A DNA stretch of 60,972 nt from Henriciella sp. GTDB taxonomy: Bacteria > Pseudomonadota > Alphaproteobacteria > Caulobacterales > Hyphomonadaceae. The stretch covers positions 1 to 60,972 of the forward strand of contig JALUWJ010000118.1 of assembly GCA_027019605.1 (NCBI GenBank). Direction: 5' to 3'. Both the position numbers and the translations under genes were made by a program. Below the pieces are notes generated by a model. It had not been told where the DNA came from and made no database searches. It worked only from the letters and a program-made list of their open reading frames with translations. This document shows, in pieces, positions 1-60,972 of the stretch (positions are counted from its first letter, which is position 1; each line of letters starts with the position of its first letter).

Positions 1-1
1 T

Positions 2-313
2 CCGCGTTTCTTCGTCAATCCAGAGATTTTGCCGCTCACTGAAGACACCGCACCGTACGAAGAAGGCTGTCTGTCTGTGCCGGATGTGTTCGACGAAGTT
101 GAACGCCCGACTGAATGCCGCGTGCGCTATCTCGATTATGATGGCCAGGAAGTTGAAGAGGTCGCCACCGACCTGTTCGCGGTCTGCATTCAGCACGAGA
201 TGGACCACCTTGAAGGCACGCTCTTCATCGATCACTTGTCGCGCTTGAAACGTCAGCGTGCTGTCGACAAAGTGAAGAAGGCGAAGCGCCTTAAAGAAAA
301 GAACGCGGCCTAA
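2..313 (+). CDS. def: Peptide deformylase, C-terminal part (truncated by window start)
   Basis: Removes the N-formyl group from nascent proteins in the cytosol. The reading frame is already open at base 2 (PRFFVNPEI...), so the true start lies before the window. The visible 103 residues contain two of the three family motifs: EGCLSVP, whose Cys is a metal ligand, and QHEMDHLEG, with two metal-binding His and the catalytic Glu. The C-terminus is Lys/Arg-rich and ends KEKNAA. It is followed by a tiny membrane protein and fmt; def-fmt is a classic pairing because Fmt adds the formyl group that Def removes. The identification is very secure. Confidence 0.97.
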
Positions 314-321
314 AATTCAAA

Positions 322-447
322 ATGCGCAAGCTCTTCACCAAAGCCTGGTTTCGTTGGTTGCTGGCGGGATCAATCTCAGGCGCATTTGTACTTTGGCTCG
401 CTATGAACGGGGTGACCACTTCGGGTGGCCTTGGTTTCTTTCGCTAA
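322..447 (+). CDS. Small single-pass membrane protein between def and fmt (41 aa)
   Basis: A 41-residue ORF starts with ATG 8 bases after the def stop and ends 21 bases before fmt. The product begins MRKLFTKAWFRWLL, has one hydrophobic segment (about residues 12-28) preceded by positive charges, and ends in a Gly-rich tail GGLGFFR. That layout suggests an inner-membrane protein with its N-terminus inside. No strong ribosome-binding site is visible, but the tight fit between two co-directional genes favours translation. I do not recognise a family. It could be a chance ORF. Confidence 0.5.
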   Translation: MRKLFTKAWFRWLLAGSISGAFVLWLAMNGVTTSGGLGFFR

Positions 448-468
448 TCAATTCGGGTAAGGGCGCGC

Positions 469-1422
469 ATGGCTGATAAACTTCGCATTGCCTTTATGGG
501 CAGTCCTGATTTTGCTGTTCCGGTACTCGCGGCGTTGGCTGAGGCGGGGCATGAGATTGCTTGTGTCTACTCGCAGCCGCCGCGACCGGCGGGGCGGGGC
601 AAGAAACTGCGCCCGACACCTGTGCATCAATGGGCGGAAACGCGCGGGCTAGAGGTGCGCACCCCGCGTTCGCTGAAAAAAGCGCCAGAGCAAGAGGCCT
701 TCGCTGCGCTGAAGCTCGATGCAGCGGTTGTGGTCGCGTATGGCCTGATCCTGCCGCAAGCCGTACTCGATGCGCCGCGGCTTGGCTGTCTGAACATGCA
801 TGCGTCTTTGCTGCCACGTTGGCGCGGCGCCGCACCAATCCACCGCGCGATCATTGCCGGGGATGCAAAAACCGGTGTGCAGGCAATGATGATGGAAGCG
901 GGCCTCGATACCGGGCCAGTCCTGGCAACTGAAGAAACACCAATCCTGCCGAGCGATACGACGGGCAGCGTCCACGACCGGTTGGCTGAACTTGCAGCCG
1001 GCCTCGCCGTCACATCTTTGGCTGGGCTCGCCGATGGATCATTGGTACCGCAAGCACAACCAGAAGACGGCGCCACTTACGCGCATAAAATCACCGCAGA
1101 GGATCAAAAGATCGACTGGGCGCGGCCGGCGCATGAAGTGGATTGCCAGATCCGCGGCCTGTCACCGTTTCCGAGCGCCTGGTTCCACTACACACCTGAG
1201 GGCGAAACAGAGCCGCTGCGCATGAAAGCCCTGATGAGCCAGGTTGAAGATGGTCGCCCTGATGCGGCGCCGGGCACTGTGTTAGACGACACGCTCTTGG
1301 TGCAATGCGGAGATGGCAAAGCGGTCCGCCTCTTACGCGCGCAGAAGCCGGGCTCAAAAGCCATGGATGCGGCCGATCTATTGCGCGGCCTCGCTGTGCC
1401 TGCAGGAGCGAAATTCGAATGA
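469..1422 (+). CDS. fmt: Methionyl-tRNA formyltransferase
   Basis: Transfers formyl from 10-formyl-tetrahydrofolate to Met-tRNA(fMet) in the cytosol, preparing the initiator tRNA. The 317 aa protein has the usual family length. The N-terminal Rossmann-like domain starts with [13 protein letters not shown]. The catalytic segment [16 protein letters not shown] (residues 109-124) supplies Asn109 and His111, and GLDTGP supplies Asp147, matching N106/H108/D144 of the E. coli enzyme. A C-terminal OB-like domain follows. The ATG has an AAGGGCG-like Shine-Dalgarno just upstream. The stop codon overlaps the next gene (ATGA), indicating translational coupling. Confidence 0.98.
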
Positions 1423-1910
1423 ACAATCTTTGGATCCGTCCTGCCACATCTGACGATGCCGAGACCATCACCGAGCTGACCGATGCAGCCTTCGGCACAC
1501 CCGAAGAAGCGCAAATCATCACAAAGCTCGCCGCAGACGGTGACAGTCTCGCCTCCCTGGTGGCGCACAATGATCGAGAGATCCTCGGCCATATTCAGTT
1601 TTTCAAAGTGTGGGTTGATGGTGAAGATATTGCCTGCGGTTTGGGGCCTGTTTCTGCGCGCCCGGATGTGCAACGGCGCGGAATTGGCGCCGGCCTCATT
1701 CGCTTTGGCCTGACCTTGATGGAGGGCGCCGGCCGCTCGCATTGCTTCTTGCTTGGACACAAAGAGTATTATCCGCGATTTGGATTCTCCGCAGAGCTCG
1801 CCGCGCAGTTTAGTGGTCCATGGTCGGGCCCACACTTTATGGCGAAGGCGTTGACGGCGACCGGTCCAAACCAAGGCGAGCTTAGATATCCAGCCGCATT
1901 CGGGGCTTAA
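1419..1910 (+). CDS. GNAT N-acetyltransferase, YhbS-like
   Basis: Predicted acetyl-CoA-dependent N-acetyltransferase of 163 aa. The start is the ATG overlapping the fmt stop by 4 bases; a longer frame back to 1305 lies inside fmt and is rejected. The acetyl-CoA-binding motif A is seen in [15 protein letters not shown] (about residues 86-100), followed by a segment resembling YhbS proteins ([12 protein letters not shown]). The natural substrate is unknown. It sits between fmt and truA, four bases from truA, in an apparently co-transcribed translation-related group. Confidence 0.85.
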
Positions 1911-1913
1911 GCG

Positions 1914-2660
1914 ATGCAGCGCTATAAGATCACGATCGAATATGATGGCCGGCCCTATTTTGGCTGGCAACGTCAAGACGGACAGCCCTCCGTCCAGCAA
2001 GTGCTGGAAGAAGCCGCCGCCATGGTCGATGGCGCGCCGGTTCTGATGCAGGGCGCTGGCCGAACCGATCGCGGCGTCCACGCGACGGGCCAAGTGGCAC
2101 ATTTTGATCTGCAAAAGCCGCGACCGATTCGAAAGATTGCTGACGCGCTCAATTTTCATCTGCGCCCTGAGCCCGTGGCCGTCATCCATGCTGAGGAAGT
2201 GGCTGAGGATTGGAGCGCGCGATTCAACGCGACGCTTCGGGCGTATCGCTATGTCATCATCAATCGCCGCGCGGATCTGACCATCGATCGCGGCCTCGCT
2301 TGGCGCGTGCCCTATCAACTGGATGCGGCGGCAATGGACCGCGCCGCAAAGGCGCTGATTGGTCAGCATGACTTCTCGACTTTCCGGGATGCAGAATGCC
2401 AAGCCCGCCATCCGATCCGGACGCTCGATAAGATCGATGTTGCTAGATACGCCGAAGGCATCGAAGTGACGGTTGAAGCAAAGAGTTTCCTCCACCGCCA
2501 GGTTCGATCAATTGTTGGGTCGCTGGTTGAGGTTGGTCGCGGCGCGCGCGAGGAAGACTGGATCACTGAAATCCTGGACGCCAAAGAACGCTCCGCGTGC
2601 GGCCCCGTGGCGCCGCCAGATGGCCTCTTCCTTGAGCGTGTGGAGTATGGCGAGGGCTAA
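1914..2660 (+). CDS. truA: tRNA pseudouridine(38-40) synthase
   Basis: Isomerises uridines 38-40 in the anticodon stem-loop of many tRNAs to pseudouridine. The protein is 248 aa, close to the usual TruA length. It starts RYKITIEYDGRPYFGWQRQ and carries the catalytic motif GRTDRGVHATGQ, with Asp52 as the predicted nucleophile. The C-terminal half keeps the SFLHRQVRSIVG and GLFLERVEY segments. It follows the GNAT gene by 3 bases, so def-fmt-GNAT-truA is probably one operon. Confidence 0.98.
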   Translation: MQRYKITIEYDGRPYFGWQRQDGQPSVQQVLEEAAAMVDGAPVLMQGAGRTDRGVHATGQVAHFDLQKPRPIRKIADALNFHLRPEPVAVIHAEEVAEDWSARFNATLRAYRYVIINRRADLTIDRGLAWRVPYQLDAAAMDRAAKALIGQHDFSTFRDAECQARHPIRTLDKIDVARYAEGIEVTVEAKSFLHRQVRSIVGSLVEVGRGAREEDWITEILDAKERSACGPVAPPDGLFLERVEYGEG

Positions 2661-2758
2661 GCCGCGCCGGCCGGCCCAGAAATTCTCGCATTGCGTTTGC
2701 TATTCCGTGCAAGGCACCTACACTTTCGATCAAGCAACGCATTCGCAGGAGTTTCCCC

Positions 2759-3763
2759 ATGTCAGACCATATGAAAATCGACCGCCGACAAATGCTCGCC
2801 CTCGGCGCGGGCGCAGCGGCGTTGGCAGGCCAGGCAGCGACTGCGCAAACTGAAACAGAGGCCGGCGATGGACCAGATCTGTCTGGCAAATCCATCCTGG
2901 TGACCGGATCTTCGTCCGGGTTTGGACGCCTCGGGGTTGAGTATTATGCGCGCCGCGGCGCGAAAGTGTTTGCGACGATGCGTAACGTTCCGCGCGCCGA
3001 AGCCGATGAGCTCACGGCGCTGGCTGAGAGCGACGATCTTGATATCAGCGTCATCGAAATCGACGTGACGTCAGATGAACAGACTGAAGCCGGGGTAGCC
3101 GAAGCGCTGGCCGCGAATGACGGCAAGCTGGATGTCCTCATCAACAATGCGGGCATCTCCGTCGGTGGCCCGATCGAAGTGCAAGACATGGCGGCGACTG
3201 AGCTGATCTTCGACACCAATGTCTATGGTTGCCACCGCATGGCGCGGGCGGCGCTGCCGAGCATGCGGGCAAATGGTGGCGGTCAGATCTTCAATGTGTC
3301 GTCGCAGCTTGGGCGTCTGATCATCCCGGGCTTTGGCATGTATTCGGCCACTAAATTCGCATTGGAAGCGATGAGCGAGCAGATGGCCTATGAACTTGTC
3401 CAGCATGGTGTGGACGTGACCATCATTCAGCCCGGCGGCTACCCGACCAATATCTGGTCAAACAACAATGCGAACTCCGGACCGCTCAAAGCGCGCACCA
3501 GTGAAGACTTGCTTGCAGCCTATCCCGCCCTCACGGCAGGCATGGGCGAGCGTACGGGTGGTGGCTCGACAGATCCGATGGACGTGCCGCGCGCGATTGC
3601 TGATATTATCGTTATGCCGAAAGGGACGCGGCCCCTCCGCAAAGCGGTTCACCCAATTGCGCGTCCGCAAGAAGCGGTGAACGCTGCTGCCGCCGAAGCG
3701 CAGCTCGCCATGCTCGGTGGGTCTCAACTCGGTCCATGGATCAAGGATGTGCTGGAGCGATAG
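2759..3763 (+). CDS. Short-chain dehydrogenase/reductase with Tat-like signal
   Basis: NAD(P)-dependent oxidoreductase of 334 aa. The first about 30 residues look like a Tat signal: DRRQMLALGAG followed by an Ala-rich hydrophobic stretch ending ATAQ, so export to the periplasm is plausible and unusual for an SDR. The Rossmann motif TGSSSGFG is at 49-56, NNAG at 129-132 and the catalytic YSATK at 195-199, with Ser181/182 upstream. The ATG at 2759 has a GCAGGAG ribosome-binding site; a second ATG at 2771 would also keep the RR motif. The substrate is not deducible. Confidence 0.88.
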   Translation: MSDHMKIDRRQMLALGAGAAALAGQAATAQTETEAGDGPDLSGKSILVTGSSSGFGRLGVEYYARRGAKVFATMRNVPRAEADELTALAESDDLDISVIEIDVTSDEQTEAGVAEALAANDGKLDVLINNAGISVGGPIEVQDMAATELIFDTNVYGCHRMARAALPSMRANGGGQIFNVSSQLGRLIIPGFGMYSATKFALEAMSEQMAYELVQHGVDVTIIQPGGYPTNIWSNNNANSGPLKARTSEDLLAAYPALTAGMGERTGGGSTDPMDVPRAIADIIVMPKGTRPLRKAVHPIARPQEAVNAAAAEAQLAMLGGSQLGPWIKDVLER

Positions 3764-3883
3764 GGCGCTTCATGCGGAGCGCTGTTTGTGACGCGGCACG
3801 AACACAATTTGGTGTCCAGGCACGATTTGCCTTTCCATGCTGTATGAAACAGAGTTTGGTTTCGCGAAACTTAGGAGGGGCTG

Positions 3884-4531
3884 ATGGAGCCTATTGATGT
3901 TTTTTGGTCGTTTCGGAGCCCTTATTCGTATTTGGCCACGCCGGATCTGCTGAAACTCGAAGCCGACTATGAAGTCGAGCTCAATCTACGCGTCGTCTTT
4001 CCGATAGCGATCCGAGCGAAATCGTCTCTGTTCGACAAATCGAACCGCAAACCAGCGCTCTATATCGTTATGGATTCGGTTCGCCGGGCTGAGTTTTTGG
4101 GCATGCCGATGCACTTCCCGCCGCGCCCGGATCCGGTCACACAGGACTATGAAACGCTTGAAGTCGCGGAGGACCAGCCGCTAATCTATCGCATGGCCAA
4201 GCTCGGCGTCGAAGCGCAGCGGCGCGGCAAGGGCATCCGGTTCGCCAAGGAAGTGTCGCACTTGGTTTATGGCGGGACCGAAGGCTGGGACCAAGGCGAT
4301 CATCTCAGCAAGGCCGCCGCAGCGGCAGGCCTGGACTTGGCCGATATGGAACAGGCCACGCAGGATGGCGATCATCTCGAAGAGATCGAAAAGAATCACG
4401 AGATGCTGGAAGAGGCGGGCCATTGGGGCGTGCCGACCATGGTGCTGCGCGGCGAGCCGTTCTTCGGGCAAGACCGGATCGAAACGCTAAGATGGCGTCT
4501 CGATAAGTATGGGCTGAAGCGCACCGCTTAG
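3884..4531 (+). CDS. DsbA-family / 2-hydroxychromene-2-carboxylate isomerase-like protein
   Basis: Thioredoxin-fold protein of 215 aa of the kappa-GST/HCCA isomerase type. The N-terminus VFWSFRSPYSYLA matches the SPYSY segment where these enzymes bind the glutathione sulfur through Ser, and the C-terminal WGVPTMVLRGEPFFGQDR is the typical cis-Pro and closing strand. Characterised HCCA isomerases act in naphthalene degradation, but most homologues have unknown substrates. The start has an excellent AGGAGG site. It stands alone between an SDR and the convergent ruvB. Confidence 0.86.
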   Translation: MEPIDVFWSFRSPYSYLATPDLLKLEADYEVELNLRVVFPIAIRAKSSLFDKSNRKPALYIVMDSVRRAEFLGMPMHFPPRPDPVTQDYETLEVAEDQPLIYRMAKLGVEAQRRGKGIRFAKEVSHLVYGGTEGWDQGDHLSKAAAAAGLDLADMEQATQDGDHLEEIEKNHEMLEEAGHWGVPTMVLRGEPFFGQDRIETLRWRLDKYGLKRTA

Positions 4532-4563
4532 GCGCGTTGCCGGTCGCTGTTTCGTAGAAGCGA

Positions 4564-5592
4564 CTACTCTTCTCCAAATAGCCCGCCTTGATGGCCATCT
4601 TGCGGGGCGGGAAGGCCGAGGCGTTTATAAGCCATCGGGGCAGCGACACGGCCGCGTGGGGTGCGGGCGACATAACCTTTTTGCATCAAGTAAGGCTCGA
4701 TCACGTCTTCGACCGCGTCGCGGGCTTCCGAAAGCGCTGCGGCGAGCGTATCTGCGCCGACCGGTCCCCCCGCATAGGTCTTGACCAAAGCATCGAGATA
4801 GCGCCGGTCGAGGGCATCCAGGCCATCATCATCGATCTGCAAGCGGGCGAGCGCGCTGGCCGCGGCGGCGCGATCAATATTGGTGCCGTCGGCTTCGGCA
4901 AAGTCTCGGACACGGCGCAGCAGTCGCAGTGCAATCCGGGGCGTGCCGCGGGCGCGCTTGGCGATTTCAATCGCGCCTTCTTCGGTGATGGGGGCGCTTA
5001 ATTTGCGTGCTGCCGCCATAACGATCGTTGAGAGCGTTTCTGGCGTGTAGAACTCCAGGCGAAGTGGAATGCCAAACCGGTCGCGCAGCGGCGTGGCGAG
5101 CAAGCCGGCGCGGGTGGTGGCGCCAACCAGAGTGAACGGGCTAAGATCGAGGCGCACCGAACGCGCGGCCGGGCCTTCGCCAATCACGATGTCGACGGCA
5201 TAGTCTTCCATCGCGGGATAAAGCACCTCCTCGACCGCAGCCGGGAGACGGTGGATCTCATCAATGAACAGCACATCATTCGGCTCAAGATTGGTCAGGA
5301 TCGCGACCAGATCACCAGCTTTGGCGATGACCGGTCCTGAGGTTGCGCGGAAGCCCACACCCAGCTCTTTGGAGAGGATTTGCGCCAGCGTGGTTTTGCC
5401 GAGGCCGGGCGGGCCGAATAGCAATGTATGGTCGAGCGCCTCGCCGCGACGGCGGGCGGCCTCGACATAGACGCGCAGGTTCGACTTCAGCTCATCCTGG
5501 CCGACATAATCGTCAAAGCTTTGCGGGCGCAGCGCCCGGTCGAGCGCTTCGCCAGCCTGCATCTCAGGATCGGTTAGGGTGCCGTCTCTCAT
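4564..5592 (-). CDS. ruvB: Holliday junction branch-migration ATPase RuvB
   Basis: AAA+ motor that, with RuvA, drives branch migration of Holliday junctions during recombinational repair. The 342 aa length is normal. Walker A GPPGLGKT lies at 60-67 and Walker B FIDEIH around 109-114. Sensor residues follow in GATTRAG and [10 protein letters not shown], and a C-terminal winged helix ends with [14 protein letters not shown]. The start codon overlaps the ruvA stop by 4 bases. It is the last gene of the minus-strand ruvC-ruvA-ruvB operon. Confidence 0.99.
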
Positions 5593-6212
5593 GCTGGGCT
5601 AAGCTCTTTCAAGGCGGCTTTGATCAGCGCACCTGTCTCCGCATCCGGGACATCGCGAGCGGCGCTGGCCACGGCGCGGGCCGCTTCAGACTGGGAATAT
5701 CCAAGGTTAATCAAAGCTGAGACAGCTTCGCTGCGCGCGCCGGTTTTCAGCTCGGCGGCAGCAGAAACACTGCCACTTGGATCGGCGGTAAACTTGCCGA
5801 ACCGGCCCATTGGTGGCGGCTTGCCTGCAAGCTCTCCGACGATGCGTTCCGCGAGCTTTTTACCGACGCCCTTGGCGCGGGTAATGGTGGCGGTGTCGCC
5901 GAGGGCGAGGGCGTCCATCAATTCCGTCGCGCTGATCGCATCCATGATCGCCATGGCTGATTTTCCGGCCACGCCTGGCACATCCTGCAAGCGTACGAAC
6001 CAAGCGCGTTCATCATCGCTGCCAAAAGCAAACAGTGTGATTGAGCTCTCGGTCACCCGCGTTTCGATAAACACTTCTGCTTCTGCACCGACGGTGAGCT
6101 TTGAAAGCAGTCTTGAGCCGGCCAGCGCGACATAACCAACGCCATTGACGTCGACCATGACGGAGTCTGATCCAAGCGCCGCGACCGTGCCGCGCAGTCT
6201 GCCAATGATCAT
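5589..6212 (-). CDS. ruvA: Holliday junction DNA helicase subunit RuvA
   Basis: Junction-recognition subunit that binds four-way DNA and loads RuvB. The protein is 207 aa from the ATG at 6212 ([13 protein letters not shown]); an upstream extension to 6260 lies inside ruvC and is rejected. The N-terminal OB domain, the helix-hairpin-helix signature [14 protein letters not shown] and [13 protein letters not shown], and the C-terminal RuvB-binding domain are all present. Its start overlaps the ruvC stop by 4 bases. Confidence 0.98.
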
Positions 6213-6715
6213 GCTGCAGCTCCTTTGAGTTGTTTCGGCGGCAAATTGTGGGCTGTGCAAATGGCGCAGGCGAGGGCATCAGCGGCATCCGCTTTCATCT
6301 CGCCCGCGCGGGGCAGCAGCCGTGCAACCATGAACTGAACTTGGTCTTTGTCGGCTTTCCCGGTTCCGACAATCGCGCGCTTGATCGCTGTGGGGGCGAA
6401 TTCCGACACTTCCAAACCGTGAAAGGAGAGCGAGGTCATTGCGGCGCCGCGGGCTTGGCCGAGTTTGAGCGCTGAGCGCGGGTTGGCATTGACGATCGTC
6501 TCTTCGCAGCCGCTATGGTCTGGCTCATAGGTTTTTACCAGTTCACCAATCGCATAGAAGATGCTGGCAAGTCGGTCCGCCATGGGCAGGTCAGGATCAA
6601 CATTGATCACGCCATGGCCGACATGGCTGAGCCGGGATCCAACCAAATCGATCACGCCCCATCCGGTATGCCGCAGCCCCGGGTCAATTCCGAGAATTCG
6701 AATCGCTTCGTTCAT
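6209..6715 (-). CDS. ruvC: Crossover junction endodeoxyribonuclease RuvC
   Basis: Resolves Holliday junctions by paired nicks. The 168 aa protein has the RNase H-like fold signature ILGIDPGLRHTGWG with catalytic Asp11. A second acidic cluster lies in CEETIVNANPRSALKLGQAR, and the C-terminal DAADALACAICTAH contains the last acidic residues. It is the first gene of ruvCAB. A LexA-like half-site pair lies 41-56 bases upstream of its start (6757-6771), consistent with SOS control known for ruv genes in several bacteria. Confidence 0.98.
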   Translation of the reverse strand: MNEAIRILGIDPGLRHTGWGVIDLVGSRLSHVGHGVINVDPDLPMADRLASIFYAIGELVKTYEPDHSGCEETIVNANPRSALKLGQARGAAMTSLSFHGLEVSEFAPTAIKRAIVGTGKADKDQVQFMVARLLPRAGEMKADAADALACAICTAHNLPPKQLKGAAA

Positions 6716-6756
6716 ACGCTCTGTATTAGCGCGTATGGTTAAGAACGTCTTGCTGT

Positions 6757-6771
6757 TTTCGTGCTTTGTTC
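6757..6771 (-). promoter_or_regulatory. Candidate LexA (SOS) box upstream of ruvC
   Basis: On the plus strand the sequence is TTTC-N7-GTTC, one mismatch from the alphaproteobacterial LexA operator GTTC-N7-GTTC. It lies in the 60-base gap between the LysR gene and ruvC. The placement and the DNA-repair gene downstream support it, but a 7-of-8 match is weak on its own. Confidence 0.35.
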
Positions 6772-6775
6772 ACGT

Positions 6776-7771
6776 TCAGCGCAGATCAGGCTGCGGCAGC
6801 GGTTCAGGGATTGCCATAGAGGATGCCCTTGGCTCAATCGTGGGAATCTGTTTCGGGTGCAGGAAGGTGCTGCCAAAGTGCGGGTACACAGCCTCGTTGA
6901 AGATGGACAGCATCCAGTCGAGGGCGGCCATGCCGGCTGGGTTGCGGCGAACCCGTTCTGTATAGGTGATCCAGAATTGGATCGGCGCGGCCGACGGTAG
7001 GCTGAGCGGCACCAGATTGGTGTCCAGGAGCGAGACATAACTCGGCAAGACAGCGATGCCGCCGCCATATTCGCAGAGTGTTTTAAGCGCGGTGCTGGAA
7101 TTGGTGATCGTCGAATAGTCGATGAACTCTTTGACCTGTTTGACGTTTTTCGACCAGCGCTCAACTTGGTGCACATAGTCGGTGTGCATCAGAAGTTTGT
7201 GGTCTTTGAACTCATACAGATTGGTCGGCTTGCCGTATCGATCTATATAATCCTGCGACGCGTAGCAAATATAGTGAAGCGTTCCGAGCCGCTGTGAAAT
7301 GATTTCGGGATGGTTCGGTTGCTCATACACGATGGCCAGGTCGGCTTCGCGATCGACAACTTCATGTTCGGCAAGACCAATCTCCAAATCGATCTGCACG
7401 TTTGGCAGATTGCGATGAAACTCCGGCAGGTGACGCGCAATCCAATACGGGCCCAGCCCATCACTTGCCTTGAGTTTGATGGCGCCAGCGGCGGTGCGGT
7501 CATCATGCGCAATTTGCGTCCCGACATCATCAACCAGCGTCTGCATTTGCAGTACGAGGTCTTTGAGACGCTTCCCGGCCGCGGTCAGTTCGACCCCGCG
7601 TTTCGAGCGCAGAAAGAGCTTGGTGCCGAGATCGCGTTCAAGATCGTTGATGCGGCGGCTAACCGTCGGTGTGGATTCCCCTAAGGCTCGCGCAGCGCTG
7701 GTCATGCTTTGCGCATCCGCAACCAAGCGGAAGACGCGGAGACGATCCCAGTTAAATCGCTCGGACAGCAA
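6776..7771 (-). CDS. LysR-family transcriptional regulator
   Basis: The 331 aa protein has an N-terminal winged helix-turn-helix (residues about 8-67: RLRVFRLVADAQSMTSAARALG, split here as DRLRVFRLVADAQ and SMTSAARALG) and a substrate-binding domain from about residue 95. The recognition helix region reads TPTVSRRINDLERDLG. It resembles the LysR subgroup with an FNWDRLRVF start common in alphaproteobacteria. No target operator can be assigned. The neighbours are ruvC downstream on the same strand and a divergent small gene, neither an obvious LysR target. The AT-rich 168-base upstream region probably carries its autoregulated promoter. Confidence 0.93.
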   Translation of the reverse strand: MLSERFNWDRLRVFRLVADAQSMTSAARALGESTPTVSRRINDLERDLGTKLFLRSKRGVELTAAGKRLKDLVLQMQTLVDDVGTQIAHDDRTAAGAIKLKASDGLGPYWIARHLPEFHRNLPNVQIDLEIGLAEHEVVDREADLAIVYEQPNHPEIISQRLGTLHYICYASQDYIDRYGKPTNLYEFKDHKLLMHTDYVHQVERWSKNVKQVKEFIDYSTITNSSTALKTLCEYGGGIAVLPSYVSLLDTNLVPLSLPSAAPIQFWITYTERVRRNPAGMAALDWMLSIFNEAVYPHFGSTFLHPKQIPTIEPRASSMAIPEPLPQPDLR

Positions 7772-7939
7772 CGGCGCTCAACTCCTTACTAAAGTATTAA
7801 GCTCAAGTGTTGCTCAGGATAGAATAATAATCCAGTCAAAAACTGCATTTGCGCAATCTATGGTAGATCAAGCAAGTCTATTAAACCTTTAGATACGTCT
7901 ATCTGTTTTTTACGCAAAAAAACGAAGTGGGCGACAAAT

Positions 7940-8143
7940 ATGACAATGCGGGCGCGCGAATCCAAAAACCTGGAGCGCATACTACTATTGATGAAATTGC
8001 TTCAAAGTCACCTCGAAGAGGCGAATTTCGATATCAATGAGTTCGAGGAAGTGGAGATTTTCCTGGACCTCGCCCTTGCCGCTGGCGAGCGGAAATTGAA
8101 TCCGGCCAGTGTTTCCAAAACTGAAGAGCTTTGGACGAGTTAG
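7940..8143 (+). CDS. Small helical protein of unknown function (67 aa)
   Basis: A 67-residue ORF with a charged, leucine-rich and probably all-helical composition (RILLLMKLLQSHLEEANFD, then FEEVEIFLDLALAAGERK). It has no signal peptide and no Cys. It is divergent from the LysR gene and ends 7 bases before the convergent mucR. The upstream 170 bases are AT-rich with several possible -10 elements. I do not recognise the family. Coding is supported by sensible composition and a clean position between genes. Confidence 0.55.
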   Translation: MTMRARESKNLERILLLMKLLQSHLEEANFDINEFEEVEIFLDLALAAGERKLNPASVSKTEELWTS

Positions 8144-8150
8144 AGTAGCC

Positions 8151-8564
8151 TTACTCGGTTGACTTTCCGAGCCCGATCTTCTTGGCGAAATCTGAACGGC
8201 GACGGGCATATTCCGGCGCGACCATTGGGTAGTCTGCCGGCAGACCCCAACGCTTGCGATACTCGTCGGGCGTCAGGTTGTAACGCGTCCGCAGATAGCG
8301 CTTCAGCATTTTCAGTTTCGCGCCGTCTTCAAGACAAATGATATGATGATCGGTGACAGACTTCTTGATCGGAACCGCTGGCTCAAGGGCCTCAGGTTGC
8401 GCGGCTTCGGTTGCCAACTCTTCAAGCTTGGTGTGCACCGTTTTGAGAAGATCGGGCAAATCGGTTGCGCTGATTGCGTTATTGCTCACATAAGCGGTCA
8501 CGATATCTGTTGCTTGAGAAAGCAAGTCTAGTTTTGAAATAGTCTGCGCTGTATCTGTCATCAT
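8151..8564 (-). CDS. mucR: MucR/Ros-family transcriptional regulator lacking zinc ligands
   Basis: DNA-binding regulator of 137 aa. In Caulobacter and relatives MucR proteins repress G1-phase genes, and in rhizobia they repress exopolysaccharide and virulence genes. The C-terminal domain is clear: LTPDEYRKRWGLPADYPMV at about 97-115, then APEYARRRSDFAKKIGLG. The prokaryotic zinc finger C-x2-C-x9-H-x4-H is degenerate. Cys77 remains, but the second Cys is Asp80 and the His positions are Tyr90 and Tyr95 (KRYLRTRY). The N-terminal region (about 1-60) should oligomerise. A perfect 7-bp palindrome lies 46 bases upstream of the start and may be an autoregulatory site. Confidence 0.93.
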   Translation of the reverse strand: MMTDTAQTISKLDLLSQATDIVTAYVSNNAISATDLPDLLKTVHTKLEELATEAAQPEALEPAVPIKKSVTDHHIICLEDGAKLKMLKRYLRTRYNLTPDEYRKRWGLPADYPMVAPEYARRRSDFAKKIGLGKSTE

Positions 8565-8609
8565 GACTAAGGCGTACAGATTGAGGCAGCTTTTTGTCCA
8601 ATTGATTAC

Positions 8610-8625
8610 CCAGTAAAATTACTGG
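8610..8625. promoter_or_regulatory. Palindrome upstream of mucR
   Basis: CCAGTAA-AA-TTACTGG is a perfect 7-bp inverted repeat with a 2-base spacer, 46 bases upstream of the mucR start in AT-rich DNA. It lacks a T-tract and is not a terminator. MucR/Ros proteins are known to bind AT-rich sites in their own promoters, so an operator is a reasonable reading. The rest of 8565-8754 holds no gene. Confidence 0.4.
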
Positions 8626-8754
8626 ATTTCAAATTTTTATCTATCGGAACTCTATCGTTTCAAATCGTGCGTAAAGATTACTGCAAAATGCAACAACATG
8701 ACTTCATGCGCGAGACATGCAGACATTAATTAGAAGAATCACTCGCGAAACTTG

Positions 8755-9579
8755 TCATTCTGGCGCAGGCCAGACCGGCGTTCTTTTTTCCAAGAAAGCC
8801 TTAATTGCTTCTTTATAGGCGGGCTGCTTCACCATCTCTGCAAGCAGTCGATTGGCCTCTTCAACCGAGGTGCCAATGTCGCGATGATAGTCCAGATAGG
8901 TTTGCCGCTTCGATTGCAGCAAAGCGCCGGGCGACACGCGTGTAATCATATCTCGCACATAGGCCTTGGTGACCTGCATCAGCTCATTTGGCGCGGCCAA
9001 TTGATGGATCAGGCCCATCTGGTGCGCTTCATCGGTGAGAAACTTGCGGCTGGAGAGCAGCAATTCGGTGGCGCGGGCGCCGCCAATCAAACGGGGCAGC
9101 AACCAGGATAATCCATACTCAGCTGGCAAGTTGAGCGGACCATGCGCCGTTGTCAGCTTCGCGCCGGGCACCGCGAATCGGATATCCGCATAGCAGGCAA
9201 GCACCAGACCCACGCCAGCCGCTGCGCCATTGATCGCGGCAATGACCGGTTTGGAGAGCGCGAAATGATAAGCAAAATCTGCCCGGAAGCTCTCAAAGCT
9301 CGGATCGCCGGGCGTGACCAAATCGGGCGCGGTTCCCGCATCATAGCTGCCGGACTTGGAATGACCATCGAGCGCTTTGGAATCACCGCCAACACAGAAC
9401 CGCTCTCCGGCACCTATGACGATAATCGCGCGGACAGAGGGATCTTTGTCAGCTTGATCCAATAGATAGCGATACTCTGTGTGCATCCGGCCGGTCCAGG
9501 CATTGCCGCGATGCGGGCGGTTCAAACAAATCGTCGCGATTTGCTGGTCCACCTCATAAAGTGTCGCTTTCAGATCCAT
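8755..9579 (-). CDS. Enoyl-CoA hydratase/isomerase (crotonase) family protein
   Basis: Crotonase-fold enzyme of 274 aa acting on acyl-CoA thioesters. The oxyanion-hole segments are visible as GERFCVGGDSKALDG (around residue 58) and AINGAAAGVGLVLACYADIRFA (two parts: AINGAAAGVG and LVLACYADIRFA). The GPLNLPAEYGLSWLLPRLIG stretch is typical of the family. The usual catalytic Glu pair cannot be assigned with certainty. It lies 17 bases downstream of the Baeyer-Villiger monooxygenase on the same strand, so the two are probably co-transcribed. Confidence 0.92.
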   Translation of the reverse strand: MDLKATLYEVDQQIATICLNRPHRGNAWTGRMHTEYRYLLDQADKDPSVRAIIVIGAGERFCVGGDSKALDGHSKSGSYDAGTAPDLVTPGDPSFESFRADFAYHFALSKPVIAAINGAAAGVGLVLACYADIRFAVPGAKLTTAHGPLNLPAEYGLSWLLPRLIGGARATELLLSSRKFLTDEAHQMGLIHQLAAPNELMQVTKAYVRDMITRVSPGALLQSKRQTYLDYHRDIGTSVEEANRLLAEMVKQPAYKEAIKAFLEKRTPVWPAPE

Positions 9580-9596
9580 CGGAATGCTTTCACGGA

Positions 9597-11390
9597 TTAC
9601 GAGAAGTCCAAGCCCTTAAATTCGCCGCTTTCCCGCCAAGCGGCAATATGCGCGAAATAGGCTTTGGCGCCGCCAGGATGGCCAAGGCCATGGCGGTTCT
9701 TTTCGGTCAGGCCCGCCCCTTCATTATTATAGTAACCCGGTGTGCATTCGGTGTTGCCGATCAGCATGCCTTGCCCGCTCAGCACCATTTCAACCCAGGC
9801 ATCTTGCGCCGCCAGGTTGGGTTCAATCGTGTTGAATGCCTGGTTTTCCGCGTGTGCGACGATTGTGCTGATCGTGTCTGCGTGATCGACAATATTATGC
9901 GGCACGTTTGAGATCAGATTGGCCGCTTGGCTGGGCTGCACAATGAACGCATTTGGGAAGCCGTGGACATGCACACCGTGCAAAGTCCGCATACCGTTTT
10001 CCCAGGCTTTCGACAGGGTCAGGCCGTCGCGTCCGACCGGGTCAAAGCCTGCGCGCTCGGTGTATTCAGAGCCAACCTCGAAGCCGGAGGCATAGACGAT
10101 GCAGTCCACCTCATATTCTTTGCCATTGGCAATCAGACCGGTCTCGGTGATCTCGGAGACGCCTTTGCCATCGGTATGCACCAGCCGCGTGCTGGGTTCA
10201 TTGAAGGCCTGTAGATATTGGTCGTGGAAGCAGGGGCGCTTGCACAATTGACGATACCAGGCCTTCAGCTCCTCCGCGGTTTGTTCATCCTCAACCACGG
10301 CCTCGCAGCGCTGGCGGATCTCTTCCATCTTTTCAAAGTCCGCATCTTCAAAAGCCTGGAGCATGGACTCAGGCGTCCATTTGGTCGGCGGCAATTGACG
10401 GACTTTATCGCGGATGCGGCGAGACAGTTCCGTCCAGCCATCCATCACATAATCTTCTTCCGGGAAGCCTTGAGACTGATTGTCGACGAAATTGTCGTAC
10501 CAGCGCTTCTGCCATCCGGGTGTGGCGATTGAGTCAAACCAGTCGCGGTCGATTGGCTCATTGTTGCGCACATCGATGGAGGACGGCGTGCGTTGGAAGA
10601 CCAGAAGTTCTTTCGCCGCTTTGGCTAGGTGCGGTACAGCCTGCACTGCGGTCGCACCGGTGCCGATAATCGCCACGCGCTTGTCGCTGAGTTTGTCCAT
10701 CGGCGCGCCATCAGGGCTTCCGCCTGTATAGTCATAATCCCAGCGGCTGGTGTGGAAGGACTTGCCTTTGAACTTTTCGATCCCAGCAATGCCAGGTAGT
10801 TTTGCGACGTGTAGCGGGCCGGTTCCCATGCCAATATACTTGGCGGTGAAGGCATCGCCGCGTGAGGTTTTGACAAGCCATCGCGCGCTGTCTTCCTGCC
10901 ACTCCAATCCAGTGACTTCGGTGTGGAACAGGGCTTCTTTATAGAGATCGAACTGCGTGCCGATCCGGCCGCAATGGGCGCGAATTTCTGGCGCGTGCAC
11001 ATATTTTTCGGTTGGCATATGGCCGGTTTCTTCCAACAGCGGAAGATAAATCATCGAGGCCGTGTCACACTGCGCGCCTGGGTATCGGTTCCAATACCAG
11101 GTGCCGCCAAAGTCGCCGCCTTTTTCAATGATCCGTACACTGTCTATCCCGGCTTGCTTAAGGCGCGCGCCGACCACGAGCCCGGCAAAGCCGCCACCAA
11201 TAAAAGCGAATGTGACATGATCTGTAACCGGATCACGGTCTTTCCAAGGCGTGTAAGGATCGGCAGCGAGGTCTTCAAACCGTCCCTCAAGCCGGACATA
11301 TTGATCATTACCATCGGCGCGCAGGCGTTTGTCGCGCTCCTCAGCATATTTCTTTTTCAGGGCGTCTTTGTCGAGCGTCTGTACGGTCAT
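9597..11390 (-). CDS. Flavin-containing Baeyer-Villiger-type monooxygenase
   Basis: NADPH- and FAD-dependent monooxygenase of 597 aa that inserts oxygen next to a ketone. The start is the ATG at 11390 with a GGAGGATAAG site; a 77-residue upstream extension is noncoding. FAD-binding GGGFAG is at 65-70. The BVMO fingerprint [12 protein letters not shown] is at 207-218, with His213 and Trp217. The second dinucleotide motif is [15 protein letters not shown]. The C-terminal part resembles cyclohexanone- and steroid-type BVMOs. It is transcribed divergently from a cytochrome P450 187 bases away and followed by a crotonase, suggesting oxidation and beta-oxidation of a cyclic or terpenoid substrate. 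Confidence 0.95.
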
Positions 11391-11577
11391 CTTATCCTCC
11401 GGAACGCGATATTTGTCCCAGTCTTGACGGCACGGAAGCCAAGGACAAACCGACTCCCGAGGCGCCCTGACCTTGCGACAGTCTGTGCTGAAGTGGATTT
11501 TTTGGTATGCTCGAGCCGACCGTGCGCCCCCGATAAGGCAAATATGCCGGCGCAAAAATCGGTCGCGGGAGGACAGA

Positions 11578-12807
11578 ATGAGCGAGTCTGAACAGACACA
11601 AGAACCGCCAAAATCGATCATGGAAATCTCGGCCTATGATCCAGAGGCACGCGATAACCCGCACCCAAAAATGAAACAGCTCCGAGAAACGTCTCCGGTC
11701 ATGCGCGATGAAGCGCTGAAGACCTGGTTGCTTACGCGCTATGATGATGTGCGCGCGACCGTGAATGACCGAACCTTCGACCGTCATCCGTCAAACGCAG
11801 AGCCGGGGTCTATGATGAGCATGTTGGTCGATCCGGACGATCCAGACGGTCGCCGTTCAAGCATTCTCTTCCTCGATGACCCGGATCACGCGCGGAACCG
11901 ATTGCCGCTGGTCAAAGCCTTTTATGCGCGCATCAAGAAGATGGAACCTGACATCGAGGCGATTATCGACCGGATCATTGATGCGGCCCCTAGCTCTGGC
12001 CGGTTCGACTTGATGGAGCACATCGCCGTGCCGCTGCCGATCGCCATCATCGCGCATATTTTGGGTGTTGATGAAAACCGGTTGGAAGAATTTCGCGATT
12101 GGTCTGAGGGCGTGATCCTCGGCCTCAATCCGGCTCGTTCCGATGAAGAAACCGCGTATATGCAGGCAAGTGCGGACAAGCTGAATGCCTATTTCACGCA
12201 GCTCATGGAAGAGCGCCGGATCACGCCAAGAGATGATCTGATCAGTGACATGGTCCAAGCGCAGGCTGACGGTGGCGATTTTGATGATGATGAACTGCGC
12301 ACGAACTTGCAGGCGCTCTTGGTTGGCGGAAACCTGACCACGACGGATTTGATCGGCAATGGCGTGTGGCTATTCCTGAACCATCCAGATCAGCTGGAGG
12401 CCCTGAAAGCCGATCCGACCTTAGCGGGGCAAGCGGTTGAAGAGGTGCTGCGCTTTGAAGCGCCAGTGCAAGCCACATCTCGCGTCGTCTCAGAGGATCG
12501 CGAGGTCGCAGGCTGCCCGATGAAAAAGAGCCAGCCGGTCTTCATGCTGCTTGCAGCCGCGAACCGCGACCCCGCAAAGTTCGAGGCGCCTGAGACATTC
12601 GACATAACCACCAAACGTGCGTCGCACATGTCATTTGGCGGCGGCGCTCATATCTGTATTGGGGCTCCGCTCGCCCGGATCGAAGCGCGCCGCGTCTATC
12701 AAAAGCTGTTCGAACGCTATCCTAATATGACGCTGCCGAAACAGGATATCGTTTGGCGTAGCTTGCCGTTCTTTCGCGGGATCGAACGATTGGACGTCGA
12801 GGTTTAG
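11578..12807 (+). CDS. Cytochrome P450
   Basis: Heme-thiolate monooxygenase of 409 aa, a soluble bacterial class I type needing ferredoxin partners not seen here. The start at 11578 has a GGGAGGACAG ribosome-binding site; the longer frame from 11473 lacks one. The I-helix oxygen-activation motif VGGNLTTTD is at 249-257, ExxR at E289-R292 and the heme loop [10 protein letters not shown] has Cys360 as axial ligand. It resembles CYP families of proteobacteria acting on terpenoids, fatty acids or sterols; the substrate is not deducible. The 3' end overlaps the convergent acetyltransferase by 4 bases. Confidence 0.96.
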
Positions 12808-13382
12808 CCTGTCAGAGACTGTTTTAGCCGCGCGATCGCGTCGGCCATTTCAGGTCGCGTGAGCGAAAACACAGCCTTATCCACCCAAACGCCATCGGCA
12901 TTGCGCTCAAAATTCCGAAACACCGCTTCTTGGGTGGGCCGGATCGCCGATAGGCCGTCCAAAATATAATCATTCCGCGTGTTCACTTGCCACTCGATCC
13001 GCTTGGCGCGCCACTCATAAGCGCGTTCGATCATCGCCAATTGTCCAGCTAGATACATGTTCTGCGTGGTCAATGATGGCGGGTGCCAAGCCAGTGCGTT
13101 GCGCACACGGCGATGGATTTTGTTGATCTCGTTGAACCCTGTCACGCCAGCGAACTTACCGTCGCTTTGTCGGAACAAGACAAACGTCGCCATCGCGCCT
13201 GATTTTTGAAGATCGAGAACATATTTGAAATAGTTTTTGAGATTGCTGCCACCGCGTAGGGCCGGCATCCATTTCCAGATTGAATCTTCAATTTCAGAGT
13301 CGAAAATTATCTCCCGATGCGCTTCTGTGATCGGGTCTAAGCGAACAATTGCGTTCTGTAGTCCAGGCGCTGAAAGTTCCAT
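12804..13382 (-). CDS. GNAT acetyltransferase, RimJ/RimL-like
   Basis: Predicted N-acetyltransferase of 192 aa. The ATG at 13382 with GAAGAG upstream is preferred over a TTG at 13403. The pattern is that of RimJ/RimL-type GNATs: an N-terminal VRLDPITEAHRE, a central strand FAGVTGFNEINKIHRR, and a C-terminal segment RIEWQVNTRNDYILDGLSAI corresponding to the acetyl-CoA-site end (here split: RIEWQVNTRN, DYILDGLSAI). In this subgroup the substrates are often unknown small amines or protein N-termini. It lies 60 bases downstream of the acyl-CoA dehydrogenase on the same strand. Confidence 0.85.
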   Translation of the reverse strand: MELSAPGLQNAIVRLDPITEAHREIIFDSEIEDSIWKWMPALRGGSNLKNYFKYVLDLQKSGAMATFVLFRQSDGKFAGVTGFNEINKIHRRVRNALAWHPPSLTTQNMYLAGQLAMIERAYEWRAKRIEWQVNTRNDYILDGLSAIRPTQEAVFRNFERNADGVWVDKAVFSLTRPEMADAIARLKQSLTG

Positions 13383-13463
13383 GCTTAACTCTTCAAATTC
13401 CAAGACAGTTCAGCACGCTCCGGTGGTGCTCGCAAGGAATTCCCGTCTTGACGTCGCGGGTCC

Positions 13464-14624
13464 TTAGAGGCGCATCAAGCTGGCCAGGTTGTTCTTCTGC
13501 ATGTCTGAAGAGCCACCAACAATGGGCATTCCTAAGAGATCTCGGACATGCCGCTCCATATCGTAGGCATCAGATAGCGCATAGGCGCCCATCACCTGTT
13601 GGCACGTCGTGGCAATTTCGACGGCTGTATCCGCGACGAACAGTTTCGCCATGGAGGTTTCGATGCTGCAGGGCTGTCCGGTCTGCGCCAGATATGCACC
13701 GTGATAGAGCATATGCTTTGCTGCCTGCAGTTTCGTGCGTGCGGTGACGAGCTTGTGTCGGATGGCTTGGTGCTGCGAGATCGGTTTGCCGAATTGTTCG
13801 CGCTCTTGGGCATATTGCCAGGCCTCTTCTACGGCAGCGCGGGCAATGCCGTAAGCCACAGCGGTGATCTCGATCTTTTCGACATCAAGCGCCCGTCCAG
13901 CCAGCAGTTTCCAACCCTTGTTCCAATTCGCTTCGCCGCCAACGATTGCAGATTTCGACAAACGGACATTGTCGAAATAGACGTCCATGGACTTGGTGTA
14001 GCGTAGATTGGAATGTTCAATCGCTTGCATGGTCACGCCCGGCGCATTGGTCGGGATCAGCAGGAAGGTGAGGTTCTTATAGCGATCCTCCGGCGGGCCA
14101 GAGCGAGTCAGGCAATAGATATAGTCCGACCAGTCGGCGCCTGTGCACCATCTCTTTGCACCGTTCACGACAATCTCGTCGCCCTCCATGGCGCTGCGCG
14201 TTTCGACGCTCGCCAAGTCGCCGCCAACATTTGGCTCTGACAGGCCATAGCAAAGGAACATCTCGCCGCGCGCAAGCTTCGGAAGGAACTCAGCCTTTTG
14301 TTCTTCGGACCCGTTTTCAGACAGGTTCATCCCGCCATAGAAAGCGGCGTGAATATAAGGCCCGGCCAGGAACGCGCCGGCTTGGCAAAGCTCGTCAATC
14401 ACGGCGGTGGCGCCGATAATGTCTTGGCCCATGCCGCCATATTCTTCGGGAATGGTCAGGCCGATCAGGCCCATTTCTGCGATCTGGTTGAATGTGTCGC
14501 GCGGCCAGGTCGACTCGCGGTCCCAATCTCGGCGTTTGTCGCGCGGAGCGTGCTCCGTCACAAAGCGCTGAAGCTGGCGCCGGATTTCAGTGATGTGGTC
14601 AGGTTCGTTTGCGAAATAACTCAT
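13464..14624 (-). CDS. Acyl-CoA dehydrogenase
   Basis: FAD enzyme of 386 aa that introduces a trans-2 double bond into acyl-CoA. An N-terminal helical domain is followed by the FAD/beta domain (CYGLSEPNVGGDLASVET, about residues 126-143) and a C-terminal helical domain with QYAQEREQFGKPISQHQAIR-type FAD contacts (about 265-284). The family catalytic Glu in the C-terminal domain cannot be assigned by eye. It fits the nearby crotonases as a beta-oxidation step. It follows a VOC-family gene by 18 bases. Confidence 0.93.
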   Translation of the reverse strand: MSYFANEPDHITEIRRQLQRFVTEHAPRDKRRDWDRESTWPRDTFNQIAEMGLIGLTIPEEYGGMGQDIIGATAVIDELCQAGAFLAGPYIHAAFYGGMNLSENGSEEQKAEFLPKLARGEMFLCYGLSEPNVGGDLASVETRSAMEGDEIVVNGAKRWCTGADWSDYIYCLTRSGPPEDRYKNLTFLLIPTNAPGVTMQAIEHSNLRYTKSMDVYFDNVRLSKSAIVGGEANWNKGWKLLAGRALDVEKIEITAVAYGIARAAVEEAWQYAQEREQFGKPISQHQAIRHKLVTARTKLQAAKHMLYHGAYLAQTGQPCSIETSMAKLFVADTAVEIATTCQQVMGAYALSDAYDMERHVRDLLGMPIVGGSSDMQKNNLASLMRL

Positions 14625-14642
14625 CTCTTGATCTCTTATGCC

Positions 14643-15041
14643 TTAGGGCTCGATTTGGGCGAGCCTGATCAGGTAACCGTCTGGGTCTTGCACCACAAAC
14701 TGCGTCTGTAAAACCGTGTCGTCGCGTCGCTGATAGGCTTTGGTCTCGAGCACGAGAAACAGGTTTGCCTCTGCCGCTTGGCAAGCCGCATAGAGCGCCC
14801 GCACATCCTCGACCATGATTTGCAGATTCACGCCGCGCCCAAAGGGGTGCTCGAGCGGCCCTGCCAGCCAGGTGCGCCCAATCGGTTCCTCCAGCATCAG
14901 CGAGACCGAGCCGCGCTTCAGGCACGCGAAACGGTCTTCGGGCCGCGCATAATCCACCTCGAACCCGAGCAGCCCACAATAAAAGTCTAAGCTCGCCTCA
15001 AGGTTGGAAACATAAAGCTCGGGGGTGAGGGAGTAGGCCAT
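14643..15041 (-). CDS. VOC-family (glyoxalase/bleomycin-resistance) protein
   Basis: Vicinal-oxygen-chelate fold protein of 132 aa. The start at 15041 (MAYSLTPELYVSNL) is chosen because the upstream extension to 15239 runs into metA. Visible elements are the first beta-alpha-beta unit ELYVSNLEASLDFYCGLLGF and the closing QTQFVVQDPDGYLIRLAQ. Small VOC proteins of this layout often bind hydrophobic drugs or act as isomerases, but no substrate can be named. It lies 19 bases downstream of metA, so it may be covered by the same riboswitch-controlled transcript. Confidence 0.88.
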   Translation of the reverse strand: MAYSLTPELYVSNLEASLDFYCGLLGFEVDYARPEDRFACLKRGSVSLMLEEPIGRTWLAGPLEHPFGRGVNLQIMVEDVRALYAACQAAEANLFLVLETKAYQRRDDTVLQTQFVVQDPDGYLIRLAQIEP

Positions 15042-15060
15042 CCGTAGATCGTGAGGTCGC

Positions 15061-15978
15061 CTAGCGCCCGATCGCCTCGCTGTCATATGGCACGGTTTGA
15101 TAGACCTGATTGATCCAGTTGCCGAACAAAAGATGGGCATGGCTGCGCCAGCGGTTTTGTGGGGCGATGGTGACATCATCGCCGGGGAAATAGCCATGCG
15201 GCGGCTTGATCGGTTTGCCAGCCGCAACGTCGCGATCATACTCCTCTTTCAGCGAGGTCGAGTCATATTCAATATGATTGAAGCAATACAGGCTGCGCGC
15301 TTCGGCATCCGAGAGCAGGCACGGGCCAGTAAAGTCGCTGTCCATCAGAATTTGTAAGCCAGGGGCTTTGGCAATGTCGGCGGCGCGCACTTCCGTCCAG
15401 CGTGATACTGGGATCTGAAAATCATCGCTGAACCCAGACAGATAAGGGGAGGTCGGCGCTAAGTTACGGTGGCGATAGACCCCGAACGCCTTGTCCGCGA
15501 GTTGGTGTTTCGGGACGCCGTGGAAGTGATAGGCCGCTGCCATAGCACCCCAGCAAATGAAGAAGCTGGAATGGACATGCGTGCGCGTCCATTCAAAGAT
15601 CTGGGTCAGTTCGTCCCAATAATTTACGTCTTCAAAGGGGAGGGTCTCAATCGGCGCGCCGGTAATGATGAAGCCGTCAAACTTGCGGTGCTTCACCGCG
15701 TCCCAATTCTGATAGAAACTGATCAGATGATCCTGGCTGGTATTCTTTGGCGTGTGGCCGCCCACCATGACCAGGGTCATTTCAATCTGCAGAGGACTGG
15801 CGCCAATCAGTCGAGCGATTTGAGTTTCCGTCCGGATCTTGTTCGGCATCAGGTTGAGCAGCCCGATCTGCAAAGGCCGGATATCCTGACGGATCGCGTC
15901 GGAGTCTGATAGCACCGCAACGCCTTCATTGATCAGCGTGTCGCGCGCCGGCAACGTATCTGGAATTTTGATCGGCAT
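15061..15978 (-). CDS. metA: Homoserine O-acetyltransferase, MetA type (predicted acetyl-specific)
   Basis: Activates homoserine for methionine synthesis. The protein is 305 aa from the ATG at 15978, which has GGAGAGG 5 bases upstream; a longer frame to 16035 is rejected. The nucleophile Cys lies in [16 protein letters not shown] (around 142), and the family segment [18 protein letters not shown] is present. Residue 111 is Glu. In the MetA family Glu111 is associated with acetyl-CoA use and Gly111 with succinyl-CoA, so despite the common name succinyltransferase this enzyme should be acetyl-specific. A SAM-II riboswitch precedes it by 67 bases. Confidence 0.96.
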
Positions 15979-16045
15979 TTGCCTCTCCAGTTTCATATCA
16001 TCGCTGTCAGGAAGGGCGGATGGGATAGGTCCCAATCAGTCTCCG

Positions 16046-16106
16046 CACGGCCTTTTAGCGACTTGTTTAATGTGGCTGCAAGCCGACCGGCCAAATCACC
16101 ACAACG
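16046..16106 (-). promoter_or_regulatory. SAM-II riboswitch in the metA leader
   Basis: On the minus strand the leader reads GTTGTGGTGATTTGGCCGG, then TCGGCTTGCAGCCACATTAA, then ACAAGTCGCTAAAAGGCC. The order of conserved blocks (GGTGATTTG, CTTGCAGCCAC, TTAAACAA, GTCGCTAAA) matches the SAM-II class found mainly in alphaproteobacterial metA/metX leaders. Stem P1 is TGTGG/CCACA, and GGCC blocks on both sides can form the pseudoknot. SAM binding to this class hides the ribosome-binding site or otherwise lowers expression. It sits 67 bases before the metA start. Confidence 0.9.
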
Positions 16107-16148
16107 GCCGCTGACATAGGTGAGAACTGGCTTCAGGTCAAATCCTGA

Positions 16149-16200
16149 TCAATTTCGAAAAAGGCGTCTCAATTTCAAAAAACATCATTCAATTTCGCGA
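16149..16200. repeat. Three TCAATTTC direct repeats with exact 20-bp period
   Basis: TCAATTTC occurs at 16149, 16169 and 16189, exactly 20 bases apart. The following bases are also A-rich (GAAA, AAAA, GCGA). The array lies 43 bases upstream of the SAM-II aptamer on the metA side and 80 bases before the UrcA-like gene on the other side. A 20-bp period places the copies on one face of the helix, as expected for tandem regulator sites. No known binding protein matches. Confidence 0.6.
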
Positions 16201-16280
16201 TTGCAGAGCATTCGGCGCGAATTTTTGGTGATCTGATCTCGCAGCAAAGATCTGCAAGCCAACAAAAAAGGACTTCAACT

Positions 16281-16604
16281 ATGCGTACTCCCAGAACACT
16301 TGCCGCGATCGCTCTAGGTCTCACAGCGCTGAGCTTCACACCCGCGCTCGCCAGCGAGCAGCCGGTCGCCGAGACGGTCCAAATCACCATTAATCTCGAT
16401 GCGTCTGCTGAAGAGATTTATCAAAGCATCCGTAGCCAAGCCTGGACGGCTTGTAAGGTTGAGGCCGGCAGTCACTATATCGCGGCGCGGATGAATGCTC
16501 GGCGTTCGTGTCAGAAGGCGATGATCGCGGATGTTGTTGAGGCGCTCGAGGCCCCAGAGGTCCTTCGCCTTGCACAAAAGAGCGGTATTTGCCTCAAAAG
16601 CTAA
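16281..16604 (+). CDS. UrcA-family secreted protein
   Basis: A 107 aa protein with an N-terminal signal peptide (TLAAIALGLTALSFTPALAS, cleavage after about residue 25). A mature part with two spaced Cys in AWTACKVE and RRSCQKAMI and a third near the C-terminus (SGICLKS) matches the small UrcA family found in Caulobacterales and Sphingomonadales. Its function is unknown and its location is probably periplasmic. The gene is monocistronic, ends in a strong intrinsic terminator, and diverges from metA. Confidence 0.72.
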   Translation: MRTPRTLAAIALGLTALSFTPALASEQPVAETVQITINLDASAEEIYQSIRSQAWTACKVEAGSHYIAARMNARRSCQKAMIADVVEALEAPEVLRLAQKSGICLKS

Positions 16605-16624
16605 ACGGCACTCCTCCCACAAAG

Positions 16625-16653
16625 ACGCGCGGCCTCAATGGCCGCGCGTTTTT
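16625..16653 (+). terminator. Intrinsic terminator of the UrcA-like gene
   Basis: A perfect 10-bp stem, ACGCGCGGCC / GGCCGCGCGT, with a 5-base loop TCAAT and a following T-run (TTTT). It begins 21 bases after the stop at 16604 and lies just before the convergent crotonase end. Confidence 0.93.
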
Positions 16654-16662
16654 CGTTGCGGG

Positions 16663-17424
16663 TTAGATATCTGCGAAATCACCGCCGCGGCCTTTGCCGC
16701 CTGCGAACCGCGCTGCACCGGAACTTGCCCCGGCGCGCAGGGAGTCGCGACCGATCTCAGCCTCAAACTTCAGGGCCTCTTGCATGGGCAGCGACCATTG
16801 CTGCATCGCGCTTTTGCGATCATTGCGCATACAGATTTGTGGGAACGCGGCGATTTGCTCGGCGAGTTTCAAGGCTTCCGTTAGCGCCTCGCCTTCGGGG
16901 ACAACCCGGTTTGCGAGGCCAAACGACAAGGCTTCTTCGGCGCCGACGCCGCGTCCGCTCAGGATCATGTCCATCGCCCGCGATTGCCCGATCAGGCGCG
17001 GCAGGCGCACCGTCCCACCATCGATCAGAGGAACACCCCACCGGCGGCAATAGACCCCGAAGATCGCTGCCGCGCTGGCCACACGCAGATCACACATGAT
17101 GGCGAGTTCCAACCCGCCTGCGACGGCATTGCCTTCCACGGCCGCGATTGATGGTTTTGTCAGCTCAAGCCAGGTTGGCCCCATCGGAGCTTCGCGCTCA
17201 AACTGCGCGCGCTCGGCGACAGCTTTCAAATCCGCACCCGCACAAAAATGTCCGTCGGCGCCGGTCAGGATGTGGACCAGAACATCATCATCGGTTTCGC
17301 CGCTTTCAAACGCCGCGCGCAATTGCGCCGCTGTTTCCGGGTTCACCGCATTGCGCGCCTCTGGGCGATTGATCGTAATGATCTGGACTGGGCCTTGGCG
17401 ATCAATTCGGACGAGATCGGCCAT
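16663..17424 (-). CDS. Enoyl-CoA hydratase (crotonase family)
   Basis: Crotonase-fold acyl-CoA enzyme of 253 aa. The oxyanion-hole motifs GHFCAGADLKAVAE (about 59-72) and VEGNAVAGGLELAIMCDLRV (about 95-114) are clear, followed by GVPLIDGGTVRLPRLIG. The substrate is unknown. It is the last of a four-gene minus-strand series (reductase, hydrolase, two crotonases), 3 bases after the preceding crotonase, and is probably translationally coupled to it. Confidence 0.94.
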   Translation of the reverse strand: MADLVRIDRQGPVQIITINRPEARNAVNPETAAQLRAAFESGETDDDVLVHILTGADGHFCAGADLKAVAERAQFEREAPMGPTWLELTKPSIAAVEGNAVAGGLELAIMCDLRVASAAAIFGVYCRRWGVPLIDGGTVRLPRLIGQSRAMDMILSGRGVGAEEALSFGLANRVVPEGEALTEALKLAEQIAAFPQICMRNDRKSAMQQWSLPMQEALKFEAEIGRDSLRAGASSGAARFAGGKGRGGDFADI

Positions 17425-17427
17425 GCT

Positions 17428-18240
17428 CTAGTTTCCAGTGAGGTTTGGCTTGCGCTTCTCGCGGAACGCGTCGACGGCCTCTTTGCGGTCGTCCATATAG
17501 TTGGAGACGCTTTCCCAGCCGACACTGGCATCCATTAATTGCGAGGCGAGGGCGCGCAGCGGAATGTTCGCCACCGTCTTGGTCCAACGCACAGCCCATT
17601 TCGGATTGCCTTGCAGTTTGGTGACAAGTTCACCGACTGTGGCGTCGAGTTCATCACCTGGCACCGCGTAATTGATCAGGCCGAGCTCTTTCGCTTCTGT
17701 CGCGGTCAGCAGATCGCCGGTCATCAACAGCTCTTTTGCTTTCGCAAAGCCGATCAATTGCGGCCAAATCACCGCGCCGCCATCGCCCGCGACCAGGCCG
17801 ACTTTGACATGTGGATCGCCAATCAGGGCTTTTTCGTCTGAGACGATCATGTCGCAGAGAAGCGCGATCGTTGCGCCAAGGCCTGCTGCTGCGCCATTCA
17901 GACGGCAGATCATCGGCTTTTCCATATCCAGCAATGAGGTCACGATCCGTTTCGCTTCCCAGGCAATATCGCGAAACTTGCTCGGGTCAGAGATCTGCTC
18001 ATCAAACCAGTCAAAATCACCGCCAGCGCAGAAGGCGCGGCCTTTGCCAGTGAGGATGATGATGTCGCTTTCGCTGTCGCGCTGGAGGTCGGTGAAGACC
18101 CGGCCGAGCTCTTCGTGCATGGCCGCATCGACGCCGTTCACAGGGTGATCCGAGGTGATCGCGGCGGTTAGCACACGGCCCTCACGCTCAAATGTGAAAC
18201 GGGAATAGGCGACGCTCGTAATGTCGAAAGGAGTGGTCAC
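17428..18240 (-). CDS. Enoyl-CoA hydratase/isomerase (crotonase family)
   Basis: A second crotonase of 270 aa in this operon, with motifs GRAFCAGGDFDWFDE (about 67-81) and RLNGAAAGLGATIALLCDMI (about 113-132). Part of the acidic region around residues 130-165 reads GDPHVKVGLVAGDGGAVIWP. The tandem arrangement with a different crotonase suggests two steps of one acyl-CoA pathway rather than redundancy. It starts 2 bases after the upstream hydrolase ends. Confidence 0.94.
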   Translation of the reverse strand: MTTPFDITSVAYSRFTFEREGRVLTAAITSDHPVNGVDAAMHEELGRVFTDLQRDSESDIIILTGKGRAFCAGGDFDWFDEQISDPSKFRDIAWEAKRIVTSLLDMEKPMICRLNGAAAGLGATIALLCDMIVSDEKALIGDPHVKVGLVAGDGGAVIWPQLIGFAKAKELLMTGDLLTATEAKELGLINYAVPGDELDATVGELVTKLQGNPKWAVRWTKTVANIPLRALASQLMDASVGWESVSNYMDDRKEAVDAFREKRKPNLTGN

Positions 18241-18242
18241 GT

Positions 18243-20282
18243 TTAGAAAGGTCCTATACCAAGAGAAAACAGGAAGATGAGGCTGCCGAGCGCCGCCAGA
18301 CAGGTCACGACGAGGCCGATCGATGCGCCAATCTGGCGACGTCCGAACCCGTCACTGGTGAGGCCGCGATAAAGCGCAAAGGCGGTCAGCGCGAAGCCGG
18401 TCAGGCCAAACCAAAACGCCCAGCCTGTCGAGGGTAAGACGCCAATCGGCAGTGCCATCGGATGATCGGTCGCGGTGGCGAGTATTTGTTTCACCGCCCA
18501 GGCGAGGCCGCCGAGCGAGAGCAACGCGCCGCCCCAAGTGATCGCCCGCGACTGGCGCATGCCCGGCGCATTGACGCCTTGAAGTTTGCGCGCGGTCCAG
18601 CCGAGCGGGAACATGATGACGCTGATCACGAGCAGAAGGGCGGCGAGGATGACACCATAAGGATACTGCCCGGATTGCAGACCGCGGGCAAAATGATACG
18701 GCGCCTTGGTTTCGATCAGGCGGGTTAGAAATTGCGGCGCGGCGACGTCAGCGAGGCAGGACGTGTCGAGCTTGGCCTCTGGGTCTTTGACGAACGCGAC
18801 CCAAAGGTCCTGCCCACACCCCGGTGAGTGGCTGAACAGCGCGCCATGCCCGGTATGTGGGAATTCAACATATTGCCCATTGGCGAGGTCCGACATGATG
18901 GACTGGCTATAATTGGGTGGTGTGATCGGGTCAGCCGTGCCCGCCGCGACCAGGATCGGAACGTCGGTGACAACGCGCTTCACGGTTGGGTCTGGCCCGA
19001 GATCGTAGACGGCATCACAGACTTCCGCCCAGCCGACCGTGTCTGTCCATTTAGAGAGTTGCGGTTCGGCCCGGCGCATCGCGGCAAACTGTTCCTCAGA
19101 GACTTTGATCGCGCCGCGGCAATTGGCGACCAGTTCCAGCCCGTTGCCGGCGGCATGATCGATGGGGCGGCCCAACACCTCGAAATAGGCTTCAATCGCT
19201 TCAATATCGCGGTTCTCGAGCGCGGTCAGCAGGCTTGGAAAGTCAGCGTAGAGATTGTTGGCGTAAAGCGCCTGGAAAACTGCCCCGCCGGCGAGGTCGC
19301 CATCCAGGACAACGGTCCCGTTGAGCGCTGAACCAGGGTCCATCGTGTCCAAGACGATCGGATCTGCATCATAGGCTTCGAACGCCTTGATGAAACGATC
19401 CCGGAAGCTGCCGACATCTCGCGCACAAGCAGGATCGGCGGCGCAGTCCGCGTCCAAGGCGTCTAAAGCCGAGCTAAATCCGTAGGCCGTGGCTTCCCAT
19501 CCCCCGGTTTCGAGCGGGGTTGCTGGGACGACGCTGTCGAGGATCGCGGCGCGTATGCCACCCTCATCGACTTGTAAGATAGCCTGGCCGAGCGACGTCC
19601 CATAGGAGACCCCGAATAGGGTCCATTGATCATAGCCGAGCGCGATCCGGATATCGCGAACATCCAGCGCATTCTGCCATGTCGTATAGCCATCCACTTC
19701 AATCCCGCGCGCCCGCGCTTCGGCGAGACATGTCTCAAACGCGGCTTTTGAGCGTTCAACGCCTTCTTCGATTGGCACACCGAACTGGAAATTTCGCGGC
19801 ACGGCGCGGCAGAAATGGCCTTCTGAATAGCCAATCCCGCGTTGATCAAAGAAGATCAAATCGGCCGCTTCACGGAACTCTTTCGTATTGGCGGCCTGAT
19901 AAGCGTAGATCCGCCCTGCGCCGAGCGATGGCCCGCCGGGCCCGCCGGTGAGACGCATGACGGCGCGTCGTTCTGGATTGTCTGACGTCGACTTGATGCT
20001 GAGAACGGAGAGTTTGATCAGACGACTGTCGGGCTTGGTGCGATCTTCAGGGACCAGCACATATCCACATCGAAACTCTTCAGGATCATAGTCGGGCGCT
20101 TGTGCGTGAAACGGACACACATAAGGCGTGAATGTCGGTTCGAAATCGGCCCAGTTTGAATGCACACGGTCCGGGTCGAGGATTGGGATGGCGGGTAGGT
20201 CTGGATCGGTCTGAGCCAACGCGACGGGCGCCGCCAACAAAACAAAGAGCGTCAGAAGTATGAGCTTCAATTGATGTGACAT
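18243..20282 (-). CDS. Secreted alpha/beta hydrolase (TAP-like) with C-terminal membrane domain
   Basis: A 679 aa protein. Residues 1-23 form a signal peptide ending ALAQ. The periplasmic hydrolase domain has the oxyanion segment LTGGPGGPSLG (about 111-121), FFDQRGIGYS, the nucleophile elbow GVSYGT with Ser226, an Asp in AAGTADPITPP and a His in HTGHGALFS, so the triad looks intact. This pattern is that of the proline-iminopeptidase/tripeptidyl-aminopeptidase group. The last about 130 residues contain four hydrophobic segments ending SLGIGPF, anchoring the enzyme in the membrane. Its substrate may be a peptide or an ester. Confidence 0.9.
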   Translation of the reverse strand: MSHQLKLILLTLFVLLAAPVALAQTDPDLPAIPILDPDRVHSNWADFEPTFTPYVCPFHAQAPDYDPEEFRCGYVLVPEDRTKPDSRLIKLSVLSIKSTSDNPERRAVMRLTGGPGGPSLGAGRIYAYQAANTKEFREAADLIFFDQRGIGYSEGHFCRAVPRNFQFGVPIEEGVERSKAAFETCLAEARARGIEVDGYTTWQNALDVRDIRIALGYDQWTLFGVSYGTSLGQAILQVDEGGIRAAILDSVVPATPLETGGWEATAYGFSSALDALDADCAADPACARDVGSFRDRFIKAFEAYDADPIVLDTMDPGSALNGTVVLDGDLAGGAVFQALYANNLYADFPSLLTALENRDIEAIEAYFEVLGRPIDHAAGNGLELVANCRGAIKVSEEQFAAMRRAEPQLSKWTDTVGWAEVCDAVYDLGPDPTVKRVVTDVPILVAAGTADPITPPNYSQSIMSDLANGQYVEFPHTGHGALFSHSPGCGQDLWVAFVKDPEAKLDTSCLADVAAPQFLTRLIETKAPYHFARGLQSGQYPYGVILAALLLVISVIMFPLGWTARKLQGVNAPGMRQSRAITWGGALLSLGGLAWAVKQILATATDHPMALPIGVLPSTGWAFWFGLTGFALTAFALYRGLTSDGFGRRQIGASIGLVVTCLAALGSLIFLFSLGIGPF

Positions 20283-20317
20283 AGCGGCCTCCCGTCCGAT
20301 TATTATCGTCTCCGACC

Positions 20318-21346
20318 CTAAGCTTCGGCGCTGACTTGCACAACGCGGCGGCCAAAATTCTCGCCTCGGAACAGTCCGCAGAAGGCTTCTGGCATTTTGT
20401 CGATGCCCTCAAACCGCTCTTCTTTCAGCTTCAGTTCGCCCTTACCGATCAAGGTTGCCATCTCGTTCAGGGCGACTGGGAACTCTCGCGCGAAGTCAAA
20501 CACAACAAGGCCCTGCATCAGAACGCGATGCGTGATGAAAGGCTTCGTATTGACGATGCCTGGGGTTTCTTCGGGTGACAGATTATAGTCTGCCACCTGA
20601 CCGGAAATGCAGATCCGGCCGTTGAGGCGCATCTTGGGTAGGACGCGGTTGACCATTTCATTGCCGACATTGTCGAACAGCACATCCACGCCCTTTGGCA
20701 TGGCTTCGCTGATCGCCGCATCGAGATCCGGCGTCGTCTTATAATTGATCGCGTGATCGAAGCCGGCTTCGTCGACCAGCCATTTGCACTTTGTGTCGCT
20801 GCCGGCGATGCCGACCACTTGTTCTGCGCCGCCAGCTTTTGCGAGTTGGCCAGCCGTCGCCCCGACCGGTCCGGCTGCAGATGTCACAAGCACGCGGTCT
20901 CCGGCTTGGAATTTGGCGACAGATTTCAGGCCAAACCAAGCGGTCAGGCCCGGCACACCCAAGACGCCAATCCAGAGTGATAGAGGCAGGGCTACTACAT
21001 CTGGCACTTGGCCGATAAAGCCTTTGCCACTTTGAATCGTATGCGTGCGCCAACCGCCTGCGCAGAAGACTTTTGTGCCGACGGGATAGGCGTCATTTTC
21101 GCTGGCATCGACAATACCTACGCTAAACCCATCAATCGGCTTGCCGAGGGGCAGGGCTGCTGCATAGCTGTCGCCGCCAGAAAGGCGCGAGCGCGTGCCC
21201 GGATCGACGGAATTCCAAATGTGGCGAACCCGAAATTGCCCTTCGCCTGGCACCGGAAGGTCTTTGCTGACAAGCTCGAAATCACTGGGCTTTGGCGCAC
21301 CCTCGCAATACTGTTTCAGGACGATTTGTTGCATATGATCACTCAA
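20318..21346 (-). CDS. NADP-dependent medium-chain oxidoreductase (CurA/leukotriene-B4 dehydrogenase type)
   Basis: Zinc-free MDR enzyme of 342 aa that reduces enone double bonds. The typical VDPGTRSRLSGG segment (about 48-59) and the Rossmann motif SAAGPVGATAGQLAKAGGAE (about 155-174) are seen. KAVGIAG-like and FDNVGNEMVNRVLP elements follow. The TTG start at 21346 is supported by GGAGAG six bases upstream; an in-frame ATG lies at 21334. It is the first gene of a minus-strand series with the hydrolase and two crotonases, and divergent from cysD. Confidence 0.92.
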   Translation of the reverse strand: MSDHMQQIVLKQYCEGAPKPSDFELVSKDLPVPGEGQFRVRHIWNSVDPGTRSRLSGGDSYAAALPLGKPIDGFSVGIVDASENDAYPVGTKVFCAGGWRTHTIQSGKGFIGQVPDVVALPLSLWIGVLGVPGLTAWFGLKSVAKFQAGDRVLVTSAAGPVGATAGQLAKAGGAEQVVGIAGSDTKCKWLVDEAGFDHAINYKTTPDLDAAISEAMPKGVDVLFDNVGNEMVNRVLPKMRLNGRICISGQVADYNLSPEETPGIVNTKPFITHRVLMQGLVVFDFAREFPVALNEMATLIGKGELKLKEERFEGIDKMPEAFCGLFRGENFGRRVVQVSAEA

Positions 21347-21478
21347 GTGGAACTCTCCGCATTTTTTTGCCTATGGACCACTAATAATAGTGCCCGGCTA
21401 GATGGGACGTTGCGGCATGCAATTTGCTTAAGTGTTTCTAATCGTAAACTCCAGTTGTTGTCCGGGATTTAGAACTCT

Positions 21479-22423
21479 ATGTGGGGCAAAATATTAAACA
21501 AACAGAATTGGGCGTCGCCAGTGACCTCTCTGACCCATCTTGATCGGCTTGAAGCCGAGGCTATTCATATTATCCGCGAGGTCGCCGCCGTCGCCGAAAA
21601 CCCAGTAATGCTCTACTCGGTTGGAAAAGACAGCGCGGTGATGTTGCACTTGGCCATGAAAGCCTTCTATCCGAGCGTGCCGCCTTTTCCTTTGATGCAT
21701 GTCGATACGACGTGGAAGTTCCGCGAAATGATCGAATTTCGCGACCGCAAGGCCAAAGAGCTCGGAATGGATCTGATCGTGCATTCCAATCAGGACGGCA
21801 TTGACGCCGGTGTCGGACCGTTCTCGCACGGCTCATCCGTGCACACGGACATTATGAAGACCCAGGCGCTGAAACAGGCCTTGGACAAGCACAAGTTCGA
21901 CGTCGCCTTTGGCGGCGCGCGGCGCGATGAGGAAAAGTCTCGCGCCAAGGAGCGCGTTTTCTCGTTCCGGACCGCGGAGCATCGCTGGGACCCGAAAAAC
22001 CAGCGCCCGGAGCTCTGGAACCTTTACAATGCGCGCATCCACAAAGGCGAAAGCATTCGCTGTTTCCCAATCTCAAATTGGACTGAGCTTGATATCTGGC
22101 AGTATATCCGCCGTGAGCAGATTGAGATCGTTCCGCTCTACTACGCGGCTGAGCGCCCGGTTGTTGAGTGGGAAGGTAGCCAGATCATGGTCGATGATGA
22201 GCGCATGCCGAAAGAGCTGCGCGATAAGGCGGTGATGAAATCCGTCCGGTTCCGCACACTCGGTTGTTATCCGCTGACCGGCGCGGTCGAAAGCACCGCC
22301 GATACGCTTGAAGACATAATTCAAGAAATGCTGCTCACCACCTCCTCGGAGCGCCAAGGTCGGACGATTGACCGTGACCAGTCGGCGTCGATGGAGAAGA
22401 AGAAACAAGAGGGGTATTTCTAA
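21479..22423 (+). CDS. cysD: Sulfate adenylyltransferase subunit 2
   Basis: The ATP-pyrophosphatase subunit that forms adenosine 5'-phosphosulfate from sulfate and ATP. The protein is 314 aa from this ATG. A GTG at 21521 would give 300 aa, closer to the usual 300-302, so the first 14 residues are uncertain. The PP-loop [12 protein letters not shown] and the family segments [26 protein letters not shown] and [15 protein letters not shown] are all present. The stop abuts the cysNC start with no gap, as expected for subunits of one complex. Confidence 0.97.
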
Positions 22424-24331
22424 ATGTCTCACGTTGATACCCTGATCGCCGAAGATATCTCTGCTTATCTCGAGGCGCATGAGAACAAGTCGCTGCTTCG
22501 CTTCATCACCTGCGGCAGCGTAGATGATGGCAAGTCGACCCTGATTGGGCGCTTGCTCTACGATTCCAAAATGATCTTTGAAGATCAGTTGGACGCTCTG
22601 GAAAGCGACTCCAAGAAACACGGCACGCAAGGCGAGAATATTGACTTTGCTTTGCTCGTTGATGGTCTGTCAGCTGAGCGCGAGCAAGGCATAACGATCG
22701 ATGTCGCCTATCGCTTTTTCTCAACCGATCGCCGTAAATTCATCGTCGCGGATACGCCGGGGCATGAGCAATATACGCGCAATATGGCAACCGGTGCCTC
22801 AACCGCCGATCTTGCCATCCTCATGATTGATGCGCGCAAAGGCATCCTGACCCAGACGCGCCGCCATAGCTTTATCGCGAGCTCGCTCGGCATTCGCAAA
22901 CTGGTCCTGGCGATCAATAAGATGGATCTCGTGGAGTATGATGAGGCGGTCTATAATCGGATTGAACAAGACTTCCTAGAATTTGCCGAAGAGCTGTCTG
23001 CCGGGATCGAGATTCAAGCCATCCCAATGTCGGCGCTCGCAGGCGACAATATCACCGAAAATTCAGACAATATGCCCTGGTATCAGGGCCCGCCTCTGAT
23101 GGAGTATCTCGAGACGGTTCCGGTTGATGATGAGCGCGTCAATGCACCGTTTCGGATGCCGGTCCAATGGGTCAACCGCCCGAACCTGGACTTTCGCGGC
23201 TTCTCCGGCCAGATCGCCTCGGGCCGGATCAAGCCGGGGGATAAAGTCAAAACGCTGCCGAGTGCGAAAGAGACCACGATTGAACGGATCGTGGTGCATG
23301 GCGGCGACCTGAATGAAGCGATTGCCGGACAATCTGTGACGCTGACCTTTGCCGACGAGGTCGACACCTCGCGCGGCGACGTGATTTGTGCGGCTGGCGA
23401 ACCGGCTGAAACGGCTGATCAATTCCAGGCGCGTGTGCTTTGGATGGCAGACACTGAGATGCTGCCCGGGCGCCGGTATTTGCTGAAGATCGGCACCAAA
23501 ACCGTCACGGCGACCGTGCTCGATCTGAAGTTTGGGATCGATGTGAATACGATCCAGGACAAACCGGCGAAAACGCTGGGCCTCAACGATTTCGGGGTGA
23601 TCACCCTGGCACTGGATCAACCGATTGCCTTTGATCCCTATGATCAAAACCGGGAAACCGGCGGATTCATCCTGATCGATCGGATGACCAATAATACGGT
23701 TGGCCTCGGGCTGATCGACTTTGCATTGCGCCGCGCGGGCAACATTCACTGGCAAGCGCTGGATGTGGATCGGGCTGCGCTCGCGAAACAGAAAGAGCAG
23801 AAACCAGCCGTGCTTTGGTTCACTGGGCTTTCTGGTTCTGGGAAGTCGACCATCGCCAATGCCTTGCAGCAAAAGCTGTTCGCGATGGGCAAGCACACCT
23901 TTGTGCTCGATGGCGACAATGTTCGTCATGGCCTCAACCGCGATCTCGGCTTTACCGATGCCGACCGCGTGGAGAATATTCGCCGTGTCTCTAATGTCTC
24001 GAAACTGATGAGCGATGCGGGTCTGATCACGCTGGTCAGCTTCATCTCGCCGTTCCGGTCAGAACGCCGAATGGCGCGCAACATGATGCAGGATGGCGAG
24101 TTTGTTGAGATCTTTGTCGACACCCCGCTAGAGGTCGCCGAACAGCGCGATGTCAAAGGCCTCTACAAACGGGCCCGCGCCGGTGAAATTAAGAACTTCA
24201 CTGGCCTCGATAGCCCGTACGAAGCACCAGAGTCGCCAGAGATTACCATCAACACGGTTGATCAAACCGCTGAGCAGGCCGCAGATGAGATCATTACCTG
24301 GATGCGCGAACGTGGTTGGTTTGAGGTCTAA
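22424..24331 (+). CDS. cysNC: Bifunctional sulfate adenylyltransferase subunit 1 / adenylylsulfate kinase
   Basis: Fusion of the regulatory GTPase CysN with APS kinase CysC, 635 aa. The GTPase part has the P-loop GSVDDGKST (31-39), [17 protein letters not shown] and [11 protein letters not shown]. Elongation-factor-like beta-barrels follow. The kinase part has Walker [12 protein letters not shown] near residue 467 and [16 protein letters not shown]. CysN GTP hydrolysis drives APS formation by CysD; CysC phosphorylates APS to PAPS. No reductase genes follow. It ends 6 bases before a convergent ABC-F gene. Confidence 0.97.
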
Positions 24332-24337
24332 TTGAAA

Positions 24338-26140
24338 TTAGCCCGCAAGGGCTTCTTTCTTCTCTTCAATCTCCATCCAATCGAGCTCGGCCTGCTCAAG
24401 CTCGGAGCGGGCCGTTTCCAAACGCGTATTGATGCGGTGGAACTCGTCAGGATTGTCATTGAACAGGTTCGGATCGGAAAGTTTGCCCTCGAGCTCTGCG
24501 ATCTCGGCCTCAAGACGTGGCATCTCCGTTTCGACCTCTTTCAGCCGATGCTGATCTTTAAAGCTGAGCTTGGTTTGCTTTTTCGGCTCGGCCGCTTTGG
24601 GTTTTGCCGCTTTAGGTTTCTTGTCAGCCTTCGCAGCTTTGCCAGGTTTGCCTTTGATCTGAGATTGCGCGTCGCTCCAACCGCCCGCGGTCTCGACCCA
24701 TTGGCCATCGCCGAGCGGGACCAGGCATGAGGTCACAGTCGCATCCAGGAAGGCCCGGTCGTGGCTGACCAGGATCAATGTGCCTTCAAAGTTGAGCAAC
24801 ATGTCCTCGAGCAAATCCAAGGTTTGCATATCGAGATCATTGGTCGGTTCGTCGAGCACCAGAACATCAGTCGACTGCGCGAGCGCGATGGCCAGCGTTA
24901 GCCGGTTGCGCTCCCCGCCAGACAGGGCAGCGACCGCTTGGCGCAACTGGTCCGGCTTGAACAAGAAATCCTTGGCGTAGGCCGCGACATGGCGCTGTTT
25001 GCCTTGCACCATGATGCTGTCGCCGCCTTGCGGGGCGAGTGCTTCCCAGAGCGTATCTTTCGGCCGCAGCGTTTCGCGCGTTTGGTCCAAATAGGTGATG
25101 CGCAGCGACGGATTGAGTTTTACATTGCCGCTATCGCGCTCCAACTCATCAAGCAGCAGTTTGAGCAGGGTCGTCTTGCCGACGCCGTTTGGGCCAATGA
25201 ACCCAACGCGATCGCCGCGCAGGATCTTGAAGTCCAAACCCTCAACGATTTTCAGGTCGCCATAGGCTTTGGTCAGGCCAAAAGCTTCGATGACTTTTCG
25301 CGATTGGTGGCCGGCTTCTTCGGCGCTGATCCCGGCCTTTGCCTTCTGAGCAACGATTGCGGCTTTGCGGCGAGACGCCTCGGCGCGCATCGCTTTCAAT
25401 CGGTGCAGGCGTCCCATGTTCCGGGCCCGGCGCCCGGTCACACCGCGCTGCAGCCAGTGTTCTTCGGCTTTGAGCTGAGTTTTGATCTTTTCAAGCTGGC
25501 GGATCTCCGCCTCTTCGATCTCTTCGGCCCAGCGTTCAAAATCACCATAGCCTTTTGGGCTCTTCAGAACGATCCCATCGCGCAGCCATAGCGTGTTGGT
25601 CGTAACATTTTCCATGAAACGGCGGTCGTGGCTAACCAGCAAGACCGCGCCATTAAACCCGATCAGGCGGGTCTCTAGCGTTTCGATCATAGGCACATCG
25701 AGATGGTTGGTCGGCTCATCGAGCAGCAACACATCCGGATCATAGGCGAAGGCTTTGGCGAGCGCCGCGCGCCTGATTTGTCCGCCTGACAGAATGTTTG
25801 GATTGGCGCTTGGGTCGACGCCAAAATGGCCAAGCTCCGCCTCAGCGCGCCACGCTTCTGCACCGCCGGATGTGGCATAGTCCGAGACGGTTTCAAAGGC
25901 CGACAGATCTGGTTCTTGCTCGACCGTCGTGATCATCGTGCCAGGTTGAACCCAAAGTTCACCCTCATCTGGCTCGTGGCGCCCGGTGATCAGCCGCATC
26001 AAGGTCGATTTCCCGGCCCCGTTTCGGCCAACCAGCGCCGCGCGTTCGCCTTTGGCCAAGGTAAATGAGACGCCTTCAAAAAGCGGCTTCCCGCCAAAAG
26101 CGAGCCGCACGTCGGTCATGATGAGAATAGGAAGTGACAC
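24338..26140 (-). CDS. uup: ABC-F family ATPase, Uup-like
   Basis: A soluble protein of 600 aa with two ATP-binding cassettes and no membrane segments. The first cassette has GRNGAGKSTLMRL and LSGGQIRRAALAKA, the second GPNGVGKTTLLKL and LSGGERNRLTLAIA. A charged linker joins them. The last about 90 residues form a Lys- and Glu-rich coiled coil after a KPKAAKPKAAEPKK hinge, as in Uup. Uup-type ABC-F proteins act on ribosomes or branched DNA intermediates. It is 6 bases downstream of an ABC-2 permease, but ABC-F proteins are not normally transporter motors. Confidence 0.9.
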   Translation of the reverse strand: MSLPILIMTDVRLAFGGKPLFEGVSFTLAKGERAALVGRNGAGKSTLMRLITGRHEPDEGELWVQPGTMITTVEQEPDLSAFETVSDYATSGGAEAWRAEAELGHFGVDPSANPNILSGGQIRRAALAKAFAYDPDVLLLDEPTNHLDVPMIETLETRLIGFNGAVLLVSHDRRFMENVTTNTLWLRDGIVLKSPKGYGDFERWAEEIEEAEIRQLEKIKTQLKAEEHWLQRGVTGRRARNMGRLHRLKAMRAEASRRKAAIVAQKAKAGISAEEAGHQSRKVIEAFGLTKAYGDLKIVEGLDFKILRGDRVGFIGPNGVGKTTLLKLLLDELERDSGNVKLNPSLRITYLDQTRETLRPKDTLWEALAPQGGDSIMVQGKQRHVAAYAKDFLFKPDQLRQAVAALSGGERNRLTLAIALAQSTDVLVLDEPTNDLDMQTLDLLEDMLLNFEGTLILVSHDRAFLDATVTSCLVPLGDGQWVETAGGWSDAQSQIKGKPGKAAKADKKPKAAKPKAAEPKKQTKLSFKDQHRLKEVETEMPRLEAEIAELEGKLSDPNLFNDNPDEFHRINTRLETARSELEQAELDWMEIEEKKEALAG

Positions 26141-26146
26141 AGGTTT

Positions 26147-26980
26147 TTAGGCTTTGAGTTTATAGCCAGACCGCAGCATCCACCAAACCCCTGCAGAGGC
26201 GAGGAAGGCAGCGGCGCCGCTGACGATCATTCCGGTCATGATGTTCGAGTTGGCGGCGTCTAAGAAGCCATATCTGAAGCCATCAATCAGGAAGAAAATT
26301 GGATCGAAATAAGCCGCCGATTTGAATGGCTCCACGAGCACATTGATGTCGTAGAAGGTTCCAGACAAGAATGTCAGCGGAACGATGACGAAATTTGAGA
26401 CCGCTGCAAGGTGATCAAACTTGTCCGCCCAGATGCCACCCATAGCGCCAATTGCTGCTAAGAAGATCGTTGCCATCAAGCCAAACCAAATGATTGGCCA
26501 GACATGTACGACTGAAAGATCCGCGAGGCCGCTAAAGTGAATGCCGGTGGCCGCGATGGCGCCGACAATCACGCCGCGTGTCACCGCGCCAAAGATGAAG
26601 CCGATCGCGAGTTCCACAGGCGATAGGGGCGGCATGAGAAAGTCGACTTGGCTGCCTTGGACTTTGGCAATGGTCAGGGAGCTCGATGAGTTTTGAAACG
26701 CATTCTGCAACATCGCCATCACAATCAGGCCGGGCGCCAAGAAGTTATTATAGTCGAGACCGGCAAAGTCGCCGGACAATTCCCCGCGATTGCCGAATGC
26801 GAGTTTGAACACGGTCATGAACAAGAGCGTCGAGACCACAGGCGCGAGCAGCGTTTGCATCCAGACCTTCATAAAACGGCCCACTTCGCGCTGATAAAGT
26901 GTCCACAAGCCGAGCCAGTTCACGGCGCCATAAGTGCGTGGTTTCGGCGGCGATATTGTAGAAGAAGATGTATCAGGCAT
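26147..26980 (-). CDS. ABC-2 type transporter permease
   Basis: Inner-membrane permease of 277 aa with six predicted hydrophobic segments from about residue 40 to 270. The ABC-2 signature region FLSGTFYDINVLVEPFKSA and the preceding GAMGGIWADKFDHLAAVSNF match the YadH/NodJ type of exporters. Its usual ATP-binding partner (YadG/NodI type) is not next to it; the adjacent cassette protein is ABC-F. The partner probably lies elsewhere. It starts about 205 bases upstream of gcrA on the opposite strand. Confidence 0.92.
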   Translation of the reverse strand: MPDTSSSTISPPKPRTYGAVNWLGLWTLYQREVGRFMKVWMQTLLAPVVSTLLFMTVFKLAFGNRGELSGDFAGLDYNNFLAPGLIVMAMLQNAFQNSSSSLTIAKVQGSQVDFLMPPLSPVELAIGFIFGAVTRGVIVGAIAATGIHFSGLADLSVVHVWPIIWFGLMATIFLAAIGAMGGIWADKFDHLAAVSNFVIVPLTFLSGTFYDINVLVEPFKSAAYFDPIFFLIDGFRYGFLDAANSNIMTGMIVSGAAAFLASAGVWWMLRSGYKLKA

Positions 26981-26999
26981 GACTGGACACTTAAGAGCT

Positions 27000-27004
27000 G
27001 ACTC
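27000..27004. promoter_or_regulatory. GANTC (CcrM) methylation site upstream of gcrA
   Basis: GACTC lies 182 bases before the gcrA start. CcrM methylates the adenine in GANTC in alphaproteobacteria, and the gcrA promoter of Caulobacter is known to be sensitive to the methylation state. One site alone can occur by chance. Confidence 0.4.
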
Positions 27005-27027
27005 GGCGTTTGGCGATAGCCTAAAAT

Positions 27028-27068
27028 CTATCCACAGCTGCTACTAGATATTGATTGCCTGTGGACAG
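27028..27068. promoter_or_regulatory. Pair of DnaA-box-like sites upstream of gcrA
   Basis: CTATCCACA at 27028-27036 matches the DnaA box TTATCCACA at 8 of 9 positions. TGTGGACAG at 27060-27068, on the opposite strand, reads CTGTCCACA and matches at 7 of 9. The two face each other 23 bases apart. In Caulobacter DnaA activates gcrA transcription, which makes the location meaningful. The rest of 26981-27185 holds no gene. Confidence 0.5.
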
Positions 27069-27185
27069 AGATGATCAGTATCTTGTGTTTAGTTTCGCTC
27101 CTGATACGATATATAGCGTTAGAGCGGGGCTGGTGGCATCGCTCTTATCAATATCTAGGGGCTGCCAAGGAGCGGGGTAAAACGC

Positions 27186-27713
27186 ATGGCTTGGACTGAA
27201 GATCGCGTAGAAGTATTGAAAAAGCTATGGGCAGAGGGCCATTCGGCGAGCCAGATAGCGAAAGAGCTGGGCGGCGTGACGCGAAACGCTGTAATCGGCA
27301 AAGTGCACCGCCTCGGCCTGTCGGGTCGGGCGACACCGTCTCGTCCGGTGAAGCGCCCGCCGCGCCTTGCGCATCCAAAACCACGGATCCGGCCAGATGG
27401 CGCCGTCGTTGCGCCGAAACCGCAGCGTGAACCGGTCGAGCCACAGCTTAAACCAAACGAAAAAACGGCGATGCTCGCCGCGTTGACCCCGCAGCCCCTC
27501 TCAGACGGCGAGGCGGCAACCATTCTAACCCTGCGCGACAGCATGTGTAAGTGGCCGATTGGTGATCCAGCCGATCCAAAGTTTGCCTTTTGCGGCCGCA
27601 AAGCGACCTCCGGCCCTTACTGCGCAGAGCATGCAAAAGTGGCGTTCCAGCCTGCTAAAAAGCGCGAAAAGAAAAAGGCCGAATACGATTACGTTCGCAA
27701 AATCGCTGGCTAA
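27186..27713 (+). CDS. gcrA: Cell-cycle regulator GcrA
   Basis: Sigma-70-associated transcription factor of 175 aa that activates cell-cycle genes whose promoters carry methylated GANTC. The N-terminal helix-turn-helix is diagnostic: MAWTEDRVEVLKKLWAEG, then SASQIAKELGG and TRNAVIGKVHRLGLSGR (about residues 1-50). A Pro/Arg-rich linker follows. The C-terminal domain that binds RNA polymerase includes DSMCKWPIGDPADPKFAFCG and SGPYCAEHAKVAFQP, with conserved Cys. The gene is monocistronic and ends in a clear terminator. Confidence 0.98.
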   Translation: MAWTEDRVEVLKKLWAEGHSASQIAKELGGVTRNAVIGKVHRLGLSGRATPSRPVKRPPRLAHPKPRIRPDGAVVAPKPQREPVEPQLKPNEKTAMLAALTPQPLSDGEAATILTLRDSMCKWPIGDPADPKFAFCGRKATSGPYCAEHAKVAFQPAKKREKKKAEYDYVRKIAG

Positions 27714-27744
27714 TCAGACAGCGATCGCGTTTTAGACCACACCC

Positions 27745-27780
27745 AAAGGCGGCTCGGAGCATTCTCCCAGCCGCCTTTTT
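27745..27780 (+). terminator. Intrinsic terminator of gcrA
   Basis: The stem AAAGGCGGCT / AGCCGCCTTT (10 bp) encloses a 14-base loop and is followed by further T residues. It starts 31 bases after the gcrA stop. Confidence 0.9.
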
Positions 27781-27895
27781 CTTATCCAGGCGACGCAGGC
27801 GCTGGGTTCTGTTCTGACGGGTTGGTTTCGATAGAAGGCTTGCAGCGCTCTCTCGCCGTTCGGTCTCACCTTGAGGGCGTCGGCTTTAGCACACG

Positions 27896-27935
27896 AAAAA
27901 GCCGCCACATTCCGTTAAAGCGGGAACGCGGCGGC
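27896..27935 (-). terminator. Intrinsic terminator, minus strand, beyond the porin gene
   Basis: Read on the minus strand, GCCGCC pairs with GGCGGC around a nested imperfect hairpin (TTCCCG/CGGAA type) and runs directly into TTTTT. It lies 64 bases after the porin stop codon and would back up the first terminator at 27981-28000. Confidence 0.75.
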
Positions 27936-27942
27936 CAGTAGG

Positions 27943-27979
27943 AACCCGCCCAAGACAGGAGGGCAAAGGGCGGGTTTTT
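27943..27979 (+). terminator. Plus-strand terminator with no assigned gene
   Basis: The 9-bp perfect stem AACCCGCCC / GGGCGGGTT is followed by TTT, oriented to the right. gcrA already has its own terminator 160 bases earlier, so this one could end a separate short transcript from 27781-27942, where no ORF is visible, or simply block readthrough into the convergent porin gene. Confidence 0.7.
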
Positions 27980-27980
27980 C

Positions 27981-28000
27981 AAAAAGCTCTGCTGAGCTTT
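27981..28000 (-). terminator. Intrinsic terminator of the porin gene
   Basis: The minus-strand stem AAAGCTC / GAGCTTT with a 4-base loop is followed by a T-run. It overlaps the stop codon of the porin gene by 2 bases, which is tight but common. Confidence 0.75.
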
Positions 28001-28667
28001 AAAGTGAACGGCTCACGGTCAGGACAACACGCTCATCGCCATTGTCGCCTTGCTCGTCCGCATCCGTGCCCCAGAAGCGCAGGTCGAAGTCGACATACTC
28101 AGTCGCGAGTGTCGCGCCGAGAGAGTAGTTTGTGTACTCTTCGATGAAGCCGTCGCCACCATCAGCATAGGTGCCGACTGACGCGTCAAATCCGAGTGTT
28201 TCAGTTGCTGCAAAGCCAGCCGTGAAGTCGAGATAGACCGTCTCATTGTCTGGGTCGATATAAGCGTACCCACCAAGATCAACAGCGCCGAGCGAGAAGC
28301 CAAGACCGCCATAAACCTCGAGGAAGTCGAGATCGTCAGCGTCTGGATAGACATATCCAATTACACCTACGTCCCATGCAAGACCGCCTTCGGTTTCACC
28401 CGCAAAGCCGCCATACAGGTCGAGTTCCATATTGGCGCCACCAAAGTCGACAATAGATGCCCATGTGCCAGCGTAGAACGCGCCGTTTGCATAGTCGAAC
28501 CCGCCTTGGATGGCTGGGTTTTCGCTGTTTTGAGACACGCCGCGCCAGACATAGTCTGTGGTCAAGGCGACATTGCCAGAGAATTCACCCTCAGCCAGGG
28601 CGGTAGGCGCTGTGAATGCGCCAGCGATCATTGCGAGTGCGAGACCACGTGAAATCATTTTCCCCAT
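27999..28667 (-). CDS. TorF-family putative porin
   Basis: Outer-membrane beta-barrel protein of 222 aa. The ATG at 28667 follows GGAAGGAGC. The signal peptide ends PTALAEG (about residue 26). The mature N-terminus has the family hallmark LTTDYVWRGVSQNSENPAIQ and then alternating aromatic/Gly beta-strands (GGFDYANGAFYAGTWAS, DLYGGFAGETEG). The protein is strongly acidic and ends in SRSL rather than in an aromatic residue. Function is unknown beyond presumed channel formation. Two or three terminators follow it, so it is an independent unit. The 276 bases upstream to egtD hold its promoter and no other gene that I can see. Confidence 0.85.
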   Translation of the reverse strand: MGKMISRGLALAMIAGAFTAPTALAEGEFSGNVALTTDYVWRGVSQNSENPAIQGGFDYANGAFYAGTWASIVDFGGANMELDLYGGFAGETEGGLAWDVGVIGYVYPDADDLDFLEVYGGLGFSLGAVDLGGYAYIDPDNETVYLDFTAGFAATETLGFDASVGTYADGGDGFIEEYTNYSLGATLATEYVDFDLRFWGTDADEQGDNGDERVVLTVSRSL

Positions 28668-28943
28668 CAATCTGCTCCTTCCAGAAATTGCGATTGGTGA
28701 GCTGTAAAGAGCGGACTGCTCGAGTTTTAGCCACTTAAGACGGCATTAATGGGTGAAAAATCTCTGTATGCGCACGAAATTTGAGCAAATCGAGAATTTC
28801 GCGCCTCCAAAGCCGTCGGTCGCCGATAATTGCAGTTCTGTGAGTGGACGGCGTCAGCACGTGGCTCAAAAGCCACCAAATCAGGCTGAAACTCCCATAA
28901 TATCTGCGGTTCTGGGGCGCTCACAGCGGCGCGGGTGGATGGC

Positions 28944-29897
28944 TTACGCTGCGTCGAGGAGCAAAACTGCAAAGAAATCACGCGGGTCGCGCCAATTTTC
29001 GCGCAGGGTCCATCCAGTCGGCGCGATCACATCGACGAGTCGCGTTAGATCGAATTTACGCGAATTCTCCGTATGGATCGTCTCATCTTGAGCAAAGGCA
29101 ATGCTTTGCGTGCCAATCGTAACGGTTTGCGACTTGAGACTGCGCAGGTGCATCTCAATTCGCGAGTCCTCGTCATTCCAGATCGCTTCGTGCTGAAACG
29201 CGTCGAGATCGAAATTCGCCCCAAGATCGTGATTGATCCGCCGCAGGAGATTCAAATTGAACGCCGCGGTGACGCCTTGGGCATCATCATAGGCTGGCAT
29301 GAGGATATCCGGCGACTTACGCAGATCGACACCAATGATGAATTTGCTTTGCGGGCCGAGCAGGCGGCGCGCGGCGCGCAGAAACTGATCAATCTCACCG
29401 TCGCTCAAATTACCAATGGTTGAGCCTGGAAAGAAACCGACCGGTGTGCCGTCAATATGATCAGGCAGGCCCAACTCGACCATGAAGTCGGCCGCGATCG
29501 GATGAACGGCGAGATCCGGGTATTCTAACTTCAGGGCGTCAGCGGTTTGAAGCAGGAAGTCTTCGGAGACATCAATTGGCACATACCCCGCGGGATCAAC
29601 CAATGCGTCCAAGAGTATTCGGGTTTTCGTCGACGCGCCGGCGCCATATTCAACCAGGAGCGCGCGCGGCCCGAGCGCATCGGCCATTGCCGTGGCATGG
29701 CGGGTCAGAATTCCGATTTCCGTTCGGGTAGGATAATATTCTGGAAGCTCGGTAATCTGCTCAAACAGGTTCGATCCGGCTTCGTCATAGAAATATTGGC
29801 AGGGCAGGGTCTTTTGCGTCTGGGCGAGGCCGGTGAGGACATCTTGCAGGAACCGGTCTGTCTGAGACGCGGCATGTGGTTCGAAAGCGTCGTCCAT
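28944..29897 (-). CDS. egtD: L-histidine N-alpha-methyltransferase (ergothioneine synthesis)
   Basis: Trimethylates histidine to hercynine with three SAM, the first step of ergothioneine synthesis. The protein is 317 aa, matching the family. It shows YFYDEAGSNLFEQITELPEY (about 39-58), the SAM-site motif VEYGAGASTKTRILLDAL, PIDVSEDFL and FFPGSTIGNL. It lies 2 bases after egtB on the same strand, so the two form an operon. The gamma-glutamylcysteine steps EgtA/EgtC are absent nearby, as in many proteobacteria. Confidence 0.96.
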   Translation of the reverse strand: MDDAFEPHAASQTDRFLQDVLTGLAQTQKTLPCQYFYDEAGSNLFEQITELPEYYPTRTEIGILTRHATAMADALGPRALLVEYGAGASTKTRILLDALVDPAGYVPIDVSEDFLLQTADALKLEYPDLAVHPIAADFMVELGLPDHIDGTPVGFFPGSTIGNLSDGEIDQFLRAARRLLGPQSKFIIGVDLRKSPDILMPAYDDAQGVTAAFNLNLLRRINHDLGANFDLDAFQHEAIWNDEDSRIEMHLRSLKSQTVTIGTQSIAFAQDETIHTENSRKFDLTRLVDVIAPTGWTLRENWRDPRDFFAVLLLDAA

Positions 29898-29899
29898 GA

Positions 29900-31159
29900 T
29901 TAGATATCCCGCGCCAGGCGCAATCCTGAGAATTGCCAGCGTTTGTCTGGATGAAAGAAGTTGCGATAGGTGGCTCGGATATGCTGGTCAGGCGTGGCGC
30001 AGGAGCCGCCGCGCAAGACCATCTGACCGCTCATGAACTTGCCATTATACTCGCCGACTGCGCCATCCGCGACTTTGAAGCCGGGATAGGGCGTAAATGG
30101 GCTCGCAGTCCATTCCCAGACATCGCCGAAATAGTATCTTTGGTTTGCATCGGATTGGACTTGCGGCTGGTAATAGCTGCTGCCTGAAAATGTGCCATCG
30201 AGCTCCGCGGTCTGGGCCGCGAATTCCCACTCTTGCTCCGTCGGTAGGCGCGCACCGGCCCATGTCGCATAGGCATCCGCTTCATAGAAACTGATATGCG
30301 TCACCGGCGCTTCCAGATTAACCCGCCGGGCGCCGGACAGGGTCATGGTATGCCAGCTATCGCCGTCTTGATACCAATAGAGCGGCGCTTGCCAGCCTTC
30401 AGATTGAGCGGCGGAAAATCCATCCGATAGCCAGTATTTCGGGGTCTCGTATCCACCATCCTTGATGAAAGCGATCCAGTCGCGATTGGTCACGGTGCGC
30501 GAGGCAAGTTCAAATGGGCGGACGATCGCCTCATGGCGCGGCGTTTCGCAGTCAAACGCGAACGCATCGCCCGCATGACCCATCTTCATTGTACCGCCGT
30601 CAAACCGGTCCCATTGCAGGGGTGCGGCTTCTAGGTTTGCCGTCTGAAGGTTCACGTCTGGCTTCAGAGCGGGTTGAAGCGGGTTTTGAGCGAACAGGTG
30701 CAGGATGTCGGTCAGCAATAATTCCTGGTGCTGTTGCTCGTGTGACAGCCCTAGCGCGAGAAGATCGCAAGCCTCCGGTTGGCTGTTGATCAGCTCTGTC
30801 ATCTTCGCATCAACATGGGCGCGATAGGCAAGTACTTCTTCTAAACTCGGGCGGGTCAGCAATCCGCGCATCGGGCGGGCATGCCGCTCGCCGACGGCGT
30901 CATAGTATGAATTGAACAGAAAGCTGAATTTCGGATGATGGCGGACACCGTCGCCATAGACAGACGCGAGCATGAATTCTTCAAAAAACCAGCTCGTATG
31001 CGCCAAATGCCACTTCGCGGGGCTGGCATCTGGCATGGATTGAGCCGTGGCATCGGCATCGCTCAGCGTTGCGGCAAGAAATTCAGACTGGCGCCGAACG
31101 GTTTGATAGCGCTCGAGATTGGACTGGGAGGACGCGCGCTGTTGTTTTGGTTGTGCCAT
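29900..31159 (-). CDS. egtB: Ergothioneine biosynthesis sulfoxide synthase
   Basis: Non-heme iron enzyme that joins hercynine to a cysteine donor with oxygen. The 419 aa protein has an N-terminal DinB-like domain with iron ligands His51 ([14 protein letters not shown]) and the HEQQHQE motif (His140, His144). A C-terminal formylglycine-generating-like (SUMF1) domain runs from about residue 185 and ends [11 protein letters not shown]. It lies directly upstream of egtD. Ergothioneine is an antioxidant thiol. Confidence 0.96.
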
Positions 31160-31215
31160 GCCCTGTTGTTTCGCTTTTGGCGTGTGCCGTCAATGATGGC
31201 TCCTGACACTTTGGG

Positions 31216-31761
31216 TCAGGAGCGACCACGCAATTGATAGTCTGCTTGTGGGACATACAGACTCTGCCGACGATGTCCCGTGAAGCTTTCATAAAGATGG
31301 AACGTGTCAACCAATGCAGGTTCGCTTTTCAGGATCTGAAAATCCTCGCTCCAGGTGCGCACGGCCTCAAGCGGAGATTGGTTGCAATAGGCGACCGTGA
31401 TGTGCGGCGCAAACGGATCCTGACCCAACTTGACGCCAAACCGGCGCGCGACTTTTCGGCACTCATTGGCCAAGGTATCGAGCGCGTCTGATCGGGCCAC
31501 CCGGGCGTATAGCGCGCGTGGTTCCCGCCGGCCGAACCAACCGACCCCGGAAAGTTCTAACTCAATCGATGGCGCAGATATGTGTTCCAGGGCGTCGGCA
31601 ATCTCGTGCGCGACCTCGCCGTCGACCTGCCCGTAAAAGCATAGCGTGACATGATAGTGATGGCGTTTGCGCCAACGCGCACCCTGAATTTCGACGCTGA
31701 GAGGTTCGAGCCGATCCGCGAGTTCGTATGGCACTGGCAAAGCGGCAAATAGGCGGTGCAT
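31216..31761 (-). CDS. thpR: RNA 2',3'-cyclic phosphodiesterase
   Basis: 2H-phosphoesterase of 181 aa (older name 2'-5' RNA ligase), soluble. The two signature tetrapeptides are present: HVTL at 37-40 and HITV at 120-123, which supply the paired catalytic His and Thr. The N-terminus MHRLFAALPVP and the spacing of the motifs (83 residues) fit the family. It lies upstream of egtB on the same strand, separated by 56 bases. Confidence 0.95.
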   Translation of the reverse strand: MHRLFAALPVPYELADRLEPLSVEIQGARWRKRHHYHVTLCFYGQVDGEVAHEIADALEHISAPSIELELSGVGWFGRREPRALYARVARSDALDTLANECRKVARRFGVKLGQDPFAPHITVAYCNQSPLEAVRTWSEDFQILKSEPALVDTFHLYESFTGHRRQSLYVPQADYQLRGRS

Positions 31762-31792
31762 CGGGCGTATCTTTCAGCGTTCGGGCTCGTCC

Positions 31793-31825
31793 AAAGAAAG
31801 AAGCCCGACCAAGCGGCCGGGCTTC
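31793..31825 (-). terminator. Intrinsic terminator of the DUF2853 gene
   Basis: On the minus strand an 8-bp perfect stem GAAGCCCG / CGGGCTTC with a 10-base loop is followed by TTTCTTT. It lies 25 bases after the DUF2853 stop and before thpR. Confidence 0.85.
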
Positions 31826-31849
31826 AAACACTTAGATAATCTCGCCAGC

Positions 31850-32182
31850 TTAGCTTGCAAGATCGTCCAGCTTGCCGAAATGCTCGGCCAGCAGGTAGTA
31901 GAAAGTCACACGAGACTTATTTCCGCCTTCCGGCTTCAAGGTCTCGCAAACAGATCCGATTGCGGAATCAAGCTCATCATTTGATTGCGCCAGGGCAAGT
32001 TTACCACGGCACCATTTTTCACGCACCCGGCCAAGCTCTGTGTCGTCTGAGCAAGAGACCAGTGAGCTGTCTCGGTTGCGCAGTGCGATGCCGAGATGTC
32101 CCACGATTTTCTCAGCCGCGGCTTGGTTATAACCCTTGGCGTATTTCTTGATATTGTCTTCGTACTTTGAGGCGTCAGCCAT
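31850..32182 (-). CDS. DUF2853 family protein
   Basis: Cytosolic protein of 110 aa. It matches the DUF2853 pattern: YEDNIKKYAKGYNQAAAEKI, then VGHLGIALRNRDSSLVSCSD and the C-terminal NKSRVTFYYLLAEHFGKLD. The fold is helical and no biochemical role is known to me. It is monocistronic with a strong terminator. Confidence 0.85.
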   Translation of the reverse strand: MADASKYEDNIKKYAKGYNQAAAEKIVGHLGIALRNRDSSLVSCSDDTELGRVREKWCRGKLALAQSNDELDSAIGSVCETLKPEGGNKSRVTFYYLLAEHFGKLDDLAS

Positions 32183-32286
32183 AGAAGTTCCCCTTTGTTC
32201 TACTGCGATCTGTAACGATCTTTGCAGTCGTCCTGAATTTGCCCCTGCTGTCGGTTAAAGTCAAACCCTCGCAATGTGATCTTTGG

Positions 32287-33342
32287 TTAAGGACACGGCG
32301 AAGGCTGCGCCTTATGGCAGGCATTCACTTCGGTTTCGAGCTCATCTGTCCAGGTGAGGTCGAACGCGTCGATGCAAATTTTCAGCTGTTCCATCGTCGT
32401 GGCGCCAATGATGGTCGAGCCCATAAACGCGCGGCTATCGCAGAATTTCAGAGCAAGCTGCGCCGGATCGAGACCGAATTTTTCAGCCAGCACAAAATAT
32501 GATTCCAGCGCTGACAAACCTTGCGGGCTTTCATAGCGCTGCATCCGGTCAAAAAGCTGCTTCCTTGAGCCTTTCGGCAGCGCTCCATTGCGGTACTTTC
32601 CGGTGAGGTAGCCTTGAGCAAGCGGCGAATAAGACAGAAGGCTGACTTGTTCGCGCACGCAAACCTCTTCCAGGCCGCCATCTTCGAAGGTGCGATTGAC
32701 GAGATTGTAAGCGTTTTGGATCGACGCCATGCGCGGCAGGCCGCGAGCATTGCTTTCAGCGATGAAACGCATGACGCCAAATGGCGTCTCGTTCGACACA
32801 CCGATATGGCGGATGCGTCCGGCTTTCACATGCGCGTCGAGATGCGCCAGGATCTCTTCAAATGGCTCATAAGGATAGCCATAGGCCTTGGCGTCCATTT
32901 TATCGCCAAACAGGCCAATCGGGCGATCTGGCCAATGCAACTGATAAAGGTCGATATAATCTGTCTGCAGGCGTTTCAGGCTTTTTCCGACCGCTTCATC
33001 GATCTGCGCCTTGGTGTGGCGAGTCCAGCTGACATCCTTGTCGCGGGTCCACAGCATTTTTGACAGGCCAGCGACTTTGGTCGCCAGAATGACGTCTTGG
33101 CGTCGGCCTGTTTTCTGAAACCAAGTGCCAATGATGCGCTCCGTGGAGCCTTGCGTTTCGGCGCTTGGCGGAACCGAATACATCTCCGCGGTGTCCCAAA
33201 AATCGACGCCGCGCTCTAGCGCATAGTCCATTTGGGCGTGGCCTTCCTCCTCGGTATTTTGCTGTCCCCAGGTCATGGTTCCGAGGCAGCAAGAGCTCAC
33301 CATCAGATCTGTTTGTCCGAGCTGTCGTCGCTCAATCACCAT
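32287..33342 (-). CDS. Aldo/keto reductase (Tas-like)
   Basis: NADPH-dependent reductase of 351 aa with a TIM barrel. The ATG at 33342 has AGAGG 8 bases upstream and is preferred over the ATG at 33348 and an extension to 33450. The catalytic tetrad is seen as Asp50 and Tyr55 (DFWDTAEMYS), Lys89 (ATKVAG) and His136 (YQLHWPDR). The insert after the barrel start (PPSAETQGSTERIIGTW) and the LHWPDRP segment are typical of the E. coli Tas group. The substrate is unknown. Confidence 0.93.
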   Translation of the reverse strand: MVIERRQLGQTDLMVSSCCLGTMTWGQQNTEEEGHAQMDYALERGVDFWDTAEMYSVPPSAETQGSTERIIGTWFQKTGRRQDVILATKVAGLSKMLWTRDKDVSWTRHTKAQIDEAVGKSLKRLQTDYIDLYQLHWPDRPIGLFGDKMDAKAYGYPYEPFEEILAHLDAHVKAGRIRHIGVSNETPFGVMRFIAESNARGLPRMASIQNAYNLVNRTFEDGGLEEVCVREQVSLLSYSPLAQGYLTGKYRNGALPKGSRKQLFDRMQRYESPQGLSALESYFVLAEKFGLDPAQLALKFCDSRAFMGSTIIGATTMEQLKICIDAFDLTWTDELETEVNACHKAQPSPCP

Positions 33343-33489
33343 AAGCATTTCCTCTAATTCTAATTCGCCGAAACGATAGAAGCCGAATCTTACCGTGACC
33401 AGCCCGGTTTTTCTTGAAAAGCGATAAAAATGACCACATACTATAGGCAATCCGTGCGCTTGTGCGCGGGCCTTTTAAACGAGGATAAT

Positions 33490-34254
33490 ATGAACGACTT
33501 TAACACATCCATGGCGCATGGCCGGACGATGGATGCCAGCATCAACGAGGGCCTGCGCTCGTTCATGTTGGGCGTTTACAACAAACTCGCCCTCGGCATC
33601 GCTCTGTCGGGCATCATCGCCTATGTCGCTGGGTCTGTCGCACCGATTAGTGCTGTGATTTATTCCGCACCGATCGCCTATATCGTGATGATTGCGCCAG
33701 TCGCCCTGATCCTGGGCTCTATGTTTTTGATGCGCAATCCGAGCCCAACCGGAAGTGCCATCCTGTATTGGGGCATTGTCGTGGCGCTTGGCCTGTCCAT
33801 GGGCATCTATTTCTTGATGGCCAATCTCAATGTGGGGGGGATGACACATTTCGTCATCACCAAAGCGTTCCTGGCGACCTCGGCGACCTTCGCTGGTCTG
33901 TCGCTGTTCGGCTATACAACCAAGCGTGATCTTGGCCCGATCGGCACATTTGCGATTATGGGCCTTTGGGGCGCCTTTATCATCGGCATGCTGTTCATGG
34001 TTCTGCCATTGATTTTCCCGAACGTTGCTTTCTTCCAGGTTGGCGGCCCAATGCAGATCATTATCTCAGGCGCTTTTGCGCTGTTCTCTGCAATCTTGAT
34101 CGCGTGGAACACGCAATCTCTGAAAGAAACCTATTTCGCACTGGGCGGTGATCAGCGCGGAATGGCGGTCGCCACGAATATCGGCGCGCTGAATTTCTTC
34201 ATCTACTTCGTGAACATCTTCCAGTTCTTCCTGTCGATGATGTCGAACGATTAG
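33490..34254 (+). CDS. BAX inhibitor-1/YccA-family membrane protein
   Basis: Inner-membrane protein of 254 aa with seven hydrophobic segments starting near residue 25. The ATG at 33490 has GAGGATAAT upstream. Family signatures are ASINEGLRSFMLGVYNKLAL near the N-terminus, SLFGYTTKRDLGPIG in the middle, and a C-terminal NIGALNFFIYFVNIFQFFLS. Family members in bacteria act as calcium-leak channels or modulate FtsH. It is monocistronic with a terminator. Confidence 0.95.
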   Translation: MNDFNTSMAHGRTMDASINEGLRSFMLGVYNKLALGIALSGIIAYVAGSVAPISAVIYSAPIAYIVMIAPVALILGSMFLMRNPSPTGSAILYWGIVVALGLSMGIYFLMANLNVGGMTHFVITKAFLATSATFAGLSLFGYTTKRDLGPIGTFAIMGLWGAFIIGMLFMVLPLIFPNVAFFQVGGPMQIIISGAFALFSAILIAWNTQSLKETYFALGGDQRGMAVATNIGALNFFIYFVNIFQFFLSMMSND

Positions 34255-34280
34255 ATCGCGAGATTTACAAGACCCAAACC

Positions 34281-34312
34281 AAGGCCCGCAGAGAGATCTG
34301 CGGGCCTTTTTT
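34281..34312 (+). terminator. Intrinsic terminator of the BAX-inhibitor-like gene
   Basis: A perfect 12-bp stem AAGGCCCGCAGA / TCTGCGGGCCTT with loop GAGA and a TTTT tail, 26 bases after the stop codon at 34254. Confidence 0.95.
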
Positions 34313-34454
34313 ATTGGTTGTATCCACGCTCTGTTTTGAGGCGAGAGGCACCAAATGCGGGTTTTTGGGGAGAATCATGCTCTCTATGCTGGCGAGGCAT
34401 TGGCCGGCACCGAGTCGGCACTACAAATAATCTAGACGTAGGGGGATAGGATAT

Positions 34455-34730
34455 TTGTCAGACCAAAATAGCAAATTTCCGATAGACGCAGGTTCAAAGC
34501 CGCGTGTCGTTGACGAGGAAAAGCTCGTGCAAGACTATTCGCTGGCCTTGCAAAAGACGCTTGAGGCCAAACGCCGGGACCCGAGCAATCGGTCAACTGA
34601 AATGCACGAACAGCTTCTCGCGGCCGTTGAGGCATTATCGAAATGGAAGAAGCCTGAGGCAGAGGGCGGGCATGTCATCCAGCTTTTCTCCAACAATACT
34701 GGTGACGAAGAGAAGGGGCAGGACAGTTAA
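34455..34730 (+). CDS. Small conserved-looking hypothetical protein (91 aa, TTG start)
   Basis: A 91-residue cytosolic protein beginning at TTG with a GGGGGATAGG sequence just upstream; no in-frame ATG lies before the conserved-looking part. It is charged, with a helical central section (EEKLVQDYSLALQKTLEAKR) and no membrane segment or Cys. I do not recognise a family. It is followed 36 bases later by an alpha/beta hydrolase-like gene, possibly the same operon. Confidence 0.65.
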   Translation: MSDQNSKFPIDAGSKPRVVDEEKLVQDYSLALQKTLEAKRRDPSNRSTEMHEQLLAAVEALSKWKKPEAEGGHVIQLFSNNTGDEEKGQDS

Positions 34731-34766
34731 AACGCATCGCGTTCATACTCCAGATTGACGATTCTC

Positions 34767-35759
34767 ATGCATTCTCAAAAACAACAAACACCCCCGACCG
34801 ACATTGCGACCCGTCCCAGCGCGACGAGCAATGCGGCGCTGCAATCGTCTGAACCCAGCCTCACCCCGATTGGATGCGGAAGCCTCGCCTTGCGCGTGAT
34901 CATCCATCGCGAGCGTGTGTCTGATCGACAGCCTTTGGTGATCCTCAACTCCGTCGATTTTCCGATGCCGCCGTCTGAAGCGTTTTGTGAGCGCATGTGG
35001 GCTGGTGGATATCAGGTTATTTTCATCGAGCGCCCCGGCTTTGGCAGCTCCCGAGGTTTGCCGAAAGACTTGACCCAGGACCGGCACATCAAAAGCGGCG
35101 CCGCGGTGACGGCTGAAGCAGCGGTTCTGTATCAAATGCTGGAGCAGTTGGAGCTGAAAAACGTGGTCCTGCTTGGCATGGGTAGCGCCAATCCGGTCTG
35201 CTATCGCTTGTCGCGATTGAGCCCTGAAATATCGCTGTCGATATTCTCAAACGCGATGTTCAATCAGGATATTTGGGGCGTGTTCAGACCGCGCTGGTTC
35301 CAAAGCATGCTCCGCCAGACGGTTGGCTCGAAAGCAGGTCTGTATTTCGCAACCTATGGGGTAAAGCATCAATTACGCAAAGCGCCGATGTCATTCTATC
35401 GCGGGCTTCTGCAAAAGAGCCCGGGGGACCTGCGCTATTTTGAAGATAATAAAGCGGCTTTTCTTCAAGCCAGCCGGTTGATCCGGAACATTGAGGCTTC
35501 GACGTTCAATTATGATCTGAAAATGTCGCTTACACCGGACCATTTGCTCCGCGATAATTTTTTCGACGGCGCCAATGCTGTGATCATGACCGGCGAAGAA
35601 ACCACGGAGCTTTGGCAGAGCCAGCTCGAAGCTGAGGCCGGTCGGTTGAACCTGCCCGTGGTCTATGCGCCGAGCGGAGATCTCTACGCGCCCTATGCCT
35701 CACCTGATATGTTGCTCGAGACGATGGGCGAGCGATCCCGGAAACGAAGCAGAGCGTAG
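34767..35759 (+). CDS. Alpha/beta hydrolase-fold protein with degenerate nucleophile elbow
   Basis: A 330 aa protein (ATG at 34767; a TTG at 34755 is possible). The fold is suggested by VIFIERPGFGSSRG and by VVLLGMGSANPVCYRL, the position of the nucleophile elbow. The expected G-x-S-x-G is replaced by G-M-G-S-A, so the canonical Ser position is Gly. A late strand VVYAPSGDLYAPYASPDML resembles the His-loop region but lacks an obvious His. It may be a pseudoenzyme or use the shifted Ser. It has no signal peptide. Confidence 0.65.
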   Translation: MHSQKQQTPPTDIATRPSATSNAALQSSEPSLTPIGCGSLALRVIIHRERVSDRQPLVILNSVDFPMPPSEAFCERMWAGGYQVIFIERPGFGSSRGLPKDLTQDRHIKSGAAVTAEAAVLYQMLEQLELKNVVLLGMGSANPVCYRLSRLSPEISLSIFSNAMFNQDIWGVFRPRWFQSMLRQTVGSKAGLYFATYGVKHQLRKAPMSFYRGLLQKSPGDLRYFEDNKAAFLQASRLIRNIEASTFNYDLKMSLTPDHLLRDNFFDGANAVIMTGEETTELWQSQLEAEAGRLNLPVVYAPSGDLYAPYASPDMLLETMGERSRKRSRA

Positions 35760-35797
35760 GCACCTCAGTACCTTCTAAGCGCAATTTCTTTTTGCAA

Positions 35798-35841
35798 TTG
35801 ACGTTTGAGGCGGCTTGCCTATTCTGGAACATCTTGGCAAC
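35798..35841 (+). promoter_or_regulatory. mmcB promoter with LexA-like box
   Basis: A -35 TTGACG (35798-35803) and a -10 TATTCT (35820-35825) are separated by 16 bases. Immediately after lies GAAC-N7-CAAC (35827-35841), one mismatch from the alphaproteobacterial LexA operator GAAC-N7-GAAC. mmcB is a known SOS gene in Caulobacter, and operator overlap with the promoter is the usual design. Confidence 0.6.
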
Positions 35842-35857
35842 AAACGCGGGGCGAGGA

Positions 35858-36289
35858 ATGGAAGCAGAAATGATCAGCCCCGGCGCCGCGGAAATATCCC
35901 GAGGGGTTTTGCGGCTCATGAATGATCATGGCTATGCTGGTGTCACCGAAATGACCTTGGCCAATGGTCGCCGCGCGGACGTGGCTGCGATCGGACCGGG
36001 TGGCGAGATCACGATTGTTGAGATCAAGTCTTCCGTCGCGGATTTTCGAAGCGATCAGAAATGGCCGGAATACCGCCCGTTCTGCGATCGGTTTTACTTT
36101 GCGGTGGGCCAGGATTTTCCGCACGATCTGATCCCGGAAGAGACCGGCTTGATCATCGCCGATGCATTTGGCGGCGCGGTAATCCGCGAAGCTGTCTGCG
36201 AGAAATTGGTTGCGGCGCGGCGCAAAGCCGTGACGCTTCGCTTCGCCCGTCTGGCGGCAACACGCCTGTGTCACCCTGTCATTGCGTGA
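35858..36289 (+). CDS. mmcB: MmcB-family DNA repair protein
   Basis: A 143 aa protein of the MmcB family, linked in Caulobacter to mitomycin C resistance. The start at 35858 has GCGAGG upstream; an extension to 35792 would run through the promoter. The core looks like a PD-(D/E)xK nuclease fold: NGRRADVAAIGP supplies an Asp and ITIVEIKSSVADF supplies the ExK pair, followed by DQKWPEYRPFCDRFYFAVG. It has a predicted LexA-controlled promoter and is followed after 45 bases by an unrecognised protein with a clamp-binding motif. Confidence 0.88.
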   Translation: MEAEMISPGAAEISRGVLRLMNDHGYAGVTEMTLANGRRADVAAIGPGGEITIVEIKSSVADFRSDQKWPEYRPFCDRFYFAVGQDFPHDLIPEETGLIIADAFGGAVIREAVCEKLVAARRKAVTLRFARLAATRLCHPVIA

Positions 36290-36334
36290 GATCGCCTATG
36301 GACTCTTTGAGAATGAAAACCTAGCTGCGCGGTC

Positions 36335-36772
36335 ATGAGTCACGCTTATCCCCTCGGCAAGACCGCTCGCGATGCACTGAAAAATGCGCAAATGGCGGCG
36401 CGTACCCGCTATGAAGCGGAAGATTTAGCCGACGGCGCGGCGATCGCGGCGCTGGAAACGGAATGGCTTACGCCGAGCGCCAAGGACTTGCCGAAAATCC
36501 TTGAGCAGGCGGACGCAAATCCGGGTCACGGTTTTATCCAGAACTATGAGGATGCAGCCGGCAAAACTGTGCTGGCAGTGACCTATTGGAAGCTCGCAAA
36601 GGCCGCGAAAAAGCCAAAACCGAAGCCGGCACCTCCGAAAGACAGCGCGCCGGCTGAGGAAGATCACACCGATGATCTCTATTTCAAATCCGGCCGAACC
36701 AAAAAGAGCCGACGCAAGAAATTCGTCGACCCTAATCAGCTAGATTTGTTTGGTGGTCCGAAAGAGGACTAA
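36335..36772 (+). CDS. Unrecognised protein with C-terminal sliding-clamp motif QLDLF
   Basis: A 145 aa protein of no family that I recognise. The N-terminal about 90 residues are mostly helical (GKTARDALKNAQMAARTRYE, then a domain ending TYWKLAKAAKK). A flexible Lys/Pro/Ala-rich linker follows (KPKPKPAPPKD). The C-terminal tail has the basic patch KKSRRKKF and then the pentapeptide QLDLF at 135-139, which exactly fits the consensus QL(S/D)LF for binding the DNA polymerase beta clamp. Placement behind mmcB suggests a DNA repair or replication accessory protein. That role is inference. Confidence 0.75.
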   Translation: MSHAYPLGKTARDALKNAQMAARTRYEAEDLADGAAIAALETEWLTPSAKDLPKILEQADANPGHGFIQNYEDAAGKTVLAVTYWKLAKAAKKPKPKPAPPKDSAPAEEDHTDDLYFKSGRTKKSRRKKFVDPNQLDLFGGPKED

Positions 36773-36790
36773 TGGCCCGAAAAACAGGTG

Positions 36791-36886
36791 CTCACCCTGA
36801 GCGAAGTCGAAGGAAAAGCACCGGGTTGAAGCGCCTCGTCCTTCGACCCTGGGCCTACGCCAGGGCAGGCCTTCGCTCAGGATGAG
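36791..36886. repeat. REP-like nested palindromic element
   Basis: Outer arms CTCACCCTGAGCGAAG (36791-36806) and CTTCGCTCAGGATGAG (36871-36886) are inverted repeats with one mismatch. Inner arms TCGAAGGA and TCCTTCGA pair inside them, and CCCTGG/CCAGGG forms a further hairpin. It lies between two convergent genes, the usual site of dispersed palindromic elements. The CCTGAGCGAAG core is a common intergenic repeat in many proteobacteria. It may also terminate both transcripts. Confidence 0.8.
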
Positions 36887-36891
36887 GCTGT

Positions 36892-37416
36892 TTAGGCTGG
36901 CTTGAACGTGAGCGCGACGCCATTATTGCAATAGCGCAGGCCCGTTGGGGCGGGGCCGTCTTTGAACACATGACCATGATGGCCGCCGCAGCGCGCGCAG
37001 TGATATTCTGTCCGGGTCATCCAGAGCTTGTTGTCTTCTTTGAAGCCGAGCGTTCCTTCCCGGTAATCCCAGAAGCTGGGCCAGCCAGTGCCGGAATCGT
37101 ATTTCGTGCGACTGTCGAAAATCGCCAGATCGCAGCCCGCGCAGTGGAACACACCTTCGCGTTTCTCGTTATTGAGCGGCGAGGTGAAGGCGCGCTCAGT
37201 CGCTTCGTGGCGCAGGACCTGAAAGGCCAATGGCTCCAACCGTTCTTTCCACTCTGCTTCGGTGAGCGTGCGCCACTCGCTGTCGGCAAACGCTTCAGCG
37301 GCGGAGTCGGCATAGGCTTTGGCGCCGCTATTTGCGCCAGAGCAGGCAGCGATCAGGCCAGCTGGCGCAGCGAGCAGAAAGCTGCGGCGCGCCATGGGAG
37401 GAAAAACTGTTTTCAT
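36892..37416 (-). CDS. msrB: Peptide-methionine (R)-S-oxide reductase, exported lipoprotein-like
   Basis: Reduces R-methionine sulfoxide in proteins. The protein is 174 aa from ATG 37416 (GAGG five bases upstream). Unusually it has a twin-arginine start ARRSFLLAAPAG and a lipobox-like LIAAC with Cys25, implying a periplasmic, possibly lipid-anchored enzyme. The catalytic domain keeps the zinc Cys pairs CAGC (92, 95) and CARC (140, 143), GTGWPSFW and the catalytic Cys163 in RYCNNG. The usual RYC(I/V)NS becomes RYCNNG, a mild deviation. Confidence 0.95.
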   Translation of the reverse strand: MKTVFPPMARRSFLLAAPAGLIAACSGANSGAKAYADSAAEAFADSEWRTLTEAEWKERLEPLAFQVLRHEATERAFTSPLNNEKREGVFHCAGCDLAIFDSRTKYDSGTGWPSFWDYREGTLGFKEDNKLWMTRTEYHCARCGGHHGHVFKDGPAPTGLRYCNNGVALTFKPA

Positions 37417-37580
37417 CATGACCTCAAAATAAGCCGCCTTGCTTAAGCGTCCACTCACAGCTGTTTCAATTTCTTGTTAGAGACCGCTGTAAATCATCGC
37501 GATTGACCCTCGCAATGCTGGGCATTTGCGATTAGGGAACCAAGGTTCTGAAATTAACCAAGATCGTATGAGACTTTTCC

Positions 37581-37841
37581 ATGACCGACCAGATGAGCGA
37601 CAATCTCTCCGAAACCGCACGCGATAAACTTCGCCTGACCGTCGAGCGGATAGAGCGTTTGGAAGAGGAAAAGAAAGAAATCGCGGAACAGATCAAAGAG
37701 GTTTATGGCGAAGCCAAAGCGCTTGGCTATGACACCAAAGCGCTGCGCACCGTGGTCAAACTCCGCAAACAAGATCGCCAAGAGCGCGAAGAGCAAGAAG
37801 CGATCTTGGAAGTCTATCTCGACGCGCTCGGCGAACTATAA
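37581..37841 (+). CDS. gapR: Nucleoid-associated protein GapR (DUF2312)
   Basis: An 86 aa DNA-binding protein. In Caulobacter GapR is essential, binds overtwisted AT-rich DNA ahead of replication and transcription, and affects topoisomerase activity. The whole sequence fits: a long N-terminal helix [20 protein letters not shown], then [20 protein letters not shown] and [20 protein letters not shown]. The length matches the family. Upstream lies a 120-base intergenic region with no gene; downstream is a basic hypothetical protein. Confidence 0.95.
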
Positions 37842-37887
37842 GGCTTCAATTCTTGCCTGACAGGGGCGGATGCCGTTAAGGACAGGC

Positions 37888-38370
37888 ATGCCGCGTGACG
37901 TCGATGATCGCAAAAGACGCAAAGCCCTGCGCAAGATCCGCAAGGCCGCGATGCTGGCTGAACAAGGCCTGGGCCCGCCGCTCTCTGATTGGGAAAAACA
38001 GTTCCTGGAAGAGGTTGAAGAGCGGATCGAAAAGTTTGGATCAGCCTTTCATGACCTTGAAAAAGGCGCGGCAGATGAGGCGCTATCCTCGCTACAATAT
38101 GTAAAGCTGCGCGAGATCGACAAAAAGGCGCGCGGCAAAGGCAAGTCTGGCTTCAAATCCAAGGGCGGGTTCAAGAAAAAGCCTGCACCGCGCGTTCGGC
38201 AATTGGACGAGGATATGGAGGTCGAGCCAGACCCGCCAAAGCCTTCTAAGCCGACACTGGTGCGCGCCAGCGACTTGCCGCAAGACCAAGCGCCTGCACC
38301 CAAATCTGCCCCTAAACCAACGTCCCGCCCGAAGTTCCGTGTGATTGACGGCGGTGCGGGTGACAATTGA
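37888..38370 (+). CDS. Basic hypothetical protein downstream of gapR (160 aa)
   Basis: A 160 aa soluble protein; ATG 37888 with AAGGA upstream is preferred over ATG 37870. An N-terminal basic helical section (DDRKRRKALRKIRKAAMLAE) leads into a conserved-looking PPLSDWEKQFLEEVEERIEK. A Lys/Gly-rich linker (KKARGKGKSGFKSKGGFKKK) and a Pro-rich C-terminus follow. The composition suggests nucleic-acid binding. I do not recognise a family. It begins 46 bases after gapR and may be co-transcribed. Confidence 0.7.
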   Translation: MPRDVDDRKRRKALRKIRKAAMLAEQGLGPPLSDWEKQFLEEVEERIEKFGSAFHDLEKGAADEALSSLQYVKLREIDKKARGKGKSGFKSKGGFKKKPAPRVRQLDEDMEVEPDPPKPSKPTLVRASDLPQDQAPAPKSAPKPTSRPKFRVIDGGAGDN

Positions 38371-38374
38371 TCTA

Positions 38375-38400
38375 TTATATATACTGTGCCGTATATAAAA
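38375..38400. promoter_or_regulatory. AT-rich palindrome in the promoter of the SDR gene
   Basis: TATATAC and GTATATA are perfect 7-bp inverted arms around a 6-base core, with partial extension to TT/AA on both sides. It lies 24 bases before the SDR start. It could be an operator for an unlinked regulator or overlap a -10 element (TATATA). Confidence 0.45.
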
Positions 38401-38424
38401 TAAACGAGTTAGGATTTCCGCGCC

Positions 38425-39282
38425 ATGAAAACAGTCGTCATTACGGGCGCTTCGACCGGAATCGGTCGCAGCACAGCTGAGCACCTCGCCGCGAAAGGCT
38501 GGCAAGTCTTTGCTGGCGTGCGCAAGGAACAGGATGGCGAAGCACTGACCGCGGCCGACGCGCGGATCAAACCGATCTTGCTCGATGTCACCAATCCAGA
38601 GCAGGTCGATGCTGCGGTTGAGACCATTGGCGCAGCGCTTGGCGGGCAAAAGCTTGCTGGCCTCGTCAACAATGCCGGGATTGCCAATATGGGACCGCTT
38701 GCCGTGCAGCCTCTGGATCAGTTCAAAGCGCATTTCGACGTCAATGTCTTCGGCCTGTTGCGCGCTAGCCAGGCCTTCGCGCCATTGCTCGGAATGGATG
38801 AAAGTCTGTCCGGAAAACCGGGCCGGATTGTCAATATTACCAGCGTTGGCGGGCGCCTCGCAGCGCCTTTCCTGGGCGCCTACACCGCAACCAAGCACGC
38901 CGTGGAGAGCATGACTGACAGTCTGCGGCGCGAACTTGTGATTTTTGGCATCGACGCGATTGCGGTTGGGCCAGGCGCGGTAAAAACACCGATCTGGGAT
39001 AAAGCCGAAGACGCCAATAGTTCCAATCCATATTCGAACTCGCCTTGGGCGCAACCGATCGAAAAATTCAGCGAGACCATGCTTGATGGCGGCCGAACCG
39101 GTCTTGCGCCAGAGGTGATTGCGGAGACCATCGAAAAAGCGCTAACCGCTCGCAAACCGAAAGCCCGGTACGCGCCGGTTCCGGACAAGCTGACCAATTT
39201 CACACTACCAATGCTGCTGCCGAAACGCGTGGTGGACGGCGTGTTCTGGAAGCGTTTTGGGATGAATGGGCCTGACGCTTAA
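38425..39282 (+). CDS. Short-chain dehydrogenase/reductase
   Basis: NAD(P)-dependent oxidoreductase of 285 aa, cytosolic. The cofactor motif TGASTGIG is at 6-13 and LVNNAGIAN follows at about 81-89. The active site has Ser in NITSVGGRL (about 140) and YTATKHAVESM (Tyr153 region). The C-terminal extension contains a hydrophobic run TNFTLPMLLPKRVVDGVFW, common in SDRs acting on lipids or sterols. It is monocistronic and preceded by an AT-rich palindrome. Confidence 0.93.
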   Translation: MKTVVITGASTGIGRSTAEHLAAKGWQVFAGVRKEQDGEALTAADARIKPILLDVTNPEQVDAAVETIGAALGGQKLAGLVNNAGIANMGPLAVQPLDQFKAHFDVNVFGLLRASQAFAPLLGMDESLSGKPGRIVNITSVGGRLAAPFLGAYTATKHAVESMTDSLRRELVIFGIDAIAVGPGAVKTPIWDKAEDANSSNPYSNSPWAQPIEKFSETMLDGGRTGLAPEVIAETIEKALTARKPKARYAPVPDKLTNFTLPMLLPKRVVDGVFWKRFGMNGPDA

Positions 39283-39292
39283 AGCGCGCGGC

Positions 39293-39757
39293 TCAGGCTT
39301 TGTGATAGGGCAGGCCAGCGAGCAGGCTGACAGCGCGGTAAAGCTGCTCTGTGATCATCGCTTTGACCAGTCGATGCGGCCAGGTTTGCGGCCCAAGCGC
39401 GAGCGTCTCTGGGCAAGCCTGACGTACGGCTTTGCTATAGCCTTCAGCCCCGCCAATCAGGAAGCAAAGCTCCGGCGTGCCTGCGTCGCGCAGAGTTTCG
39501 ATCCGCTTCGCGAATTTGACCGATGTCATAGCGGCCCCAAACTCATCTAGCCGGAATACGGGCGCGCCCTTAGGGAGAGCGGAGAGGATCCGCTCGCCTT
39601 CGGCATCGAGGCCGCCGCCACTCGCCAGATCGACAAGCTTGAGCGATCGCAAACCGATCTGCGGCCCGGCTTTGTTGAAGCGCGAGACATAGTCGTCAAC
39701 GAGCTCTTTTTCAGGCCCGGCTTTGAGTTTGCCGACACTGATCAGCGTGATGTGCAT
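39293..39757 (-). CDS. rlmH: 23S rRNA (pseudouridine1915-N3)-methyltransferase
   Basis: SPOUT methyltransferase of 154 aa that methylates pseudouridine 1915 in helix 69 of 23S rRNA. Visible motifs are MHITLISVGKLK at the start, CFLIGGAEGYSKAV in the SAM-knot region (about 108-121) and the C-terminal WPHRLVKAMITEQLYRAVSL and LAGLPYHKA. The length and end are as in E. coli YbeA. It follows rsfS by 17 bases, the usual order in many bacteria. Confidence 0.98.
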   Translation of the reverse strand: MHITLISVGKLKAGPEKELVDDYVSRFNKAGPQIGLRSLKLVDLASGGGLDAEGERILSALPKGAPVFRLDEFGAAMTSVKFAKRIETLRDAGTPELCFLIGGAEGYSKAVRQACPETLALGPQTWPHRLVKAMITEQLYRAVSLLAGLPYHKA

Positions 39758-39774
39758 AATGAAAGAAGCGCGAC

Positions 39775-40170
39775 TTAGACGTCGTCAGGCCGGTGCCCGC
39801 TATCGCCCGCCCAGATCTTTTCAAGATTGTAGAAGGAGCGCACTTCCGGTCGGAACAGGTGGACGATGACGTCCCCAAGATCGATCAGCACCCAGTCAGC
39901 GTTTGGTAGACCTTCAAGCTTTGGCGCCTGGCCGGTCTTCTCTTTGACTTTCTTTGCCAAATGATCGGCAATCGAACTCACATGACGGGCCGAGCGCCCC
40001 GAAGCGATGATCATAATATCAGCGAGTGACGATTTCTCTGTGAGATCAATGATGGTTAAGTCTTCGGCTTTGTCATCTTCCAAGGATGAGATGATCGTGT
40101 CTGAGAACGCGCGAATGTCATCAATGGTCGCCGCGCGGGCCGAATTTGTCTCAGTTTTGACTGCGGACAG
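39775..40170 (-). CDS. rsfS: Ribosomal silencing factor RsfS (probable CTG start)
   Basis: Binds ribosomal protein uL14 and prevents subunit joining in slow growth. The core is clear: DDKAEDLTIIDLTEKSSLAD, then IIASGRSARHVSSIADHLA and the C-terminal VHLFRPEVRSFYNLEKIW. The only ATG/GTG/TTG start is TTG at 40083, which would cut off the N-terminal helix IDDIRAFSDTIISSL that the family normally has. The frame is open upstream to 40209 with no ATG, GTG or TTG. A CTG at 40170 has GGAG seven bases before it and restores the helix, giving 131 aa. The start is inferred. Confidence 0.85.
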   Translation of the reverse strand: MSAVKTETNSARAATIDDIRAFSDTIISSLEDDKAEDLTIIDLTEKSSLADIMIIASGRSARHVSSIADHLAKKVKEKTGQAPKLEGLPNADWVLIDLGDVIVHLFRPEVRSFYNLEKIWAGDSGHRPDDV

Positions 40171-40269
40171 GGTGAAGCTCCATAAAAAATTCCAAGACCG
40201 ACCGTATCACGCGTTGCCAAGACGGCCTAGAGCGAATTCGCAACAGTCACTGAGCAAACCCGTTGCGGC

Positions 40270-40755
40270 CTAATCTGCAACAAATTGGCCAGCGCCGCGG
40301 TCTTTGCGCACGTGTCCGGCCTCAAAAACACGGCCATTCATTGCGATATAGACCCCAGGCGGCTGCATTCGCGCCGCCGCAATCGCGAACCCAACATTGA
40401 AGATCGCGTCGGTTGATCGCAGTCGCGCCGGTTGCATGGCGCCCGTCAGAACGACGGTTTTGTCGCCAATGTCGCGCAAGGCTTCTGCGGTTTGCGCCAT
40501 TGTGTCGGTGCCATGCGTGATCAGAACATGTTTTGCTTCGCAGGCCAGGACTGCATCGCGCACCGCCGCGCGGTCGGCATCGTCGAGCTCCAAACTGTCC
40601 TTTTTCATCAGAGAGGTCAGCGCATAGTCGATGCTGACATTCGCTTCGCTAAGAATGGCATCGAGCGGCGAGGCGCCGACTTGAAATTCGGACAAGGCAT
40701 CAAAGTACACTTTGTCGATGGTGCCGCCTGTGGTGAAAATTTGGAGATCAGTCAT
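40270..40755 (-). CDS. Asparaginase-like domain protein (short, N-terminal domain only)
   Basis: A 161 aa protein matching the N-terminal catalytic domain of L-asparaginase/glutaminase. TTGGTID at 8-14 holds the nucleophile Thr, HGTDT at 81-85 the second Thr-Asp pair, and VVLTGAMQPARL follows. Full asparaginases are about 330 aa with a second domain that completes the active site of the neighbouring subunit; that domain is absent. Short stand-alone versions exist in alphaproteobacteria. It separates nadD (3 bases upstream) from rsfS, so it is probably part of that operon. Confidence 0.85.
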   Translation of the reverse strand: MTDLQIFTTGGTIDKVYFDALSEFQVGASPLDAILSEANVSIDYALTSLMKKDSLELDDADRAAVRDAVLACEAKHVLITHGTDTMAQTAEALRDIGDKTVVLTGAMQPARLRSTDAIFNVGFAIAAARMQPPGVYIAMNGRVFEAGHVRKDRGAGQFVAD

Positions 40756-40758
40756 GGT

Positions 40759-41361
40759 CTATCCGGTACGCAAAGCCGTGGATGAAATGGGATCGAGCGG
40801 CGCCGGGACATAGACCCAGGCGGGCGCTTTCTTTTGAGGTAAGATGCTGGCTGCATGGTCCGCCAAGCGATGACGGTGCATCCGTTTGGCAAACAGGCTG
40901 AATCGGGAGGCGAGTTCAAACCCGGGCCGCGCAATCACCGCAATCGGTATCTGCGCAGCGAGTTTTTCCCAGTCTTTCCAATAGTGAAACGTCATCAAAC
41001 TATCGCCGCCCATGATCCAAACCAGATCAGCGTGCGGGCAGTGCTGGCGCATCATTCGAACCAGATCATAGGTATAGCGCAGCTCTGCTTGCTGCTCGAT
41101 ATTGCTGACCCGGAACGCGCGATTGGTCCTGGTCAGATCCTGCACCGCTGCGAATCGAGCGCTATAATCACTGGGCGCTTCTTTGAGTGGATTGCCAGGC
41201 GTCGGGAACCACCAAACTGCGTCGAGCTTCAGCCGTTTCAAGGCCGTGCTCGCCACGTGGAGATGCCCGCTATGCGGCGGATCGAAACTGCCGCCAAACA
41301 TTCCGATCCGAGCGCGCGTGCTCGACGGTGGCAGGAGAGCGTCGGATCGAATGTGCAGCAT
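40759..41361 (-). CDS. nadD: Nicotinate-nucleotide adenylyltransferase
   Basis: Makes deamido-NAD from nicotinate mononucleotide and ATP. The protein is 200 aa. The nucleotidyltransferase motif GMFGGSFDPPHSGHLHVA (about 20-37) has the GHL-type His pair, and the C-terminal ISSTALR replaces the canonical ISST-x-(I/L)R. WIMGGDSLMTFHYWKDWEKL is a typical NadD stretch. It lies 26 bases downstream of proA on the same strand. Confidence 0.96.
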   Translation of the reverse strand: MLHIRSDALLPPSSTRARIGMFGGSFDPPHSGHLHVASTALKRLKLDAVWWFPTPGNPLKEAPSDYSARFAAVQDLTRTNRAFRVSNIEQQAELRYTYDLVRMMRQHCPHADLVWIMGGDSLMTFHYWKDWEKLAAQIPIAVIARPGFELASRFSLFAKRMHRHRLADHAASILPQKKAPAWVYVPAPLDPISSTALRTG

Positions 41362-41387
41362 CGGAACGCGCCTGTCGGCTGCGCGCT

Positions 41388-42674
41388 TTAGGGGCGCGTC
41401 TGGCCGGTCCCCCGGACGACATATTTGAAGATGGTCAACTGTTCCGCACCAACCGGGCCGCGCGCATGAATGCGCCCGGTCGCGATGCCAATCTCAGCGC
41501 CCATGCCGAACTGTCCGCCATCAGCGAATTGCGTGGAGGCATTGTGAATGACTATGCCGGCATCAATGTCAGACAAGAATTTTTCCGCCGTCGCGGTGTC
41601 TTCTGTGACGATGCATTCGGTGTGGCTGGTGCCATAGGTCGTGATGTGATCGATCGCACCGTCGACGCCATCAACCACCCGGACCGAAATGATTGGCGCG
41701 AGATATTCGGTGCGCCAGTCTTCTTCGGTCGCAGGTTCGATATTTGAGACCAGGGCACGTGAGGCCTCATCGCCCCTCATGGTGCAGCCCGCATCACTGA
41801 GTGCGCTCGCAATAGCGGGCAGCAGCGAGTCAGCCACAGCGCAATCCATCAACAGCGTCTCGGCAGAGCCGCAAATACCGACCCGGCGCATCTTTGAATT
41901 GACGACAATATCGATCGCTTTTTGAGGATCAGCCGCCGCGTCCACATAAGTGTGGCAGAGGCCTTCCAGGTGGCCAATGACGGGGACGCGCGCCTCATCC
42001 TGAACACGGGCGACGAGGCCCTTGCCGCCGCGCGGGACAATCACGTCAATCTGCCCATCGAGGCCGGTCAGCATATGCCCAACCGCGGCACGGTCATTGG
42101 TTTGCACCAATTGCACGGCATCTTCCGGGAGACCCACTGAAGCCAAGCCAGCGCGTAAGGCATTCGCGATCACAATCGCCGATTGCAAGCTCTCACTTCC
42201 AGCGCGCAGGATCGCGGCATTGCCAGACCGCACGCAGAGCGCAGCGGCGTCAGCGGTCACGTTCGGGCGCGCTTCGTAAATGATCCCGACCACGCCGAGC
42301 GGTGTGCGGACGCGGGCAATGTCGAGGCCAGACGGCACAGTCCAGCGGGCGATTTCCTGTCCAACGGGGTCTGGGAATTCAGCTACCGCGCGCAGGGCGT
42401 CTGCAATCGCGCTCACCCGCTCAGGCGTCAGCGCGAGACGATCCAGCATCGCATCGGACAATCCTTTCTCGCGGCCACCGGCCAGATCGGCCTGGTTCGC
42501 GTTCAGGAGGTCAGCTTCAGCCGCCATAAGGGCGTCTGCCATCGCATTGATCGCATCTGTGCGTCCCGGGACTCCAGCCTTGGCAAGCTCTGCAGAAGCA
42601 AGGCGCGCGCGGCGCCCCATATCCAGCATGGTTTCGCGAAGGGTGTCAGCGGGAATGTGTACAGTATCGGCCAT
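41388..42674 (-). CDS. proA: Gamma-glutamyl phosphate reductase
   Basis: Second step of proline synthesis: NADPH-dependent reduction of glutamyl-5-phosphate to the semialdehyde. The 428 aa protein has the aldehyde-dehydrogenase fold. Visible motifs are TPLGVVGIIYEARPNVTADA (about 122-141), VRSGNAAILRAGSE and the catalytic Cys in RVGICGSAETLLMD. The C-terminal GTSHTECIVTED and FGMGAEIGIATGRIHARGPV are diagnostic. proB is not in the window. Confidence 0.98.
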   Translation of the reverse strand: MADTVHIPADTLRETMLDMGRRARLASAELAKAGVPGRTDAINAMADALMAAEADLLNANQADLAGGREKGLSDAMLDRLALTPERVSAIADALRAVAEFPDPVGQEIARWTVPSGLDIARVRTPLGVVGIIYEARPNVTADAAALCVRSGNAAILRAGSESLQSAIVIANALRAGLASVGLPEDAVQLVQTNDRAAVGHMLTGLDGQIDVIVPRGGKGLVARVQDEARVPVIGHLEGLCHTYVDAAADPQKAIDIVVNSKMRRVGICGSAETLLMDCAVADSLLPAIASALSDAGCTMRGDEASRALVSNIEPATEEDWRTEYLAPIISVRVVDGVDGAIDHITTYGTSHTECIVTEDTATAEKFLSDIDAGIVIHNASTQFADGGQFGMGAEIGIATGRIHARGPVGAEQLTIFKYVVRGTGQTRP

Positions 42675-42733
42675 GGCGCGCTTTTGCCGGATTTATGCGC
42701 GCGGAGCAATGAGGGATTCTAAACTGCGCGCAC

Positions 42734-44188
42734 TTATCCGCGCCAGAACCGGCGGGTCATCAAAACGAAGACGGCGGTAAACTCCAACCTGCCCAGCAGC
42801 ATGGCGATGGCGCAGATCCATTTGCCGCGATCCGTCAGCCCCTCAAACGTCCCGGCTGGGCCAATCTCGGGACCAAGGCCCGGGCCAACATTCGACACAC
42901 TGGTCGCAGCGCCGGAGATCGCGGTCAGCGGGTCCTCGCCGGTCAGGCTCAGCAAGATCGCTGCAGTCATGAAGGTTGCGAGGTATAGAAACACAAACAC
43001 CATCACCGATTGCAGCGTGTCATTGTCGATGACTTTGCCGCCATACCGGATCCGGACCACGCGGTTCGGGCTGACCATTTGCTGAGCGTGGGCGAGCACC
43101 GCGCGGAAGCTGATCTCAAGCCGGAACATTTTAATCCCGCAAGCTGCTGAGCCTGCGCAGCCGCCGAGGAAGATCGTGATCAGGAAGATCATTACAATCG
43201 GTTCGCCCCAGCCATCATAAGGTGCGGTCGCGTAACCTGTGCCGGTCATCACTGAGACGACATTGAAGAGCGTCTCGATGAAGCCATTAAACGGGCTGAT
43301 AATCACATAATCCTGGTCGGCTGCGACCCGCAGAATGAACACCACCGTGGCGATGGCTACGATCAGGGCCATGAACAAGCGCGGCTGTGGATCGTTAAGG
43401 AGCGGTTTTACCCGGCCGTGGATCATGGCCAGCGCCAGCAAGCTGAAAGGCAGCCCGGCGACGATCATAAAGAAGATCGCGGTGGGCACAGCTGGTGTTT
43501 CGTAGAAGGCCCCAAACGAGGCGTCATAGGTTGAGTATCCGCCTGCGGACACAGTGGTCATCGCATGGGCGATCGCTTCGAACGAGGTCATGCCGCACAG
43601 CATGTAAGCGGCGGCGCAGGCGACAGAGATGAACAGATAGATCATCCCGATTTGCGCAGACACTTCGCTAATGCGCGGGACGAACTTGCCGGACACGTCT
43701 GAGCTTTCCAATTGGAACAGCTGCATCCCGCCGACCCGCAGAACCGGAAGGATCGCAATTGCGGTGACAATGATCCCGATCCCGCCAAACCATTGCAAGA
43801 TGGCGCGCCAAAGCAGAATTCCGCGCGGTTGATAATCGAGGCCGGTCATCACGGTGGAGCCGGTCGTGGTCAGGCCTGAAATGCTCTCGAACATCGCGTC
43901 CGTGACGCTCATGCCAATGCCCATGAACGGGATGGCGGCCATGGCTGGCAGGACAACCCAAACCAGGACGGTCAGGAGGAAGGCCTCACGCGCACCGGCC
44001 CGTTCGTCGTGATGTCCGGCGAGAATGACCAGTCCCCCGCCAAACAGAAGCAGCACAGTCGCGCTCGCGGCAAAGACCGGCCACTCGTCCCGGCCATCGG
44101 CAACATCAAGCAGCCAGCACGGGATCATCGCCGCGCCGAGCAGAGCGGTCATGATACCTAAGGCGAGGATGACGACACGAAGTTGCAT
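42734..44188 (-). CDS. trkH: TrkH-family potassium uptake protein
   Basis: Polytopic inner-membrane K+ transport subunit of 484 aa with about ten hydrophobic segments. Four pore-loop repeats are expected; visible ones include SISGLTTTGSTVMTGLD (first filter), TTVSAGGYSTYD (second), NVVSVMTGTGYAT (third) and SVSNVGPGLGPEIG (fourth). The ending LLGRLEFTAVFVLMTRRFWR is typical. The regulatory partner TrkA is not adjacent. It starts 360 bases before mraZ and is divergent from it. Confidence 0.97.
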   Translation of the reverse strand: MQLRVVILALGIMTALLGAAMIPCWLLDVADGRDEWPVFAASATVLLLFGGGLVILAGHHDERAGAREAFLLTVLVWVVLPAMAAIPFMGIGMSVTDAMFESISGLTTTGSTVMTGLDYQPRGILLWRAILQWFGGIGIIVTAIAILPVLRVGGMQLFQLESSDVSGKFVPRISEVSAQIGMIYLFISVACAAAYMLCGMTSFEAIAHAMTTVSAGGYSTYDASFGAFYETPAVPTAIFFMIVAGLPFSLLALAMIHGRVKPLLNDPQPRLFMALIVAIATVVFILRVAADQDYVIISPFNGFIETLFNVVSVMTGTGYATAPYDGWGEPIVMIFLITIFLGGCAGSAACGIKMFRLEISFRAVLAHAQQMVSPNRVVRIRYGGKVIDNDTLQSVMVFVFLYLATFMTAAILLSLTGEDPLTAISGAATSVSNVGPGLGPEIGPAGTFEGLTDRGKWICAIAMLLGRLEFTAVFVLMTRRFWRG

Positions 44189-44329
44189 ACAGAAATGGGC
44201 TTATGGGGAAAATGCTGAAAAGGCGTGTACTTTTAGCAACGCAGACGCGTTCTGCGTATACAAATTGGGGGCCAATGTGAAATTCTTCGACGATTATGTG
44301 AAATTTTTTTTCTCGCAGAATTGCGGTGG

Positions 44330-44344
44330 TTAACTGTCTGTAAA
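44330..44344 (+). promoter_or_regulatory. Weak CtrA-box candidate upstream of mraZ
   Basis: TTAA-N7-TAAA differs by one base from the CtrA consensus TTAA-N7-TTAA. It lies 205 bases before mraZ in AT-rich DNA, where such matches occur by chance. The remainder of 44189-44448 shows no gene. Confidence 0.2.
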
Positions 44345-44448
44345 TAAAATGTTTTCTAAGTGTTAACGAAGGGTGGACTTGATGTGTTCCGCTATCGTTC
44401 CGATTTGTTCTTTATAGGTTTCGTCAATGCGACCTTGTGGACAGCAGA

Positions 44449-44525
44449 GAATCGGTAAGGGACCCATTTGAATCCAAGCTGTCCCATGTTATCCCATAAA
44501 AGTACAAGTTGGGTCCAAGTGAATC
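44449..44525. promoter_or_regulatory. Three GANTC methylation sites in the mraZ promoter region
   Basis: GAATC occurs at 44449-44453, 44470-44474 and 44521-44525, three times in 77 bases; about 0.3 would be expected by chance. GANTC is the CcrM target, and promoters read by GcrA carry such sites. The middle one overlaps the second MraZ box. Confidence 0.55.
44462..44496 (-). promoter_or_regulatory. MraZ operator: four phased TGGGN-type boxes
   Basis: On the plus strand ACCCA (44462), ATCCA (44472), TCCCA (44482) and TCCCA (44492) are each separated by 5 bases. Read on the minus strand they are TGGGA, TGGGA, TGGAT and TGGGT in a 10-bp period. MraZ of E. coli binds direct TGGGN repeats with 5-base spacers upstream of mraZ and represses the dcw operon. 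The array ends 52 bases before the mraZ start. Confidence 0.85.
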
Positions 44526-44548
44526 CGACCTGGGGCGAGTGATGGGAG

Positions 44549-45049
44549 ATGCACGTGTTTGTCTCAAGCTATGAGACATCGCTAGACAGTAAAGGGCGGG
44601 TCTCTGTGCCGGCCTCGTTCCGCCATGCGCTCGCTGGCGGGGCACGCATTTTCTTGTATCCGGCCCTCGATGGATCGCCCTGCTTGGAAGGTGGCGGCGA
44701 TGCGCTCATGCAGCAAAATCAAACCACCCTCCTGCGGATGAGCCCCACCTCCACTGCGCGCAAAGTTTTCTTGAACCGCACGGTTTCTAAAGCGGTTGAG
44801 TTGAAACTCGACGATACGGGACGGATCAAAATTCCGGCCAAGCATCTCGAAATGGCGGGGATCAGCAAAGAACTGGTTTTCGTCGGTGCGATGGATCGGT
44901 TCTATGTTTGGGATCCGGAGCGCTATGCCGCCTTTGATGCTGAGATGGAATCTCAGCTCGACGATGTGCAGGCCGATTTCGAGGGGTCGTTCAATGCGGC
45001 GCTCGCGGTTGGCGGCATTCGCGGCGTGGTCGGGGAGGGCGAGTCATGA
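44549..45049 (+). CDS. mraZ: Transcriptional regulator MraZ
   Basis: First gene of the dcw cluster; a DNA-binding protein and repressor of its own operon. The 166 aa protein has two SpoVT-AbrB-like repeats: YETSLDSKGRVSVPASFRHA (about 7-26) and ELKLDDTGRIKIPAKHLEMA (about 91-110). The start ATG is preceded by GATGGGAG. The stop overlaps the rsmH start by 4 bases. Its own phased operator is visible upstream (44462-44496). Confidence 0.97.
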   Translation: MHVFVSSYETSLDSKGRVSVPASFRHALAGGARIFLYPALDGSPCLEGGGDALMQQNQTTLLRMSPTSTARKVFLNRTVSKAVELKLDDTGRIKIPAKHLEMAGISKELVFVGAMDRFYVWDPERYAAFDAEMESQLDDVQADFEGSFNAALAVGGIRGVVGEGES

Positions 45050-46038
45050 GCCATGTCCCTGTGCTGCTGCCCGAGGTTGTAACCGCGCTCGCCCCGCGCG
45101 ATGGCGAAACATATGTTGATGGCACCTTTGGCGGCGGTGGCTATGCGCTGCGTGTGCTCGATGCGGCCGATTGCGCTTTGTATGGCATAGACCGTGACTT
45201 CGACGCGATTACACGGGCTGAGGCACTAAGCGAAGACAATCCGCGCCTGTTCCCGTTGCTGGGGCGGTTTGGCGATATGGACGCGCTGCTCTTGAATGCA
45301 GGTGTGTCTGAGGTGGATGGCGTCATGCTGGATATCGGCGTGTCCTCGTTCCAGATTGACGAAGGCGCACGCGGCTTTTCATTCATGCGCGACGGGCCTC
45401 TGGACATGCGTATGGGTCAAACCGGACCGAGCGCAAAAGATGTCGTCAATCATATGTCCACCGGTGATCTGACCTCGATCATCCGCCAGCTCGGTGAAGA
45501 GCGCCAAGCCAAGCGGATTGCCAGCGCCATCGTTGCAAAACGTGCCTCAGGCAGTTTCTCGACAACGCTCGAGCTTGCGGATTGCGTTGAACAGGCGGTG
45601 GGCGGTCGGCGCGGAAAGAAAACGCATCCCGCAACCCTGACCTTCCAGGCGATCCGGATGTACGTGAATGATGAGCTCGGCGAGCTTGCCCGCGGTCTCG
45701 CGGCAGCAGAGCGTTTGCTGCGCTCAGGTGGGCGCTTGGTGGTTGTCACGTTCCACTCGCTTGAAGATCGATTGGTGAAGCAGTTTATGCGCGCCCGCGC
45801 TGGCCTGGTCGGCGGCGGTTCGCGCTATATGCCCGAGCGCAGCAAGGGCCCGGACCCAACGTTCGAATTGCCACAACGCAAAGCGATCGAGCCGGGCGAG
45901 GCCGAGACGTCCGTCAATCCGCGCGCGCGGTCAGCGCGACTGCGTGTAGCGGTGCGGACCGGCGCCGAGGTTTGGAAAGATCCGGTTGAGACAGGCATGC
46001 GTCTGCCGTCCCTGTCCAGCTTGGAGGCGGTATTATGA
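45046..46038 (+). CDS. rsmH: 16S rRNA (cytosine1402-N4)-methyltransferase
   Basis: Methylates C1402 in the ribosomal P-site (formerly mraW). The 330 aa protein has the SAM-site motif YVDGTFGGGGYALRVL (about 24-39), DIGVSSFQIDEGARGFSF and MRMGQTG. Further C-terminal family segments are AIRMYVNDELGEL and VVTFHSLEDRLVKQFM. It overlaps mraZ and ftsL by 4 bases each. Confidence 0.98.
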   Translation: MSHVPVLLPEVVTALAPRDGETYVDGTFGGGGYALRVLDAADCALYGIDRDFDAITRAEALSEDNPRLFPLLGRFGDMDALLLNAGVSEVDGVMLDIGVSSFQIDEGARGFSFMRDGPLDMRMGQTGPSAKDVVNHMSTGDLTSIIRQLGEERQAKRIASAIVAKRASGSFSTTLELADCVEQAVGGRRGKKTHPATLTFQAIRMYVNDELGELARGLAAAERLLRSGGRLVVVTFHSLEDRLVKQFMRARAGLVGGGSRYMPERSKGPDPTFELPQRKAIEPGEAETSVNPRARSARLRVAVRTGAEVWKDPVETGMRLPSLSSLEAVL

Positions 46039-46376
46039 GTAAGCGCGCGTTCCTGTTCGGTCTGGCCGTGGTCGGATTGCTGATTTTTAGTCTCTATCGT
46101 GCAAAGTATGGCGCACAGGAGACGGTCGCAGAAATCGAGGCGGTTGAGATTCAAATCGCCGAAGCGGAAGCTGCGCAATTCGACCTGGAAGCAGAGTTTG
46201 CACATCGCTCTCGGCCGGAATGGATTGAAGAATTTGCACGCCGTGAGCTTGGTATGGTGCCCGCGAAAGCCGAGCAGTTCGTGCGGACTGTCGACTTGGA
46301 TGGCCGCGTCGGTCCGCCAATGGAGCTGCGCGATGCCGACCAGCCTGTAGATCAGGAGGTTGGTGATGCAAATTGA
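46035..46376 (+). CDS. ftsL: Cell division protein FtsL-like
   Basis: A bitopic inner-membrane protein of 113 aa. A hydrophobic segment (FLFGLAVVGLLIFSLY, about 6-21) is followed by a periplasmic coiled coil (EIEAVEIQIAEAEAAQFDLE). The C-terminal part PEWIEEFARRELGMVPAKAE is the typical FtsL end. FtsL works with FtsB and FtsQ to activate septal synthesis by FtsW-FtsI. Sequence similarity in this family is low; the call rests strongly on position between rsmH and ftsI, which it overlaps. Confidence 0.88.
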   Translation: MSKRAFLFGLAVVGLLIFSLYRAKYGAQETVAEIEAVEIQIAEAEAAQFDLEAEFAHRSRPEWIEEFARRELGMVPAKAEQFVRTVDLDGRVGPPMELRDADQPVDQEVGDAN

Positions 46377-48024
46377 TCCAGCGCCTGAGATCGAGCTCGG
46401 TGGCGGCGGTATGCGCACGCGGATTGTCTCCATGGCCTTATTGGCTGTGTTCGGGGCGATCGCGATCAAAGGTCTGACGGTTGCGCTCACTGGACCTGGT
46501 GAGGTGGTTGCCCAGATTGCGAGTGTTGAGGCTCCAGCGCGCCGCGCGGATATTGTTGATCGCAATGGCGGGCTGCTGGCGACCTCGGTCACGGCATACT
46601 CTGTCTTCGCCGACCCTCGCGCCATTGGGGATGCTAGTCTGATCGCAAATGAGCTTGGCCGGGTGCTGCCCGACTTAGACGTTGATCGGATCGAGGCGCG
46701 CCTCTCAAACAAAGAGCGGGCATTTGCCTGGATTGAGCGTGGGGTCACGCCGCGCCAGCGCCAAGCTGTGTTCGAGCTTGGTCTGGAAGGGATTGGGTTT
46801 CGTGAAGAGACGCGGCGCGCCTATCCGCGCGGCACATTGGCGGGACATCTGCTGGGATATGCTGGCGCAGACGGGCAGGGTCTTGGCGGCATTGAGTATG
46901 CGATGGATGACCGCTTAACCAGCGATCCTGAGCCGCTTTATTTGACCATCGATGCGAACGTGCAGTTCAGTCTAGAGGCCGAGTTGTCTGCTGCGGTGGG
47001 TGAGTATGAAGCTGAAGCTGGCGCCGGTGTTGTGCTGGCCGCGCAAACTGGGGAAGTGCTCGGCATGGCAAGCTGGCCACCGCTGGATCCGCACAAAGCC
47101 ACATCGCTGAGCCGCGAAGACCCGGCTCTGCTCGATCGCGCGAGCAATGCCGTTTACGAGCTTGGCTCTGTGTTCAAGCCGCTGACGGTCGCCGGGGCTT
47201 TGGATGCGGGCGCAATACGTCCAAATGATCGTTTTGATGTGCGCGAACCGCTGCGCATTCGAGGCCAACAAATCGAGGATGATCACCCAATTGTCGGGCG
47301 TGCCAGCCCGTTTGAGATCATCGCGGACAGTTCAAATATCGGTACAGTGAAAATCGCCTGGCAGATGGGCACGCGGCGCCAGCAGGAATTCTTCTCATCC
47401 TTGGGGCTGTTCTCCCGCTCTCCGATTGAGCTTGCAGGCAGCGCCCGGCCGCTTTTGCCGGAGACCTTTGATGAGCTCTATAGCGCGACGGCGAGCTACG
47501 GGCATGGGATTGCCGTTTCGCCCATCGCGTTTGCGAGCGCTTTTGCGTCGCTCGCTAATGCCGGGGAGACCGTAACGCCGACCTTGCTTATGGCGCCGAC
47601 GCGGCAACGCAGTCCAAAACGAGTTATGGCCGCACCAACGGCCGATCTCGTCGTGCGGATGCTGCGCAAAGCGGTCGTCGATGGCACCGGGGCTCGCGCC
47701 GAGGTAGGCGGCTACCGCGTCGCTGGAAAGACCGGGACCGCTGAAAAGCCGATTGCGGGCGGATATTCAGATACAGAGAATATTTGCAGCTTTGCCGCCG
47801 TATTCCCCGCCGATAGCCCTGAATATGTCGTATTGATCGTGCTGGACTCTCCAAAGGCCGGACAAGATCGCGGCCGAACGGCAGCCTGGAACGCAGCGCC
47901 GACCGCAGGACGAGTGATTGAGCGGATTGCGCCAATTTTGGGCGTTGAGCCGCAATTCGATGAACCCGTTGGGTCGACCCCTCGTGTCCGATCTGTCGCT
48001 GACAGGAGAGGTACGACATTATGA
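46366..48024 (+). CDS. ftsI: Peptidoglycan transpeptidase FtsI (PBP3)
   Basis: Septal DD-transpeptidase of 552 aa, anchored by one N-terminal helix (about residues 22-40). The ATG at 46366 has AGGAGG six bases before it; a TTG at 46360 is less likely. The N-terminal domain has RRADIVDRNGGLLA. The catalytic motifs are SVFK (Ser about 268) in YELGSVFKPLTV, SSN around 322-324 in IIADSSNIGT, and KTG around 454 in VAGKTGTAEK. It overlaps murE by 4 bases. Confidence 0.98.
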   Translation: MQIDPAPEIELGGGGMRTRIVSMALLAVFGAIAIKGLTVALTGPGEVVAQIASVEAPARRADIVDRNGGLLATSVTAYSVFADPRAIGDASLIANELGRVLPDLDVDRIEARLSNKERAFAWIERGVTPRQRQAVFELGLEGIGFREETRRAYPRGTLAGHLLGYAGADGQGLGGIEYAMDDRLTSDPEPLYLTIDANVQFSLEAELSAAVGEYEAEAGAGVVLAAQTGEVLGMASWPPLDPHKATSLSREDPALLDRASNAVYELGSVFKPLTVAGALDAGAIRPNDRFDVREPLRIRGQQIEDDHPIVGRASPFEIIADSSNIGTVKIAWQMGTRRQQEFFSSLGLFSRSPIELAGSARPLLPETFDELYSATASYGHGIAVSPIAFASAFASLANAGETVTPTLLMAPTRQRSPKRVMAAPTADLVVRMLRKAVVDGTGARAEVGGYRVAGKTGTAEKPIAGGYSDTENICSFAAVFPADSPEYVVLIVLDSPKAGQDRGRTAAWNAAPTAGRVIERIAPILGVEPQFDEPVGSTPRVRSVADRRGTTL

Positions 48025-49463
48025 TCTTAAAGGACCTGGTTCCATTCTATTCTGGCCCTGGTGCAGAGGCTGAGGTGACAGGGATCACCGCCGACAGCCG
48101 CCGCGTGCAGCCAGGCTTTGTATTTGCCGCCATGCAAGGCGTTGTCGCGGATGGGCGAAAGTTCATCCCAAGCGCGATTGAAAATGGTGCCATCGCTATT
48201 CTCGGTGAAGATTTACCAGACACGGGCCGCGCCGCTCGGGTTCAAGTTGAAAATGCACGCCTCGCGCTGGCTGAAGCGTCCGCCAAGTTTTATCCGACCC
48301 AGCCGGAACAGATCGTTGCGATTACCGGGACCAATGGCAAAAGCTCGACCGTCGATTTCCTGCGTCAAATCTGGCAGACGGCGGGCCTGAAATCCGCCAG
48401 CATGGGCACGCTCGGCGCAATCGGTCCGAATGGTCATATCGACCTCGGGCACACGACGCCGGACCCGGTCGCTATTCACGCCACATTGCAGACGCTGGCC
48501 CAAGATGGCGTCACGCACGCTGCAATGGAAGCTTCGTCGCACGGGCTCGCGCAATACCGGCTAGACGCTGTGAAGCTCAGCGCGGTGGCGTTCACCAATC
48601 TGACGCAAGACCATCTCGACTATCACAACACGATGGATGAGTACCGCGCGGCGAAACTGCGCCTGTTCAGTGATTTGGGGTCAAAAGGCTGCCCGGCGGT
48701 GGTCAATGCTGACAGCGATCAACGGCTGTTCTTCGAAGAAGCGGCGCGCGACGCTGGTCTTGAGCTTGTCTCTGTTGGCTGGCGCGGGGCGGATCTGAAA
48801 ATCGAAGAGCTCATGCCGAAGGCGACGGGACAGCGTCTATTCTTGGATTGGCGCGGTGAAAAGGCGGCGATTGACCTGCCGCTCATCGGGGAATTTCAGG
48901 CCCTGAATGCGCTAACCGCAGCAGGATTGGCCCTGGCGGGCGGTCTGGATTTGCAGGCTGTCGCGTCCGGCATGTCGAAGCTGGAACCGGTCAAAGGCCG
49001 ATTGGAATATGTTGGCGAAACCCGCGATGGCGCGGGGGTCTTTGTCGACTATGCCCACACGCCAGCAGGCTTGGATGTTCTGATCCGCGCTGCACGTCCG
49101 CACACGGCGGGCCGCCTGGTCGTGGTGTTTGGCTGCGGCGGCGATCGTGATCGCGGCAAGCGTCCACTCATGGGCGAAGTGGCGGCAAAGCATGCTGACC
49201 ATGTGATCGTGACGGACGACAATCCGCGCAGCGAAGACCCGGCAGCGATCCGCGCCGATGTGCTGGCGGGTGTGCCAAATGGCATTGAGATTGGTGATCG
49301 CGGGCAGGCGATCCAGGACGCGGTCAGAGATCTGCGCAAGGGCGATACGCTCTTGATCGCGGGCAAAGGTCACGAAACCGGGCAGATCATAGGCGACAAA
49401 GTCATCCCGTTCAGCGACCAGGAAACCGCCATTGAGGCGTTGAAGGAGGCGGCGAATGTATAG
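48021..49463 (+). CDS. murE: UDP-N-acetylmuramoyl-tripeptide synthetase MurE
   Basis: Adds meso-diaminopimelate to UDP-MurNAc-L-Ala-D-Glu. The protein is 480 aa. The N-terminal domain shows TGITADSRRVQPGFVFAAMQ, the ATP site TGTNGKSS lies at about 102-109, and the C-terminal domain has the DNPR motif (about 400) that binds meso-DAP rather than lysine. It overlaps ftsI. Downstream, murF would be expected to overlap its end, but it is missing. Confidence 0.98.
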   Translation: MILKDLVPFYSGPGAEAEVTGITADSRRVQPGFVFAAMQGVVADGRKFIPSAIENGAIAILGEDLPDTGRAARVQVENARLALAEASAKFYPTQPEQIVAITGTNGKSSTVDFLRQIWQTAGLKSASMGTLGAIGPNGHIDLGHTTPDPVAIHATLQTLAQDGVTHAAMEASSHGLAQYRLDAVKLSAVAFTNLTQDHLDYHNTMDEYRAAKLRLFSDLGSKGCPAVVNADSDQRLFFEEAARDAGLELVSVGWRGADLKIEELMPKATGQRLFLDWRGEKAAIDLPLIGEFQALNALTAAGLALAGGLDLQAVASGMSKLEPVKGRLEYVGETRDGAGVFVDYAHTPAGLDVLIRAARPHTAGRLVVVFGCGGDRDRGKRPLMGEVAAKHADHVIVTDDNPRSEDPAAIRADVLAGVPNGIEIGDRGQAIQDAVRDLRKGDTLLIAGKGHETGQIIGDKVIPFSDQETAIEALKEAANV

Positions 49464-49882
49464 TCCCTCCATCTCTATTTTTGGCGCAGCGTTGAACCGA
49501 TCATGCCGGTCGGTTTCATCCACAGGTTTCGCTGTCGCGCTGGTTTCTTCAGCTCGCGGTGCAGCGCGTTTGCGGGCTCCCAAAAGCGGCCTTGCCTCAG
49601 AACTTCCTTGCTTACCAAAGGGTTGTGGCCCTGTTTGGCGCGGCGCCCAGTTCTCAGGATTGGCGTGCCGCGCAAGAGAACGAAAAGAGTCCATCAAGTT
49701 TTCAGGGTTCGCGAGGCGCAATTCTAACCGAAAAGAAAGACAATTCTCAGCTCGAGCGCCCTTGTTAAATTGGGCGAATACATCCGGAATAAGACTATTC
49801 GCAGACCCACAGCGACAAAGCAGCGCTTGGGCAGACGATATGGTGATGGACCGCGGCGCAGAAGGTGCTGCAAGGGGTTGTG
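49464..49882 (+). other. 419-base unrecognised stretch where murF is expected
   Basis: The gap between murE and mraY contains no sequence resembling MurF in any frame that I read: no ATP-site GTxGKT/S, no ADSR start, no C-terminal VKGS. Open frames exist on both strands but have Arg/Ser/Cys-rich or otherwise unnatural composition. One clear hairpin is seen around 49636-49676 (GCGCGGC / GCCGCGC arms with nested pairing), plus a short AACCGA/TCGGTT inverted repeat at 49495-49515. Function unknown; it may be a remnant after deletion. Confidence 0.6.
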
Positions 49883-51076
49883 ATGCTGTTTGAACTATTG
49901 GCGGCCGAAGAAGGGCCGCTGCGACTATTCAACTATCTGACGTTCCGGACCGGGCTGGCTCTGGTGACGGCCTTTTTGGTCACGGTTATTTTTGGCGGTT
50001 GGATGATTGATGTCTTGCGGGCGCGCCAAGGCAAAGGCCAACCGATCCGCGATCTTTCCCTCGAAGCGCAAATGGCCAAGCAGGGCACGCCGACCATGGG
50101 CGGGATCCTGATCTGGATCGGCCTCATTCTGGGCACACTTCTGTTTGCGGATCTGAGCAATCCATACATCTGGGTCGTGCTGGCGGTTTCACTGTCTTAT
50201 GCGGTGCTCGGTTTCATGGATGACTATGCCAAGGTCACCAAACAAAGCACGGATGGCGTTTCAGCCCGTTTGCGTCTTGGAACGGAATTCCTCGTGGCGG
50301 CGCTGGCGGGCGCATTCATTATGGGCCTGCACGGCGCCCACACGCCAATGGGACACGCCGATTGGGGCGCGCTCAATCCACTGGCGGAATGGGTAGCGAG
50401 CTTCGCCCCGGAAACATCGGTGGAGCGCAATGAGGCCAGCTTCTCAGGCGGCGTCGCGATTCCATTCGTAAATGATTATTTCTTCCCGCTTGGCGGCCTG
50501 TTCGTCGTGTTTGCCTGTATCGTGATAGTTGGCTTCGCCAATGCGGTGAATTTTACCGATGGCCTGGACGGTCTCGCCATCGTGCCCATCATGTTTACCG
50601 GCGCAGCTTTCGCGCTGATCGCATACCTGACCGGCAACTTCTTTTTCGCAGATTATCTCGGCATTCAGTTCACGCCAGGCGCGGGTGAAATGGCGGTTCT
50701 CATGGGCGCTATGATGGGCGCTGGTATGGGCTTTTTGTGGTACAATGCTTACCCGGCCAAAGTCTTCATGGGCGATACCGGATCGCTTGGATTGGGCGGC
50801 CTGATTGGCGTCGTCGCGGTGGCGATTAAGCACGAGTTTGCGCTCGCCGTGATTGGCGGCCTGTTTGTCCTCGAAGTACTATCGGTCGTTCTGCAAGTGA
50901 GCTGGTTCAAGATCACGCGTAAACTCACTGGCGAGGGCAAGCGCATCTTCCTGATGGCGCCTCTTCACCACCATTTCCAGAAGAAGAACTGGCCGGAAAC
51001 ACGGGTCGTGGTTCGGTTCTGGATCTTATCGCTTTTGTTCGCCCTTGCGGGTCTTGCCACACTGAAACTGAGGTAG
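49883..51076 (+). CDS. mraY: Phospho-N-acetylmuramoyl-pentapeptide-transferase MraY
   Basis: Integral membrane enzyme of 397 aa that makes lipid I from UDP-MurNAc-pentapeptide and undecaprenyl phosphate. The ATG at 49883 is preceded by AAGGGG; the frame from 49865 is longer but less likely. About ten hydrophobic segments are seen. Catalytic and family motifs are [19 protein letters not shown] (Asp pair), [28 protein letters not shown] and [12 protein letters not shown]. It needs the MurF product, although murF is not next to it. Confidence 0.98.
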
Positions 51077-51086
51077 CGCCCACTCT

Positions 51087-52508
51087 ATGATCCCGATCAC
51101 CGAATATGCAGGGCGCGATGTCGCCGTCTATGGCCTGGGCCGCACCGGATTGTCCGCTGCGAAAGCCTTGGCTGCGGGCGGCGCGCGTGTGCATGCTTGG
51201 GATGATGGGGACGCAGCTCGGCTGAAGGCTGAAGCTGAAGGCGTGAATGTCAGCGACATCAATAAGCGTGACTGGCAAAAGTTTGCGGCGCTTGTGCTGT
51301 CGCCTGGAATTCCGCTCCGCTTCCCACAGCCGCATCGTCTGGTGCGCATGGCGGAAATGATGAATGTCCCAGTGGTTGGCGATGTCGAACTGTTTGCCCG
51401 CGCGGTTCAAGCCCTGCCGGAAAAAGGCCGCCCGAAAGTTGTCGGCATCACCGGCACCAATGGGAAGTCGACAACCACGGCCTTGATTGGCCATATCCTG
51501 AAAGAGGCCGGTCGTGATGTCCGGGTCGGCGGCAATATTGGCACCGGCGTTCTCGACATGCCGGCGCTGAACGCCAACTCGATCTATGTGCTCGAGCTTT
51601 CCTCTTATCAGCTTGATCTGGTCAGCAGCCTGCGCTGCGACGTTGCGGTGTTTCTGAACATTTCTCCTGACCATCTCGATCGTCATGGCGGGATGGATGG
51701 GTATGTCGAGGCGAAGAAACGCATTTTCGCCAATCAGACAATTCGCGATGTCGCGGTGGTTGGAATTGATGACCCTTATACGCAAGCCATCGCGATGGGG
51801 CGTCAGCGCCCAGGCGGCGCCCGCGTCATCCAGATCAGCTCTGAATTTGGCCTGGCCCGCGGCGTCAGTGCGGTGGATGGTCATTTCTATGATAGCACTG
51901 GCGGGCAAGCGATCCGCGTTGGCAATCTGGCTGAAGCCGAAGCGCTTCCTGGGCGGCACAATTATCAAAACGCTGCGGCAGCCTATGCCGCATGTCAGGC
52001 GCTCGGCGTGGCGCCGGGACGGATCATGGCGGCGATGCGCACCTTCCCGGGGCTTCCACATCGGATGGAACGGGTCGGCGATGTTGGCGGTGTCCGCTTC
52101 GTCAATGACAGCAAAGCGACTAATGCGCAGGCCGCGGAGCAGGCGCTGAAGACCTGGCCAAAAGTGCATTGGATCGCAGGCGGCGTGCCGAAAGCCGAAG
52201 GGATCGTCCCGCTAAAGCCGTGGTTTGACCGGATTGAACAGGCTTACTTGATCGGTGAAAGCGCTGACGCTTTTGCCAAGACGCTGAACGGAAAAGTCAA
52301 AACCGTGAAGTGCGGAACTTTGGAAGCGGCGACCCAAGCAGCGTTCGATGCGGCCAAGGCTGCAGGCGACCCAGATCCGATTGTTTTGCTGTCCCCGGCC
52401 TGTGCGAGCTTTGATCAATATAAGGATTTCGAGGCGCGCGGTGATGCGTTCCGCGAAATTGTTCAACGCCTCGCCGCGCAAGTCGAACCGCAGAAAGAGG
52501 CGGTTTAG
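51087..52508 (+). CDS. murD: UDP-N-acetylmuramoylalanine-D-glutamate ligase
   Basis: Adds D-glutamate to UDP-MurNAc-L-Ala. The 473 aa protein has an N-terminal Rossmann-like domain (VAVYGLGRTGLSAAKALAAG) and the ATP site ITGTNGKSTTTALIG at about 121-135. Further motifs are the carbamylated-lysine region GYVEAKKRIFANQ and FVNDSKATNAQAAEQAL. The C-terminal domain ends LLSPACASFDQYKDFEARGD. It lies 10 bases after mraY. Confidence 0.98.
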   Translation: MIPITEYAGRDVAVYGLGRTGLSAAKALAAGGARVHAWDDGDAARLKAEAEGVNVSDINKRDWQKFAALVLSPGIPLRFPQPHRLVRMAEMMNVPVVGDVELFARAVQALPEKGRPKVVGITGTNGKSTTTALIGHILKEAGRDVRVGGNIGTGVLDMPALNANSIYVLELSSYQLDLVSSLRCDVAVFLNISPDHLDRHGGMDGYVEAKKRIFANQTIRDVAVVGIDDPYTQAIAMGRQRPGGARVIQISSEFGLARGVSAVDGHFYDSTGGQAIRVGNLAEAEALPGRHNYQNAAAAYAACQALGVAPGRIMAAMRTFPGLPHRMERVGDVGGVRFVNDSKATNAQAAEQALKTWPKVHWIAGGVPKAEGIVPLKPWFDRIEQAYLIGESADAFAKTLNGKVKTVKCGTLEAATQAAFDAAKAAGDPDPIVLLSPACASFDQYKDFEARGDAFREIVQRLAAQVEPQKEAV

Positions 52509-52516
52509 GGGGCGGC

Positions 52517-53641
52517 ATGGTTGAAGTTGCGCTCCGACCAAGATCTGCCACCGGGCGTTTCTTAGAATGGCAGCGCGGCTTGGACTGGAGCATCCTGACC
52601 TCAGCGATGATCTTGCTTTGCGTCGGGCTGTTAATGTCCCTCGCAGCCGGTCCGCCTGCTGCCGAACGTCTCGGATACGCCAACGAGTTCCACTTTGTTC
52701 AGCGCCATTCCATGTTTGTGGGTGTCGCCGTGGTGGTGATGGTCGGGGTCAGCATCTTGGACCGGGTCTGGGCGAGGCGCCTCGCCGCGCTGGTCTTTTT
52801 TGGATCAACCGTGTTGCTCGCCTTCATTCTCGTCGCCGGATATGAAGCGAAAGGCGCACAGCGCTGGATCCGGATTGGTAGTTTCGGATTGCAGCCATCA
52901 GAATTTGTAAAACCGGCTCTGGTCGTTTTGTCAGGCTGGCTATTGGCGCAGCGGCGGATCTACCCGAATGGGCCATGGGCGGCGATCACGCTGGTCTTTT
53001 TCTGCTCCACGCTCGGCTTTCTGTTGCTGCAACCGGATGTCGGGCAATCAGCGCTGCTGACCGCGGCCTTTATGGTGACCTTCTTTGTGTCAGGTCTGCC
53101 CTGGCGCTGGGCGGCGATTTTTGTCGGCGGTGGAACCGCGCTCGCCGGTCTGCTCTATGCAACGCTGCCGCACGTGCGTTTCCGGATCAATTCTTTCATC
53201 AACCCGACCGACTATGACACCTATCAGATCGATAAGGCCTCCGAAGCCATTGCGCGCGGCGGTCTGTTTGGCGTTGGGCCAGGTGAGGGCCGGATCAAAA
53301 CCTCGCTGCCGGATGCGCACACAGATTTCATCTACGCTGTCATGGGCGAAGAGTTTGGGTATCTCGCCGCCGTCGGCTTGATCCTGATCTTTGGGTACAT
53401 CGTTTGGAAAGGCCTGCGCACCGCGGCGCGCCTGCACGATCCTTATCCGCGCGCAGCGGCATCCGGATTGTTTGCGCTTTTCGGCCTTCAAGCTGCCACG
53501 AACATCGCCGTAAATGTCAGCCTGATCCCGCCTAAGGGGATGACGCTTCCGTTCATCTCCTCCGGTGGATCGTCGATGATCGGGATCGCGCTCACCCTTG
53601 GCTTGGCGCTGGCTCTTATTCGGCGCGGGCAACGAACCTAG
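52517..53641 (+). CDS. ftsW: Septal peptidoglycan glycosyltransferase FtsW
   Basis: SEDS-family lipid II polymerase of 374 aa with about ten membrane segments, partner of FtsI. Motifs include [18 protein letters not shown] (about 113-130), [10 protein letters not shown] and the catalytic-region loop [20 protein letters not shown], followed by [15 protein letters not shown] and the C-terminal [15 protein letters not shown]. It lies 8 bases after murD and 13 bases before murG. Confidence 0.98.
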
Positions 53642-53654
53642 AAGGCGGCGAGAG

Positions 53655-54749
53655 ATGAGCGACAAACCCCTCGTAGTGATCGGCGCAGGCGGCACAGGCG
53701 GGCATATGTTCCCGGCGGCTGCTTTTGCAGAAGAAATGGCTTCTCGCGGCTGGGAAGTTGGCCTGATCAGCGATGATCGCGGCCTGCGCTATGCCGACAA
53801 ATTTCCAGCGTCTTGGAAACAAGAAGTCAAAGCCGCGAGCCCAAATATTCGCAAGCCTTGGACGCTGCCCGGAACCGCTTTGAAATTGCGGGCGGGCGTG
53901 AATGGCGCGGTGCGGCGCTTTAAACAGGATCAGCGTCCAGCTCTGGTCGCAGGCTTTGGCGGCTATCCGGCCTATCCGGCGCTCTCGGCTGGGCGCCGTT
54001 TAAAAATCCCGCTTCTGATCCATGAGCAGAATGCTGTGCTCGGCCGCGTCAATCGTGTGTTTGCGCAGAACGCCGCCGTGGTGGCTTCTGGTTTTGAGCG
54101 GCTGGATCGGCTGCCGCGCGGCGCCAATCATCAGCCCGTAGGCAATCCTGTCCGCGCGCCGATTGCCGCGATGCGCGATGTCCCATTCCCCAGCATGGAG
54201 GAAGAGCTGACCGTGTTCATTACCGGTGGCTCACAAGGCGCGCGCATCCTGGGGCAAGCCATTCCGCTGGCGATTGCCAATCATATCCCGGCGCCATTGC
54301 GAGCGCGTCTGCACATTGTTCAGCAAGTGCGCGAAGAACAGTTAGAAGAAGTCCGCGCGATCTATGACAAGGTGCAGGTCAAAGCGACGCTACAATCCTT
54401 TTTCTCCGATATGCCGGACCGACTCGCGGCGGCGCATCTCGTGATCGCGCGATCCGGTGCAGGAACGGTCAGCGAGATTGCCGCCGTGGGCCGGCCTTCA
54501 ATCCTGATCCCACTCAAGATCGCGATGGACAATCACCAGGAAGCAAATGCCGAAGGCCTAGTCGAGGCAGGCGCTGCTGACATGTTGCTCGAGGATAATC
54601 TTTATCCAAATCTGCTCGGGGAGCTTCTGGCGCTGCGTCTCGGTGATGCCAATGACATGGCCGTGCGTGCGGCCGCAGCGAAGGCGATTGGCAACATTCG
54701 CGCTGCGCAGGATCTTGCGGATCTCGCTGAAAGCGCTGCAGCGCGATGA
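53655..54749 (+). CDS. murG: Undecaprenyldiphospho-muramoylpentapeptide GlcNAc-transferase
   Basis: Converts lipid I to lipid II on the cytosolic membrane face. The protein is 364 aa; the start at 53655 follows GGCGAGAG, and the longer frame from 53598 overlaps ftsW. The Gly-rich donor-side loop [15 protein letters not shown] lies at 9-23. [14 protein letters not shown] follows in the N-domain. [14 protein letters not shown] and [20 protein letters not shown] form the UDP-GlcNAc site. The stop overlaps the next gene by 4 bases. Confidence 0.98.
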
Positions 54750-55132
54750 TCCGGATTTCCGCCTATCTCGCCATCGCGTTTGGGGTGTTTCTATTCATTG
54801 GCGAGATCGTGCGAAACTGGGGAGATTGGCAATGGTGGCCGTTTTGGGTCGTTGACTATATTGGCGCCTCGCTTCTCATTTTTGGCGGCCAGCGCGCGCT
54901 CAATACCGGCACGATCAGGTGGCTCAGCGGCGGTTGGGGATTCACCGCCGCGATGTTTTGGATGTCGTTCTTTCGTCATGTTGAGAACCTTCGAACGGGC
55001 GATGCCGAAACAAATGGCCCGATCGCAGAGTCGCCGCTGACCGTGATCATCGGGATAATGTTGGCCCTCGCTTTGGCGGGGCTGCTAATGGCGTTATTGG
55101 GTAAGCGACCGGAAAGGCCTGAAACCACCTAA
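54746..55132 (+). CDS. Hypothetical membrane protein inserted after murG (128 aa)
   Basis: A 128 aa protein with about four hydrophobic segments ([68 protein letters not shown]). A Trp-rich loop ([11 protein letters not shown]) and a charged C-terminus (KRPERPETT) are visible. No known family. It overlaps murG by 4 bases, so it is probably translated from the dcw transcript. Its 3' end overlaps the convergent DUF3291 gene by 4 bases. Confidence 0.8.
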
Positions 55133-55611
55133 GCCGCGCTGCAGCGATGCGTTTCGTACATTTTCGCTTCTTTCAGCCATTCCCATCCAAACGCATCGGC
55201 TGAGTCGCCATGTGTTTGGCGGTGTTCGAGTTTTGCCAGCGCTTCGTCGAGGGTTGGTTCATGGCCTTCCGGCACCCACCACATGACAAAGTGCATTTGC
55301 CCGAGAACCTCGAACCATTCCTCGCGGCGCTCATAAAATTTCTTGTGCACGGTGCCCCAGACGAATTTTTCGAGGCTTTCAACATCTTCCCACACGGTCA
55401 AATTGGCAACGAATTGCGGGTCACCATCGATCTTTGCCTCAGTGTTCCCGGTGCCAGGCTCGCCTGAACCTTCCATCATCCAGACAAAGCCCGGCATTTG
55501 TTTGCCGAGCCCATTGATGAAATCGAGATTGTCCATGAAGTCTTTGACCTTCGGGTCTTCGGTCGGCGCAACCAGACGCCCGACGTTTAATTCCGCAAGC
55601 TGCATCTTCAT
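55129..55611 (-). CDS. DUF3291-family protein, antisense to the dcw cluster
   Basis: A soluble protein of 160 aa. The ATG at 55611 has GGAGAC upstream; an extension to 55647 is less likely. Features match DUF3291, a dimeric alpha/beta-barrel-like family: LAELNVGRLVAPTEDPKV at the start, FMDNLDFINGLGKQMPGFVW, LTVWEDVESLEKFVWGTVHK and MHFVMWWVPEGHEPTLDEAL. The reaction is unknown. It lies on the opposite strand between murG and murC and interrupts the cluster. Confidence 0.87.
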   Translation of the reverse strand: MKMQLAELNVGRLVAPTEDPKVKDFMDNLDFINGLGKQMPGFVWMMEGSGEPGTGNTEAKIDGDPQFVANLTVWEDVESLEKFVWGTVHKKFYERREEWFEVLGQMHFVMWWVPEGHEPTLDEALAKLEHRQTHGDSADAFGWEWLKEAKMYETHRCSAA

Positions 55612-55757
55612 GAAATGTCTCCATCTTTTCGTCATGAACCCATGCACATTGGGCCCTATCGCGCCAGAGAGAAAGTCTCGGGTCAGCCATGAACTTGCCT
55701 CGTGCGCGCGGAACAGGCTAAGCGCCTTTTAGTGCCTCAATCGGACAGAGAGATTTC

Positions 55758-57167
55758 ATGAAACCGTCCCCAACCCCATTCCCGCTCGGCCCAGCTCATC
55801 TTGTTGGTATTGGCGGCATCGGCATGTCGGGCATCGCCGAGATCATGATCAATCTCGGCTATCAGGTTCAGGGCTCTGATATGAAAGAGAGCGCCAATGT
55901 TGAGCGCCTTCGCGAGCGCGGCGCTGTGGTCCATATCGGACACACGGCAGAGAATGTCGCCGGCACCAGCGCGGTGATCATCTCGAGTGCCATCAAAGGC
56001 GACAATGTCGAAGTGCAAGCCGCCCGCGCTGCCGGGATCCCCGTCGTGCGCCGCGCAGACATGCTGGCTGAGATTATTCGCTTGAAATGGACCGTCGCGG
56101 TTGCCGGAACGCATGGCAAAACCACCACAACAACTATGGTCGCCGCGCTTCTAGACGGCGCCGGGATTGATCCAACCGTGATCAATGGCGGGATCATCAA
56201 TGCTTATGGCTCAAATGCGAAAGCCGGGGATGGCGACTGGATCGTGCTCGAAGCAGACGAGAGCGACGGCACATTCATGAAGATCCGCCCGACGATTGCG
56301 ATCGTCACAAATATGGATCCGGAACATATGGAGCATTATGGCTCGATGGACGCGCTGCGCGATGCGTTCGATACATATGTTGGCAATATTCCGTTCTATG
56401 GGTTCGGGGTATTGTGCACCGACCATCCTGAGGTGGCCGCCATGGTGGCGCGCGTTTCGGACCGCCGGATCATCACTTACGGATACAATCGCCAGGCTGA
56501 TGTCCGCGCAGTGAACCTACAGCCCTCGACCGAAGGGGTTACCTTTGATGTCATGATCCGGGCTCAGCTGAATGTGGCCGAGCGCGTGATTGAGCAGGTC
56601 TTCCTGCCCATGGCGGGTGAGCATAATGTATCCAACGCATTGGCTGCGATTGCGGTGGCGGTCGAGCTTGGTGCAACCAATGAGCAGCTCCGCGACAGCC
56701 TGAAAGCGTTTGGCGGGGTCAAACGCCGCTTTACGCCGGTTGGCGAATGGAACGGCGTGAAGATCATTGATGATTATGCCCACCACCCGGTTGAGATTGA
56801 AGCCTGCCTAAAAGCGGCTCGCGCCATCCAGGGACAGGGGCGGGTGATCGCGATTTCCCAGCCGCATCGCTATTCCCGGCTCGAGGATTTGTTCGAAGAT
56901 TTCGCCCAATGCTATCGCGAGGCCGATATTGCCGTGATTACGCCCGTCTTTGCGGCTGGTGAAAGCCCAATAGAAGGCGTCGATCACACGGCTTTGGTCG
57001 CCAGTATGAAGGGCCATGGTCACAAAGAAGCGCACACTTTGGGTGACTTGGAAACCTTACCGCAACTGATCAAACAGATCGCCAAGCCGGGCGATATGGT
57101 CGTGTGCATGGGCGCGGGCAGTATCTCCGCGCATGCCAACACGCTGATTGAGGCTCTGAATAAGTAG
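55758..57167 (+). CDS. murC: UDP-N-acetylmuramate-L-alanine ligase
   Basis: First amino-acid ligase of the pathway, adding L-Ala to UDP-MurNAc. The 469 aa protein has the N-terminal motif [17 protein letters not shown] (about 13-29). The ATP site [18 protein letters not shown] is at about 114-131, followed by [12 protein letters not shown] and the C-terminal [18 protein letters not shown]. It needs its own promoter, since DUF3291 lies antisense just upstream. Confidence 0.98.
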
Positions 57168-57255
57168 CCGTCATGGTAAACAGAGCTGGCTAAATTGCGC
57201 CGAGCATTGTTCCGTTTTGTCAAAGACTCGCTGGCACCCCTAGGTCTGAAAAGAC

Positions 57256-57840
57256 GTGAGGGACGGCGTCGTGTGGACGAAATCACTCTTTATTTTGGCG
57301 ATCAGTTTGATCCTCTCCGTGGCGGGTGTGATAGCTCAGCATGGGGGCGATGAGGAGCCTGTCTTAAGGCTTCGCTTGCAGGACCAAACGCCTGCGCCCG
57401 CGCGCCATGTGATGTTGCGGCCGCGCTTCGACACGGCCGTCACCTCGCCATCACAGCCGGTTCCAATGCCGAAAGTTCGCGTGCATAAGCCGGGGCCGGT
57501 TGGCACATTTGCATTTGTAAGCACGGCGCACCCAAATCTGGTTCTGGCGATTGGCTCCAGCGAAGACCGATCGGAGCTCGGCCGGCAGATTGACCGCGCA
57601 ATCGTAAATACTGGGCAGCGCAGCCAGCTATACGATCATGCGCGCGACCGGGCTCCGTTTATCGGCCTGGGTCTACAGGTGGGAGCCGCCAAATCAGGCT
57701 GGTCGATGGATGCCACAATTGGCGCAAGCCTGGTCGACCGGGCTGAACCTGCCCGGGTGTTCGGCGCACTGGATGTTCAACAAACAGCTGCGCTGGAAGC
57801 TGAAGCGCGGGCGAATTTCAGGCTGAGATATCGGTTCTAG
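57256..57840 (+). CDS. Secreted hypothetical protein between murC and murB
   Basis: A GTG-initiated protein of 194 aa; a second GTG at 57271 would give 189 aa with MWTKSLFILAISLILSVAG as signal peptide. The mature part is Pro/Arg-rich at first (TPAPARHVMLRPRFDTAV) and ends with short beta-like strands closing in ANFRLRYRF. An aromatic C-terminal residue is typical of outer-membrane proteins. No family recognised. It lies 88 bases after murC on the same strand. Confidence 0.65.
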   Translation: MRDGVVWTKSLFILAISLILSVAGVIAQHGGDEEPVLRLRLQDQTPAPARHVMLRPRFDTAVTSPSQPVPMPKVRVHKPGPVGTFAFVSTAHPNLVLAIGSSEDRSELGRQIDRAIVNTGQRSQLYDHARDRAPFIGLGLQVGAAKSGWSMDATIGASLVDRAEPARVFGALDVQQTAALEAEARANFRLRYRF

Positions 57841-58517
57841 GTGATGATCGTCGCAGTGGTTGAATCGGCGACAGCATTGGCGGCGCGTATCGCTTCATTG
57901 ACCGCCGTAACAACGGCATCTGTGGCCTCCAGGGTCAGGCATTCTCCCGCCGCGATTGACGCAATTCTGTCAGCGTGCGCGGCGAGGTCTGCAGCGTCAA
58001 AATTATAGTCCAAAAGGCCAACCGCCTTGGAGAGCGCGATGGTCAAACACAAACGTTCATCAATCGGACCGTTCTCAAACATGGCGGCGGCCATTTCCTG
58101 TTTCAGCGCTGTTTCGAGCACCGGGGACGCTTCAGGCCAGATCGTTCTTGTGAACAGGCCAAACACGCGTGTCTTCTCACGCGACAGAGCGCCAAGGTGA
58201 CACAGCTCATCGGCGAGCGTGGCGATAAAGTCTTTCTGATTGCCGAGGGCCGACACCCAATATGACAGGTCCTGACGTTTTGCAGCGCCGCCAATCGCCT
58301 CGTCACACATGCCGAGGAATGCTCCGAGATTGAGGGTGTGACGCAAAGGGATGATCGATTGCGGTTCCAGCTGCAGCTCGATCGCTCCGCGCAATATAAG
58401 ATCGGCCAGCGCGGCACCAGCGAGCGCTGGTTGATAGTATCCGTCTTCTGTCCTGCCGGTGGCGTCATTCAACGACAGCAAGAGGAGACCCTGGGGAAGT
58501 GAAATATCCATGTTCAT
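57837..58517 (-). CDS. GPP34 (Golgi phosphoprotein 3-like) family protein
   Basis: A 226 aa soluble, largely helical protein. The ATG at 58517 follows AAGGGGCG; upstream codons to 58832 lie antisense to murB and are rejected. The N-terminal segment [20 protein letters not shown], then [20 protein letters not shown], is characteristic of the GPP34 domain, which binds phosphoinositides in eukaryotes and has unknown function in bacteria. It overlaps the end of the secreted protein gene by 4 bases and is divergent from murB, 45 bases away. Confidence 0.87.
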
Positions 58518-58562
58518 GTCTTCGCCCCTTTTCGCCACTGCCGACAAGCGGTAGGCGAAGCT

Positions 58563-59495
58563 ATGACCTTCGATTTTAGCGCTTTGCCAGAGTTTCGCGG
58601 CAAAATGATGAAGAATGCAGCACTTGCGCCGTATACGTGGTTTCGTGTGGGCGGCACAGCTGACATGTTGGTGCTGCCTGCAGACATTGAAGACTTGCAG
58701 GCGGTGATGAAAGCGCTCCCGACAGATATCGCGGTAACCGTGCTGGGTGTCGGATCCAACACAATTGTACGCGATGGCGGCATTGAAGGCGTCGTGATCC
58801 GCCTTATGGGCAAATATTGGGGCGACATTCAACGCGAGGGCGAACGTGGTCTTATCGCCCGCGCCGGCGCTTTGGATCTGTCCGTGGCGAAAGCCGCCAC
58901 CCGCGAAGGGCTCAGCGGTTTGTCATTCCTTTCTGGAATACCTGGCTCGATTGGCGGCGCCGTTCGCACCAATGCGGGTTGTTATGGCCATGAATTGAGC
59001 GATGTGGTGACAGCTGTCGACGGGGTCACGCGATCAGGAGAACAGGTCAGACTGACCCGCGACGAGATCGAGTTTTCGTATCGCCATACCGATTTTCCAT
59101 CCGACATCATCGTGACCGAACTTCACCTTCGCGGTGAGACGGACGGCGATCCGGACGCGCTCGCTGAAGAGATTGCAGAGCATCAAAAGCGCCGCGCGGA
59201 GACCCAACCGATCAAGGATAAAACCGGTGGATCGACATTCGCCAATCCTGACCCGCCCGGCACACCGAACGCCCGATCGAGCTGGAAATTGATCGATGCA
59301 GCTGGCTGCCGAGGCTTAAAGGTTGGCGGCGCCATGGTGAGCGAGAAACACTGCAACTTCTTGATCAATACCGGCAACGCGACCGCCGCCGATATTGAAG
59401 CGCTTGGCGAGCTCGTCCGGGCCCGTGTGCTGGCGCATTCCGGCGTCGACCTCCGATGGGAAATTCGCCGGATTGGCCGGTTGCGGGCAGACTAG
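58563..59495 (+). CDS. murB: UDP-N-acetylenolpyruvoylglucosamine reductase
   Basis: FAD-dependent reduction of the enolpyruvyl group to give UDP-MurNAc. The 310 aa protein shows [16 protein letters not shown] (about 24-39), the FAD-binding [20 protein letters not shown] (about 60-79) and [21 protein letters not shown] (split here: [21 protein letters not shown]). The catalytic Ser is in [14 protein letters not shown], and a C-terminal [20 protein letters not shown] follows. After it the cluster does not continue to ddl-ftsQAZ. It overlaps the convergent receptor gene by 4 bases. Confidence 0.98.
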
Positions 59496-60972
59496 AACGA
59501 GCCCTGCAGTCTCAAGGTTAGAATGCCGCCAAAGTTTCGGCTGCGATCTTCGATTTGACGGATCGTGCCATTGCGATCTGGGGTATATTCAATCCGCTGA
59601 AAATCATCATCGCTGTCGGTCAGGTTGGCGTAGAACAGTGACGCGGTCATCCCAAAAACATCCTTGTGCTCGATGAAGGCCCAAGAAAACCCCTGAGGCT
59701 GTGTGAAATAGCGCCGCACATTGCGTCGAAACACTGGTGCGTCTTCAAACCGCTCATAGTTGATGCCCCAGGCCCAATCCGTTTTCGGAATATCGTGGCG
59801 AAAGTTCAGCTCGTAAAAGTAAATCGTGTTGCCGTTAAAATCGCGGGTCTCGCCGGTGAACGGATCATCTACGAATGTGTCTTGTGCAAACAGTTCATAT
59901 TCGAGTTGTGCGCCAGTCCAGCCAAGATTGTCGAACTTGATGGTGCCATCGATTTCGATTCCGAAGCGGGAGGCGGTATCGATATTGCCGGGTCCTTCGC
60001 CAATCTCTTGAGGAGTCGTGTTGGGAATAGCAATCGGGACCAAATCTCCTAGATCCTCGATTTGCTCTCCGAAGACTTCCGCGGTGACGGCGCCCCAGCT
60101 GCCAAAATCGCGCTCAACTTCAAGGCCGAGCCGCCAGCGTTGATCCGGGACGATGTCAATATTACCGGCATTATCATCGCCGCGGTTCAGATCCACATTG
60201 GAGACGAAATCGAAGAAGTTTAGCTGCCCAACCTCACGCGTGATTGAGGCATTGATCTTGGTTTTATCATTCATCGTCCAAGCGAGAGAGGCAGAGCCTT
60301 TCGGACGGGTAAAGCGTCGCGTTTGTGATGCCTGGACGCTTTCCGACATGATTTCGGACTGCTCAACGCCGAGTGAGGTCTGCAGGCGCAGATCTTTTGT
60401 GAGCTGTCGGCCGTGGGTGATGAAGGCTTCGCCGCGCTTTTCCTCGACCCGCACTGCAGGGTTGGCTGCAACTTCGGTGACGGCGTCAAATGTCGTTCCA
60501 GTAAATCTTTGCTGCTCATTTTCGAGCGTATTGAAAGCCCCCTCAAGCGAGAATTGCCAATCTGAATTGTTGGCACCGGTGAGATTGTACTCGCCGCGCA
60601 AAATGCTTTCGCTTTCATCTGTCGTGCTGTCGAAGATGTTGTTTCGTAGGTTTGTCCCATCCACATTCGCGCCGAAAGATTTCGCACGTGTTGGGCTATG
60701 TTCGTTGCGCTGCAGACCGATCAGTTTGAACCGGCCCGGCCCGAGATCGAGCTCATAATCACCGCTGACCTCGCTGTTCCATTCGTTTTCTTTAAATTGG
60801 AAAACAGATTGGCTCAGCAGCGTGCCATCTGGAGCAAACTCACTAGTGGTTTCGCGTTGGTCAGGTTCCCACAAATTGTATTCGGCATTCAAATTGGCGA
60901 TGTGGCCGTTTGCAGGTTTCCAATTCAGGCTGCCATTTATGTTGACGAAATCGGCGATGAACGTGAATTCTT
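59492..60972 (-). CDS. TonB-dependent outer-membrane receptor, C-terminal part (truncated by window end)
   Basis: The frame runs out of the window at its 5' end: residues [19 protein letters not shown] precede the first in-frame start near 60892, so the N-terminal plug domain lies beyond. The visible about 490 residues are beta-barrel strands with alternating aromatic and polar residues ([40 protein letters not shown]) and end in LTLRLQGSF, the terminal-Phe barrel signal. Tyr/Trp- and Asp-rich loops fit a TonB-dependent receptor. The ligand is unknown. Confidence 0.85.

Follow-up and report, generated by a model that had tools for sequence, protein, structure and literature searches.

A small conserved protein of Hyphomonadaceae with a putative sliding-clamp docking peptide, encoded beside mmcB

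Clients of the bacterial sliding clamp DnaN (the beta clamp) include polymerases, repair proteins and transposases, and the clamp consensus is also found in the form QL[SD]LF. SocB of Caulobacter crescentus is a DnaN-binding toxin that acts as a clamp-binding inhibitor. An excerpt of PMC4549789 gives the bacterial consensus as QLxLF, often C-terminal, and states that the alphaproteobacterium Acidiphilium fits it less well than E. coli does. A part of PMC3836487 reports that Caulobacter HdaA requires the hexapeptide QFKLPL for its interaction with DnaN. MmcB is described in excerpts of PMC9578287 as an SOS-regulated endonuclease of the PD-(D/E)XK family which protects Caulobacter from mitomycin C, and which is hypothesised to work with translesion polymerases in crosslink repair; the same excerpts give the Caulobacter SOS box as GTTC-N7-GTTC (GAAC-N7-GAAC on the other strand).

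Here we describe a gene next to mmcB in a 60,972-nt stretch of DNA from Henriciella sp. (the window, meaning the whole stretch that was analysed), whose 145-aa product is, judged from its sequence, probably a new clamp-binding genome-maintenance factor. Like the known clients, it carries a consensus pentapeptide, family-wide, in a predicted disordered C-terminal tail; unlike them, it has no polymerase, repair, transposase or other named domain above cut-off. It resembles HdaA in being a proposed non-polymerase clamp user from a related alphaproteobacterium, and its relatives in sister families carry a similar class of six-residue motif, but HdaA belongs to the AAA+ proteins and has its motif at the N-terminus, whereas the 145-aa protein matches no AAA+ family and has its pentapeptide at the C-terminus. 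The likeness to SocB, by description alone, is that of a proposed small DnaN binder, and contrasts with the presence of the window gene in 36 of the 37 family genomes. MmcB (PF06319), encoded immediately upstream behind a conserved LexA box, is a possible partner and not a homologue, and DUF7302 and PHROG 748 show a weak likeness over residues 72-112, which span the last strand and the linker. A literature search by topic, the protein having no name, returned nothing that evidently describes it.

The gene and its product

The window gene is an open reading frame on the forward strand, preceded by mmcB, with the following features:

35827..35841, + strand: LexA-like box of mmcB, GAACATCTTGGCAAC, one mismatch from GAAC-N7-GAAC
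35858..36289, + strand: mmcB, PD-(D/E)xK-like, PF06319 (Pfam match)
36299..36326, + strand: promoter-like element TGGACT...CCTAGCT (CTAGC recurs in loci of the genus)
36335..36772, + strand: 145-aa uncharacterised protein, putative DnaN-binding accessory factor (open reading frame and translation; homologue in 36/37 genomes of the family)
36335..36598, + strand: N-terminal small alpha/beta domain, residues 1-88 (AlphaFold2 model)
36662..36685, + strand: DHTDDLYF, second conserved short motif, residues 110-117 (column entropy)
36686..36727, + strand: basic patch, residues 118-131 (sequence; more variable, at 1.84 bits, than the two flanking motifs)
36737..36751, + strand: QLDLF, putative sliding-clamp docking peptide, residues 135-139 (homologue tails)

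The product consists of a compact part (residues 1-88), a Lys/Pro/Ala linker, the DHTDDLYF motif, the basic patch and the end DPNQLDLFGGPKED, with GRTKKSRRKK and a Lys/Pro-rich linker preceding QLDLF. A preliminary description, made from the letters of the window, had given a length of 145 aa, QLDLF at residues 135-139 after a basic patch and a Lys/Pro linker, and a start 45 bases past mmcB; the reading frame bears out all of these, the mmcB stop lying 45 nt upstream of the gene. The protein is 94% identical to one from a Henriciella metagenome-assembled genome (Henriciella being a genus of Hyphomonadaceae). Below, f1 denotes Hyphomonadaceae, the family of the window, and f2-f5 denote other families of the same order.

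The protein is so far undescribed, and no Pfam or NCBIfam model matches it above cut-off. NCBIfam has no family for the 145-aa protein, and the best Pfam candidate, DUF7302 (PF23976), was rejected at 16 bits against a cut-off of 24.9. When 36 homologues were searched against Pfam, DUF7302 appeared in five at E values up to 1 (best E 0.0031), and single members had other weak matches. The best PHROGs match is phrog_748, a head-tail connector (E 0.0016, residues 72-112), in a collection which has no curated cut-off; the DUF7302 and PHROG 748 matches are taken as chance, though this is not proven. A set of seven sequences, comprising sister-family relatives and two divergent homologues, gave no Pfam family for any member (0/7) and NCBIfam matches far under cut-off for three.

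The AlphaFold2 model of the 145-aa protein is of moderate confidence (mean pLDDT 70). In this model, built from eight sequences, the N-terminal domain has block pLDDT values of 78-87 and its secondary-structure elements run E H H E H E E, while the tail (residues 121-145) has values of 44-55 and no secondary structure, so that QLDLF is predicted to lie in a disordered segment. Comparison of the model with the PDB gave a best E value of 0.07 by Foldseek and a best Z of 3.7 by VIA-align (rmsd 3.8 over 60 residues), and comparison with a viral structure library a best E value of 0.06; none of these is a usable fold match for the N-terminal domain. In searches of PDB sequences by profile, the best E value was 2.5 for f1 and 0.05 for f2, the latter to a major capsid protein over residues 1-72. 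No catalytic family was found for the 145-aa protein in the Pfam, NCBIfam and PDB sequence searches. A mobile origin was also considered and rejected, the protein having no match in plasmids, phages or viral contigs.

Conservation of the C-terminal pentapeptide

QLDLF fits the client pattern Q-[LM]-x-[LM]-F. It is the only Q[LM][DS]LF pentapeptide across the six frames of the window, and this pattern arose with a frequency of 9e-5 in 100,000 shuffles of the 145-aa protein. By our own estimate, a lone QLDLF in a proteome is unremarkable, and therefore its conservation is the deciding evidence.

Searches with the single sequence found a homologue in 36/37 f1 genomes and none in 24 genomes of four other families. 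Tails were read at 52 f1 loci, or 49 distinct ones after removal of three loci with identical tails (L057, L062 and L067), and all 49 have Q[LMFI][DE][LM]F at the same position. The forms are QMDLF (27), QLDLF (19) and one each of QFDLF, QIEMF and QLELF, so that Q[LM]DLF accounts for 46/49. The preliminary description had named homologues without the pentapeptide as what would count against clamp binding, and no distinct homologue among the 49 lacks it. The homologue in G063 (L077, G063:C15:133251-133656), found as two pieces and outside the 52 loci, has its N-terminal part and its NLYFRSGRTKPRRKRYIDPRQMDLF end in different frames, so that either the gene is broken or the sequence contains an error.

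The five positions of the pentapeptide are encoded in f1 by 2, 9, 4, 6 and 2 different codons, respectively. Since the codons vary while the letters stay, selection acts on the peptide, and its flanks drift among f1 homologues while the pentapeptide stays. In an alignment of 36 homologues (A1, which leaves out L030), the columns of DPxQxDLF have a mean entropy of 0.37 bits and those of DHTDDLYF one of 0.32 bits; the means are higher in the N-terminal domain (1.33), the basic stretch (1.84) and the linker (2.49), and past the motif (2.44). The conservation of QLDLF is beyond chance. The substitutions seen (L, M, F or I at position 2, D or E at position 3, L or M at position 4) should be tolerable for the clamp pocket, and docking to DnaN through QLDLF is the leading reading of the peptide and a likely one, on the strength of its letters and their conservation.

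DHTDDLYF (36662-36685) is as strictly conserved in f1 as the clamp-like motif. It is missing from the sister-family relatives that were read and from L042, and may be a second docking motif.

Y-family polymerases served as a control for local clamp usage. Among 21 loci in ten genomes, the clamp pattern was found in three (L228, L232 and L234), in each case internal and unconvincing, and L214 ends in NNQLSFPF, outside the control pattern. The control is weak, since length or a loose pattern served to choose its reading frames and the frame taken at L224 was a wrong, short one, and with canonical patterns in just 3/21 loci, local clamp usage is uncalibrated.

A profile of the f1 homologues gave weak matches in f2 and f3. 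The f3 relatives (∼230 aa) contain two copies of the N-terminal domain, with 17 full-length matches in 150 genomes of the order; the f2 relatives (∼190 aa) occur in eight genomes and in G058 of f3, and one relative was found in f5. Profile-profile comparison of f1 with f2 (probability 97.0) covers the N-terminal 67 residues only, that of f1 with f3 (97.6) extends to the tail, and that of f3 with f2 gives 98.8. All 27 distinct tails from outside f1 have Q-x5-GLF, of which 21 have Q..L.[ILVMF]GLF and the other six have Met or Pro in place of Leu. The 145-aa protein has the pentapeptide form and not the HdaA-type hexapeptide (QxxLx[LI]); because Q..L.[LI] resembles the clamp-motif class of HdaA, f1 and the sister families may share a single docking site that takes two forms, as far as sequence comparison can suggest. 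Long-form f1 proteins continue past QMDLF with NPNxxLTDEEGDG and f3 proteins continue past GLF with ENPNVVLVTEEGDG, a type of tail that is not present in the 145-aa protein. The tandem arrangement is seen in the f3 relatives at L071 (1751-2440) and L075 (1499-2182), where copies of the N-terminal domain are followed by the Q-x5-GLF tail.

In 289 genomes of the class, some of them from the order, the f1 profile matched only the window genome and one other f1 genome. One match of the tandem-domain profile (E 4.7e-4) and two of the f2 profile (E 5.1e-4 and 6.3e-4) contain internal stops and were not counted, and no convincing member was found outside the order among these sampled genomes.

Neighbourhood and regulation

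The window mmcB matches PF06319 with an E value of 4.8e-55, and a same-strand mmcB lies upstream of the gene in 36/37 f1 loci. These counts leave out L031-L036, judged from contig position and identity to be the same places as L002, L003, L005, L007, L008 and L010. The distance between the two genes ranges from a 4-nt overlap (two loci) to 513 nt and is at most 21 nt in ten of the 37 loci (46 nt in L022, 21 nt in L042). In G030, the exception, mmcB lies ∼290 kb from the gene. The sole f1 genome that lacks the gene, G029 (97% complete, in 520 contigs), also gave no match for mmcB. In f2, mmcB is within 4 kb of the relative in four of eight genomes, and in f3 the tandem-domain relative is near mmcB in none of eight comparable genomes, seven of which have the two on separate contigs. 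The link to mmcB, which the preliminary description had proposed as a check, is thus strong in f1 and partial in f2, and none was seen in f3.

It is possible, with a chance that we place somewhat short of even, that this linkage is passive, reflecting an old chromosomal neighbourhood of the gene, a zincin-type peptidase gene and mmcB that involves no functional coupling; such a history would be compatible with clamp docking. Other neighbours are kept too: over the 37 f1 loci, some of which are too short to show them, genes that we take to be msrB and DUF2312 were found in 29 and 28, respectively. An upstream hydrolase gene was found in two of these loci. The zincin gene lies within 2 kb of the gene in 3/13 f1 genomes searched, and follows the relative in 7/8 f2 genomes. 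In most loci of the window's genus the gene has a promoter-like element of its own (described below), which also fits passive linkage. Against it, the gaps of at most 21 nt in ten loci, with an overlap in two, suggest co-transcription, and the pair of mmcB and the gene outlasts msrB and DUF2312, neither of which was found in five divergent loci that retain the pair (L037, L039 and L041-L043).

The zincin-type peptidase gene (PF06262) recurrently adjoins mmcB in several families of the order (seen at L149-L152), and is divergent from it in G031, G033, G034, G043, G085 and G092.

The idea that MmcB has a clamp motif of its own where the small gene is missing was not supported. A motif of the type Q..[LM][FW] was found in none of 20 MmcB reading frames outside f1 (from 92 genomes with PF06319), and a clamp-type motif in none of the listed reading frames downstream of non-f1 mmcB. 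Among 36 f1 MmcB frames, one has a hexapeptide-like string (QGVLRL, L015) and none the pentapeptide. When 35 loci of mmcB or zincin genes were searched with a profile of the sister-family relatives, no member was found, the best E value being 0.23.

The LexA box upstream of mmcB is exact in 30/36 f1 loci and within one mismatch in 34/36, compared with shuffle expectations of 0.17 and 3.84 loci, respectively, which were computed before the mmcB start in L022 was corrected; it is exact in L022 and not found in L023 and L042. No exact LexA box was found within 200 bp upstream of the gene itself in the 37 f1 loci. Of 29 loci of the window's genus, 23 have the sequence CTAGC no more than 35 bp ahead of the ATG. 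The window is one of them, its element TGGACT...CCTAGCT ending 8 nt before the ATG. It is present in 23/25 genus loci with a gap of at least 41 nt, including those with mmcB 161-513 nt away, and in 0/4 genus loci with a gap of 7-9 nt. Judged against the alphaproteobacterial promoter consensus, it looks like an own, near-leaderless promoter. The element is missing from all ten tiny-gap loci (four in the window's genus and six in others), which look like tight mmcB operons, and its absence there is consistent with transcription from an mmcB operon. With an element of its own and no LexA box at the window gene, SOS control of that gene would therefore be indirect at most; SOS coupling is plausible in the ten tiny-gap loci and loosened in the window. 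Of the regulation suggested in the preliminary description, the LexA-like box at the mmcB promoter is real and common to the family, while the claim that the gene itself is SOS-linked holds for the neighbour's box and is weakened by the separate CTAGC element and the missing box at the window gene.

A proposed role at the clamp

The 145-aa protein is best regarded as an accessory factor, and not as an enzyme or a selfish gene, because it is small and has no named domain above cut-off, because it has no phage, plasmid or viral match, is present in 36/37 f1 genomes and has a conserved docking tail, and because its alpha/beta N-terminal domain, of moderate confidence, has no fold match. We consider it reasonably probable that it is a clamp-docked adaptor or access regulator at forks. 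The gene is chromosomal and apparently vertically inherited, and its product would be an accessory protein of DNA replication or repair. The disordered C-terminal tail would put QLDLF into the pocket where DnaN takes up such peptides, the basic patch ahead of it may contact DNA beside the clamp, and the N-terminal domain, with or without the DDLYF motif, would bind a further protein, the most plausible candidates being MmcB or another factor at damaged or stalled forks. A link to the clamp would make sense in crosslink repair with translesion polymerases, the process in which MmcB is hypothesised to act. The protein would thus be an adaptor or clamp-access regulator and not an enzyme. We infer the DnaN binding, the DNA contact and the identity of the partner, and the partnership with MmcB is a guess. 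Weighing against this role are the out-of-frame motif of G063, the missing mmcB link in G030 and in the tandem-domain relatives, the restriction of the f1-f2 profile match to 67 N-terminal residues, the moderate confidence of the model, the few clamp patterns in the polymerase control, and the weak PHROG match, which points to a head-tail connector instead.

A more specific form of this proposal is speculative, and we regard it as rather improbable: that this undescribed family of the order is a dedicated adaptor which tethers the SOS nuclease MmcB to DnaN, allowing crosslinks or stalled forks to be cut at the replisome, and that its docking peptide has switched between the six-residue and the pentapeptide classes.

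Alternatively, the protein could be a clamp competitor or brake similar to SocB, which occupies the DnaN pocket and limits access of polymerases or HdaA but brings no nuclease. Its small size, the lack of a catalytic family and the single strong pentapeptide would suit such a brake. So would the fact that, in most loci of the window's genus, the gene has its own promoter-like element and no LexA box, and the location of the tandem-domain relatives away from mmcB. However, its occurrence with the same neighbour in 36/37 f1 genomes suggests a maintenance role, and no toxin-antitoxin arrangement is apparent among the neighbours that were read. We hold the brake to be unlikely.

The pentapeptide could also serve some partner other than DnaN (MmcB itself, for instance, or a segregation factor or protease adaptor), its likeness to the clamp motif being coincidental; DHTDDLYF and DPxQxDLF are conserved alike, so that the tail could form one longer interface, and two features exceed the minimal consensus, namely a Pro that never varies, two residues ahead of Gln, and an Asp that hardly varies at position 3, but the letters fit the clamp consensus, the tail is predicted to be disordered and the substitutions are those expected of the clamp pocket, which makes coincidence quite unlikely.

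A clamp-like peptide in a conserved neighbour offers a directly testable route by which MmcB could be brought to lesions. If the binding is true, an unnamed family joins the DnaN interactome of Caulobacter relatives; if there is no binding, the family shows that a short motif can be conserved and resemble the clamp consensus for other reasons, which is a useful caution for motif-based annotation.

Just past the gene (36791-36886), inverted copies of TTCGCTCAGGRTGAG flank an intergenic stretch. A third match, with two mismatches, lies at 29082, giving three in the window where 0.23 would be expected, and the sequence looks like a palindromic intergenic repeat.
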